Positions 1-64,000 of a DNA stretch of 64,000 nt are shown here, piece by piece. The stretch is from Heliopora coerulea (taxonomy: Eukaryota; Cnidaria; Anthozoa; Scleralcyonacea; Helioporidae). A program made the position numbers and the translations under genes. Each line of letters begins with the position of its first letter. Positions within the stretch are counted from its first letter, which is position 1. The notes under the pieces are model-generated. The model was given only the letters and a program-made list of their open reading frames with translations, was not told the DNA's origin and searched no databases. The DNA is taken from assembly GCA_030142905.1 (NCBI GenBank), contig JASJOG010000035.1:744001-808000 (forward strand), in the 5' to 3' direction.

Positions 1-330
1 ACGGCATAGCATAGTATAATATAGCATAGAATAACATGGCACGGCATAGCATAGCACAGCATACCACAGCATAGTATAGTACAGCATAGTATAGTATAGT
101 ATAGCATAGCATAGCATAGTATAGTATAGTATAGCATAGTATAGTATAGCATAGCATAGCATAGTATAGTATAGCATAGTATAGTATAGTATAGTATAGT
201 ATAGTATAGTATAGCACAACACAGCACAGAATAACATAGCATAGTATAGCATAGCATAGAATAACATAGCGTAGAATAGCATAGCACAGCATAGCATAGT
301 ATAAAATAGCATATAACACAGAATAAACGT
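1..330. repeat. ATAGY pentanucleotide satellite
   Basis: Near-continuous tandem pentamers of ATAGT and ATAGC, with occasional ATAAC, CACAGC or GAATA variants, fill the left edge. The array runs off the window, so its full length is unknown. No coding potential. Confidence 0.95.
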
Positions 331-785
331 TTCATCCCAGCCTACTTTAGCATTAGCCAAGCGATCTGGGAACAGACCATCACTCGAGGATTGTCAACAC
401 ACTCTTCGAAAATAGAATGAAGAATATTTAATCTGTAAGAGAAAAAGTAACACGCGAGTTCACTATTGCGCAGCGCCACCTTTGCATGGAAGGTAAAGTG
501 TATTGAAACATGAGAGATAATTTAATAGCAAGTTGGAGACAATACGCACATAGTTACAGAACTTCGTCTCAATGACAGCCCACACTTTAAACTCTACATC
601 ACACAAGTATTCGTACAGACAATAGGATGGTTTCGAGGGCAATTTGGGAAAAGCTTCCACGAGTGAAAAACATAAGACTACCAAAACAGCAAAAGTCTAA
701 AGGACTAGTGGGATTCAGTGTCTTTGAAAACCTCACAAGTGAGTGTTTTTCTAAAGTGCAAGAGAAACGATGCTATTACCAATTA

Positions 786-1090
786 GTAGAAACTTAGTCG
801 AGTACTATTGCAAATGCTGCATTCTGATTGGCTACGCTATTCGCTATCTATTCGTCGATAGATAGCGAGTAGCGAAAATGACTTCCGCCTCTCGTTTTTA
901 TGAAGTTTCTGAAGACGAAATAGAATGCTTACTTGAAAGTGCAATCCCAGAGAAGACGAAAAATGTTCTTTGCAAAGTCTGTTTCTACTAATTAACAATT
1001 AGATTATGAGCTCGAGATTTCTATGAGGTGATAGTTGACGAGGGCGAAGAAATCACCTCATAGAAATCTCGAGCTCATAATCTAATTGTT
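786..1090 (+). mobile_element. Foldback element with tyrosine-recombinase-like start exon, copy 1
   Basis: The first 200 bases contain an ATG at 878 with an open stretch beginning MTSASRFYEVSEDEIECLL. From memory this resembles the N-terminal start of DUF3504/Crypton-type proteins (an inference). It is followed by an inverted repeat: the arm from TTAACAATTAGATTATGAGC returns in reverse complement ending at about 1088, around a short loop. A second copy lies at 41692-41985. The element is too short to be autonomous. Confidence 0.6.
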
Positions 1091-1351
1091 AAATAACAAT
1101 ATATAGGGAAAAAGATAATTCAGTGCAAATCAGTGTTACCTATTTTCTGTACTGTATTTCCTTAAACTTGAATTGAGAAATTTTTTTCCAGTGTATTAGT
1201 TCACGGGAAATAAGACAAATTTTTCATCACTTTTTTTTCTTTGAATGACCGAGACTTGGTGTCCCAGTGATCCAAAAGTGGTTGCAAAAGTGAGTTCACA
1301 TCTGTAATATGAACGTCCAATAATGTCATTTCCGACCTCAATCTTCCTTAC

Positions 1352-4300
1352 TTGTCAATTGTATCAGCAATACCGCCTTCTCTTCTAAGGATAAATGCGA
1401 AGATTGGTTTGTAATTGACGTCTTGGTATGCAGCAACAGACTTTCGAAGTGACGCCACATACTCGTCAGCTGTGCTTTCCTCTGGAAGACGATCGTCGAA
1501 AAAGAACGAAGGACAGGTCAAAAATGATCACGGCTATATAGAAATGTGAAGTTCTAAGATCTGCTTTCCACAGCGTTAAAACTTTTCTTGGAATAGTAAC
1601 TAAATTTAGGCCATGGCAACTGTACAAATAGCTCTTTAGGTTTAGGTTAATATAAGATATCAGGGGAACATTTTACCCAATTTACATACTTGAGAGTGAG
1701 GTTTGCAGCTAAGAAGTGAATAAACGTTACTTTCAAGGGACGTGAACTTGAAGAAAGCCCGTATTTCCTCAGGAATGTGAATCAAGAATAGACTCACGTT
1801 TTCCGGCATGCTTGACAGTCTCAAGGGCTGCAGACAGGCACGGTAAGTCCAAAACAAAGTGAAAGACCTTCGAGAAAAAAAGTGAAAAAAGAAAACTTGC
1901 AATCAATTTATGCCGCAGAAAGTGGAAGGAAACAGATTTCTCTGAACTCACTTCAACGAACGTTTTCTCTGATATCATCGCCGGCAACAACTCCGAGAAT
2001 TCTCTTAAGAAAGTTCGTGGAAACCAGGCAAGGATCTATGAGTAAAAATGAAGAGGGTGAGGCACTGAGGGTGTAATTAGTCCCAGTATCTCGATGCACG
2101 CCTTAAGCCTGCCAGAGACCGTCCTTCACAACGCGACGTGACTTATTAGCATTCATAGTAGTTGTAAAAACAGATCTTTGCTGATAGCAAGAAAGCCGTG
2201 TTGGAAAAAACTCAAACACATTACGCATGTTTATTTCGTTCGAGAGTGTGAGAGAAACATCACCTATAAATGACGGATTATTTAACAGCTAATCAAATCT
2301 TACCAACTGACAAGATTTTCGACTGGATGAAAAGAAGGCAAATGTCATACCTTTAAAAGGTTAGGGAAGAACTCAGTGAAGATCGTGGTTGATTGACGCA
2401 GTTTTTCCATATTCTCGCGACAGAAGTTCACCGTTTCAAACGCAACTTCAGGGCTATTAAGTAGCACAAATGCGCAAGTGTTAAAGTTACGTCATTTTAA
2501 CGTTTTAACTTCACTATCAAGCAGAATTCAAAAGCAATAACGAGAACAAACAACAAATTAACTAGGGAAATATGGAAGAGAAACCGAATCAGTAAAAAAA
2601 AATCGTTATGATGCATTACTAACGTTAGCCATGTGCACCAATCCACACGATGCAATGAATAAACAGTGAGCAACAGGAACAGCAGCGATGGCGGACGTGT
2701 AAGATAATTTCACCTCAGCGATCAGGATACTATCCAATTCACAAGGTTTAGGGCATGCAGATTCACGAACATATTCACGCACATAAACCGCACTTGTGCC
2801 ATCGTAAAAAGACTTTATGTTGTTGTCAATTGCAAGATGAAGCTCACAATGTAGCTAGCTTACCTTGAAAAGCCACTCGCCAAAACCTCTCGAAAAAAGA
2901 ACTTACAGTAAGGTTCGGGATCTAGAATTACGGCTTCTCCTATAAGAGAAAACCACTCGAAATTACGTAAAAATCACAATTCTCATATTTATCTAGGGTG
3001 ACTTTCAACGTTATTCTACTAGGTATTCACAGCCTTTTCTAGGAAATCTATATCTGTCAAACGAGAAATGGACTGAAGGGGTCGTAATGATCAAATCTTG
3101 TCGGTCAATTCGACCAGTCATGTGTCAGAAGTACCTTCGATCATTGAACAAGAAATACGATAAGCCGAGGAGCAATAGAGTAACATGCTTGAGGTATATG
3201 GTGATTTTATTTTGAAAACACGTTTGAACATATTCTCTGGAGTTGTTTCTAATGTACGTCGCCAACCATTAGTAGCGTTTACCTCAAAGTAATTCTAAGA
3301 TTCAACGAAAGGAGGAAGTTTCTTCTCTGTATCAAGAAGACAAGTCAAACAACATTGACCGTAGAATGTTTTCTTTCATTCAAAGAGAATAAAGTAAATT
3401 AGGGCTGTCCTTCGTCAGTAGTTAAAGATAAGTTATTCATTCTCTGAGGATGTTGCAAGCAGCAACGAAACGTTAGATGTATACTATAAATCTTTAAATA
3501 TGCCTATTTTGCGTGTTTTTTGCTGGGCTTTGTTATTTATTCTTCGCTTATGATTCCTACCTGGTACCTCTGTCGCCCTATACGACATTTCGCGTGCGGT
3601 ACGAACATTTCGGCGAGAAAAATCATGATAAACAAGAAGAACACACTTGGATGTGCACTTGATATAAACTGAAAACTAGTTTTCATAGACATAATTTACC
3701 ACACGTACTCGGGTTTTTACCGCGGGAAAGAATGACAACTATAAAGCCATATTTCAGGTAAGAAACCACCAAAACTCGCGAGCTGGCTGACACCATACTT
3801 ACAGAGAGGACACCCTCATGTACAGCAGGGTTCTGCCCACGGTGGGCGGCGCTGGGCAGTAGTGCCTGGCACTCAGCAGTGCCGTCCGGCATTCACACCA
3901 GGGCAGACTCTTCCGCCCAGCACTCGAAAAGTATCAAATATGCGACAAGAATACCTCTAGTAATATATATTTTTTTTTTTTACTTAACTTTTTTACTTAG
4001 TACTTTAAGCAATACTATTGACCATCATTCGGTAAAATTTAGAACCATAATGTGCACACTATTAGCTACCGATGATTCGGTGAAATATAATATCCATTTA
4101 GTTTAAACCAAAATTACAAGTTACCGGGGGTATGACCCCGGGCCTGCAGGTACCCGGCACCCAGATGGTCCTGGGCAGAACCCTGGTACAAGTAAGGTCC
4201 GTTTTTAAGACAATCTTCGAGATCCGACAAGGTGTTTGACTTTAGCCTTTGTAGCTAAGAAATGCACATAAACTTGTGGGTTCGTTGACATTACCAACAG

Positions 4301-7300
4301 AAAGGACACCCACTTACACCATGGTGGTTTCCATTACACGTGCAAAAGAGGACAACCACTTACAGCTGACGGAGAACTTCATCCTTTCATTGCAGGTACG
4401 AAACCAACCTAAACTTGTAGGTTTGCAAATGCAACACTGGCAGGAAACATGAAAACTATTTCAAAGACCAGTTTAAACTAACCATGGTTAACAATGAACA
4501 GCAGCATTGGTAAAAGTGCATCCAGCCACGGGGTAGGCCAACTTTTCACTATGCTATATATCCTCCGAACAGCTTGGATTGCTTTGGGAACTAAAGCCTT
4601 TTCTTGAGCACAGAAGAAATCCAAGAGTAACACAGCTTCTACAACACACTGCACAAAAAACAACCAGTTTTTGTAACAACGAAGAGTTAAGCCACAAATT
4701 TAAAGAAATTCTTCTTCGTCATCTTATAAAGACAAGCAGTACCAAATAATTTTACGTTCCGGAAATTGAATGCATGAAACTAAAAAACTAAAAACTAAAA
4801 ATGAAACTAAAAACTCATACTTATTCGCTCAACTTTACATGGCATACCATTAGCGTAACCATGTCACGCTTACTATAGCCCACGGCTAAATGCGCGTTCC
4901 ATCATTAACAATTTCACTACCAATCGTTAGACAATCACAATTACACAACTGTAACACCAGTGTGGTTCCAATTACCTACTCTAAAACCAAAAAAATCAGA
5001 GACGGTCAATGGAATGAATAATTTCCTTCGAGAAGTCACTGTTTTCTTGGCATGAATTAATAGTTTTGGAGCCAAGGCACAAAAAAACCATTTGATAAGG
5101 AAAAGTACGTATTCCAATGTCCGTATCTCGGCCGTTATTTAACTTATACATCTAAAGTTTTGGTGTGTAAAGTTCTGTTATGGTCTTGTGTTATTGTCGG
5201 TCAAATGTTGGCAAGTCGAAGGGTTGTGATATATGACGACATGAGTTCAATACTGTATATAAATGGGATTTCCAATAAAATTGGGGATTGCTTTCATTTT
5301 TAAATTATTTTTTTAGTTAAAAAAACGAGTTAAAGTAATTAAATAATTTTATTAAATTATAATTTAAACGAAGAGAAGGTTTGCAATTAATAACGTCATG
5401 ACTTCGGTTTTGTACGTACATAAAACTTCAATATAAATAACAATGCCCAGCAGATTGTGCGAAGTATCGCCATATGTAAACATTAACAATTGCATAAACA
5501 AAGAAGGCTAGAAGAGTTTTAAAACATATTTATTGACTGACGTTTCGTCGCTACAAGCAACATCTTCAGAGTGGAGATCAGGGATTACAACGAGATATAT
5601 TTATAATCCCTGATCTCCACTCTGAAGATGTTGCTTGTAGCGACGAAACGTCAGTCAATAAATATGTTTTAAAACTCTTCTAGCCTTCTTTGTTTATGCA
5701 ATTGTTAATGTTTACATATGGCGATACTTCGCACAATCTGCTGGGCATTGTTATTTATATTAAAGTTACGATTTCCGCCTGGACAATCACTCGTATACAT
5801 AAAACTTCCAATTTCATTGGGGAATGCTGTCATTTTTAAATTGGGACGATTAATAATAACTCAGTTAATGGATGCGACTTTGTAGCAGACGTAATTACAT
5901 ATAATATATAATATGTAATATATAATATATAATATATATATGTACTATAAAATATGTAATATATAATATGTAATATATGTATAATGCATAATATACATGT
6001 ATGTATATGATAATAATTTATTAAACATATATAGAAAAGAATATTTTATTGAAATTTGTGAGTGTCTGTGTATAGAGAGGTTAACAATTAACTATATACC
6101 GTATGCAGTTAGATAGCTAGACAGACAGACAGACCAATACAGATAGAAAGAAAGACAGACAAACATGTAGGTAGGTATATTACTGTATATAGATAGGACA
6201 GATAGACAGACAGACAGATGCTGTCATTCTGTCTTTCTTCGGCTTGTGAGTCTGGGTGCCAGTAGTGCATGCTGCATCAGAGCAATTCTTAAGTAAGTAC
6301 AAAAAAGTAGTACAGTACAAGAAATTTGATGTAAACTTACTGCCTTCACTAAGACGGCATCTTGGGAACTGGATGGCTCTAAAAATAATTTAGGCAATAC
6401 AGTCAGGCAAGTGGCAGTCTCTGCAAGGTGACTGAAAATGAGCTTACTTAAGGTTCATTTACTCATGCGATTTTGTGTCTTACGATCAACATCTTGGAGT
6501 GTGTGTTTAAGTGTGGAGAGCATTGAGGACAAACTGCAGTGAATCGTAAGCAGGTATCTTGCTGCATGAACTGTCATGGTCTATTACATATACCAAGATG
6601 ACAATTGCAACATACAAAATCTCACCTGGAAATGGGCCATTAGCAAGCATTGCTCATTCATTGCCAAACATTAAATGCACAAAAATTTACAGGGAAAACA
6701 ACATAAACAAGGGACTCTGCTGTCCTCCTGGCTTAGTTGCAATAATTAAATAGGTATACAATAAACAGGCATTGTATTCCCATTTTTACTCATATTTTCC
6801 ATTTTTCATAAAATAAAAACAAAATTCAATTCTGTTTTATTTTAATTTTATTTTAATTTATTTTCTTTTTGAGGATAAATGCATATATTGGTTTCTAATG
6901 AACATCTTTTACTTTATTTTAATTTTATTTTAATTTATTTTCTTTTCAAAATAAAATATAATACAAATAAAATTAAATTCTATTTTATTTTAATTTTATG
7001 CTAATTTCACCTTAATTTTTCTAAATAAAATAAAGTAAAATAAAAATAAATGCCAGCAAATAAGAATATACAATGCAGTATGAGTGACACAATGATGTTT
7101 AAAATTAAATTAAAGTAAAAATCACTTTTACTTTTAAAAATAAAATAAATTAAACTTTAGAAGAAAATCGTACACAAAAACTACTCACTGCATTCACTTT
7201 GCTTCAAAAGTCTGTAGCAATATGAAATCGCTTTTCTAGCCAGATTACTATCTTGTCTGCCTTCAGAAAAGACACTTGACTCACTTCCAAACATGTCTCT

Positions 7301-10300
7301 CATGCTTGACAAGTTACTTGTCCCACCAACACTAATGTTGTCATCACCTCGTTGGGATGAAACATTCACAGGTGTGCTTGTCCGGCTACCACTTGATGCA
7401 AATGCCTGTGTAATCTCACAGAAGCTCGGGCTGGTACTTGGTGATGACGTGTGCTTGCCTGATACCATACTATCCATGTCTTCTGCACCAGGAGTACATA
7501 GCATGCGATCCTCAAAGAAATACTGTTCCGACAAAGAGGAGAAAGATGAGGGAGTGCCAAGAAAGGATTTTGCATTATCATTAGTTTTGCAACGGGAAAT
7601 ATCCAAACACAAATCTCCTAGTCCTTCTTGCAAGCTCCAAGTGCTGTACATCCACTGTCGAATTACAGAAAAGGTGTGCATGTTGAGAAACTGATCTGGA
7701 AAGCTGTACTGCGCTGGAAAAAATCAGGTGAAAATTAAGTAACTGCTGCATGTCTGCTTGATTCAGCATTTGTTTACCCATTGGAGTGCAACAAAAATTT
7801 GTATCACCAGGACACTTTGAATGGGTCACACCTTATCACAGCTTCCGTTGTGTTGTATAGGAGTCACTACACTATTGTGAAAGGGACCATGAAAAGCCAT
7901 ATAAACTGATAACATATTTTCAATATATGTCAAGCAAAAAGCACATTCAGAAGTGTGCCAAAACCATCAAAATAACCTGGGTTAAAGTGTTTTGTGAACA
8001 TTCACCAACATAATGTCTTCCCCAAATTCCATGCATGTGTATTCATTTCAAAACAGTTTCGATCCAGGGGTAAGCTCTGTGGGAAAGGTGGGTCCCCCAT
8101 TAATTTCCTAAATGAGCTATATTGCTTGGGCAAATAAAAGGTCAAATAACACTAGTCAACATATCTGGTATGACAGTTTTACTCCCACCAAGATGACTGA
8201 ACTGCAAAACTCACCGAGATTGAGCACTGTGTAAAATGAATGACATGCAGTTCCATCAAGTTCAGTAACATGGTGAAGCTACATAGGCAAAAAAACATTG
8301 TAAAACTGTAATTACTCTTACATAAAAAGGTATAAATATTTTCACTAAAAGTATAAATGTTTTCAAATATAACATAATTCATCTCTTAGTATCCATCTAT
8401 ATACTTTTAGTCAAGGCTATAAGGAAGTTTTATAGCAGGTTCAACCTACATTATGTCAAACTCTAGTTGAGTAAAAAAAATCTTTTGTTTCCAGTGAGAG
8501 CTTGAAATGGTTTGTGTTTATTATTCAATCTAAACACACTGATTACTAATTAATACACCTTGTGGATACCTTTTGCTTTGATGTAGAAAAAAGCTTCCGT
8601 TGAAATGGATTGGGGGCAGAGACAGTGCTTGCACTACCAAGCCATCGCACCATTTGGCAGCTGATCTCACCCACCTGATCTATGAGGGATAACATTAAAT
8701 TTACATCAAGCAAATCAAAGTACAATTCAGGTGTCATAAACCTTATGCATGTTTCCCTAAACAAAGTAAATTCCCAAAAAGTGGTAAACATTTTAAACAG
8801 GACATAAAAAGCATTGCCAAAGAGGTAGATTGAAAATGTGAAGTAAAAATATGGACTTCGAGTATGAAGGGGAGAGTGGTGAGAGAATGAGAAACAGGGG
8901 TGTGGAGGGGAAAGGAGGAGAGTGGAAAAGACAGTTGAAGGTAGGATAGATGGGGTATGAGGAAGAGAAGAGTGGAGGCAAAGTAAATGGTGATAATCAA
9001 AAGGAATAGTGGATAGGAAAAGTTATAAGCAGACAGGAAGACTGTAGAGAGGGGGCAATGGGAAAAGGGAGTGGATGGCTGGAAGAAGAGGGCAAGAGTA
9101 AAGAAGAAGGTGAAAAGGAAGAATTAAAAAGGAAAATGGTGTAGAGAAAGTGGGGAAAAGGTAAGGGTGGAGAAGAGATCATGGGTGGTGGAGGATGTAG
9201 GAAGAGAGCAGAGAGGATTTGTAGAGAGAAGTACCAGAAAGGTTAGATCAGACAGTGAAGGGCAAGAGTGGAGGGCATGAAAGAAGGAATAATACTGGGT
9301 AGGGTACCTGTTTATGGAAGGAGAGTGGGTGAAATGTAGAGGAGAAGAATGGACAGGCAGAGCACAGGTGATGAATGGAAGAGAGATTAATATGAGTTAA
9401 TAAGGAAAGAGAGGAGACAGAAGTAGTAAACAATGAAGAAGGTGAATCAAGGCAGAGTAGAAGGACATATGAAGAAGGCATGTGAGAAGAGAAAGCAGAA
9501 GAGTGTGAAGATGCATTTTGAAGATGGAGTTTCCAGTTTGGAGGAGGATCAATTCCTATGATTCATTCAAGAAACACACTTCAAGACTTAACTTCAAGAA
9601 TAGAATATAAGGCAAGAATATAAGGCAAGAAATGAATGGCAAGAATAGAATGGCAAGAATAGAATATAAGGCAAAAATGTCCAACTGCTACTTTATCATT
9701 CCAATTGAAAAAATGAAATAAATATACGAAAAGGCAATTTACAAAGGATGGATAGCCTAGGCCAGTATGAATGTGTGGTACTGAGCATTAACATCCACTG
9801 CAGCTATGGTTTTCCCAAATTAACCCATCAAGGGGTAAGGGTACACTTCATATTTTTTCTCTGGCTAACACCAGACAATTTTACTTGTTAAGAGAATAAG
9901 CCCTGCCCTTCAATAAGTTAAAGACTACACATAGTTTTAACAGGATGAAAATGCTGAATTTGTTCACATACTTTCCACTTAAACTCTAAATACACAATTT
10001 AAACTTGCTATAAATATATTGTAAAAATAATTTGTAGTACCTCCATTCAACATGTGTATTCCATCATATAACTGAAGACGATGCAAGCATGAGACTGAGT
10101 TTCTTTGAAGATGACCACTGGATCCAGGTGAACTTTTTATCCATCTTAAACAGCAGGAAACAGATACGTGACTGGCTTATTTCTTACAAAGTTGTTGTAG
10201 GATCTCCTATATTGCTTGTAATTCACTGTATTTTATATACATTTAGGCCCAGCCAGAAAGGACTGCTGGCAAGAATAACCTGACAGATATCCTGCTTCAC

Positions 10301-13108
10301 ATGAAAATGAATTCTTATTTCTATCTGGGAAAACTAAAAGTAATCTAAATCATGGTTGTTTGTACACAATAGGCTTGGAGCCAAAAGTTAGTGCAGATTG
10401 GGCACAACCAGACCCAACCAAGGAAGGGAAGGGATAAACCTAACTTCATTGTAGCTTTAACCTTTGTACAGTTCTGGTATATTTACAGGTATATGTAGGG
10501 TGGTCCTACATGTACCAGCCACAGTGGGTGAAGACAGGTGGTCTTTGTAACTTTTCCAAATAGAGATTTCAAAATTCACTTTTATGATGTGTTCTGTATG
10601 ATGAAGAATATCTAATATTGGTTTGTTTATATTTCATTTGGCATTCAATTATTTCCTCCAGGATTTAAAAACAGCACCCCACCTAAGATAGACAGAAGGG
10701 CTTTTTGGCTGAAAACAGAAGTATTCCTGGGGATCATCGGGACCTAGCAGCCTGCCAGGAGTTTGCTGTGATTAATTTATGCATAGTACTATGCAATTTT
10801 TCTTGATAGTGGGTGTAATGGCTCACTACTCTAAAGTTGGCTGGGAGAAATGCTATATTCCAAGCAAAAAATTGCCATCTATAATGAAAACCTGTATTAG
10901 TTCTATATTAGGTGACAAATAAGCAAATTGCAAGACCAGTTAGCTCAATATTGGCACTCACCTGACAAACTGTGGCACATTGGAAACAACATGGCCCAGT
11001 TCCTTACCCTAAAACACATAAAACATACAACATTTATTTATATAAATCTTTGGTCATTAATGGCTGTATGTATAGATAGTGGATCCTCTAGAACACATAT
11101 GTCAAACTCAGGCATGTGGGCCAAATCTGGCCTGCGGGATAATTATATTTGGCCCGCGAGATCACATCAAATGTGCATTAGAGCTGGCCCACCGCATGCA
11201 CCACTAATACTACAAATCCCAGAATGCTTTTCTAGTATGTTGGCGCACAGTCAAGACCTTAAAGACTTTAAAAGACTTTAAAAAGGAACTTGAAAGGATG
11301 CAGGGAGAGACATAATTTATTTTATTTATTAAAATAAAAAATGAATACCACTGATATGTCTTTTATTTCAAATTTAATTTCTCATGTGTTTGTTCCAGAT
11401 TCTGTGTTTAAGCAAAACTAAAGTTTGTTTCTATATAAAAAGGTCAAACATTACATATCAGTTGCAATTAATTTTTCAATAAATATTGAGTTTGGCCCGT
11501 GACTCTATCTCAGTTTTTAATTTTGGCCCACTGTGAATTTGAGTTTGACACCCCTGCTCTAGAACATTCGATTTCAATACTTAGGAGATAAAAAGGATTG
11601 ACAGAATTTCCTTTCACTGAAACTATCTCAACTAACTCTTTCCTGGTAGAATCAATCTTTTATTATTTTACTGTGGCTAATGCCAGAAGATTCTTCTAGT
11701 CAAGAGGAGATGTCCTGCTGGTAAAGGCATATAAATGTAGTTTTAATGTTTTTAGATTTATGCTCTGACTTTTGTGAGGGGGACTGTTTTTACTGAAATA
11801 TATTGGACTTCCTGAAAAAAAATGAATTTCACCATAGAATCTTTGAATTACTTAATCATATGCAGTGCATGATCCAGCTGTTTTCTACAATCTTCAAAGA
11901 AGGATGAACTAAAAATTCATCATACATACTGAAAACTTTATGTCATCCACTTTTGGTTATAAATTAGGTATGGTTATAAGCAAACAACTGGACTGCATGT
12001 TAACTCATCTGACCATGCCACATGAGCATAACCCTCCCCCAGTAAGTTTCTCCATAACAACAGTCATTTTAACAACAGTCATTTTAACAACAGTCATTTT
12101 AACAACAGTCATTTTAACAACAGTCATTTTATGGTCGTTTTCCCTGCTTACGCAGGGGTTGGCCAGTGGCTCTACACAGCAGCCTTCTCCATCTCTCCCT
12201 ATCCTTGGCATCTTCCCTTTTCAACCTGCACTCTCTCATGTCCTTTTCCCCCACCTGGTTCCATGTCATCCTCAGCCTTCCCCGTCCTCTCTTACCTTCC
12301 TTACCTTTACTAAGTTTCTCCATGGATTTAACATTTTCTCCAGGATGATCTTGGAGACAAGTGGGGGTGGGGAAACCACCCTCACTTGCTCCTTTTGTTA
12401 TGCCAGAGTGAGGCTGCATACTGTTATGGTATCAGTAATGCCAGACGATTTTACTCAGCTTAAGAGATAATGGGGTAGTGGCCCACAGGGTCATAAGTTG
12501 GACACCCCTGCTAGAAAGTATCAATCAAAGTTCTGACCTGTGCAAAAATCAACGGGAAGACCAGAGGTAGCCAGTTTACGTCAGCAGATATCTCAGACAT
12601 TTTAATGCTGTACCCAACAGTTGGTGACAGTTCTCGTAGTATTAACATCGCAAGAAGACGTAGTTTTTTCGGGCTATTTCCAGTTTCAATAATCATGTCT
12701 TTTAGCTGCTTCAGAAGTTCATCAGAAATGCTACAAATAAAACGTATTATCATTTTCAGATTTTCTTCCAGCGATACATTTTGATGATTCCCAAGATAGT
12801 TTTTTAACTGTTTCCCTTCACTTATACCCTACCTTCTTCGTTTTATTCGGCAGAAAAGGAAACGATAAAGATCCCTCAAAACAAGACAGCACTCCTCACC
12901 CCTTTTTCCAGACCCAATGCAAGTCATAGTTTTTCGACAGTGAGCAGCGAATTCTTCGTCTGAGAGCTCCCTAGCACAATCAAAACACGTTGAATAAAAT
13001 CATTAAATTCAATTTTACTAATAAAATAGGATTATATGCCTTTAAACGTGAAAAACACTACCTGCTTTTCAACACCAAGTTATTTTCTGTCGGTTTCGTG
13101 GCCGCCAT
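1352..13108 (-). CDS. AP5Z1: AP-5 adaptor complex subunit zeta-1, 3' end not found
   Basis: Helical-repeat subunit of the AP-5 adaptor, which in vertebrates acts on late endosomes/lysosomes with SPG11 and SPG15. Exons read on the minus strand: 13062-13108 (ATG), 12833-12970, 12538-12730, 8570-8756, 8215-8278, 7189-7713, 6341-6378, 4483-4648, 2907-2939, about 2351-2460, 1952-2035, 1798-1867, 1352-about 1497. Phases join for exons 1-3 and for 8570-8756 through 2907-2939. Recalled similarity to human AP5Z1 supports the call: LILRELSP near the N terminus, FYTVLNL, SFPDQFLNMHTFSVIRQW, YCYRLLKQS after a Ser-rich linker, VVEAVLLLDFFC, VNFCREN...FFPNLLK, LDLPCLSAAL. An exon near 10.07 kb (LQLYDGIHML) is probable but its acceptor is unclear. 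About a third of the expected protein is unplaced. A piece near 1240-1300 looks related but is out of phase as read. Confidence 0.85.
3444..3545 (+). mobile_element. Penelope-like end fragment with hammerhead-like core
   Basis: CTGAGGA, a TGTTGC/GCAAC stem and CGAAAC at 3444-3471 resemble a hammerhead core with one substitution in CUGAUGA. Downstream is the block TTTTTTGCTGGGC shared with the right arm of the 31.4-kb inverted repeat, then a CCTGG-type end near 3560. Interpreted as a pseudo-LTR fragment of a Penelope-like element. Confidence 0.5.
3826..4185. mobile_element. Short element with CAGGGTTCTGCCCA terminal inverted repeats
   Basis: Starts CAGGGTTCTGCCCA and ends TGGGCAGAACCCTG, a 14-bp perfect terminal inverted repeat. 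The GC-rich ends enclose AT-rich DNA with a T tract. A related copy in opposite orientation lies at about 22271-22533. No transposase, and a clean target duplication is not obvious (TACA on both sides, shifted by one base). The type is probably a non-autonomous cut-and-paste element, superfamily unknown. Confidence 0.65.
5430..5761. mobile_element. Perfect palindrome, 158-bp arms, hammerhead-like core
   Basis: Left arm 5430-5587 and right arm 5604-5761 are exact reverse complements as read, with a 16-bp AT-rich loop. Each arm holds CTGAAGA, a stem, then CGAAACGTCAGT (right arm 5622-5649, plus strand; mirrored at 5542-5569). The outer end carries CAATGCCCAGCA, shared with the insertion at 30.9-31.5 kb, and TTTCCGCCTGG follows at about 5773. 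Interpreted as a Penelope-like pseudo-LTR inverted dimer; an assembly fold-back is the alternative. Confidence 0.7.
5897..6220. repeat. AT-rich and GACA microsatellites
   Basis: TATAATATGTAAT-type repeats at 5897-6010 pass into GATAGACAGACA-type repeats at about 6115-6215. Simple sequence only. Confidence 0.85.
6780..7160. repeat. TTTTA/TAAAA-rich low-complexity stretch
   Basis: Repeated TTTTATTTTAA and TAAAATAAA words on alternating strands inside an AP5Z1 intron. Nothing else seen here. Confidence 0.8.
8860..9510. repeat. Long purine-rich tract
   Basis: About 650 bp in which the plus strand is strongly G+A rich (GGAGAGTGG, AAGAGGAG, GAAGAAGG words) without a fixed period. It lies in an AP5Z1 intron. 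The open frames on the minus strand here are a by-product of pyrimidine-rich sequence and are not genes. Confidence 0.8.
9820..9921. mobile_element. TTAA-ended MITE
   Basis: Starts TTAACCCATCAAGGGG and ends near AATAAGTTAA, with the internal word TGGCTAACACCAGACAATTTTAC. Members of this about 100-bp family recur at 37662-37764, 38133-38230, 38921-39025 and 61265-61409, with partial copies near 11.64, 12.43, 26.86 and 34.2-34.46 kb. Confidence 0.6.
11094..11556. mobile_element. hAT MITE with 8-bp target duplication
   Basis: The 8-bp duplication CTCTAGAA flanks both ends (11086-11093 and 11557-11564). The right end reads GAGTTTGACACCCCTG, so the terminus is CAGGGGTGTCAAACTC in reverse. The left end is a decayed version, CACATATGTCAAACTC. 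Internal TTGGCCCGCGAG and GGCCCACTGTG words recall the hAT/Charlie-type family. No transposase. Confidence 0.85.
12056..12131. repeat. 15-bp tandem repeat, five units
   Basis: TTTTAACAACAGTCA is repeated about five times nearly perfectly. It sits exactly at the 3' side of the minus-strand LINE coding remnant at 12129-12419, so it is probably that element's repetitive 3' tail. Confidence 0.9.
12129..12419 (-). pseudogene. LINE reverse transcriptase C-terminal remnant
   Basis: The minus-strand frame carries RGRLRMTWNQVGEKDMREC, then KREDAKDRERWRRLL. This matches the usual tail of non-LTR retrotransposon ORF2 proteins (GRP-x-TW ... DL ... ALDR-x-W). Only the last part of the protein is present, as expected from 5' truncation. 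It sits in an intron between the third and next AP5Z1 exons. Confidence 0.75.
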
Positions 13109-13163
13109 TTTGTTTGAACTTCGGACTATTCCGGAAGTTTGAAAATCACATGGTAGTCAATTA

Positions 13164-14781
13164 CCGTATTTCCTCTAATATACGCCGGGGGCGTGTATTA
13201 ACTTTTGAGGAAATTTGGTGCGGCGTGTATTGGAGGGAGGCGGGTAAAAGAGGGAGGCGTCTATTTTGCAATCAAACTCTTAACAAGCTCTGGGGCAAAA
13301 GTATGACAATTTAAGTGTTCCGCTACAAAGTTCGCATGCAAGGCTTCACATCTAAAAACAGGGCAAATTTAAAATAACTCTTGCTTTTATGAAGAATCAA
13401 ATTACTACAATGGTAGCAGGCTCATTCTGGAGGCAAATCTTGAAAGTCACATAAATTGGTTCAAAATATTTAATATTCATCAAAGAAGGCAATACTTAGG
13501 GATCGTAAACAAAGAAACTTAGAAACTCTAAACTTAAAATTCAACATCCAAATCATCTTCGTCTTTATCTTCATCGAGAAGGTGAAAAGATTCTGTTGCT
13601 TCTTCCCTGTCCGAATCGGTGATTTCAAACGGGTTTATCTGCAGCGATGTGTCATCAAGCATTGCTGTTTGGTTATTCAAAAAGGACAAACCAGCTGCGC
13701 AGGGTGAGCCTGATTTAAAGCAGTGAACTATCTCGTCTTCACTTCCATCTGTCTTGAGATTTAGACCACAGCTTTTGAAAGACTTCTTAATTAAATCTTC
13801 AGATAGGGCATCCCAAGATCCCAGAACCCATTCGACAACTTTGCGTCTTGGCGGTGGCTTCATGTTTCCACCAGCTGTGTATTCGTGAATACCATTACTT
13901 AGCCATTCGTCGTAACGATCAGTCAGATGTCCTTTGAATGGCTTATTCCATGAAACGTCTGGAGCTTGGATGTACTTCATACAGCCCCCTGGGACCACAA
14001 CAGAATCTACTTTGGCCATTTTGAGAGTCTTCCTCACTTCATTTGTTGTATGGCATTCGAACGAGTCCCATGCAAGCAAGCGACGACGAAATGCAAACTT
14101 TCCAATTACCGAATTAGCAAACTGTATAGTCAGTTCTTCGTTCATCCAGGCATTCGCTGATGAAGCAACACAGCAACGAGCTTTAAATTCGTCATTTAGC
14201 GCCTTGCTTTCACGCTTAGCACCACCAAACAACACGAAAATGATCTTCTTGTGGGTCACGTTCCCATTGAATTGTCCAGTCTAATACACTACTTTCTTGA
14301 AGCAGATAAGGGCAACTGTTTGGAACTAAAAGTCACCGGGAAACGCAAACGGGAAGTTGGACTGGTAGTTCCAGCCCTATTTATCGCTCTTACAACAAAG
14401 AAATCAACAGCAATAACTCTGCACGAAGAATTAAAGATGAGGAAAGAAAAACTGCTACACTTCGACTTCAAATACGAGCAAAAGAGTGAGGACATCAGAA
14501 AGACTCCATATTTTAATACAAAAGTTAATTGTGAATCTACCAAATGAATATTTTTTACACATGTATCTACAAGATTTTTAAAAAATTTTTATGTATAACG
14601 TTTTATATTCTCTTATTTTCCTGCAATTATTCTAATAAAACGCCGCTTTTGGAGGGGGGCGTTTACTAGAGGGGGCGTGTATTAGAGGGAGGCGTTTATT
14701 GTCATTTCTATATAAATTGATGCGGCGTCTATTAGAGGGCGACGTGTAATTGAGGCTAGGCGTATGTTAGAGGAAATACGG
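13164..14781 (-). mobile_element. Tigger/pogo-type DNA transposon relic
   Basis: Terminal inverted repeats begin CCGTATTTCCTCTAA on both ends, flanked by TA dinucleotides (13162-13163 and 14782-14783), the Tc1/mariner target signature. Subterminal GGCGTGTATTAGAGGG-type words repeat. Length is 1,618 bp. The internal coding region is the minus-strand transposase remnant listed separately. It inserted about 55 bp upstream of the AP5Z1 start codon. Confidence 0.9.
13534..14259 (-). pseudogene. Tigger-type DDE transposase, N-terminally truncated
   Basis: 241 codons cover the C-terminal half of the catalytic domain: AWMNEELT, LLAWDSFECH (second catalytic Asp), VVVPGG, DVSWNKPFK (Asn-Lys-Pro-Phe-Lys motif) and the trailing GLNLKTDGSEDE. 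The helix-turn-helix DNA-binding region and the first catalytic Asp block are missing; the DNA upstream to 14781 has no matching frame. IQAPDV replaces the usual IQPLDV. The product would be inactive. The frame itself is uninterrupted, suggesting an internal deletion rather than old decay. Confidence 0.85.
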
Positions 14782-14825
14782 TAGTCTCAGAATTTGCAGT
14801 CAAGACATGAGATTCTCGGAATGCA

Positions 14826-14900
14826 ATGGCGCACAGGCTCCCCCAATAATAAAAGTGGGGGGTTGGCCCCCCAATATTTACGGCAGTCGCTATTTTGTAT
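14826..14900. repeat. Dispersed repeat, copy 1
   Basis: A block with CCCCCAATAATAAAAGTGGGG and TATTTACGGCAGTC matches 39805-39870 (CCTCCCAATAATAAAAGTGG, TTTACTACAGTCCC). A later piece (CAGGAAATGGTGTTTCAGAG, about 15517) also matches about 39923-39945. The family is unknown; both sites look like remnants of one longer interspersed repeat. Confidence 0.6.
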
Positions 14901-14910
14901 AATGTACCTG

Positions 14911-14964
14911 ATTAGGGTTAGGCTAGGGTTAGGGTTAGGGCTTAGGGTTAGGGTTAGGGTTAGA
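14911..14964. repeat. Interstitial telomere-like TTAGGG tract
   Basis: About eight imperfect TTAGGG units, with GGCTAGGG and GGGCTTAGGG variants, in the middle of a gene-bearing region. TTAGGG is the canonical animal telomere unit. Could be a repaired break or an ancient fusion scar. Confidence 0.9.
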
Positions 14965-16093
14965 CCAAAACAATCTGCTATGAAGTGAATATTTGTTATT
15001 ATTAGGATTGAAATTAGTGAGTCTGTTTTAGGTTGTATTGTTATAGCATGACACTGGGGCGTAGGACACTAAAACGTTTAACATGTGCCTATGTTAAACT
15101 TTATTTAAAAACTAGGTTAAGGTAAAGAAACATTGTGTTATAATAATAGCGACTTAGTTATAACAAATCCTTAGACAATTTATCCTATTCTATGACACCT
15201 TGTACATAATTAGTTTTAATTGTTGTGTTAACTAATGACAATAAGCTTTAATCTTATTATTTTGGGTATGGTAGGCATTTTGGAAAACCAAGCCAAGGTT
15301 ACTGACTATTGTATAGCATTAATTTTGACCATTCACCATCATGGGCTTATATAAACACTCAAAAATTGATTCAGTTGGGGGAAGTGAAACAGCAATCGCA
15401 AATCATTTCCTGTTGACATGTACAATAAGATAAAATATTTTATTATATTACCATAAATGTTTAGTGTGTTACTGCTCATGATTTTATTTACTTTTGTTAA
15501 AACAACCCTCAAAATGCAGGAAATGGTGTTTCAGAGCCTTAGAAAATCAAAATTGTTCGGGAGAGCATGCCCCCGAGCTCCCTAGAGGGTCCTCGCACCT
15601 TCGGGGCTCGATCGTGCCCCCTCCAGTAATTAGTTGTTTCTTACGCCTCTGGAATATTTCTATGAAAACTAGAGCTTCGTATTCACGTAGTATTTTCCAA
15701 AAGAAGATAGAATAAAGTTTTAGACACTCAGTAGATTCCAACAAAAGAAACGATTTACAACTAGATTAATTAAAAATTTTCAAGTTCATGTGCAAAAATT
15801 TATTGGTCCTGTGGAAAGAATGCGAAATTTCCGAGATTCTTTTGCGAAAAACAAACAAACATACCAACAATCAATCAATCGAACAAGAAGACAGACAGAA
15901 AAACAGACAAACAAAAAACGGTTAAGAGCTCTGAAAACCTCGAAATGTTTGGAAACGATAATACAAATTTACACTTACATAGCTCATAACACCACAACGT
16001 TGGACCAGGTAACAGTGGAATGTACATGTAACTCTAACGGCCATATATGAAATAATGCAAAGAAGGAAACTAACCAAGTGAACCAACAATAAA
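14965..16093. other. Spacer, no gene seen
   Basis: AT-rich DNA. A GC-rich patch at about 15560-15630 (CCCCGAGCTCCC) belongs to the dispersed repeat shared with 39.9 kb. The small open frames at 15494-15715 and 15790-16050 show no recognisable motif or splice context. Confidence 0.6.
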
Positions 16094-16274
16094 AATGCAG
16101 TGCTGCATAGGCAGTGTGGAAATCGAAGTGAAATAATCAGAAAGGTTTGAGTACTGCCGAAATGTGAGAGTAGTTATCTAACGTTTCGAGCGAAGGCCCT
16201 TCGTCAGAGAGAAAACGTTAGATAACTACTCTCACATTTCGGCAGCACTCAAACCTTTCTGATTATTTCACTTC
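16094..16274. mobile_element. Hairpin insertion with 14-bp target duplication
   Basis: GAACCAACAATAAA occurs at 16080-16093 and 16275-16288. Between them is a long inverted repeat whose arms (from about 16124 and to about 16275) read CGAAGTGAAATAATCAG and its complement. The minus strand carries CTGACGA, a stem and CGAAACGTTAG (16183-16207), a hammerhead-like core. Target duplication plus ribozyme-like core suggest a retrotransposed Penelope-type fragment. Confidence 0.7.
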
Positions 16275-17212
16275 GAACCAACAATAAACATTGTCTGAGA
16301 AAAAAACTGTCTTTTTTTCAATTTGTGCTCGCTAACAACATGCATGCTGAAACGAATTTCATATAAAATGCAGTGCAGTGAGAATAACACCTCAGTTCCA
16401 ACCAATCAATATACTCCTAACGGAAAATGTGTAACTAGTGTTCAGTTATATCTTTATGAAAATACAAAAAGTATGAAACTAAATACTGAGTAGAAATTCA
16501 ATCTATCAACGGATTTCGGGAGCAGTCTCATTAAACCTAAATGTTTTTTTTTCCCGCACTATCTTTTCCTGTTGGGAGACAAGCAAGAGAAACGAAAATC
16601 AATATTGTCTGAGAGAGAAATGGTTCCCTCTTTTGGGCTCGCTAATAACATGCTGAAATGTGTAAAGAAACGCGTGGACAGTCAACCTCTCAACGGATAC
16701 CGGAAGTAGTCTTATTAAACCTAACCTGTTTTTTCGCACAATTTTCCCCCTTGTGAGGCAATATGGTAGACTGAATGTCTGGGGATGCACAAATCGTTGT
16801 GTTTTGTTGGGTATAAATGGTTCACACTGTCTTTCAATTTTCTAACAGAGCAATCAACTGGGCACCCTTTCGTTTACTAGCTTACAGCCCCCATTGTATT
16901 TCCCCTTAGTGTATTTCATGGCGACTTGCTGTGTTTGCCGTAACGAACCAGTTGGTGTCTTACTTTACCCTTGCAATCACGACGTCCTTTTGTTTGGATG
17001 TAGCAACATAGTTACACGTTTTGTGTTAGGAGTATGTTGATTGGTTCGAATTGAGGTGCTATTCTCACTGCACTGTGATATTTACCATATTGCCCGCAAA
17101 GTTTTACAAATTCAACAGAGCGCCACATTGTCTCTTTCGAATCTTAAGTCTTTACAGGCTGGTGCGCAATTTAACTAGGTTTAATAAAAAATTTTTACTT
17201 ATTAACCCTGGA

Positions 17213-17352
17213 CAAGTAATCCTCGACCCTCGACATTTACCCTCGACCCTCAACATTTTACCCTCGACCCTCGACATTCTACCCTCGACCCTCGACATAT
17301 TACCTCGACATCTCACTCTCGACCCTCGACATTTTATCCTCGACCCTCGACA
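17213..17352. repeat. CTCGACCCTCGACATTTTA minisatellite
   Basis: About seven units of 9-20 bp built from CTCGACC and CTCGACAT words, with length variation between units. Confidence 0.9.
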
Positions 17353-17408
17353 ATTACACAAACTCTTAAAAAATTCATAATTAACCAAAAACAAAAAAAA
17401 TCTACAAC

Positions 17409-17816
17409 GTGAAGAAGAGTTTAGATCCGGAGAAAGATGTCCTACCAATTTGGCTAATTTTCAGCTCAGTTTTTCATGAAGTTACCGGTTCGTTTGAGAA
17501 GCCAGGGTCCATCCAAACGTTGGAACACTGTCATACAACATTGGTACAATGTCGGCTACTAATTTCCGAAATCGATCAAAAGCAAACTTTCATAGAACGT
17601 TCTACTAAAACACCTTGCACCACGTTGGCCAATTTGGGGTGCTGTTTGTCACTGTTGGACCAACAAATGCAGTCAATGTTGTACAAGACTCGAACGTTTA
17701 GCTTGGCTTTCAATGTACACAATGAGCTTAAGATGAAAACTGGCACGTTCTACGATGACATGAAGCTGCCTGTCAATTCGCACGGACACCGATACGGGAA
17801 ATTGCCGGGACTGTAA
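17409..17816 (+). CDS. Unrecognised 135-codon open frame
   Basis: Opens MKKSLDPEKDVLPIWL and ends GKLPGL. No domain, signal peptide or membrane segment is clear. Amino-acid composition is protein-like, but the frame is short, no splice partner is evident and it follows a minisatellite. It may be chance or a fragment of an unplaced gene. Confidence 0.2.
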   Translation: MKKSLDPEKDVLPIWLIFSSVFHEVTGSFEKPGSIQTLEHCHTTLVQCRLLISEIDQKQTFIERSTKTPCTTLANLGCCLSLLDQQMQSMLYKTRTFSLAFNVHNELKMKTGTFYDDMKLPVNSHGHRYGKLPGL

Positions 17817-18513
17817 ATTACAGGAGAGTATTCATGATGTAATTTGGCCGGAATAAGCCTCGTGGCACGTTTGCAGATTTAGATCACCAGGGGATCGAGA
17901 CTCAGACGTATTGAAATCTGAGTACGATTATTTTTGTCATGGTTCTGTAATAATATAATGGGACTTCTTGATACGCCCAAAAAGAATAGTGGATACCACT
18001 CCAATAAAATACTTAGTGGATGACTGACTACAAGGCTCCTCAATTGATAGGTAACATAAACGTGACCGAAAATCGGCACTTTAAATCACACAAACAGATA
18101 CACACACAAAAAAGATGTGTCAGTATCCGAATGCAAATTCTGATTTCAGTTGTATCCCGTATCCTCATCTCTACAAATGGAAATAAATCTTAAGAAAGGC
18201 GCTTAAAGCTGCATTTGTTGGGAAAGTTCCCAATACTTTGAAAGAACACAATCTGAACCCAGCAGTACTGAACACAGCCCATAACTTGGAGGGTAGTCAA
18301 AAAAGTGTCTATAAAATTTTCTTTCACTCTGCAATTATGTACACATTCACTGGATTCTTAATTACAGCTGTTTATGAAGCCCACAGGCAGATTGGACCTT
18401 ATTAGTTACCATAAACAGGTAATCAACATTTCTGAACATGAGGAGTTCTTTCACTACATCCCATTAATTTGAGGAAAACATGGTCTGAGCTCAACGATCG
18501 CTTTGATGCTAGC

Positions 18514-21500
18514 TTATACATTGTTGCTTTTCCTTGAAACCGAATGTTCTTGTGATTTGCTTACGAGTTTCACGAAACACAGGCCACGCTTGGCTTCACC
18601 TTCAGCTTTCTTGATAAGTTTTTGCGACGCTCCACGCTCCCTCAAACTGGGTGAAGAAAACAACAGGAAACAAAAAGGAAAGTTCAGCACTTTAAGACAA
18701 AAAAGTTACTAGTTTCCGGCGGTTAATTGCTTAACAAAATTTTCACTCCAACCTTTTCACAACCGAGTTATCAGCACTTCCGAGAATCACGACAAACAAG
18801 GTTCCATCCGGTAGATTTTCGTGGATTTCAGACACATTTGCATCCATTTGTTGCAGCAAAAGCTAAAAATGGAAACCGTGGAGCCGGTGAGTCTGGGAAT
18901 CGGTGAATCGGAAAATTGAGAAAGCGGGGAACTCTTGCAAAAAAGCATATTTCTCCGTAACTTTTTAACCGCAAAGTTAGACCGCTTTGCTAACGCCGAG
19001 TTTCTTGCAAGGTAGACAGGTAGTCCCAGCCCACTCAAGGCAAACGATGAAAACAAACAAACAAGCTAATAAACAAACAAAATTAAACTAATTGTAGAAG
19101 AAACACTATACAAGTCAATTAATTAGCTGTCTATCAATTAATTAAATGATTGTCTAATTCCTCCTATTCTCCTGTTTAATGGTCTCACGATTCTCAAATA
19201 CGTTGTTTACCCTATTAAAATTAGCATTTAAGTTTGGTCTGATATCAATACCTTCAGCTTTTCTTTTCGAACAGTCTTGCTTTCTAAAAAAGACAAAAGA
19301 CACATCAAGCGATTTACCAACAGAAACTAGAATTAAACAAAAGCACAAGGACAACAATTCGGACTAACCGTCCGCATGACACAAAAACGATACGCGTTCA
19401 TTCGTCCAGTCAAATTCTGAGAAAATGCTTGAGAGCCTCCGATGGGTCTCAGAAACATTTCCTAAGGATTTGAGCTCGATGAACTTTTACATATCATCAG
19501 TCATAATTCCAGAATTCCACAAGTATAAGAATAATGCACAAAATTCACAACATAACAATTGCACATTCGCAAGAATAGTCTAGAAGCTTCTTACAAACAC
19601 CGTCAGTACACAAATTTGAGAGTATACAAAGTCAACCGTGAGATCAATAGTGCTTTAACATGAGATGATACCAACTTTTTGCCAAAAACTTTTGCCTGGA
19701 ATTTTTCAAAATCTGTTACACATATAAGTCGGAAAACAAGCTGGCTTTGACACAGGAACATGAATTGTCTTCAGGTCTCTTGGTTTCTACCTACCAGGCT
19801 ACCAATCAGTTTATCTTAAGCTATTCATCAGATGTATCTGTACATGCGACAGGATCTATATCAACGAAGTTAAACTACCAGAACTCATTTCCAAACCCCG
19901 TATCTTCAAGGTAACTTTGATTACTCAATCGCAACTTTCGAGAACAAAATTAAAACACTCAATCTTGAATAGTAATATAAGAGTGCCTGATTCCATGTAA
20001 ATCATAATTTTGTAAATAATTCAAATAGATTTAGTTCTTAATTTTTAGGATATATGTTTCTTTCTTGTAAATATAACATGTAGACTAGATGAGTTATGTA
20101 GCTGTGAAACATGGCCCTTCAAAAACCAGTAGAACACTGAAAGGCTACCTTGTCTACATAATTTTAAATACAAAAATCAAAAGACAAAATAAACCCAGGA
20201 GATTTAACAAACATCAAAAAACACTTTGCATACTCACCTTTGTTTAGGGAGTCCATACTGTGAAGCTGAGACCATACAAAATCATACTTGGGTAAAAGCT
20301 TAATGACATTACTGACAACCTGTAGAAATTAAACAAACTTGGAATTACTTTTAAATCCGACAAGTCTGCAACACACAGCAAAATAATACAGCTGCCAAGT
20401 GATCACCACTTTCAGCGAAGGAAAGACTGTAATATAAATTTTTTCAACATAACATCTACGTCAGGGGTGAAACCAGGGATTTCGAAGGGTATGGGGTCGA
20501 AGGCCAATAACAAGACACCTACGGGATGATTTTGGTGATTTCGAGCGCTGTTGATTGACGTGGCTTCGGGATTTGGGTACAAGAAAACTTGCTGACAGGG
20601 CATATATAAGACTTCCATCTACAACCCCCTCTACTTGCATCCCTGCACGTCTAATATAACCTACAAAATTACACGCTAATACTTACATCTTCATCAACCG
20701 TGCAAGGCACGGCATCGCTACTTCCAGAATACTGCTTGATATTTGAAGGCCTGTCGACAATAACTCCTGTTTGGAAAAACCAAAAACAAATTTTGTATGA
20801 AGGGAAACTCAGTAACGACCTTGCGACGACCGATGACTCTATTAGAGGTAAATAACAATCTTACTAAATGCTTAAACCTACATTACTAAAATGTAGAACA
20901 CTGCCTCGGCAGTGGTGAACGACGTGTAAAAAAGTCAAAATGGCAAGGGAATTGTTGAAACTTAAGAGAAGAATATACTGACGTTTCGAGGAAAGATTCC
21001 TCATCGGAGTGAAATGTCAGTATATTCCTCTCGAAACGTCAGTATGCAATGTATGTTGAAAATTTGGGCCATAAGATCTAAGACTTGAACGACGACATCC
21101 TTTAAACGTTCGACATTTAAAGAAACTACGGTTTACTGACCACCATTCTTAATGCTTGTGGGTTGTTGTATGACTCCTAAAACGCTCTTAAACGATTGTA
21201 GTCTCGGGTTGAATTCAATCTTAAGTAACATTGTTATTTTTCATTTGGTTTTACAAGTTGTAAAAAAGACCCATGAACCATTGTAACGCGAAGGCCTGTT
21301 GGGGGAGCACCCTTCAATCTTCAGCATTCTCACTTGAATGGGCGTAGTTAAGTTAACTCTTATAACAAACGTCCTCAGCTTATACAAACCTGTTTTTCTG
21401 GACTTTTCGGAAAGAACGTCAAATAAACTAGAAGATAAAACAAGACCCATCAAATGTATACAAAATAATATATTAAATGAGTCAAGCATGAAACGCAAGA

Positions 21501-24500
21501 CATTGAAAAACAGTTTTGGAGTTTCTAGAGACGATTTCAAATGAAAGCAAAATACACTCAGAAAATTCCAGAGCGCAGCTAACGAAACCAACGACATACA
21601 AAAACTACCTGGATTCAAATGTTTGTCGACATAAGTCCTGGAGAGCAACGCTAGTGTGGTGTAAGCCTAAATATATTTAGAGTTTAGGCTGAAACCATAG
21701 TCAAACCTACCTTTTCTCAATCCGCGAACACCCCGCTCCAAACTCGGGCCCTGGAAGAAGATTGTAAAACATTTTCCAGCAATTCTACTATCCATGCTTA
21801 TTAACACATAGCCTATCAAATAATTTCCCAGAGTTGTTAGGTTAAATATTCGAGACAAAGTTAAAGCTACGTTTAGCTTATAATATGTATAGAAAATTTG
21901 CGTCGTACACTTTCTCTCTGTTTAGTTTTTGTTCTATTTGGCAAAAGGTGGAGTGGTTCGTGGTTTAAGATCCTTGTTTTTTCCTTTCTCCCTCTTCAAT
22001 AATTGATAGGGAGAATTGATAGGGAGCAAGAAATTTTTCAGTGGTGGCCGTTTTAAAAAGCAAATGCAACGAGAACAGCGCTGCAATCCTACCTTTGGCG
22101 ATTTTCAATTGAACCAACCTCATACAGGTTCTTGCATCCTCAATGGAACAATGACCATTTGAATCGTTTTGGATCACAGCCCTATTCACAGAAAGTTGTC
22201 ACTGTCAGCTGGGAAAGTTGACGACCAGGGTAATGCCAGGGACCATCTGAGTGCAGGACACCTCCATGACCGGGAGTCATACCCCCGAAGTCATCAAACA
22301 ATTCGTTCCGGTTTTGAATGAATATCATTTTTCACCAAATCACCGCTAGGTAATTGTGTGCGCAGTGTGGTGTTAAATTTTACCAAATAATGGTCAGTAA
22401 TACTGTTTAAGTAAAAAATAAGATCACTGGAGGTTTTCTTATCACAAATTTGATATTTTTCGGGCGGAAGGGTCCACTTTGGCGTAAGTGCCTGCGCGGC
22501 CGCCAGGGGCCGCCCACCGTGGGCAGAACCCTGGACACCAAAACAGTAAAATGGCAAAATTCATAACTGCCTCCCAAGAAGCCCTGAAACGTTTCAAATC
22601 ATTACACTCTAACTAAAAGATTACCATGCTAATATATAACGCTAGCACCACATGAACTCCGTTAGAAAAACATCACAAAAACATCCAGTTGGCTTACTTC
22701 AAATACTTTTTTGCTAAATATTTCAGGCTTGGTTTGAATCCAGGTCCACGTCCATCATCATAGATGACTGAAGTATCAATAACTTTATTGTGGAAAAACT
22801 AAAATAAACATTGTGTACATTGTCATGGTGAGCTGCATCAGTTGGTGGCAGGGCCGCTGAGAGGGGGAGGCAGGGGGGCAAATTGCCCCAGGTCCCCAAC
22901 TCAAAGGGGCCCCCAAAATAGGAAGGATTTAGCATGGGTTGGTTTTGACCATATGGAATGATTCCTATGACGTCATAAATAGGGCCCCGGAAAAAGTTTT
23001 GCCCTGGGCCCCACTAATTCTCTCGACAGCCCTGCTTGGTGGTACCTCTGTTTTCATCCGATCTTGTCCTGCCCCATTGTCCAAAAGTATTCTAGTATTT
23101 TTCACACAAAACATCCCTGTCATCCTATTACTGATACCTACCTCATCCAATGATTTTATTTATCTTACTGAGCTTCAATCCCGTTTCTATCTCCTCTCGA
23201 CTGATCTATCCCAATATATCTAAACCTATCCCCCCACATTTCAACCAATCTCATTCTAAACTCCAGTAAAGTCTGGTACCTTCAATGATGTGAAGTCAAA
23301 CTCCAGTGAATGACCAACAATGATAGCATCAGGAGGAATAATTTTTTTCAGTCTTTTCTGAACTCCTTCTAAAGTTGTTTTCACACCACAAAGATCTTCT
23401 TCTGTGATTCCACTGTATCTAAACCACATTAACAATGACAGTGTATCAACTACATGTTGCAATTCAGCTCACAACTAGGGGATGCAGTAAGCATGCAAAG
23501 GGTAATAAGAAGATTCAAAGAACGAAAGGGGGTTGATTTAAAATTGAACATGATTACTAAGGTAAATACACACATAGTCACATGGTTCACGTAAGGGATA
23601 AAGAGTGGGCTTGTGTGATAAATGAAAACTACATGAGGGATCCAGAAGGAGTAACAAAGGATACAAGTGGACAGAAAGCTTTTAAGTGGTGATTGCAGTA
23701 TTAATTGATGCCATATACCACAAGAAAAACCAGTCAGGACCTGCAATTTTACTAGGGGAATAGTATTGAATAATGTACCTTGTTAAGTAATCAATTATAG
23801 GGCATTCTGGCTTTACTAGGCTGTCATATACTATTTCAAGTGACTGATCCACCAAGGAAATCCGGGTTAATTCACGACCCCGTGCAGACATGCACTAAAA
23901 AATTATATAATTAGCATGATCAATACAAATACAAGAATAACAACATACTATGAATGTTACTTTACATGACCTTATGGATCTCACCATTTCACAATCCAAG
24001 GCAAACAATGGACTGATGCTTGTTGCCTCCATCTTAGTAACCCTTGGTATGGTAAAAAAGTCTTCTGCTTCTAAAGATAGAATCAAGGTGACATATCAGT
24101 TGTATGAAGGGTTATATGGTGATTAGTGTTACAGTTACATGAAATTTGCAGCATCAGCATCAGTTAAGAGGGATATATATAGTGGCTTCCATCTGAGTCT
24201 CGGTAGCTCAATAGTTAGAGCATCTCACTGGTCATCAGAAGGTTGCAGGTTCGATCCCCGCCTGGGGCTCAGAATCGTTTTCTGAGTACAGGGCTTGACA
24301 ATCATTCATCCCTCTTAAGATATATCCAAGCACTCATGTTTCTCAAACAAAAAACTACATCAGCATCAGTTGTTGTTAAATCACCTCTTTTGTGAGCAGT
24401 CAGGAAATTTAAAAAAAAAAAAAATTTTCCCTGAATATCTGACTGTCTGCCTGCCAGTCTGTCTATCTAACTGTCAATCCACCTATCCATCTAGCTCAGT

Positions 24501-27282
24501 AGTTCTGTCTGTCTACCTGTTTGTCAAACTGCCTGTTGATCCATCCACCTGTCTAACTCCTTAAAAGCAAAGAGCACACCTTAACTGATCGAAATTCTCA
24601 CGTCTTTAAACACCTCAGTAACTCTACCAACTGCAAAACCATTACACACCTAACTGCTTTAAAATTTTAGATTCGCCCAAAACCACTTACACACTCAAAT
24701 TGAAAGAAGCTATTCACATCCAAAATAGAAAACCAGAATTAAACACACAAATGCAACATATCAACACCTTCCTCTGCTGGTAATTATTGTCTGATACCAC
24801 CTCCGTTAATCCTTACACAACACACTGTCATTGTAATTAATCATCTAACATGTCGTCATTGTAATTAGTTAATTTATTCTTACTATAATTCCTATTTAAA
24901 GCCTTAAAAACATCACTTTGTAAACTGAAGATGGCATAAGTCTTGCCCAAACATGTCTTTAAAAAGTATTCTCGTGTTTTTGAAATTTATAACTGTCCAA
25001 TTTTAGATTTGCTCTATTATAAATGCAATACCTCCCAAAAATTTATTTTCTTTACCTTTTGATAAACCAGGGATGAGAAAATCATTCTTAATCAACTGTG
25101 TTTCAGTTAGAATGTAGTCTTTTGCAGCAAGAGGTTTAGGAGTTCCTGAAAGGATTCAAATGATGAAAATAAAACCACTTGGAACAAACAAACTGTCTCA
25201 AGGTAAACTTTCTTTGCAAAACTAACTATTTTATTACCTTTTGGCTTTTGTGAATCATTTTCTGGCTTTGGAAGATTAACTGATAGTATAGAGTGGGCTG
25301 GTGATTTGACAAATACTAGGTAACCATGATTGAGGAATGGAAATACCTAGGACAATACAGGCAATCAACTATAATTATTATAGATGGAAATTGAAATGTA
25401 CTGCCTTCCAAAGTAAACAAATTTTGTTACATGCAAATGCAAAAATTATTCATTGGTAACCAATGATCATTATGAGTGAAAGGAATCAAGGAATTTAATG
25501 CCAACTTTACGGCTCTTAGGAGGGGGTATTTTGAGCAATTAATGAATGACTGTGAAACAGGTAGGTACATCTACAAAGGGACTAATTACTGTCCAACACA
25601 TACAAGAATCTATCACAATTTTTTATTATCATCATTTTTTATGATGATTTTTATGATCATGATTCTTGTAAGATCTTACTTTGAAAAAATCATTTAGAAT
25701 AAAATTAATGGTACTGTATTGGATTAATATGACAGCCACAGGGAAGTGGAAGCATTCATCTTTGTCCCAGAAATCTACATCTAACTAAGAAAGGTGCCTC
25801 AGAGTTTGTAACCAATTTTGGAATAACTTTGAGCTTACCACTTCAAACATGGAACCCAGCTTTGGAAAACATTCTTCGTTGTCTGTGAACAATGTTGGAG
25901 TTACATATTTTAACAAGAGTACTGCAACTCTTTTAACACATTTGTTGTTCAACTTAGCCCATGGTGGAGGTAATCCATTTTCTGGACCAAGGAGACTGAA
26001 TAAAATAAGTTGCTGGATTTCTCTGACTTTCACAATTGCATCATTTGTCCTTGAAATCTTGCTCATATCAACATAAAAAGATTCCTAGAATAGAAAATAA
26101 CTATCTGTTATTATTTACTGATATTCCTAGACCCTGGTGCCCTCCAATTAACCGCAGATATCTCCCATAATGGCATAAAAATCTTTGACTGTCATCTTGA
26201 ATGGAACAAAATTTCCTGGGAATAGTTTGAACAAAATGCTAACTGGCCATTTCTGAGGTTCAAACAATGATGAAAAACAGAATGCTGGAAATGCATTGTA
26301 AATAAAGTCTAATGATGGGTTCATGGCCAGCAAAATTAAGTATAGTAAAAGGCAAGGAGTAAATATGAATGCTGAAATAATGTTGAAGCCTCTGAAATGT
26401 TTCCTGCCACAAAAACAACTAAGAACCCTGAACACTTTCATCCTGTAAACCACATTTACCTTCACAAGAAAAAAACAAGTCAACAATTTTTATGCAACTT
26501 ACTTTTGGAAAATCTTCACTTCCATTACTCATTTTATCCTCAGTTTTCTTTCTTTTATTTCTCATGTCTTTAGACCTTTTTTTCTTTCCTAGAAGAAGAG
26601 TGAGTAATTATTAAACTATACAAAAAAAATTGCAACAAAAATTTTACAACAATATACAGAAGTTCAAGATATTTAAAGAGTTATTCCCATGAGTTGAGAT
26701 CGCACTTCTAACACCTCCATGCCATGACTTTCAATAATCATTGAATTTTCTATATACTACAACTATGGGAATTTTATCAGTAAATCTGTATGGTAATATA
26801 TGGTAGTGTAACATTGTACCAAAGAATTTTTTCATACTAAAATTCTAAACTTTCTTTAACCCTTTAAGGGGCAGATAACCCCACTCTGTTGGATAAAATT
26901 GTTTGGAGTTAAACAGAATGAAATTCTGAAATGCATTCTTGCAAGTCAACAGGTTATAGTAATAGGTTAACAAATTATAGTAATTCATACTTTTCATTGC
27001 ACGTGAACTTCTCTTGGTGGCTTGTGGCTTTTCGTGGATCTCACACTAGTAAAACATGGAGTTTAATTATTAAATTATAAAAAAACCCCGATATTTTCAT
27101 TAAAATGAAATTCACATTCTTGGTTCATGGTTAAACCGTTGCTTGAATGTAAGCGTTAATTTAATACATCTAAAAATTAATACTTGTTTTAACAATGAAA
27201 CCAAGAACATAGATCGTATCCACTCAATGAAATACCATATACAACTATATAGATATATTTTAAAAACCTTGCCGGAATCCAT
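18514..27282 (-). CDS. REXO5: RNA exonuclease 5-like DEDDh 3'-5' exonuclease
   Basis: Sixteen exons join in frame to 522 codons plus stop: 27268-27282, 26991-27045, 26503-26588, 25839-26084, 25238-25346, 25056-25145, 23985-24070, 23779-23894, 23280-23418, 22698-22798, 22093-22181, 20687-20766, 20238-20319, 19252-19283, 18753-18862, 18514-18646. The N terminus is Lys/Arg-rich (KKKRSKDMRNKRKK), fitting a nuclear or nucleolar signal. The exonuclease domain spans about residues 215-375: FALDCEM (Asp-x-Glu), IIVGHSLEFDF, KPSLKYLAKKYL and the DEDDh HCSIEDARTCMRLV. Family members trim 3' ends of snoRNA and 5S rRNA precursors. Unlike human REXO5, no tandem RRMs are seen; the protein ends soon after TLFVVILGS. 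A 40-bp exon-like segment at about 21712-21751 would break the frame and was left out. The first donor (GTTTTT) is weak. Confidence 0.8.
20983..21050 (-). mobile_element. Small inverted repeat with hammerhead-like core
   Basis: On the minus strand CCGATGA, a GGAA/TTCC stem and TCGAAAC (20983-21007) resemble a hammerhead core with one mismatch. Copies of GAATATACTGACGTTTCGAG and its near complement face each other to about 21050. Inside a REXO5 intron. Confidence 0.5.
22271..22533. mobile_element. Second copy of the CAGGGTTCTGCCCA element, inverted
   Basis: The right end reads CGCCCACCGTGGGCAGAACCCTG, trimmed here to the shared words CCCACCGTGGGCAGAACC. The left end begins near GGGAGTCATACCCCCGAAG, matching the GGGGGTATGACCCCGGG end of the copy at 3826-4185 in reverse. 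The interior is AT-rich like the first copy. The left terminus is incomplete. Confidence 0.55.
22849..23034. mobile_element. hAT MITE
   Basis: Begins CAGGGCCGCTGAGAG and ends CTCTCGACAGCCCTG, an imperfect terminal inverted repeat. The 8-bp flanks GTTGGTGG and CTTGGTGG differ by one base, the duplication length of hAT elements. Length 186 bp, GC-rich, no coding capacity; inside a REXO5 intron. Confidence 0.8.
24166..24357 (+). mobile_element. tRNA-derived SINE with 14-bp target duplication
   Basis: CATCAGCATCAGTT flanks the insert at 24152-24165 and 24358-24371. The 5' head at 24197-24268 folds as a tRNA: a seven-pair acceptor stem (GTCTCGG with CTGGGGC, wobbles included), the A box TAGCTCAATAGTTAGAGC and the B box GGTTCGATCCC. 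The anticodon loop CTGGTCA would give GGT (Thr), but the anticodon stem has a mismatch and position 37 is C, so a functional tRNA is unlikely. The 3' part is A-rich. TTAAGAGGGAT at the left and ATCCCTCTTAA at the right are inverted. Confidence 0.8.
24600..24990 (+). mobile_element. Penelope-like element 3' fragment
   Basis: One frame carries a GIY-YIG tail-like run (ESIHIQNRKPELNTQMQH, with small gaps). This is followed at about 24926 by CTGAAGATGGCATAAG and AAACATGTCT, the same end block as the element at 62135-63243. Stops interrupt it. Inside a REXO5 intron. Confidence 0.55.
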
Positions 27283-27362
27283 CTTGTAAATGCGCTAGAC
27301 TACAAGTATCCACTAGTCCGCAAAAGATTGCTGGCCAAACGTGAGCTAGGTTCGTAAACAAA
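27283..27362. promoter_or_regulatory. Shared head-to-head promoter of REXO5 and COQ7
   Basis: Only 80 bp lie between the two divergent start codons, so both transcripts must start in or overlap this interval. No TATA box is visible. Transcription start sites cannot be placed from sequence. Confidence 0.65.
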
Positions 27363-29892
27363 ATGGCGATTACCTTAAACGTTGTGCAAAATTTATTTCG
27401 TCGTCCTTTTCTTTGTCGGTGTTTATGTACAAAGGCGAGACGAAGGGTCTTGAGAGCTGGTCCACTCGTAGATAAAATATTAAGAGTGGATCATGCTGGT
27501 GAAATAGGGGCAGATCGTATATATGCTGGACAAATGGCGGTTTTGGGCCAAACTAAATCTGGTCCCATTATCAAGGTGGAGTCTATGGGCAAAGTTCACA
27601 CTCGCATAACTTCTTATTCTCTTGAATAATATCCGCAATCCTTCAATCATGACACAGATGTGTTAAACACGTGACAGCTTCGAATCGACTGCATCAAGTA
27701 TGCTTTGTTTGTCTTATTTTTCTGTAGGAAATGTGGGACCAAGAAAAAGAACACGTCAAAAAATTTGAAGAACTTCTGCCAGAGTATAGAGTTAGACCTA
27801 CGGCATTGCTACCAATTTGGGATGTGGCTGGATATGTTTTAGGTATAGTCCAGTCGATAGACGTAACATTTTTGAATGCCTGAGGAATTGAGGAAATCTG
27901 GATTATGCAAAGTCTGAGGCGTGATCGACTTGGCCAGTAGAATGTAGGACCGGAGCCTACAAGATGATGTTTAATTTAATTAATTATCAATCACATATGA
28001 GTGGTCTAATATTCCAGTATAAAAGTCAGAAATTTGACTTCTTTTCTAGGTTGCAGTGCTATTACAATTTTTTTTTGGTCTATTTTCCTTTCTTTCTTTC
28101 TTTTATTTTAGATTGGTTGGTAGTACTGTGGTAAAAATTTTTATAAGTTTTGCACTGGTATATGTTATACCAGATTAACGTTCAGAAATTCATATCCTGT
28201 AAGGCAAATAGTCCCATGCAGCATAGCATATGATGCAGAACTGTGTACAGTTTAACAAAAAAAAGTGATTAAATTAAAACTGATGGACTCCTTCCCATTT
28301 ATTTATGCCCAAGTCATTTACATTAACAGGAGCTGGAACAGCATTACTTGGTGAAAGTGCTGCTATGGCCTGCACTGTAGCAGTTGAGGAGGTCATTGGA
28401 GATCATTATGAAAAGTATGCCTGATAGATCTGGTGGTTTGTGTATATTTCTTGAGAATTTCAAAGTCTGATGAATACTATTGTATTAATTTTTGCAAAAG
28501 AGTTTTAGGTTATAATGCATAGGTATAGACTTTTCAAAACATTTTTATTGAATCTGCTTGTCAAAGTCCTAATTTTGGTTTATAAATCATTGTACTAACA
28601 GTTACCTCTCCTACAAATACTGATGTTAATGGATTATTACCAATCCTGTTAGCATTCTAAAATAAAAAAGGCAACTGAGCACAGAATGGAGAGTTCCAGA
28701 TAGCAGATGCACAGTTGCCTCTGGCATCAAACTCAAAACATGGTTATAAATGACCAACATGTCAAATTTTATTGTACTGAAATAATTGCAGTCACTCAAT
28801 ATAACACGAGTCAACCATTTAAGCCATTAATGTTATTGTTCAAAGTAAAGAGTTTTTTCTCTATCCTTCCTATCATAATGTTCCTACTGACAATTCTTGG
28901 TGTCAGAACTGTGGTTAATCTTCTCTTTTTATAGCCAGTTGAGAGAACTTTTGGAGTCTCCAGATGATTTAGAGAATCACAGAGAACTGCTAGATGTGAG
29001 TGGCAAAATACATCGCATATTATACAACCAAATTCATATCACTGCATGTGAAGTTCAGTCCCGTGGTTCAATCATTCTATGTTTAGCTTGCACATACAAA
29101 GGATTCCAATTTCCTGAATTCATACAATTTTTACCGCACATCTCAATTAAGTATTTATCAACTGGGAAATCTTCTTGCCATGTGTGAGTGTTACACCATA
29201 TTTACAAAATAACAACTTACATTATACATTTTGAAATAGGTCAAACTAAAGCCCAACTTTGGGGCAGGGATAGGTGAAGTTGAGTTACCAGTGTCTTACA
29301 GCACACTAAAAAATCTAACCCTGGTTTGTGCTGCCTAAGAAAACCTGAATTAGCACTAGTTAGTACTAGCATTTTCTTTTCAATTATTACTAAGGACCAG
29401 TATACTAATTTCACTAGGTTTGCTGAAAAATGGTTCAAGTGCATACCCTAAATCATAACAGTTGGCTGAATGTATAATTTATTAACAAGTAAACAGAATT
29501 ATTATACATGTAGAGTTTCTGAGGAGACTGAAGCTCAGTGAAAGCTCATACTCATGTATCCATAATAGTATTAATAATTATTATTGAGCCTCATTACCTA
29601 CGTAATGCCAATAATTTAATTATTCACAAAACAAATTATTTTATGGGTGGCAGATCATCAAGGAATTCCGAGATGATGAATTAGAACACTTGGAAACTGG
29701 TCTGGAACATGATGCATTAAAAGTAAGTTCACAAGTCTAAATAAGATGGATCTGGTAAACCCAGAAAATGGCACAAAACTAATCCATTGTTACTGTTTTG
29801 TAACATTTTTTCAGGCACCATTGTATTCAACAATGAAACAAGTTATCCAGATTGGTTGCCGGACAGCAATTTGGTTGTCAGAAAAAATTTAA
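27363..29892 (+). CDS. COQ7: 5-demethoxyubiquinone hydroxylase, mitochondrial
   Basis: Di-iron monooxygenase that hydroxylates demethoxyubiquinone late in coenzyme Q synthesis at the inner mitochondrial membrane. Six exons join in frame to 206 aa: 27363-27575, 27728-27842, 28330-28414, 28935-28995, 29654-29722, 29815-29892. The first 28 residues are Arg-rich without acidic residues, a mitochondrial presequence. Iron-ligand motifs are present: RVDHAGEIGADRIY (about residues 41-54), the ExxH of DQEKEHVKKF, AVEEVIGDHY and DDELEHLE. The protein ends IGCRTAIWLSEKI. Length and exon content fit the family, and all splice sites are GT-AG. This gene looks intact. Confidence 0.96.
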
Positions 29893-30948
29893 TGTATGAT
29901 ATTAGTAAACAAAAGAGCAGAGTTGCAAGCCAGTTGCAAGTGGATGGCAGTGCAGCACCAATCTGACCAGCACAAGTTCAGCAATTTTTGGTGTACTTCT
30001 ACTGCTGAAGTTAAAATAGGTGGTTCTGTATCATGAAATACAGACAATATCAGGCAATGCAAAGTACCAGTACATGTAATTATATCCTTGTTTAGAGTGG
30101 TATCGCATTTTGTAAATCTCTTCTAAAACTTGCAAGTCATCTATGCAGTACAGAAGCCACATATTAAAGAAACTAATTTTTTCTGGTAAAGCTCACTACC
30201 AGCACTGCAGGTTAATCTACAGTACTAAATGTGTGATAGCTACATCATATTTATAGTGGATGCTGACAACTTGCAACTATCTAGCAGGGACATTGATAGA
30301 CCATTTAACTGAAGCGTTGCTGTGCATTTAAACACTCAAAACTAATATCCTGCTTTATATACTTTGCATTTTTTCACTATTTGACCTGATCAGGTGATAT
30401 AATTTCTGACACATGAATATTAATTTCCTGCCTGCACAACTCCAATAGGTATTTCCTACTGATGTTGCCTCCAGCTTTTTAACCAATTTAAAAATCTTTC
30501 TTGTAACAAGTGTTTCAACCTACAAGATGATCTTGGTTTAATTCTAACTCATGAGCAAAATTCAAAAGGAAATTGTGGGGATGTTGCAACATCTCGAATT
30601 CACAGTTAAACTAACTTTGACAAAGTCAGTTTGATTTTTTCTTACCTTGTCCTACTGTAACTTGAATACCAACCTACAAGATGGAGTGTCTCTACATATA
30701 TTACATTCTTTACTTGTAAAATTACTGGATGTGATGGCTTTGGCTCAAGAAATGTCAGTGAATTTAAGAAAACCAGTTTGAGATAAAATTCACTTTGTGG
30801 AGATAAACTAACAAACTTTTATGTTCTCCTTGTATTAACAAAACTCGTACAAAACTGATGAATGCCTGATAAATACTCCTTTACTTCCCAGTTAGTATAC
30901 TCGTACCCTACAACACATATACAATACTGTATAACACAATAAACTTTG

Positions 30949-31470
30949 AATGATGAAAATCAATGCCCAGCAAAAAATTCTTAACACAGGCATATTTGTG
31001 TCAAAAGGTTTATTGAGATCTAACGTCTCGTTGCTTAAGACGCAACATCATCAGAGAATGAGAAAAAGACGATGAGACAATCATTAAAATATTATTACAA
31101 AGCTAATTAGCATAAATTTGGCATTTGAGAGGAAATAGGAAGTGATGAACTCCTCATCAGGGAAAGCTTACTCATCCACAAACTTAATCCTACCCTCAAC
31201 TCACAATCAAGCTCAATTCCTCTTTCCTTATTCTGATTGCCTGTACCCTCTTCGCCACCTCTGACATCTCATCACTTCCTATTTCCTCTCAAACGCCAAA
31301 TTTATGCTAATTAGCTTTGTAATAATATTTTAATGATTGTCTCATCGTCTTTTTCTCATTCTCTGATGATGTTGCGTCTTAAGCAACGAAACGTTAGATC
31401 TCAATAAACCTTTTGACACAAATATGCCTGTGTTAAGAATTTTTTGCTGGGCATTGATTTTCATCATTCG
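30949..31470. mobile_element. Long inverted-repeat element with exact hammerhead core
   Basis: Arms of about 202 bp (30949-31150 and 31269-31470) are near-perfect reverse complements around a 118-bp loop. The outer ends hold AATCAATGCCCAGCA and its complement; TTTTCCGCCTGG follows the right arm. The right arm has an exact CTGATGA...GAAAC core. In the left arm the matching bases read GAGAC, a substitution that would inactivate it. Interpreted as paired Penelope-like pseudo-LTRs. Confidence 0.75.
31363..31392 (+). ncRNA. Hammerhead ribozyme-like core
   Basis: CTGATGA (31363-31369), stem II GTTGC/GCAAC with loop GTCTTAA, then GAAAC (31388-31392) match the conserved catalytic core. Penelope-like retroelements are known to encode hammerhead motifs. 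Stems I and III and the cleavage site could not be assigned with confidence, so activity is unproven. Confidence 0.6.
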
Positions 31471-33080
31471 AATACGTTTTCCGCCTGGTTCTTCAATTGC
31501 ATCAACAATAAACTTCATTTAAAGAGGCTACTTTTATTACTATTTATTCTCTCTTGAGAACTAATTTTTACAGATCATCACTGTACTTTATAAGTAACAA
31601 TGTATAAAAAAACTTAACCCTACTAAATATTGTCTTTGAACTTCAAAAATGTCAATTAGTATATTCAGCTAAAACTTCTTTATTTCCATTTAATGTTAAA
31701 ACCTGGTTCTCTTTATAATATACAAAAATGTCCTTTATTAACTATTTTTTTAAGAATGTAACTGTTTTGAATGCTGGACAATCAGTACATTGATGAAAGC
31801 TACTTGTTCATGCAAGTGTATTGAAGCTTACACTAACCTGGAAGATCAGTATGTGTTGGAGAGAGCTTTTCTGTACTCTGAGAGATTTTAAATCTTGTTC
31901 AGTCAGTGTGTGTACATTGTGTGTGATTTTCTATTATTAATGGTATATTTGTAAAAATGTTGTTCAGGTGGCCAGTTTGCTCCCCTTAAGGGACTAATTC
32001 AAAACACCCAACACTGGCAGGATTTAATTTTAAGTTTTTTTAAATTAATCAGTGAAGAGAGCATAAAAATGTATTTGTCTTGCTTCTTCTGCTTACATTA
32101 AATTTTAGTGAGTGTAAGCTTCAGCAGGTGGACTGAAACCATTGCTAAAAAAATATTACTGGCATAAAATGTTAGGAAGCTTAATTCTGCAAGGAATGCC
32201 AACAGATTTATTCCCATTTTTTAATTAAAACATATGGAGAAAAATAGCTAAACTAAGATAAAAAACTATTTACAAGTTAAAAAAAAAAGTTACAGACTTC
32301 CAAGGGTCAGTAAAACCCACTACAGGGGAATTGGGGCTAAATCTCTGCAGTGAAATACATTTAAAAATTCTACTTTCACACAGCAGCTATTTTCATTTAA
32401 GTTTTGCTGAACCAAAACTGAAATTTCAAAACCATAGCAGCAGTTTGGTTTGCAGTAAGCACTTCACATTGCAGTATATCCATATTTGAGAGTATTTCCC
32501 ATGTAATAGTTTTACTGTTAATTTTTACAACTTTTGTGACTTGGCATGATGAAACTTCATTAAAAGGACAGACATTTTTGCAGTAACTCCATGATTTCTA
32601 TAAAACTTTGCTGGGCTTTAGTCCAATATTTTGAAACACTTGCACCTAAGACATGCTTTCATGAAGTCTTGGGTTTGCAGGACAAAACCTCATGCACCAA
32701 AGTTAAATATTATGATGTTACCAAAAAATGTCTGCCTTTGTTTCATTTACCATTTGCTTACTACATGATACCCTTCAATGAGTCATGCAGTGATTTCAAA
32801 GAATTACCAGTAATACCCTAAACAAAAAACTCTGAAATTATTACCCTGCCACAAAACAAGAGGAAAAGGTACTGTAGTGTTCTGAGCAAAAGTCCCTCAT
32901 TTTACCAAAACAAAAAACTTTTGCTTCAAACATCAGAAGTGGTAACTTGTTTTCTTGTCTTTTTGGCAGAGTACTTTTAGAATATCTTTAAACTTTTTCT
33001 GCTATGTTCATGACAGCCAATCAGATTCCATTTTTGATGTTACAAGTGATTTCAAAAGCCTGACTATAGATGGACAGAAC

Positions 33081-36000
33081 TCAGCTGGTGATATCTAGGA
33101 CTTCTAAAACATCAAATCTCTGAAGCCTCTTCAAAATGCTTCTTAGCTTCTCTATGTTGCAAGTACTATGATCTCTCTGTGACCATATGTTGAGAACTTC
33201 ACTGGTTGGTGAATAGTTAGGATAGAATGCCTTACTTTGAATCCTAAATACTTCATTGATGTTCAGCCCTACTTCTCCTGCCAGACCAGTCCAATCATTG
33301 TTCAAAGCACTGGGAATGTCCAGCAAACTACACATCTCCAGGTATTTGGAGACTTCAATATTCTTCAGAGGGGTGCATACAGTTGTGAATGGGTACATAC
33401 TGTTTTGTATTTCATCCTGGTTTCAAAACAAGAGTTGATGACATAATTGAATAACAAATTTTATAATGTAAGTCTACAAGCTTCACTGAACAAATCAAGA
33501 ATGAGATATGTTGGTGATGTGATGGAAACATTGGATTTACCCGGTGGTAATTAAATTTGAGCTGCACATAAAAAGTTTACAACTATTGAGTTTAATTTGT
33601 TGCCAAACTTACAATTGGCAAGAATGCAGCATTTAATGTATCAAATAACAAGGATTACTGAGAATATACAAAATAATCGTTTATACCTGAAAATTTGCTG
33701 AAATGAGAACATCTTTTTTTGCCATCAATGTGTTTCTTGATGTTTTAGGCTCCATAACCATTCTAGCATGAAAGTTACGTTTTATTTGCTCATTGTGCTC
33801 AATGTGGAATTCAATAACCATCCAACATGACTGTAGCACTGCTTCTTTCACTACTTGGAATTCAACTACCTATAAAAAAATTTATTAGAGTTTATTAAGG
33901 TATGTGCTTGAGATTTTTATTCAAACAAAACCATTTGGGGAGTCATCAAGACATGTACATCTTTCATACACTCTCTCCCTGTCACTGTCCCTGTCCCTCT
34001 CTATCTCTATCTCTCCCCTCTCTATCTCTCCCCTCTCTCTCACTCCCCTCTTCTTTCCATAAGAAAGTAAAGGCCCTTTGCTTCAGTTAGAGTATTAGTT
34101 GCACAGCAAAATACTATCACATCCTGAAACTGAATGGCCACAAAAACTGTTGTGGCACACCTCCATAATCAATTATTCTGAAATGAGCTTTTTGTAATTT
34201 TTACTCTGGCTAAGGTCACACAATTTCACCCATCAAGTGGAGATGCTTAGTAAGCTTCTGGATCAAAGGATTAAAAACTATTTAAATTAAGCCATCAAAA
34301 CCCCCCACTCAGGCAAATACAGATGATTCAAACCATCAAAGGGAGATGCTTCGTTAGTTTGGAGCAGGGTTCATCCTTTGATTAGTAAAATTGCCTGGCA
34401 TTATGGGTAGCCAGTCTAAGAGTAAAACTACATTTGCCCTTGCTCCTTGAATGGATTATAGGGTAGAATTTTAAAAGAGTTAGAACAATTGCATGCAACT
34501 TACATGCTCCTTGTCACTTTTCAATTTCCATCCACTTTCAATGTCCAGAAGTAAAATTTTGAAGTCTCCAGCAACTTTGATGTATTCAGGCAATGGCTTA
34601 AGCATCTGGTAATTGCTCTCTTCCTCCAGCTTTTTAATTTTCTGTGAAAATTTAAATTAACTTAATTTGTGCAAAACAATTAACTAAGGTTAATGAACTA
34701 CCTAAAAAAATGTTAGTCAGGACAAAAAATGTCACAGGTACATGGGGTTATAAGTACTGTTAGACTTTATCTTAACTACATGAAAACTACACCTAACACT
34801 GAACCCCCCAAAAAATAGAAAATTTCATGTTGTTGACAACATAGCTTATTAGTTTTAGTAATTTCTTGTCACTCAGTTACTATATGCAATGACCCAATGA
34901 TGAAAGTAATGGCAGAATTTCTTTAAGGATTACTTTCAAAAAGAGAAAAATAACACTCATCTAAGGATCACATGTAAGTTATTAATGATGCACTCAGTGA
35001 TGTGATACATTCACTACTACATTTTTTCTAATGAATTTTAAATTTTTGGTACCTTCCCACCATACTGCCCTAAAGTTATATTTTTTGGGTGATAGGTTTT
35101 GGTTGGCACTTTAGGAAAGGTATTTTGAGCCATGGCTAACCACATTGGCTCATGTAACCAAAGTCTTTTAAATGTTGTAAATAAAGATTATTGTTATGAT
35201 TGTAAATTAACTCTACACTGTTCCCAAAGCCACACTAAACAAATTCTGCTTTGTAAACTTATTGGGTTCATTAAAACCAAGATAGCATAATCAAACCAAA
35301 TTAACCAGGTTAGTTTGAGTCATATAAACAACAATTAAGCTGTTGCAGGTGCAATCTGAATCAGAACATACTGTCTGTTCTATGGAGGTGATAGTAAGTA
35401 CATATTTCACTGCACTGGTAAATCATGGTCATGAATGTTGGTGTTGGTCACCCACCTAGTAATTTCAGCTAATTTTTACCATCCCCTCACTCCTTTGGAC
35501 ATTTCTGTTAGCCATCATCAGTTCTTCTCCCCTTTGCCTACTAAAGTGTGCAAGGGAGAACCTTTAAATACCTCACTTTCAAGCCATTCAGCCATGCAAA
35601 TGTTACCAAAGTTAGTGGCATGTTGCCCCCCCCCCCCATCTTCACCACTTCATATAATGCAATGCATATTACAGTAGTGGCAGGCACAACATGGAAATTG
35701 CCATTCAGAATGAGAATACAGCATTTTTTTCAATATTCAAACTTTTAACAAAGACATTTGTCATAAAAACTCATTTAGGGAATGTAGTAAATGACCATTT
35801 TAACTCCTACCCTTTGGAAGATAATGTACAATTAACCATACCTCCAGAGATTCCACTAGCCTCTACAGTTAGCCAGTACTCTGTACCAGCATGATTTTTT
35901 TTTTCAATGAAGACTCATCCTGATTTGGTACACCTTATGACCCACATTTAATGTTAAAAACTGTAATGAGATTTCACTGCCCTTTCATTGTTAGCAGAAT

Positions 36001-39000
36001 TATAAAGCTTGGTTTAAAAACTTTCTAATTCACATATTTTACCTGTAAAATAGATTTATACAGATTGTAGTCTATGTTCAAGCTCAGAGTAAAATTTTTA
36101 TGCCAAAATGCAAAATTTATCAGTACAAGAAAGTGGCAACATAAAACTTTTCCTGTACAAGACATTTTTTTACTGAAAAAACCCCCACATATGCCAGTCT
36201 AGCAGAATCTCTAAACCCCTACCCCCACTTATGCATGTACAAATTAACAGGCCCTTAACATGTCTGAGTAGACTAAAACAATTTACCTCCAATGTGCAAT
36301 AATCATTCTTCTCTAAGAAGATCACTTGAATCACCCAAAACTGGCCAACCAATGGCTTAGAAGAAAATACAACATACTGCATTTCTTTTTCACCAATTTT
36401 TTCTTCAAACCTTCGTGATGGAAGAGTTGGTGCATTTAAACCATCCTGAGAAGGAGGGACTGGAGGCAATGGTGAGTTGGGAGGTCTTTTTCCTGGTCTT
36501 GGGGGCAACAGAGGAGGTGGTCTCCTTGGAGGACAAGGTGGTGGCTCCTCTGAGTTCTTGCTGTCACTCCCTTGACAGTTTTGCCAGTTCTGATAAATTG
36601 TCCCTGCCACATTAAACACATTAACATATCTATGATCTCTAAATGGAGCTCTCCTTGCATCTGACAAGTTCATGTAGATGTAACGGCATGGTCTTGGATG
36701 TAAATTGTAATAAGGATGTTCAACAGGTTTCATTTCACAGACTGTTTCATGAAGTTGTCCACTTACACCATTCTGAACCATGGATATTATAGGTTTTACA
36801 ATTGCCTGTTCAGAAATATTTTGAGTCATTACAAAGAATCCAAGTGCTCTAACACATCCTTGTAAAGTCTTCCAAATGTCACAGCTATGCTCACTAATCA
36901 CAAATACATCAGGTCTTGTTCCAAAGCAAAGTTTTGTTTTATCAACAAACCTCATCCAACTTCTGCTTCCAGGTTTCAGAGAATGAGACACAACATCTTG
37001 CAAATTTGGAGGAAATCCTTGGGTAACAATAATTTTGTCTCGAAAAATGTGAATGATGCCTTTTGATTCATCACCTGTGGAAGCTTGAATGGTGACATCA
37101 TAACTAATAACTGTCAGCAAAAACAAACAGTTAGAAGAGAAAAGCTTTTTTGCCAGGACAAGGCAGAAATAGAATTATCATAATGCCAACAAGTGATACA
37201 CTGTGTATTCAACTTGGTATGCTGGTAATTTCAATACTGTAGTGAAATCACACTTTGTGGCTACAGATAAGCCAGGCAGGAATCATCACCTTGTTACAAA
37301 AATTATAGTCCTGAATAGGATTTTAGGGAAATCTATGTAGTTCAACATACAACTGAATAAAATAGCATATCAATTTTGTTAAAATTGAATTTCATTGCTT
37401 GTAATTATGTTTACAAGTCTTGTCTTCAACACTTAACCTATTCATAAAAATAATTAGAAGTTGATAGAGGAATACACATTACAGTGATTAATCATGCTGC
37501 TGATCAATGTCTCAAAGAGTGATACCACCTGTCAGTTCCTTTACATTTATTTTAACGTATAATTGTGTCAGCCTTCATTGACACAATCGTCAGTCATATC
37601 ATTAATCACCTTTCTTATCCCTCCATCAGCTTCTATTTTAGTAAATAATTATGTCAACTATTTAAACCTTTACACCCAGGGCTCATCCCTGTGATGAATA
37701 AATCATCTGGCATTAGCCTGAGTAACATACTATTGAAGTGCTTCCTTGCCCCTTAATGGGTTAAGTTGAGTCCTGTATGCATAATTATTACTAGGAAAAT
37801 GCTGAAGGATTAGGAGCAAAATATAGGTTTCTTACCATGAATATCCTACTATTTTACTTGCATGTTTGTTAAGCAATAGCACTTTCTAAAATACTTTGCA
37901 GGGTCATAATTTTTCTCTCATTATTACTAATCAAGCACATATTGTTTCATGGGAACAGAAGCATGTCAGACTGAAAGCTCCAATCTTTAAAATCCAATAT
38001 TTTGGTTAGTCAGAAGTATTGAATAAGTTTTACAAAAAGTTTGGCAAAATATAGCATAAATTTTCAATAATTATGCACATACTAGTCACCTACTCAATTA
38101 GCATATATGGTATGTTTGATTGTTGGCCACTATTAACTTGTTAAGGGGCAAGGCTCATCCCTTTGATGAGTAAAATCATCTGGCATTAACCAGGGTAAAA
38201 TTATAGAGTATGCCTTAGCCAGTGGGTTAATTTTGAAATCCCTGGGAGAGTACAACTAGCAAGTAGGTGCCTTGTATTCTTGACGAATTCTCTCAAACCT
38301 TTTACATAGCATCAAGAAAGGTACATACTACTTTGCTTTTCAGCAATAAGGTCTAAATACAAACACTTCAGAACTGAACCAATGAAATTTCATATTGAAA
38401 TTCATACAATATATTACCACATCAGTCTATTACTGTTGTAGTACATTCACCACTGGCATTTAAAAAGGAAATTGTAGTTGTTTTGGATGATACTTACCTC
38501 TAAGAAATTCATGTAATTTTGTCTCCATCATTTTTAACACATTTACATTTTTATAACTCATGGCCTCCAGAACTATAGTTTCAGTGAGTGCAGAAGGTTT
38601 AACCAATGCCAATGAAGCTGCTTGATTCTTTGTTTCAGCAAAACAAACTACCCAGTTTTCTGGACTTAAAACAACTTTCTTGTCAACTTCATGAGTAGAA
38701 TTGGATTTACCACCACTTATCTGTAATATGGCTAGAAGAATTCACAAAATAATAGTATTATTCAACATAAATGACTTAATGTTGATAAACCTTTTTGTAG
38801 GAAGGGGCCACATTAATAATTTCCCCTAAATATACTGAAACAGACTTAAAAAGTACTTCAAAACTGTATTGTATAGGTTTACACTAATGATACTTATTCC
38901 AGTGGCAACCTGTGACCAGTTTAACTCACTAAGGGGAAGGGCTCATCTCTTTGACATGTAAAATAATACAGCATTGGCCAGAATAAAATACTAAAGTGTG

Positions 39001-41512
39001 CCCTTGCTCTTTAGTGGGTCAATTAGGGGGTACCCAAATCTCAAGCTGTAGCCAAATAAATTTTCATTTACCAACAAACTAGCCTGTTTTACAATTACAG
39101 GTAGTCAACATAACCTGTTTTGTTTTGGATTTTTGGGGGATTTTTACCAATACCACATATTTTGCTTATATTTTACAGACCAATCAACATTATTTCCAAC
39201 ATCTTTGCTTTCCTGACAAGTTTACCAATAAGTGGGTTGTCACAGCCCACATACCCCCAACACAAAACACCTCTGGCTGGTTCATTTATGTTACGTGACT
39301 AATTGCATAATCTAATAGTATGAAACCTTGCCATAAAATGATGGAGATTTCATAACAGTGAGGTAGAGTTTGCAAGTTCCACATACAGTAAGCTGTTAAA
39401 TTTCCATATTACCATATTCCATGGTCACATACATGTACATTCCAAACCAGAGCTCTACTAATTCAAGAATGATTTTGTTTACTGTCTCCATCCCTTCACC
39501 CATAAACAATATCACTGGGGTGTTATTAAGGGGCCAGTTGAATAAAAAGATTGTTTTTACTTTAATTATAGTAAGTGTTAACTATGTGATTAAATTCTTA
39601 AAATACTAATAAACAACATGGTTAAATAAAACTGCATAAACTGTTTTCTTGAGATTTCACAACTGGTCATGGTTTAGAGAATAAATCAATGTGAAGAAGA
39701 CATTAACAATGGATTCTCAAGAATTTTGTTAAATCTATATGATTTCACTGCATAGAGAAACTTTGTAGAACTAGTTCATTAGCAAAGGAAGCAGAGGGTG
39801 AGGTGGCACATGCCTCCCAATAATAAAAGTGGGGGCAATATTTACTACAGTCCCTCTTTTTTATAATACATTTATTATATTTTTATGATCTTTATATTTT
39901 TTTGATAAAGAGCTCTCCCAAAATGTAGGTAATAGCATTTCAAGGCCTAAGAAAAATCAACAAAATCAGTCACGACAATTATCAACTTATAAATTTTTTA
40001 CCTTATTTAATACAGTCTATGCAGTACTCTATTTTTATATCATCCCTCCAGAGGTAGTTTGTGCCACTTCACTGATTAGTTAGTTTTCATACCTCTGTGG
40101 TTTAATCATGTGATTATGATTAGATTGTGATTGGAAGTTTTATACATTTTGGCTCCGGTGTGAGATTTGTTAGTTGATATTGTATTCCTAATACCATAAT
40201 TAACATGCAAATTTTTATACTTCACTGCCAGTAGCGGCCATTTCATTTTCCAAAAAAGTCATCAGACCAATGTAAAAATACTCATAACACCCTTGTTTCA
40301 TCCAGGATATAGACAAAATAAACAAACTGTGATTTACCAAAACAACAGACGTGATTGTCTATAATGGACCCATTCCGTTAGAATCAATCAATTTCAATTG
40401 ATACCTGTAGAACTCTTCATTCCTTTGAATATCAAGTTAGAAAACATGCCTGCAAGGTCTTTAACTGCATATCAACCTGTCTTCTAAACACTCAACCTTC
40501 TGTCACTCATCAATCCTTGTCCACGTCCTATCAGTCCTCAAATTACAATATTAATTTGTTATTTATCAAATGTATTACTTTAAAACTAATTTAAACTGCA
40601 AAATGTTTGTCGGTAGCTCCATCGTCACTTCCGGATGCACACCTAGCCAGGCAAATACAAGTTTCAACTTCCTGTCATGCAATTACAGGACGATTTACGA
40701 GATTTAATGTCTGGTGTGGCTCGTCACACCTCCGCTAATTAAATTTTTACGTTTTCAAGGATAATATAGAACACAAATGAGTAATGCATGACTTCACAAT
40801 AACTGATTTAGAAAAGGACTTGTGACATTAACAAAAATCAGTTGCTTGAACAGTAAATTGATTATATCGTCACAAACGAAATTTTGACATGTTTGTGGAA
40901 GTTGATCGTTCAGGTGAGTAGTCTTGAGAAAGACTGTTGGTGGAAGTGACTGACGTTTCGACAGTCTTGGTCATCTTCAGCCTTTTTTGACTCTGAAGAT
41001 GATCGCCGCTAAGGCTGTCGAAACGTCAGTCACTACCACTCACAGTCTTTCTCAAGACTACACTAACTTGGACGATCAACTTTCACAAACATGTCACGAT
41101 TCTCCCACGTTCAAACCACATGCTTTAAAACGAAATTTTATTAAACTTACTTATTGATATCTCAAACCACATTTGATTTGCTTACCTTCTTCGCTTGTGT
41201 TGGTTTGCAAATTAACACGGCATTTCCTGTTCTTTTTGCCCTACACATCACAAGAAAATACCATGTGAAAATGAGTTTGACAAACCGGATCATTTTCATG
41301 ATCCGTAGAGGAAGTTGACAAAATTGATCCTTTATTCTTTTAGTCAGGCAAATCTTTCAGCCAATAATTTGAAATCAATGTCCTTACTATTTGTTCATTG
41401 TGGCCAACGATTTTGTCAATAAAAATCAACTGTACTCGGCACAAGAAAAATCATTCGCTTCATAACTCACCTTGGGTGAAGTACTGTCCTTGATGACGAA
41501 GTCTCCTTCCAT
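33081..41512 (-). CDS. Proline-rich protein with C-terminal death domain, 603 aa
   Basis: Seven exons join in frame: 41471-41512 (ATG), 41186-41240, 38498-38731, 36287-37110, 34504-34641, 33687-33869, 33081-33416. Residues 1-110 are unrecognised, with a basic patch KKNRKCR. Residues about 111-290 are a globular, unassigned region (NLQDVVSHSL, GTRPDVFVISEHSCDIW). A PPPCPPRRPPPLLPPRPGK run near residue 300 offers several PxxP and SH3-binding sites. A beta-rich region follows (about 330-490) that might be UPA-like. The last 75 residues fit a death domain: DWTGLAGEVGL, the spaced helices, LNIWSQRD, LKRLQRFDVLEVL. Death domains mediate homotypic assembly in apoptosis and innate signalling. DTHD1-like or UNC5-related families are possibilities; orthology was not established. 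Confidence 0.75.
33970..34060. repeat. CTCTCTAT pyrimidine microsatellite
   Basis: Repeats of CTCTATCTCTCCCC and CTGTCCCTGTC in an intron of the death-domain gene. Confidence 0.85.
37662..37764. mobile_element. TTAA-ended MITE
   Basis: TTAAACCTTTACACCC at the left and GCCCCTTAATGGGTTAA at the right, with internal AAATCATCTGGCATTA. Same family as the copy at 38133-38230. Confidence 0.6.
38133..38230. mobile_element. TTAA-ended MITE
   Basis: TTAACTTGTTAAGGGGCAAGG at the left (given as first 21 bases; core TTAAGGGGCAAGG) and CCAGTGGGTTAA at the right, with AAATCATCTGGCATTA inside. In an intron of the death-domain gene. Confidence 0.6.
38921..39025. mobile_element. TTAA-ended MITE
   Basis: TTAACTCACTAAGGGGAAGG at the left and CTTTAGTGGGTCAATTA at the right form an imperfect inverted repeat, with internal AGCATTGGCCAGAATAAAAT. 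Confidence 0.6.
39800..39965. repeat. Dispersed repeat, copy 2
   Basis: Matches the blocks at 14826-14900 and about 15510-15550 in the same order, but with a shorter interval between them. Inside an intron of the death-domain gene. Confidence 0.55.
40885..41096. mobile_element. Inverted-repeat insertion with hammerhead-like core
   Basis: TGACATGTTTGTGGAAGTTG at the left returns as a near complement ending CACAAACATGTCA at 41096; arms are about 90 bp with several mismatches. The plus-strand right arm carries CTGAAGA at 40993, a stem and GAAACGTCAGT to 41024. In an intron of the death-domain gene. Confidence 0.65.
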
Positions 41513-41691
41513 CGTAGGACACGTTAGGAAGAGTCATCTAGTTGACGAAGACCGAGATGAAATGACACCATTAGAAAGGGCCTGTACTTATTTGGATCTT
41601 TAGTAGGATCAACACAAACGTGGGAGTGGTAAAGACGGTAGAGTTTCGAAACGTCATTGACATTGAGCTATTTACACTTCTAAGGAAGATT

Positions 41692-41985
41692 GGTAGAAAC
41701 ATAGTCGAGTACTATTGCAAATGCTGCATTCTGATTGGCTGCGCTACTCGCTATCTATTTTAGCGAGTAGCTAAAATGGCTTCCGCCTTTCGTTTTTGTG
41801 AAGTTTCTGAAGACGCGAAATAGAATGCTTACTTGAAAGTGCAACCCCAGAGAAAACAAAAAATATTCCTTGTAAAGTGTGTTTCTACTAATTAACCATT
41901 AGATTATGAGCTCGAGATTTCTATGAGGTGATAGTTGACGAGGGCTTCACCCATAGAAATCTCGAGCTCAATCTAATTGTTAATT
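41692..41985 (+). mobile_element. Foldback element, copy 2
   Basis: Same order as 786-1090: GTCGAGTACTATTGCAAATG, an ATG followed by GCTTCCGCCTTTCG, then the TTAACCATTAGATTATGAG hairpin. A base insertion (GACGCGAAATAG) breaks the frame that stays open in copy 1. Located about 180 bp upstream of the death-domain gene start. Confidence 0.6.
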
Positions 41986-42254
41986 GAAAAACGCGTACGA
42001 TCAACAAGTGCTTTCTAAGTATTTGTAGTACGCTAGCACTTCCTTAGTTACTAAGTCACTTAAGTATTTACCTATTAACATTTGAAGAAGAACAGGAAAA
42101 ATTCGCTGCTCCAACCGCAATGTAATTATTAAACTTGGGTTTACTTCTGGAATTTCAACTGACGTCTGGTTACGTGGTAATGCGGACAATGAGGAACAAC
42201 TGGCACCAACCCAAAATTCGCTTGCCTGGGACCAGTCGGAGAGGTCCAATGCAA

Positions 42255-42383
42255 TGCAATTATTATTATTATTATTACAACTCGCACACCACCCAACTAA
42301 AGACAGTGGAAGGGGTCTCAGCCTGCTACGGGCTCCCAGCATCCCGCCAGTTATTATCATTATTATTATTATTATTATTACTG
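42255..42383. repeat. ATT/TAT microsatellites
   Basis: Two (ATT)n runs at about 42259-42278 and 42352-42381, separated by about 75 bp of complex sequence. Confidence 0.9.
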
Positions 42384-42518
42384 TCGGTTCACGGTGTGAA
42401 GTCTATTACCGTACACATGCACGAACTATACCCAAGCTAAAAAACAGGGCCACTGCTATCAGTTTATTGTCATATCCACTGCTGCCACACGTTCTTAAAA
42501 ATGTTTCATTATCTAGAC

Positions 42519-42785
42519 CAGTGGTTCTTAATCTTTTTTGAGTCACGGACCCCTTTAAGAATCCGATGAAAGCTATGGACCCCCTTCCCCAGAAATATTC
42601 ACATAAACACAACTTTGCATCCAATGTGTATAATGCACTTTATTTATCGAGATTTTATTGTCTCATACATATGACATACACAAAATAGTAGTAAACTTTA
42701 AAGTAAACAATAAAAAAAAAACACTTCATCTGATCCTCACGGACTTCCTGAAACCCATCCATGGACCCCAGGATAAGAAGACCTG
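42519..42785. mobile_element. hAT MITE resembling a vertebrate family
   Basis: The 8-bp duplication ATCTAGAC flanks it (42511-42518 and 42786-42793). It starts CAGTGGTTCTTAATC and ends AAGAAGACCTG. Internal blocks GATGAAAGCTATGGACCCC and CATCCATGGACCCCAGG are, from memory, very like an interspersed hAT repeat in mammalian genomes. No coding capacity. Confidence 0.85.
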
Positions 42786-43183
42786 ATCTAGACGTATCTC
42801 GCCAAATTTTAACGGTCGTTCCATTGGATTTCTGCGCCTGGCCGAACCAACAAACTTCCAAACAATTTTAAAATTCAGTCATTATTCTCGGTTGTTTAAA
42901 ACTCGGTTCCTATTTTACGCTACTCGGCAAACTTATATCTGGCGTAGCAACGAATAACTCAGCGAGTTCGTCGGGTTTGTATCGCTTTGCCCTTTGATGC
43001 ATGTTCAATCACGGTTCAATCTGAACTTTACCCGTGAAAAAAATTCCATAAAAAATCGACGGAGAAAAACAGGCGTGGCGTCAGAGGAGTGGCTAAGGGG
43101 GGCTGGAACTCCTACGTCAGGGAACATTAGCCCACTGTCGGGAAATTTTCGCTGATGGTAACACACTTACATATTACATAACT

Positions 43184-43345
43184 ATGAGGCGGAAGCCGAA
43201 GTCTGGTAATAAAAATTATTTCCCAGCAAATAATTTTAAGGAACGTGTCGCACATAAAGCCATCAGAATATTTGGAAAATACTTTAATGACAACTAACGT
43301 TTGGTCACTTCCAAAGCAACATCATCAGAGTAAGATGTAGTTAAG
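43184..43345 (-). mobile_element. Penelope-like end fragment
   Basis: Starts near AGGCGGAAGCCG, carries TTTCCCAGCAAATAA, and on the minus strand an exact CTGATGATGTTGC at about 43316-43328, followed by a decayed second half (CCAAACGTTAG instead of CGAAACGTTAG). One-sided fragment. Confidence 0.5.
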
Positions 43346-44399
43346 AAAGACTTTAAACTCTTCTCTTCATGTCAAATCTAAAAGTAAGCTGTTTCTAGTC
43401 AGCTGCTGCGATTATTCTTGCTAAAAATACACGTTTTTGAATTTCAAATAAGGAAATTACGAAGAGGGCGTGATCCTGGCCCCTCTGACGTAGACCATTC
43501 ACCCCTAGAGAAAAATAACTATCATCAGGATAACATATTAAGAACGAGCAGAAGTACTTCATCGGATATAAAACACGAGACGGAAGGCGAGTGTTTGGGT
43601 CCGATAAAGCGCGTACTGCGAGTTTTTTGAACGGCTTAAAAACCGATACGTTTTATACGCTAATTCCTTACGTAAGTTTGGCAATTTCTGTTTTCTAAGG
43701 CTAAAAATATTGAGGAAAATTTGAAGAGAAATTCAGGATAAAGTCACGCGTGCCTTTATCACATATAAAGACACGACACGGTTATGATTTTCTTTTGTAT
43801 TTTTCTCATGAATTCTTAATGCATTTTTAAGTCAATAAAAAGAAACTCAGAAAATCAGCCTCTACTTATGTGGCCGTTAACTGTTTGTAAAAAATTACTC
43901 AGGGAAACGTTAAATTTCTAGATACTCAAAATTTGACGGATGCTTTTGATAAATTATCGAGAAATCTCGCGTTTAAGCATACAGGATATTCAACCAACCC
44001 AAGTAAGCATCTTCGCCAATCGATATTATGCTACAGGAGACTTTACCTCTCAGATAACTGTTTGAATCATCGTCCAAACTACAAAGTAACAATGCGCCAT
44101 TGATTTTCCTTAAAAGGCAATGCCTACCAAACTACAAGGACGCTTGTATAATCGCCTTTTGAGAAACCAGTCCCAGATTAACCAGTAATCCTGCATTAGC
44201 GCTAATATATATGTAAATGTATTGCAATAAGAGGCGAACTTTATAAATGCATTCACATTTTATCGAAATCCACCAAAAAACTTTATTTTTTATAAAATGT
44301 CCATCGTTTTTATTTGAAAAGCAGCTACAAAACGGTCACGCTGTTATGACCATCTGAGGAATAAATGTGCTAATTCCAATCAAAGTTTTAACGTTCCGT
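43346..44399. other. Spacer, no gene seen
   Basis: AT-rich DNA with scattered short open frames. Nothing recognisable on either strand. Confidence 0.5.
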
Positions 44400-44690
44400 T
44401 AAATGTTCACTAAAGATTTACCGGGCGGAAATCTTAGACGTAAAATGAAGATGAGAGCCCAGCTCAAAATTCGGAAATGTAATGTCATCATTCAGGAATA
44501 GACAAACCTTTTTGTAATTATAAATATCTTAATATTTCCATCTGTAATTACTTTGAAAATGTTGCGCGTCGGCAACGAAACGTCAGTGAACTTCTATTAA
44601 ACTTTATTCGTGTGTTTTTGTCTATTCCTGAATGATGACATTACATCTCCGAATTTTGAGCTGGGCTCTCATCTTCATTTTACGTCAAAG
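44400..44690 (+). mobile_element. Inverted-repeat insertion with decayed hammerhead-like core
   Basis: GTAAAATGAAGATGAGAGCC at about 44438 returns as its complement ending near 44683; arms are about 65 bp. A GGGCGGAAATC end precedes it. Between the arms TTTGAAAATGTTGC...GCAACGAAACGTCAG (44553-44590) keeps stem II and GAAAC but lost CUGAUGA. Confidence 0.6.
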
Positions 44691-45227
44691 TTTTAACAGT
44701 GAGGGAGTGGAGGGAAGCTTAGCCCATAACGATTCATCTTTCTCTTAAATCCGCCCTCAACCAATGTGCCCCCGCAAAATTTTTTCTCTCGATTAGCTAC
44801 TGCCATTACTATTAAAAAGTCCACTTCAACCCTCGAGAGATAATTCCGTAAAGCTCTTTTTAAATCCGTAGGAGGTGACAGGAAAAGGCTATTTTTAAAC
44901 TGGTCAGTGCTATATAAACTGAAGTCGGAGGCGCGAATACAGCAATGAGAAAATTGTTATTGCTGTACACAAGGCGGATCCGCGATTTGCCTTACAAGAT
45001 ACTAACAATGTATTTAAACCAATTACCCAGAATTATTTTTCGGGAAATAAATAAAAATTTATAATACAGCAGATCAAGATTCGAAATAATTAATGGTAAT
45101 CTGATTAGTCGATCCTTGTTTTTTTCTACATTACTGTTGTGAACTGGGTAAGATTGGATGACGTGCACACACGTGATCGGAAATAAGTGCATTATACACG
45201 CATGACATGTATATAGTTGAGTTAAAG

Positions 45228-46105
45228 CCTAGTTTCCATATAGTTGTAATTGTTGTAATTCTATCGCCGATAATCGGCGATGAGCCCTTACAACAATTAC
45301 AACTATATGGAAACGCGTGTTGTAATTGTTGTAATCCAATCGGCGATGAATCGGCGACTGTTGTAGAAGTTGAATCGAGTTCAACTTCTACAACAATTAC
45401 AACAGTCGCCGATGCGGTCAAATTTAATGGAAACGCTTTCTACAACAGTCGCCGACAGTCGCTGATGAAAAGAGGGCACGTGACATGAGTAGCCAATCAT
45501 AGCATATCTTCTGTTGCCATAGTAAAGTATCGCAATCACGAGACTCGCGTGGATTGATTCCATTTCCAAAGAGAAACCTTAAACTAGAATTTCGTGTAGA
45601 AGAAGGCTGACAAAAGACGATCTAAACGACTCGAGATAAAAATGGGCGACTCAAACATCAGTAACGAAGAGTTCATGGACATTGTTAGAAACTATCCTGC
45701 TGCATATAAGCGGTCTTCAGTTGATTTCGGCGACAAAAACAAGAAGGCCAATTCTTGGCGAGCCATGGCTAAAAGTAGCACGCATTGGGCATGTAGAAGC
45801 ACCCTTCTGTTTAGCCGTGCCATCCTTCTCGCAGTGCTTTTCCCTCACGATTGCTTACAATCTTCAGTTTGTTATAGAAATGGACTTACAACAGAACTGC
45901 CTTTCCAGACGCCATGTAAACTGTACATCCGCATGCGCAGTTTCGACAGAAATCGGCGATTGTTCGACCGAGAAGTCCTGTGAACTAGCGGGAAATCGGC
46001 GACGAATTACAACAATTACAACGATATGGAAACTAAAATGTTGTAATTCCGTCGCCGATTATCGCCGATGGAATTACAACAATTACAACTATATGGAAAC
46101 TAGGC
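45228..46105. mobile_element. PIF/Harbinger-like element inside the BEL LTR
   Basis: Inverted ends AGCCTAGTTTCCATATAG (left) and its complement (right, ending ACTAGGCT) are flanked by the trinucleotide TAA if one base on each side is given to the element; a 5-bp TTAAA reading is equally consistent. Subterminal words TTGTAATTGTTGTAATTC and CGCCGAT/ATCGGCG recur many times in both orientations. The internal plus-strand frame at 45642 starts MGDSNISNEEFMDIVRNYP, resembling a MADF/Myb-SANT-like DNA-binding domain common in Harbinger partner proteins. Non-autonomous: no DDE transposase. Confidence 0.75.
45642..45983 (+). pseudogene. MADF-like DNA-binding fragment
   Basis: About 50 residues fit the start of a MADF/Myb-like domain: EEFMDIVRNYPAAYKRSS, a basic NKKANSWRAMA block and a Trp spaced as in the family. 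After residue 50 the frame loses resemblance, and an overlapping frame (45682-46137) continues open. Likely a truncated or spliced accessory protein of the Harbinger-like element. Confidence 0.5.
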
Positions 46106-46213
46106 TTAAAAAGCGAGTCAAGCAAGCGATTCCGTGATACATTGTTTAATAATATATTGGAAATTCTAATTCTATTTGTCTAAATTCTTTGGGAGGCAAG
46201 GGAATTTACGACA

Positions 46214-46526
46214 AAGTGGCACCTCCGACGAAAGGGATAAATCAAACTAGTCCGAAACCATGGAAGCTATTCAAGCAAAGCCTGAAGTGAAATTGACGCA
46301 GTTGCGTTTGAGTGGAGAAGTCAAAAGCTGTCATCGAATCAAACCAGCGAGAACCGATCGAAAGACACTGTCATGGGCTAAAATCGATTACGAACGACAT
46401 AAACGACATGCGTCTAAAAGTGGGAGAAGCGAAAATAGAAGCAAAAGAAGATTTAGACGAGATAAATCAATAGAACTTAGAGTTAGACGAAAAACTCCCT
46501 CAAGCTGATGTCGAGATCAAACGACT
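46214..46526 (+). other. BEL 5' leader and gag start region
   Basis: Directly after the LTR, AAGTGGCACC may be the primer-binding site; the tRNA was not identified. A short frame from 46260 (MEAIQAKPEVKL) ends at 46508, just before the main gag-like frame, probably due to a frame break. Confidence 0.5.
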
Positions 46527-47951
46527 GTGCAAACGTGGACTGAGGCGCTCAAGAAGGAACAGGAGTTGAATGCGAAAGATGATCAAATTAAATTTGAAAT
46601 GAAGCTGCAAGAAACAAGAATGAGGTCTCACGCTGAGGACGCTGTGAAGGACGAAAGCATCTTGTCGAAGGTTAGTCCAAACTCATCCTGTTCAAGCATG
46701 ATGGCCAAGCTGCCAAAACTTGTGATTTCGAAATTCGATGGAAGTTACCAAGATTGGCCAAGGTTCTGGGGGCAATTTACCGAAACCATTGACAAAGCAA
46801 GCATCCACCCCATAACAAAGTTCACTTCCTTGTGCGAGCTGTTAGATCCGAAGATTAAACATGTCATCGACTCTTTTCCGTTTACGTTAGAAGGCTACAA
46901 CCGCGCCAAAGCAATTTTAGCGAGTCGATATGGGAAAGAATCCGAAATCGTTAAGTCCTTCGTTAAAGAAATAATGGAATTGCCGCACATACCAAACGCA
47001 AACCCATGAAAAATCCACGAATTCAGTGAGCGCCTGAATCATTGCGTACAAGCTTTGCCAACGATGAAAAAGTTGAGCACGGTTGATGGCAATGTGGCAA
47101 TGACATTAGACAAGCTTCCGGCGATTCGAGGGGACTTAGTGCGAACGGACCCCGAATGGGAGAAGTGGGATTTTGCCAAACTATCTGAAGCTGTCCGATT
47201 GTGGACTACGCGCAACCCCATAGATCAAAACCGAACGGGCAGAGAAAAAGAGAAGCAGTTTTTTGTGGGACGGAAATCTCGGGAATGTGTCTATTGTGGT
47301 GAAAAAGAGCACGAAGCGTCAAATTGCGACAAAGTGATTGACGTCACAGAGCGGAAACAAGTCTTATTAAAAAAGCGATTATGCTTTAACTACGTGATTG
47401 GCAACCATCGCGCTGCTGATTGCCCTAGCAAAACAAACTGTCAAATATGCAACAAACGTCATCACACATCAATTTGTGATTCGACAAATTCCAAAGAGAA
47501 AGCGTTGACGACAAACCAACAAGCATCTGATGGCGTGTTTCCGGTCCTAGTTATTAAAGTCAACGGAGTCAAATGTCTTGCATTAATTGACTCCGGATCT
47601 GGTAGTTCTTATATTTCAGCAAAGCTAGCGAATATACTGAAAGCGAAACCAGTCGAAAGCCAAATGAAACAAGTCGAAATGCTAATGTATTCGAAACGAG
47701 TGCGTATGGAAACCTATAAGTTAGATGTCGAATCTCTGGATGGTAAGCACGAAATGAAGGTCAAATTCATCAAAGTTGACAAGGGCGAGTTACTTTCCAT
47801 CGACAACCCTCACTACGCCGAATTGATTCGTGATAATTCGCACTTGTCAAAAGTAAATATAGCCGATAAGGACAAGAAAAGTCAACTGCCAATCCATGTC
47901 ATCCTAGGTAGGGGAAAATATGCCCGAATTAAAACAGAAACGAAACCTTAA
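46527..47951 (+). pseudogene. BEL gag-like, zinc-knuckle and protease region, broken
   Basis: 46527-47009 is a gag-like domain (KLPKLVISKFDGSYQDWPRF, typical of DUF1759 in BEL elements), ended by a stop near 47007. The frame resumes and runs to 47951. It has a CCHC knuckle (CVYCGEKEHEASNC), a second knuckle whose second Cys is Tyr (CFNYVIGNHRAADC), and an aspartic protease LIDSGSGSSY. The Cys loss and the stop indicate inactivity. Confidence 0.85.
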
Positions 47952-48289
47952 TCGGCAACGACGGCGAGCCTGTTGCAGAATTTACAAAAATGGGATGGTT
48001 CGTGATGAGTCCCGGAGCAGAATTTGATCAAAACACAATGCTACTCACTCAAACCTCTCACGGTGACTACGAGAAACTATGTCGTCTTGGTGTCCTGGGG
48101 CTTGAAGACAGACCAGAGAACGATCAGTCCACAGTGCACACAGAGTTCAAGGAACAACTCCTTCGAGCGGAAGAAGGATGGTACGAAACTGGGTTGCCTT
48201 GGCGAGGGAATCATCCCTAGCTATCCGACAACAAGCAAGGCAGTCTGTAACGGCTAGAGAATCTGACAAGACGTCTACAGTGCAAAGGG

Positions 48290-48871
48290 TTGACAGCAGC
48301 TTATGACGAAGTGATTCAAGATCAACTTAAAGAGAACGTCGTAGAAGCAGCACCAGTTGATGCTAAAGAGAAAGAGTTTTATATTCCGCACAAAGCAGTT
48401 GTACGTGAGACGGCAACAACCACCAAACTGCGCATCGTTCATGATGCTTCCGCAAGAACATCTCCCCAAGCCCCTTCTCTGAACGAGTGCCATAATCCTG
48501 GCCCACCACTGCAGAATCGTCTGTGGGACGTGTTGATTTGCCAACGTGCCTATCCTGTTGCTGTCACGGGAGACATTCGTCAAGCGTTTTCACAAATCAG
48601 GATTCGAAACGATGACCGAGATGCATTAAGATTCCACTGGCGATCAAGTGAAAAGGAAGAAATCAAGACGCATCGATTCACTCGAGCTCTCTTCGGATTG
48701 ACACCTTCACCCTTTCTTTTGAATGGTGTGCTCGAAGCTCATCTCGATATTTGGGAAGAAAGACTTCCAGGCGTTGTTCCATATCTACTAAAAGGCCTGT
48801 ATGTCGATGATCTACTTACAGGTGGCGTAACCATCAAAGAAGCACAACGAAAGAAGCAGCCACAGAGATAA
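48290..48871 (+). pseudogene. BEL reverse transcriptase segment
   Basis: KLRIVHDASART, VTGDIRQAFSQIRI (first catalytic Asp), FGLTPSPFLLNG and the YVDD box at LYVDDLLTGG mark a Pao-type reverse transcriptase. The frame is broken upstream (47952-48289) and downstream near 48870. Confidence 0.9.
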
Positions 48872-49007
48872 TGACTGACGCGACATTCCACTGCACAAGT
48901 GGAACTCAAACGTTGAGGAGCTTGAAGAAGAATCCAAGTCTGTACAGGTAACTGACGACCAAACGTTTGCAAAGCAGCAACTAAACGTAAACCCGAGCGA
49001 ATCCAAA

Positions 49008-49571
49008 ATGTTAGGTCTGAAGTGGGACAAACAAAGAGACACTTTAAGCGTAGTGATACCAAGCGAAACAGCACAACCAACCAAACGAGGGATACTTAGA
49101 AAGTTAGCTCGGATCTACGACCCACTTGGTCTGGTTACATCGTTAACTCTAATTGGAAAACGGATCTACCGTGAGGTCTGTGAGAAGAAGGCTGCATGGG
49201 ATGCCCCTTTAAGCAATGAACTTTTGCAGCGATGGACGAAATGGGAGCGACAGTTACCATCCGAATACGAAGTGCCACGATCGATCGTTAGTCACAGGGA
49301 AGAAATTGCACGCATTGAGTTGCATTCGTTCGGAGATGCGTCAGTAAAAGGAGTCGGAGCGGTCGTATATGCAGTCATGAAGCAGAGCACAGGTAGGACG
49401 CAACAACTGGTGGCAGCGAAAAGTCGTTTAGCCAAGAAAGGGATAACTATACCTCGCCTCGAACTTGTAGCGGCTCACATGGCTACCAATTTGATGATAA
49501 ATGTGAGGAACGCTTTGGATAACGTGTCTATAACAACTCTGCACGGCTGGATGGATAGCACGGTTGCTTTA
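49008..49571 (+). pseudogene. BEL RNase H-like/connection segment, 5' part
   Basis: GILRKLARIYDPLGLVTSLT, HSFGDASVKGVGAVVYA and PRLELVAAHMATNL are characteristic of the Pao connection and RNase H-like region. The frame is cut at DSTVAL by the antisense element at 49572 and resumes at 52876. Confidence 0.9.
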
Positions 49572-49700
49572 TGTAATATTCGTATTCTCTATCACTATCG
49601 TGTCCACTCACCAACCGTATATATGCAACTCTATCCTTGTTCTACAAAACGTCAATCATATTCTAAAGGCGTGTCTTTGCACCCGATTCACGTCACTACA
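49572..49700 (-). repeat. Ty3-type element LTR (3' in element sense)
   Basis: 129 bp, starts TGTAATATTCGTATTC and ends CGTCACTACA on the plus strand. Two differences from the 52747-52875 copy. Confidence 0.95.
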
Positions 49701-49808
49701 TCACTTCCCCTTTTTAAAGGAAATATCAATGTTATAAGCCTATAAGGTATCTACATGGATCAATATCAATTTAAAGTCAGTAACTATACATATATATATA
49801 TTGTCATT

Positions 49809-50217
49809 TCAATATTTAAACGAGCCTATCAGATTTGATGGAAGTTCCTGACCAAATCTTTGTGGTGGTCGACTTAACCTAGATGATCTTAGTGTTGGAG
49901 GTGGTTGCTCATGATCATCGTTGTTGTTCACAGGTTGATTGTTTTGTGGAGTTGTTTCGGAATTATCGAAACACTCATCGTCTGTATCATCTTCATTATC
50001 AAACTTCTTCACGCGCTTGTAATGTGATACGTTTCGGGTTACTGTATGACCGTCTTTTCTCTGTGCCGTTATTTGTGGACCGGTCTTCTTTATCACTTTG
50101 TATGGTTTCGAACTGAAGTTCGATGTTAACTTATTTCTCTTGGCCTGTCGCACCAAAACATAATCACCAATTTTAATCTCACTCTTTCTCGTGTTTCTTT
50201 TGTGGTCTGCATATTCT
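49809..50217 (-). pseudogene. Integrase C-terminal tail
   Basis: KRNKLTSNFSSKPYKVIKK and the following basic and acidic tail fit the post-catalytic region of Ty3-type integrases. The frame is separated from the catalytic part by a shift in the T-rich stretch at about 50220-50235. Confidence 0.75.
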
Positions 50218-50973
50218 TTATTCTTCTTTTTTTAACTTTTCTTCGTTCGTTTTAGCTTCTCTGTGTCGGTTGATGACTTTCTTTGCGTTTAACACGGGAA
50301 TTTTGCCTTTTACAGTCCTATTGAATAAAAGTTCTGACGGTGGTACTCCTGTGGTACAATGTGGGGTTGTTCGATATTGTAAAAGGAAACGATTTAACTC
50401 CTGTCTCCACGGTCGTCCCTCTATCTTGGCTGTCTTCAGCGCTTTTCCTAAAGGTTGCATAAATCTTTCAACCGTAGCATTTTCTTGCGGCCAATATGGT
50501 GTTGAAAACTTGGCTGTGATCCCAAGAGCTGTCATGTATCGTTTGTACTCGTCTCCGTTGAAGGGTGGTCCATTATCGGAAACTACTGTGTCCGGTATTC
50601 CACGAACGGAAAAGATTTTATCGAGCTTCGGAATGACGGTGGAAGCTTTCGTGGAGTGAACCATCTCAACTTCCGGGAACCTGGAGTATCTATCCACTAT
50701 CACCAAAAGATGTTCAGATGTGGGTAGGGGGCCATAAAAGTCTGCGTGTACAGTTCTCCACGGTAACTCAGGCATTTCTGTCATTCGTAATGGTTCAGGT
50801 TTCGTCTGACCAACCGCTTGGCATGCTATGCACTGTTCGATTATGTCTTTGACGTAACTGTCAATTTTGGGGAACCATATCTTCTCTCTAAGAAGTGATT
50901 TGGTTTTTCCTATTCCTAAGTGGGTTTCATGGGCTAGGTCTATTGCACAGTTGTAAACTGTTGGGAATGACAA
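50218..50973 (-). pseudogene. Ty3-type integrase catalytic region
   Basis: His-His-Cys-Cys part THLG...CIACQ, then the DDE triad in TVHADFYGPL, TVVSDNGPPF and ENATVERF. 251 codons are open. The start is out of frame with the preceding minus-strand frame at 50927-51193. Confidence 0.9.
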
Positions 50974-51307
50974 TTCTTGTCCCTCGTAGTATTATGTCTT
51001 CTTTGGTGATCGTCAATTCGTTCTTTACTGCTTTGTATGGTCTTACTAGTGGAGAGTCCCACTTATTCGCCCTGATTGCATCTCGGAGATCAATCAATAT
51101 TGCGTCGGCATTTGTTGCGTCCATTATCTCTTTGAGAGTCATAGCTTTAGGAATACTGTTCTGCGTAACGAAATTAACGTAATGCTCTGTCATTTTCTCT
51201 TGTTTGCATTTGCTGCTACTGGTCGGATGGCGAGACAGATAATCAGCAGGATTATTTGCGCCTGATTTGTAGATTATCTTGAACGAGTAAGGTTGTAAGC
51301 GAAGAAT

Positions 51308-52789
51308 TCATCTTTCAATGCGTGCCGAGGTCTTGGCTGTGCGTTTACCGTATATGATTTCCAAAGGTTTGTGGTCGGTGACGAGTGTAAATTCACTCCC
51401 GAAGAGAAAGAGGTGGAAATGTTCGACAGCCCACACTATCGCTAAAGCTTCTTTCTCCGTCTGTGAGTATCTCCTTTCGGTATCTGTTAGAGCACGGCTG
51501 GCATACGCGATTACCTTATGGCTGGTTGTGGCGTCGTCATGCTGTTTTTGACAAAGGATTGCGGAAATGCCAACAGGGCTTGCGTCGACAATTACGAAGG
51601 TTTGTTTCCGTTTGTCAAAATACGCCATACATGGAGCTGTTGCTAGGGTATGTTTCAGTTTTTCAAAAGCAGCTTGGTGTTTTGAGGTCCATTCGAAACG
51701 AACGTCCTTTTTGGTTAACTCTCGAAGAGGGGCGGTCAGGGTTGCGAAATCTGGTATGTATTTGCTACTATAGGTAGCCATGCCCAGGAGACTTCTGACC
51801 TCGTGTGTGTTGTTTTTTTGATTTGTCAGCTTATATAAATAGTGCTCGTCTGAACTTGAATTTGATGCCGTGTCCAATGTTTTAACGTTTCTTTGTTTCG
51901 TTTTGTTTGAGTTATTTCTACGATTTCTTCGTGCAGTTGTTTGCTTGCGTTTCCCTCGACAAACACTGGCAAAATGGTTTAGTTTTCCACAGTTGTTGCA
52001 TATTTTCCCTTTCGCGGGACACTCCGTTTCGTGTGGATATGCACGTCCGGAATTTCGATACTTTACACCACTACGATGACTAGTGTTTTGTTCTATTTTG
52101 TTCGTTTCGCCGTCCAATGGTTCTTTCGATTCTATTTGCTTTGTTTGATATGTACTTTGCTCATTGCGGCGCCCTTCGAGAAGCATGGCTTTCAAATCAA
52201 ATGTAAGGTCACGTAATGCACGCTTTCGTATTTTTGACGAATTACCACCAATGATTATTTGCTCCTCGATCTCGAACTCGACGTCTGCGAATTCACAGGT
52301 TTCCGCCATTGTTCTCAGCCTGGTATGAAACTGGTCGAGCGTCTCGGATTGTTCTTGCGTTGTTTGTCTGAAGCGGTAGACTTCATATCGTCTGTTCTTT
52401 TGTGGATCAAAATAAGCTTTGAGTTTTTCTTTCGCCACGTCGTAATCCGTGTCAGTTCCCGTTCCAGGAATTTGTTTGAATATTTCACGAACTCTTGCTC
52501 CGGCCTGGTAAAGCAAGAGGACTCGTTTGCGTTTTGGATCTGTAATCCCACTCGCCGTAAGAAACATTTCGAAGTCAGACTGCCAATTGCTCCACCGCAT
52601 AGCGAGGCTTGTTCCTATTTTCGCATCGGGGCAAAATTCTGGCATCGGATTTATTGTAACGGATTGCATGATATGTACAGGCGGTTGTTGCTGTTGTGGC
52701 GGAGGTTCTTGTTCGTTTTCCATCGAAAATTTATCGTCGTCGCCAATGTAATATTCGTATTCTCTATCACTATCTTGTCCACTCACCAA
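51308..52789 (-). pseudogene. Gag fused to RNase H by internal deletion
   Basis: 493 open codons: a Gag capsid-like region (WSNWQSDFEMFLTASG, LRTMAETCEF), a CCHC knuckle (CNNCGKLNHFASVC), then a direct jump to the reverse transcriptase thumb and RNase H (VRSLLGMATYSSKYIPDF, FVIVDASPVGISAILCQ, TDHKPLEIIYG). The whole protease and the catalytic reverse transcriptase are absent, yet the frame is kept across the junction near 51.82 kb. A TGA right after ARIER separates it from the next segment. The first residues are encoded in the LTR. Confidence 0.9.
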
Positions 52790-52875
52790 CCGTATATATG
52801 CAACTCTATCCTTGTTCTACAAAACGTCAATCATATTCTAAAGGCGTGTCTTTGCACCGGATTCACGTCACTACA
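52747..52875 (-). repeat. Ty3-type element LTR (5' in element sense)
   Basis: 129-bp partner of 49572-49700. The target duplication CTTTA follows at 52876. Confidence 0.95.
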
Positions 52876-53996
52876 CTTTACACTGGATCAAATGTAACGG
52901 CCAGTACAAGCACTTCGTCGCGAACAGAGTCGCCAAGATCCGGCAGTCCAAGGACATCCAGTGGAGCTACGTCCCGACTAGCGGGAATCTCGCTGACATA
53001 GCGAGCAGAGGAGGCCAAATCAGTTCCTGTACACTCTGGGCAAGGGGTCCTGTGTGGCTTCAGAGCAAGCAGGAATGGCCCGAAAACGTAGTAACCAAGT
53101 CGTCAACAGAAATAGAAGCAGAATCCAAAACAGAAAGAGAAATCGTTAACACGACGACGAGCAGACCTCATGCTGACGATTTCGACAACCTTTTAGAGAG
53201 GTGCAACAGCTTACGTCGCGTGTCGAGAGTGGGAGCGTGGATCAAGAGATACATCGACAACTGCAGAAGTCCTACAAAACATCTCGGTCCCGTAACCCCA
53301 GAAGAGGTGAGTCGCGTACGAGACTGGTGGATCCGACGAGTTCAAGAGAGAGAAAGGCAAGAACCACACTACTCAAAGATGAAAGTTCAACTGGATCTTC
53401 GACCAAACGCCAACAACTTGGAATTGTGCCACGGCCGAATACAAGGGAAGCATCCTGTATATCTTCCGAACAAAGCCGAGTTTACGGAGATGTTAGTTCA
53501 ACAGGTTCATCGCGAGGTACTCCATGGGGGAGTGGGCCTCACAATGGCGGCAGTTCGCGAAAGGTATTGGATTCCGAAATTGCGAAGCCTTGTCAAGCGT
53601 ATCCGGAGCAAGTGCAACGGGTGTAAAAGATACCATGCAACAGCGATACCAGGGCCAGCACCAGGGATGTTACCGAAAGACCGCTCCACCATGGCAACCG
53701 CTTTCGAAGTTGTAGGAACAGACTTCGCGGGTTCAATCAAATATAGGCAAACTGGAAAGAAGGAAGGAAAGGCATACATAGCGATATTCTCATGCAGTCT
53801 TTGCAGAGCCGTACACCTGAAGCTGCTGAAAATGCCAGATTCCGAGTCATTTATACATTGTCTCAAACATTTCATTACTCAGCGTGGAAGACCCCGCGTA
53901 ATCTATTCTGATAATGGAGGGGCGTTTAATAAAACCGCGAAGTGGATCCGACAACTGCGAAGAGACGAACGTGTACAAGGACTTCTGGAGCAATAA
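52876..53996 (+). pseudogene. BEL pol 3' part: RNase H end and integrase
   Basis: Continues the BEL frame after the insert (WSYVPTSGNLADIASRG). The integrase zinc region is HREVLHGGVGL...CNGCKRYH, then FEVVGTDFAGSI (first Asp) and VIYSDNGGAF (second Asp). The frame ends at 53996, before the expected Glu. Confidence 0.85.
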
Positions 53997-54032
53997 CGAA
54001 ATCACGTAGAAGTTTAATTTGAGTAGAGCCCC

Positions 54033-54710
54033 ATGGTGGGGAGGTCAATTCGAGAGACTGATCGGAGTTGTGAAGGCTCGTATGTACAAGGTCATTGGGG
54101 GAGCAAAGTTATACTGGAAGGAGTTGAGCGAAGCACTACTAGCATTGAAACGCAAATTAATCGAAGACCCTTGGATTACATAGAGGACGACGTCGAAATG
54201 CCCACATTAACACCAGCGACGTTCTTGTTTCAGTGCACCGCGCATCTCCCCGAAGAGGAAGCTTGGAGAACTAAAGAAAAGGATCTCAGGAAGAGAGCGA
54301 AATTTTTGAAGACGTGTAAAGACAGTTTATGGAGGCGGTGGCAACGAGAATACCTTACAGCACTTCGCGAACGGCATAACCTCACTCACAAGGTGAGCAA
54401 ATTTCAACCCGAAGATGTGGTCATTGTCAAGACAGAAAATAAGAATCGTGGAACATGGCCTTTAGCGGTCGTGACAAAAACCCACCAAGGAAGAGATAGA
54501 GTTGTCCGCGGAGTGGAGCTTAAAACCGCAACTGGAGTGATCGACCGACCCGTGCAGCTTCTGTACCCCCTGGAGCTGAAATGTGACGTAAAGGCGACTG
54601 CAGAGCAACCAAGATTAAACCTGGAGGCACCGGAATACCGACCAAAAAGGGATGCAGCTGTAGCAGCAGAGTTCAGACTGAAGGAAGTGGAACGTGTTGA
54701 GAACGTTTGA
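54033..54710 (+). pseudogene. BEL integrase C-terminal region
   Basis: Another frame restarts after a break and carries PLDYIEDDVEMPTLTPATFL and WPLAVVTKTHQGRDRVVRGV, the conserved end of Pao integrases (DUF5641-like). A frame change separates it from the catalytic core. Confidence 0.85.
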
Positions 54711-54877
54711 TGTATTTACTATTTAGAATATTATCTTACTTGAACAGTCGATTAAGACAATTGTTCTAGCACTGTTATAATTGTCTAATTGTTTATTATT
54801 GTTTAGTTTGTGAGTTAATTCGAACATTAGTAAAGCTAGACATATGCATCCTAGTGAGAATGCATATGGGGGGAGAG

Positions 54878-55072
54878 TGTTGTGAACTGGGTAAGATTGG
54901 ATGACGTGCACACACGTGATCGGGAATAAGTGCATTATACACGCATGGCATGTATATAGTTGAGTTAAAAAGCGAGTCAAGCAAGCGATTCCGTGATACA
55001 TTCTTAAATAATATATTGGAAATTCTAATTCTATTTGTCTAAATTGTTTGGGAGGCAAGGGAATTTACGACA
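54878..55072 (+). repeat. BEL right LTR
   Basis: 195 bp, TG...CA ends, uninterrupted. Preceded by a G-rich purine tract and followed by ATTAC. Confidence 0.95.
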
Positions 55073-55125
55073 ATTACATCAAGAATTTCTACTTCTGACC
55101 AAAGAAGCTTTAGTGTTTCGCAAAG

Positions 55126-57216
55126 TTAATCCATATCTTGCAAGAAATGTAAAACGAAATAAAAGCACCGTAGTAACTCAGGGTTGGGTTGTTTTCCGAG
55201 ATTACTATTGCTAAGGCGACTTGGTTCCAACATGTCCTGAATTAAAAACTGAAACGCCTCGAATGTAAAATCTGCCCAACGTTTCTTCGCAAAATTAGTC
55301 TTCGTGACTCGCACTACGTCTTCGATTTCGCCATTTCCAACGCGCCACGCAAAAATTCTTTCCTCTTCTTCGTAGAACTCCATGACTTCTTGTGCACTGC
55401 GGCATAGCCTCAGCTGGGCTCTATGCGCGGGATCATCCACACACGCGCTCGCAGGTGACTGTTCACCGTCAAACAGAAGCCTCTTGTCGACAATCGATGA
55501 AGACCAGTTCCCTGCGCATTTCATAAACTGATTCTTGATAGAATATTTCTTCGAGTTAGGAAGTAAGGCGTCCAAGTCGCAGATAACAGCGTATGGAATA
55601 CCGAGATCTTTGCAAATCCTCGTCGCTTTGTCGACGTTTTTCTTCCCTAACAACGTCAACACGCTACAATTTCGCGCAAGCTCTCGACACTCTTCCAGCT
55701 GGTTTTCGCGAAAATACTTTTTCTCGTACGGAGGAGATGCGAACAGATTTTGCAACGGATTGATGCCTGTCACGCCGTAATCAAGGTCATCCATGCTGCT
55801 GTTTTCTTCCTCATCTGTGATGTCCTCTGGGGTAGTAAACGCCTCACTTATTGCCACCCGGTAACCCATACTATCCACCCTGTCCCTGGGATCCACTAGT
55901 ACGTTCCACAAAATCTCGTTTCCCTCATCAATCAACTTTAAAATGGCGTCGCAGAAGCGACGATCTGTGTCTCCCTCAACCCAGATGATTCTTCGAGTGA
56001 AGAACAACTCGCGACTCTCCAGCGAACTAATAAATCGCATGTCTCTGTAACTGTGCTCGTGTGACACTCGGCGAATCTCGGTGTAACCGGAATCAAGCCG
56101 CTGGAATCGGAAAATCCGACTGATCCGAGACGTGTGCACCATGTCAGGTGCATGCGTGGCGACAACAATCACTTTATCTTTCTCACATGAATTCTGAGAA
56201 AGGATTCTTTCAAGCCGTCTGATTTGAAGGGGATGCATGCCACGTGTTGGCTCGTCGAGCAATACCGTTTTGGCCAGCGGATTTATGACCAAGAATGCCA
56301 CGACGAAAGCGTGGAAGAAGCCTTCCGGCAGATCATCTCGGATAGAATCACAGCTACCAAGTCGCTGCCTCATGTGAATCGAATTTGAGACTGGGTCGTA
56401 GACCACGGTGATTCGAGCATCACCTGTGAGTTTGTGGAATAATTCGATAACTTCATTCCAAATAGTGTCACGTGATTGAGCAGGCAGTTGAGTGTTCCTT
56501 AGGGCAAGAATCACGGCTGTTTGGGGGTGCTTTGGTTTTACGCCGTCAATGGGATTGCCAACATCACCGACAGGAGTGGAACATCTTACGAAATTGTACT
56601 GCGTGGTAATTAGTGCGGAGGGGTCTGGTGACCAGTGAAGTAAGTCTTCAGTGACCCAACTGTCAACGATAGCCACTTGGGCATTCTGGTTGAATGGCTG
56701 GATTAAAGCAGTGATCTGACCACCAGATTTTACGTAAAGAAACTTTGAAGCTATTGCTTCACCCAGCCCATCTGATGAGGGTGTGTGTTTAAACCCAATA
56801 ACAACTGTTGAGGGACTGGTGACTAAATGCAGATGTTCATCTGCAAGAAACTGGTGTAGCTTTTTGGGAATTTTCAAAATTCCATCTAAAAACCATAGCT
56901 GAAAAGCGGGGTAGATGGTTCCAAAATTCTTGCTTTCAACACAACCTAATTCTTTCCAGTTCTTAACTTCATATTCACAGGCAACAATGGATTCTCTTGA
57001 ACTACCACACACACGATTTGAAATTCTACCCCCAAAATCACTGGCTAGTCCAGCAAGAGCCAGAAATGTACTTTTGCCACAGCCGTTTTCACCAACTAAT
57101 GTGAAATACTTGCCGCCATTCGTCGAAGCTGTCTCCACTGAGAAGTCAACTTCTTGTTTGCTATTGAAAATTTTGTAATTGTCGATGAGAACGCGTTTCA
57201 AAATCGGTGCCACCAT
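55126..57216 (-). CDS. OLD-family ABC ATPase with TOPRIM nuclease domain
   Basis: 696 codons, one uninterrupted coding exon. ATPase: Walker A VGENGCGKST at 41-50, a signature-like LPEGFFHAF near 296, Walker B KTVLLDEPTRGMHP at 316-329, H-loop VVATHAPD at 351-358. TOPRIM: WVEGDTDRRFCDAIL from 412 (Glu414), AVICDLDALLP with Asp547 and Asp549, and a late VGNGEIEDVV near 626. This order is that of OLD/GajA-type ATP-dependent DNA nucleases. Those are known from phage P2 and bacterial defence systems such as Gabija; in animals the role is not established. A splice acceptor (AATTTCAG) ends two bases before the ATG and a GTAAGT donor lies at 57659, giving a likely 441-bp 5' UTR intron. That supports a real nuclear transcript rather than bacterial contamination. 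No UvrD-type partner is nearby. The start is the first ATG, 41 residues before Walker A. Confidence 0.9.
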   Translation of the reverse strand: MVAPILKRVLIDNYKIFNSKQEVDFSVETASTNGGKYFTLVGENGCGKSTFLALAGLASDFGGRISNRVCGSSRESIVACEYEVKNWKELGCVESKNFGTIYPAFQLWFLDGILKIPKKLHQFLADEHLHLVTSPSTVVIGFKHTPSSDGLGEAIASKFLYVKSGGQITALIQPFNQNAQVAIVDSWVTEDLLHWSPDPSALITTQYNFVRCSTPVGDVGNPIDGVKPKHPQTAVILALRNTQLPAQSRDTIWNEVIELFHKLTGDARITVVYDPVSNSIHMRQRLGSCDSIRDDLPEGFFHAFVVAFLVINPLAKTVLLDEPTRGMHPLQIRRLERILSQNSCEKDKVIVVATHAPDMVHTSRISRIFRFQRLDSGYTEIRRVSHEHSYRDMRFISSLESRELFFTRRIIWVEGDTDRRFCDAILKLIDEGNEILWNVLVDPRDRVDSMGYRVAISEAFTTPEDITDEEENSSMDDLDYGVTGINPLQNLFASPPYEKKYFRENQLEECRELARNCSVLTLLGKKNVDKATRICKDLGIPYAVICDLDALLPNSKKYSIKNQFMKCAGNWSSSIVDKRLLFDGEQSPASACVDDPAHRAQLRLCRSAQEVMEFYEEEERIFAWRVGNGEIEDVVRVTKTNFAKKRWADFTFEAFQFLIQDMLEPSRLSNSNLGKQPNPELLRCFYFVLHFLQDMD

Positions 57217-57659
57217 AACTGAAATTGGATAAAATGGAATTCAACCTAAAATGGAAGAAAAATCACGGATTTCCCATAAGCAGATGGTTTTTTGTGTAAT
57301 ACACTGTTACTTTAAGTAACCACCTGACTGTGCTTCGCGAAAGTTCTTAAACCAGCGGAGTCAAAACAGGATTTCAGGTTTTGTAACTCTGTATATCTAG
57401 TGCTTCCCTACAGATAGTCCTGTTTATCTGTTCAAAATAGGAAATGTTATACATCATCCGTATGAGCAGACATGAATTCCACGTTACTACAGTAATTAAA
57501 GCACTCAACATTGTGAGGTTTCAGGTATTAATACCGTTGTAAAATATTCATGGAATATTTCCAAAACAAATTCTAGTCTTAACGTTTAAACGTCCTGTTT
57601 TAAATAAAAACATTCGTGCCACGATGCCTTGAATTACGGTCTAAGAATTGTAAACTTAC

Positions 57660-57716
57660 ATTCTCTAGCATGTTTCTTAATTCCCGAGGGCGGCTTCCAT
57701 ATTAGCGAGTTTTCAA
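57660..57716 (-). promoter_or_regulatory. Probable non-coding first exon of the OLD-like gene
   Basis: Minus strand: GC-rich sequence with ATGGAAGCCGCCCTCGGG and a stop seven codons later (a short upstream reading frame), ending at a GTAAGT donor at 57659. The transcription start is not defined; the right border is approximate. Confidence 0.5.
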
Positions 57717-57794
57717 TCGACTGGTGAAAACAATCATGCCAGCCAGGGCTCAATCAAACTAGTGGTCAGCGGAGGCCAAACTGTTGTTACTGAA

Positions 57795-57915
57795 GGGCCA
57801 TAATTATAATAGAAATTATAATTGTAATTCAAATTATAATTGTCATACAACGCATAATTGTAATAGAAATAATAAATGTAATACAAATTATAGTTGTAAT
57901 AGAAATTATTATAAT
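57795..57915. repeat. AATTATAATTGTAATAGA-type tandem repeat
   Basis: Degenerate AT-rich repeat of about 18 bp units upstream of the OLD-like gene; source of spurious Tyr/Asn-rich open frames. Confidence 0.85.
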
Positions 57916-60778
57916 GGAAATATTTTTTTTGTGCAGGAGTAATCAACATTGTCCCCATTCCCAGCCTAATTCCTCTAGGTTGTATTTAGATTGTCTTTGC
58001 CAAACTTGTTTTCCATGAATATATTAAGATAAGGGGATGTTGCTGGTTAAACATTTGGTTTTCTCTAGATTTAGGGTAAGTATTTATTTTCATGTTCTGA
58101 TCATGATCAGAAAACACCCCACACATTTCCTGTCATGAACTGCCAAGAAGTAAGTATGAAGGAAACAAGGTCATCATCATGAAACATAGAAGGATTACCA
58201 TTAATATAATAAGGCCATGCACATTGCAACAAACCAAACCAATTGTCACCACCAAAATTTCTAAAGGTGGTTTCAGTGAAGGAAGTAGAAACCTCACACC
58301 ATGAAAAGGAAGTGTCATCAAAAGTTATAAGAATTACAACATCATGCTTCTTATGAATAAAGTGAAACTGTAGTGAAGCTGTTTATCATATATTTACAAC
58401 CCACATATTTAATGATTTTAACTGATGGTGCTATGGCAACTAAACTTTTTTTTAGCAAGTCATGAGGATTTTAGTATTTATATCTCTATTGTCTAAAAAC
58501 ACTTAAACTACAGAAGGTGAAGCTCTAGACTGGAGCCCAAAGGTGTCCAATACCTCAAAGCCCTATATTTCTGAACAACAATACAGTACCATAGATCACA
58601 ACAGTCCCACATTTGAATCAAAAGAACTTCAGGTCTTTGTCCTGTTACATCATGGTAAAAAATCTGTCTCATAGGTACTAAACCTTAGCACAGATTGCAA
58701 GCATCAACACATCTATGTTGTACAGAAAAGTTGGAATAGCCAACAAGATGTATAAAAATGTGGAGACAAGTCCTGAGTTGCTAATCCATTGATCAGTCTT
58801 CCAACATGTCAACATCACCCTATTCAGTTAAAAGAGTAGAACACTGTAAGATAGTATGCAATGAACCTTGACAACATGGATAAAAAATGTGGGTGATTTT
58901 TGCAAACAAGATCATTGATGCCTTAATATACACTTGTAATCATATGATTATGCTAACCAAAGAAACCAATCTAAATTTTTCATAATTTTAATAACATTAT
59001 AAGTAAACATCTCTGTTCTTCTAGAGAAATATTTATGCCACATCTTTGCAACACTCAACATAAATCTACTTTAGTTTTGACTGCCACCCTTTGATTAGCT
59101 ATTAAGGCTACTATACCTGTTACCCTAAGTGATTTAAGAAAAGGTCAATTTGAAGTAAGCCCTATGTGACTTTGCAACAAGCTAAGCTTTTGCTCATTTA
59201 ACTCTGGACATCACCATGCCATAGGCAAAGTAATTTTCTAAGTAATTTGCTGGTCACTGTGCTTCAACAAACCAGCACTCCCACACACTTATATTCTGAA
59301 GTACTTAATACTGCAACTATGCTAAAAATTTAAGGTGATTAGAAACACTTGTCCAACAGTCAACTAAACTGCTGTTTTGTTAACAATATTATTAATTTTC
59401 CATGGAGAACCCAAGGATGACAAAATATTCAAGCAGGCCTTTTCATGAGCAAAATGGCACACACGTGGTGATTCACACATGTCAATCAACTAGCATGTGT
59501 GAATCACACAGGTGTTTAAATTGATCCGTTACAACAGGGAAATAGCATGAAAACAATCATTTTACCTCATTCATCATGTTACTAAGGTTATTGTCTGCAC
59601 TTTAAGAGTCAATCAAAATATACTTAAAACTATAGCAAAAGAAAATTTACAAACAATGCTATTTATATTCAAATGGTTTATCTTTATGTCAATCATCTTC
59701 TTCATTTTCTGCACCAAAAGGACCATGATCAGAATTGCAAAAGTATCAAAATCTTTAGAATTATCTATGCTAATTACACTATTCTCTACGCATTGATCAC
59801 TGAATCCAACTGTACTGTCCCAAACTTAATGTAATTTCATTGAGAACTTTCATCTAGACATATCTTGCAGCAGTTAATGTTGCTCAGAAATGATTGGCAA
59901 AACTGGTAATAGTGTCCTTTCCATCCTCTTTTTTATCTGTCCAGTTCTTTGGGTAAAAAAAAAAAAACCCTCACCATCACATATATGCTGTCCTCAGAAT
60001 CTTTGATTTGGTAGTTTAAAAGTGTGAACAGATTGACTTTTGCACCTTTTTTGGCATCACTAGCTTTCAACCTGTTGTGGTTGTTCAGACTACGTATCTT
60101 TTCAAAACTGACACAAACTAATCCGTTGTGTTTGGCAACTTTTAATGCTTGCCCTCCCTTTAAAATACCCTATGAAAGGTAAAACATCCACACATTTTAC
60201 TGTCAGACTAAAACACTAAAACAAGCTACGTAGCAGTTAAAAAATTTGTTGATGGCACCAGTGGAGTTCTCTAACTCCCACAAAGTAAGTGCAATTGTTG
60301 GTTTCACCTCATAGGCAAGAAGACCAAAGAGACTTGAAGATGAACTATCACGCGTGTGACAAATAGCATGCACAGTTTGGTTTGTGTATGTGCCAACACA
60401 TGCACTCGCATGTATCAAATGAAAAGGTCTGTTCAAGACCCTTTTAACCATCACGACTACCAACTTTGGAAACTTGGGAGCTCAATTTTTTTTAAGCCTA
60501 AGCTGGAGAGATGTTAATCAGTCTGAATTTTTTTTTACCATCTGGCATCATGGAAACAAAATTTTAGCTTACATGACAAGAAATTTATTTGCTTTTGTCA
60601 TTGAGCAAGCAGACTTAATGTTTTAAAAATCTACATTTTAAAACCTGATATATCACATACTGATGAATTTTAAATCTTACAGGTTGCTGCCTATGTCAAG
60701 ATAGCATCACTTTTTTAAATGCTTGAGCAGAATTAGATAAAAACTAACATCATCAGTTTCAAATTGAATTCTTAAATG
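57916..60778. other. Spacer upstream of the OLD-like gene and downstream of ALYREF
   Basis: Mostly AT-rich with no recognised gene. Two minus-strand open stretches (60203-60463, and about 59950-60165 after an acceptor-like CATAG) have no recognisable motif and could be chance or an unidentified exon. Confidence 0.45.
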
Positions 60779-63700
60779 TTACAATACCTGGTCATGATAG
60801 GCATCTAGTTCAGCATCAAGTTCTTCAGCAGTTTTTGATTGCCTTTTGTTTCCTGAACCTCCTCCTGAATGACCTCTTCCAAATCCTCTACGTCCACGGC
60901 CACGGTTCCCTCTACTTCTTCCCCGACTACCACCAATGCTTCCTTGGCTTCTGCAATGGAAATGTAATGAGTGCTTTAGAACATCCTTTAAGCAATTCAG
61001 CATTCTAAAAATGGTCCATGTGATTGTACATGCATGCATCCACATGCCACAACTCCTCAGGGCATGCAATTAATCACCCATATGAAAAAGAGGTCAAAAA
61101 ACAGTTTTAACATATTGCAAACTAACCCAACAAAGAATTTTGCTAATAGTTTTGGGATTCCAAAGCCATTACTGAAGTTGTCATTTGTCATGCACACCTC
61201 TGTTGGCATTCATATGATTTAGTGTTATTAAAACTCTCATTTACTTTTACTAATGGCGGATGATTTAACTTGTTAAGGGGAGAGCTCCTGCAGTCAAAGC
61301 ATCATAACCCTCTCAATTCTTTCCTGACTGGATAGGACTTCCATTATTCTACTCTGGCTAATGCCAGAATTAATCATCAAGGGGAAAGCTCCCACATTCA
61401 AAGTGTTAATGGCATATATTGAAAGTGTATATAACGACTGCTACTCAGATTTTCAATTGGAATCTATATCGTGATTGCAGTAGTTGTTCATTTTCACGTG
61501 ACTTTGTATCACAGTCATGTGCAGAATCCTTCTGGCCATGTCATTTGCTACATGTTATATAGTTGCTTATTGAGAGTACTAGTATTAATCTGTCAGTGAT
61601 AGAAGCAATGTTAATTATTTGTGTTACTTTACAAGAAGTGTTTTTGATTTTCACACCTGAAAGTTTCTCGTTGGCGGTTCATGGCTGGTTCTGACACCAT
61701 CTCGATCTTCATTGCCCGACCTATGCAAAAGATGTGATCACAGACATATAACTGTGAAACAAAATGTGTAATTATTCATGCTGAAGGAGTGATAAATCTG
61801 GAGCAATCTCTAGTTTTAATCAATTTATTGGTTGATGGTATTTATAATTGGACATGTGGATTAAATGTGAAGTTTCTGTACTGCATCACCTAGACATTTG
61901 GCAGCTAAAACACAATGTCAAGCTATAAATATCAGCACCTGGCTCAAAATATTAACAAATCCATTGACTGAAGACTATGGAACATAATATTTTAATCTGT
62001 CATGCTGTTAAACTACATAAAAGATAAATTTATATAAATGCTTGAAGCCCACATATATAATACATATACAAATATATATATGTACACACACAATGACACA
62101 CACATAAGAATCACTTGTTAAATAAAATCATATTGCCAAAATTTCTGAGTAACACAAATGAAATTAAACACTTAAGGAAAACAACAAATTTTTTCTAGGT
62201 AGACATGTTTCGGCAAACTTATGCCATCTTCAGTACAATATAAAACTAACAGACTATTTACAGGCTTTATATGTGATTACAATATGCTAATTAAAATACC
62301 AGAGATGTGATTCAACTAAAGAATTACTCAAACGAGAGAACTACAGAAAGATATGTTAATTGTGAAACAGGAACTATATTTACATGATAAATGGATTACT
62401 GATATGGTGTAAGAGAAGAATTGGTAGTGCAAAAATTATAAACTGAAAATTGTGTTAAAATGATGAACTTGGACATTAAGTTCAGGATTAATCTTGTTTA
62501 TGTGTAGAGCTTCTTTTAAGTGAGGATTTAGAGTTGGCAGAGTCTATGATTTTAAAACAAGATTGCAAGTATTGATTTTTACAAGAAGGTGATTTCAGAA
62601 AGTGTTTATAGATGTGGAAGTTTTTGTCAGTAGAGATGTGTTCCTTGATCCTAGTGGATAAGTTATGAGATGTCTTGCCAATATAGCAGGAATTACATCT
62701 GGTGCAAGTGAATTGATAAACCACAAAAGATTTGAGTTCATTTGGAACAGGATCCTTAATTGAGAAGAGGTTCTTAATTTTGTAAGATGAGAAAACAAGT
62801 TTGATTTCCAAATCAGTGCAGAAGCATTTAGCTAGACTTGTTAAAATAATCTTAGTTGAGTCAGTTTGGAGTAGAAACCTGTGAAAGGAAGTTTAAAGTA
62901 GCAGGTTTGTTGTCTGTCTGTCTGAGGTGTCATAGAAAGGTTGGATGTCTGACTGTTATTCTTGGTGTTGTCATAGTATTTCTTGACCATCTTCTCTTAC
63001 ACCATATCAGTAATCCATTTATCATGTAAATATAGTTCCTGTTCCACAATTAACATATCTTTCTGTAGTTCTCTCATTTGAGTAATTTATTAATTGAATC
63101 ACATCTGTAGTAGTTTAGTTAGCACATCATAATAACATATAAAGCCTGTAAATAGTCTGTTAGTTTTATATTGTACTGAAGATGGCATAAGTTTGCTAAA
63201 ACATGTCTACCTAGAAAAAATTTGTCATTTTCCTCAAGTGTTTAAAATCATATTAACTGATGAGAAGGTAAGTGTATAGTTACAGAGGATTATAAATGAA
63301 ATATGACCATAAGTAAAGATAGAGACTATAAGTAAAGGTTACAGCAACAATTGGATCATAATGATCACATATCTCATAAATGCACCTTGGTGGTTATGCA
63401 ATATCACCATTAAAATCTTTGTATAATTTTTTAAAATCATCCTGCTTTACTAATTTTTATAAATATCTTAAGCCAATTAATAAAAAAATTAAAGAACAAA
63501 TATAAATGGTTAAATACTTAAAATTAAATAAAAGAACCACAAGATAAAAATTCTGGAAACCAAAGACTGCATAATGTTACAGCATGCTGTGCAAACTACC
63601 CATTAACTCAGGGAAATTAATGGCAAATTACTCAGTCCATATGCAAAGAATCAGAGCTACTATAGGCTTGAAAAATTGTTAGCAAGGATTGGAAATTTCC

Positions 63701-63920
63701 TACCTAAACTGACATGTGATTATTTGATTAATTAAACTACAAACATCAGCTTTTTAAAAATGCAGTATATACCATCTAATGGCACTCCATTATATTGTTT
63801 AATTGCATTTAATGCATCTTCTCTCCTTTGATAAACCACCTCAGCTGTCCCATGAGATCTTCCTGAGGCATCATAATGAACACAGGACCGCTTCATTTTC
63901 CCAAATTCTCTAAATAGTTC
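60779..63920 (-). CDS. ALYREF: ALYREF/THOC4 mRNA export adaptor, 5' part off window
   Basis: TREX component that binds mRNA and hands it to NXF1 in the nucleus. Exons seen: 63773-63920, 61657-61720, 60779-60950 (last, stop included); phases join. The first two complete an [56 protein letters not shown]. The last exon is Gly/Arg-rich ([18 protein letters not shown]) and ends with the UAP56-binding motif [15 protein letters not shown], as in the vertebrate protein. The N-terminal motif and first half of the RRM lie beyond 64000. The final residues VL come from reading through a possible GT after DQ, so a further small exon cannot be excluded. Confidence 0.93.
61265..61409. mobile_element. TTAA-ended MITE, longer copy
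   Basis: TTAACTTGTTAAGGGGAGAG at the left and CAAAGTGTTAA at the right, with an internal second half (TCTGGCTAATGCCAGAATTA). Possibly two overlapping family copies. In an ALYREF intron. Confidence 0.55.
62135..63243 (-). mobile_element. Penelope-like element with inverted pseudo-LTRs
   Basis: AAAATCATATT flanks both sides (62124-62134 and 63244-63254), an 11-bp target duplication. Arms of about 270 bp (to about 62425 and from about 62985) are inverted and diverged. Each carries GATGGCATAAG...AACATGTCTACC. The interior encodes only a GIY-YIG nuclease on the minus strand; the reverse transcriptase is missing. In an ALYREF intron. Confidence 0.8.
62488..62811 (-). pseudogene. GIY-YIG endonuclease of a Penelope-like element
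   Basis: 107 codons: [20 protein letters not shown] supplies the two-part GIY-YIG signature (VYQ...CYIG) with the Cys pairs typical of Penelope endonucleases, then LSTRIKEH with the catalytic Arg. The usual fusion to a reverse transcriptase is absent, and the C-terminal HIN...KKP block is shortened. A remnant rather than a host gene. Confidence 0.85.
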
Positions 63921-64000
63921 CTGATAAAAGAAAGGAAAGATTGTCCATTTAGCACTTTCATTCTTAGCAGGTGACTCTTCCTAATAGTTGAAGTGATACT

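Follow-up and report, generated by a model that had tools for sequence, protein, structure and literature searches.

An intact OLD-family ATPase-TOPRIM gene, probably of ancient prokaryotic descent, in the nuclear genome of an anthozoan

A 64,000-nt stretch of the Heliopora coerulea genome (the window; contig C279 from 744001 to 808000, the assembly totalling 430 Mb in 769 contigs) was found to carry an intact OLD-type ATPase-TOPRIM gene at positions 55126-57216 on the minus strand. That the gene encodes a member of the OLD family is very nearly certain. The reading that best explains the evidence as a whole, to which we assign a probability of about 0.6, is an OLD-type conflict effector of ancient prokaryotic descent. 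Within a family of prokaryotic defence nucleases the gene represents an animal branch, intact and probably ancient, in which the fold is ordinary and the host is unusual. OLD nucleases are treated in the surveys and reviews consulted as bacterial, archaeal and viral proteins. In its accessible text, a 2019 survey that gathered 833 homologues by a KEGG search describes OLD as 'absent in eukaryotes' (PMC6755086); the OLD tree described in the accessible portion of PMC12796447 was built from bacteria and archaea, and the accessible portion of PMC10568477 leaves eukaryotes unmentioned. Our own literature search, mostly of papers available without subscription, found none on OLD proteins in animals, none on the sea anemone genes LOC5509623 or LOC116307981, and none linking 'overcoming lysogenization' with cnidaria. 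Genes of the family are already public as uncharacterised proteins with an OLD-like Pfam domain. What is new is the reading of these genes as a single family of standalone OLD proteins, conserved and duplicated.

Gene structure, domain matches and catalytic residues

The 696-codon frame described in a first-pass annotation of the window was recovered exactly, as one uninterrupted frame running from ATG to stop and encoding 696 residues, with no introns in its coding part. At the base composition of the ORF, the chance of 696 stop-free codons from one given start is ~5e-18. The GC content of the ORF is 0.46, and its CpG observed/expected ratio is 1.01, compared with 0.67 in the window, perhaps reflecting an unmethylated gene body. 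Directly upstream lies a candidate 5' UTR intron (57219-57659, minus strand), with a GT donor at 57659 in the consensus GTAAGT and an AG acceptor at 57219, 2 nt ahead of the ATG. Since the minus strand of the 64-kb window holds GTAAGT 19 times, we regard this intron as no better than plausible.

Comparison with OLD and TOPRIM profiles supported the family assignment originally proposed. Two Pfam families were matched above their cut-offs, PF20469 OLD-like_TOPRIM (2.2e-10, 41.3 bits, cut-off 23.2) and PF13304 AAA_21 (5.9e-8, 33.6 bits, cut-off 27), and further Pfam ATPase families all fell under theirs, SMC_N reaching just 0.09. The best PADLOC model was Old (2.2e-17), followed by ATPase-Toprim_I-B (6.7e-16) and mad3 (5.6e-12), with GajA lower down at 1.4e-10. 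Other family members have different top PADLOC models (mad3, AbiLi, AriA), so that the match to a defence model is in part ATPase similarity. Of 97 weak NCBIfam matches none reaches its cut-off; the best, a retron Eco8 effector (3.8e-9), scores 35.7 bits where 250 are required, and retron Eco8-type effector was rejected as a name on this basis. Solved structures were searched both with the single sequence, where UvrA (1.4e-4) and Thermus scotoductus OLD (1.6e-4) lead, and with the family profile, where the class 1 T. scotoductus OLD (6p74) comes first at 5.6e-8 and no GajA chain appears at E 0.01.

The catalytic motifs stand in OLD order, confirming what had been claimed for Walker A, Walker B, the H-loop and the TOPRIM acidic residues. 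Residues were aligned with those of P2 Old, YbjD and two bacterial OLD proteins. On the minus strand, Walker A (GENGCGKS, residues 42-49) is encoded at 57070-57093, with K48 corresponding to P2 Old K37; Walker B (LLDEP, 319-323) at 56248-56262, with D321 for D299; and the H-loop (TH, 354-355) at 56152-56157, with H355 for H332. These are followed, on the same strand, by TOPRIM motif 1 (WVEGDTD, 412-418) at 55963-55983, where E414 and D418 stand for E398 and E402; by a GKKN segment (524-527) at 55636-55647, equivalent to a conserved G-K in P2 Old and other OLD proteins; by the TOPRIM DxD (DLD, 547-549) at 55570-55578, where D547 and D549 stand for D453 and D455; and by GEIED (629-633) at 55318-55332, whose E630 and E632 stand for the metal-B residues D541 and E543. 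According to the accessible text of PMC7049728, the in vivo toxicity of P2 Old, a class 1 protein, requires both nuclease and ATPase and is abolished by mutating any of K37, D299, H306, H332, E398, E402, D453, D455, D541, E543 and K550. All 11 have counterparts here, in order K48, D321, H328, H355, E414, D418, D547, D549, E630, E632 and K644, with two conservative swaps (E402 to D418 and D541 to E630). As far as the same source describes it, the OLD two-metal site consists of an E, D and D at metal A, an E/D, D/S and E at metal B, and a basic residue (PMC7049728); by the P2 Old roles these would be E414, D547 and D549, then D418, E630 and E632, and K644.

Conservation was assessed in an alignment of 30 sequences (the window protein, 27 database proteins and, of the genome paralogues, L014 and L016 but not the broken L015). 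Counting the rows that reach each residue, K48 is kept in 28/28, D321, H328 and H355 each in 30/30, E414 and D418 in 29/29, D547 and D549 in 20/20, and E630 and E632 in 18/18. K644 is kept in 18 of 19 rows, the exception being P0015, where the position lies in the tail past the point at which the frame leaves the family. Given the near-complete retention of the 11 residues, the ATPase and nuclease sites both look intact, and the protein is probably an active metal-dependent nuclease. It is quite improbable, by comparison, that only the ATPase is at work and that the nuclease part is no longer the working part, as in a nucleic-acid sensor or scaffold. The TOPRIM part of Escherichia coli YbjD is dispensable for its anti-phage effects, according to the accessible text of PMC13261556, and this lends the idea a precedent; yet the metal-site residues are kept wherever the sequences reach them, and a dispensable active site should drift.

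Genome neighbourhood

The OLD gene lies between eukaryotic features. Convergent with it, on the plus strand at 45135-55072, is a Bel/Pao LTR retroelement with Peptidase_A17 (4.3e-42), DUF1759 and DUF5641 domains. Its LTRs differ at 5 mismatches in 201 compared positions, five of which were counted twice as the compared parts overlap. An ATTAC duplication stands on either side of the element, which is a separate insertion; 48 nt lie between the end of this target-site duplication and the stop codon of the OLD gene. The only AATAAA on the strand of the OLD gene, at 54797, falls within the span of the element, and the insertion may have cut off the 3' UTR of the gene or replaced its poly(A) region. 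We considered whether the Bel/Pao element had brought the gene with it and dismissed this: neither its LTRs nor its target-site duplication enclose the gene, and paralogues are present on other contigs.

The element itself contains further insertions. An insert of ~890 bp within its 5' LTR (45222-46110) has 59-nt terminal arms that are 95% complementary, and TTAA-containing flanks, resembling a MITE or DNA transposon. Nested at 49571-52875, 130-nt repeats (at 49571 and 52746, 98% alike) surround integrase and RNase H pieces, on the minus strand, that come from a further LTR retroelement. Elsewhere in the window, a DDE_1 transposase domain (7.5e-9) is encoded by a frame at 13534-14259 on the minus strand, and a tRNA-Thr (anticodon GGT) at 24197-24270 is the sole Rfam match.

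Upstream of the OLD gene, also on the minus strand, are two ALYREF-like coding pieces, one with a FoP_duplication domain (60782-61069) and one with an RRM (63735-63980) whose best structure match is ALY/THO complex subunit 4. The two pieces probably belong to a single split host gene, 3.6 kb from the OLD gene. The neighbouring host genes had been described as rich in introns and the OLD coding part as intronless; the latter stands, and of the former it can be said that one host gene, the ALYREF-like one, looks split.

A duplicated animal family and its origin

A database of 5.8 billion proteins was searched, with ~8,000 best word matches scored and, for the region 295-560, all 3,130 candidates. 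The family comprises at least 27 proteins there (P0002-P0024, P0029, P0030, P0045 and P0046). Only two of those among the matches listed carry an organism name, LOC5509623 of Nematostella vectensis (33% identity over 99%) and LOC116307981 of Actinia tenebrosa (39% over 64%), and the remaining 25/27 are without one. P0002 is a separate, same-species-like record one residue different from the window protein. After the family, the next matches listed, none better than 3.4e-7, are to generic ATPases. No relative named from an animal other than a sea anemone, or from a fungus, plant or bacterium, occurs among the matches listed in this word-based search, which misses distant kin. Family members carry large lineage-specific acidic inserts. 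Nine of them (P0006, P0008-P0013, P0015 and P0016) break off after the motif LPLSG, ending within 0-19 residues of it in unrelated tails, a point through which the window gene reads; this breakpoint may be the start of an intron into which a bacterial-style gene caller ran.

Searching the assembly with P0001 revealed three paralogues, all on contig C77: L014 (650 residues, 57% identity), L016 (53%) and L015 (51%). L015 has one in-frame TGA and is 96.3% identical to L016 over 1,716 aligned bases. These two appear to be recent paralogues, lying ~165 kb apart with upstream DNA that is also alike, and L015 to be a decaying copy, altered near the TOPRIM glutamate as well. Over 642 codons the window gene differs from L014 at 202 first, 165 second and 370 third codon positions, and over 559 codons it differs from L016 at 210, 144 and 317. 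The concentration of differences at third positions indicates conservation of the protein alongside saturation at silent sites. The dS between the window gene and its paralogues is saturated: NG86 gives dN 0.354 and dS 3.48 against L014, and yields no dS against L016. For L014 against L016, dN/dS pairs are 0.270/0.784 (NG86) and 0.295/0.587 (YN00). A more distant OLD-like gene, L023, was found on contig C275 as a 624-codon frame (L023:3058-4932) with Walker B, an H-loop, complete TOPRIM motifs and a match to PF20469 (6.9e-9). No Walker A was found for it in 12.5 kb, save one pattern match amid stop codons, and its ATPase may start in upstream exons.

A tree uniting bacterial, viral and cnidarian homologues, as had been proposed for the gene, was built from 67 proteins over 485 columns (11 family rows, the C275 protein, P2 Old, YbjD, a provirus GajA and 52 bacterial proteins). 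The 11 family rows form one clade (100/100). The C275 protein joins it with support of 98/96, and L083, which is bacterial, with 83/89; a quick tree gave SH-aLRT values of 99, 95 and 84 for the same three branches. The C275 and L083 joins are uncertain, since L083, the C275 protein and several others are long branches. The deep branches of the tree are weak, and the family adjoins a single bacterial sequence, L083.

The homology of the animal family to prokaryotic OLD proteins is clear, and the most likely history appears to be that an animal ancestor acquired the gene from a prokaryote long ago and that it has since been inherited vertically. The lack of introns had been taken to suggest acquisition by transfer or retroposition, but this was not borne out as a recent event: the paralogues L014 and L016 and five family proteins (P0003, P0004, P0018, P0019 and P0045) are likewise uninterrupted, so a continuous frame looks like the family norm. 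Recent acquisition from bacteria, or origin as a retrocopy, would account for the intronless coding part and for the GC content and CpG ratio of the ORF. We nevertheless consider it very improbable, given the paralogues, the sea anemone relatives at 33-40% identity, the single clade at 100/100, and the fact that no close bacterial relative emerged in our searches; moreover, L014 is similar in GC (0.446) and nearby 2-kb windows reach 0.47. Contamination of the assembly is more improbable still, to the point of being negligible. The contig around the gene measures at least 808 kb, eukaryotic features flank the gene, P0002 carries it in a separate record, and the N. vectensis relative is on a 16.4-Mb contig. 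The gene thus bears out the proposal of an intact OLD-type ATPase-TOPRIM gene in an animal nuclear genome rather than a bacterial contaminant.

The source of the ancient transfer was sought in two bacterial phyla, with no archaeon sampled. Genome contigs searched with query A1 gave 59 pattern matches, none confirmed. A profile of the TOPRIM part found nothing at 1e-4 in 398 + 398 genomes of the two phyla, which is weak evidence as the search had no known positive; the Pfam domain is present in 39/150 and 21/149 genomes from the same phyla. Phage records gave no match at 0.01, and viral contigs searched with query A1 gave one remote Gabija GajA (L001, 23% identity). On this IMG/VR contig a UvrD-like helicase frame comes after the GajA-like gene, so that the pair looks like a Gabija system, and two recombinase-like genes adjoin.

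Possible function and comparison with known OLD systems

In the mechanism we propose, the protein would form an ATP-gated dimer or oligomer able to sense abnormal nucleic acid or blocked DNA ends. Sensing would be followed by ATP-gated, two-metal cleavage of nucleic acid, either DNA or tRNA, the latter as for P2 Old (as cited in the accessible text of PMC13261556), and in this way the protein would serve inside the cell as a conflict effector directed at viruses or mobile elements. A defence role is suggested by the habit of the family and by the duplication and decay of copies: three paralogues on C77, one of them with an in-frame TGA, fit the gene birth and decay of a conflict gene. Conservation across the family is also compatible with a housekeeping role, and we put the chance that defence is the main job of this gene at slightly under even.

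Work in repair or the cell cycle is the main rival to defence, in the form of an OLD protein recruited as a genome-maintenance enzyme to DNA repair, replication or cell-cycle control. For this there is a precedent in Cran1, an archaeal OLD protein that, in the accessible text of PMC12796447, is undeletable, cycles with the cell cycle and seemingly has no antiviral role. Conservation of the family as one clade from this genome to sea anemones, and an ATPase of the SMC/Rad50/RecF type (SMC_N being under cut-off here), would also agree with it. Against these stand the duplicated copies, one of them broken, the large lineage-specific acidic inserts, which are unusual in a core repair enzyme, and the restriction of named animal relatives to sea anemones among the matches listed. 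On balance we hold maintenance to be unlikely. With defence preferred, we tentatively suggest that anthozoan multi-copy OLD ATPase-nucleases, gained from prokaryotes before the split of corals and sea anemones, could be a partner-free, cell-autonomous immune effector against viral or transposon nucleic acid. If true, they would be an animal counterpart of a phage-defence nuclease, firing without a partner protein. Knock-down and knock-out are routine in Nematostella. As the family there is catalytically intact by sequence, immunity and genome maintenance can be directly tested against one another in an animal.

Lastly, we sought to place the family among the OLD classes. In profile-profile comparison with 14 groups, which are unequal in size and of which the larger are favoured, a seven-member bacterial group came first (99.3%, 2.6e-20), whose members group with P2 Old (82/98) in the more careful of the two trees. 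Other scores were 5.8e-13 for C275, 1.8e-12 for L083, 3.6e-8 for YbjD, 4.6e-8 for GajA and 2.5e-7 for the P2 Old group. GajA and P2 Old thus score about alike, and class is not settled by sequence alone. GajA is defined by an adjoining GajB/UvrD-type helicase. No UvrD helicase was found on contigs C279, C77 or C275, the 16 matches in the genome (84 of 102 candidates scored) all being on other contigs. The gene is therefore a standalone OLD and GajA is ruled out as its name; so far as UvrD-type partners go, it agrees with class 1 in being a single gene. The label 'GajA-like' given in the first-pass annotation consequently falls, with no UvrD on the contig, no GajA chain among the structure matches and the class 1 structure 6p74 the best of them. 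Standalone context and structure search both fit class 1 OLD.

Class 1 proteins (P2 Old, T. scotoductus OLD and YbjD) resemble the window gene in being standalone, in having an ABC ATPase followed by TOPRIM, and in the matching of the 11 P2 Old residues. In contrast to P2 Old, with which it shares 16% identity in the alignment, the window protein has 696 residues rather than 585 and long inserts within its TOPRIM part, and the family differs from class 1 in its animal host and its own separate clade. GajA shares the domain order and TOPRIM motifs, and its profile gives a weak match. Retron Eco8-type OLD effectors (class 3) provide the best NCBIfam model by E-value and resemble the protein through PADLOC ATPase-Toprim_I-B; unlike in a retron, however, the nearby reverse transcriptases are those of LTR retroelements, and the Rfam scan of the window gives only the tRNA. 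Finally, Cran1, the archaeal class 5 OLD, is like the window family an OLD ATPase-nuclease of a vertically inherited lineage, as described in the accessible text of PMC12796447, a likeness drawn beside a tree that here holds no archaeal sequence.
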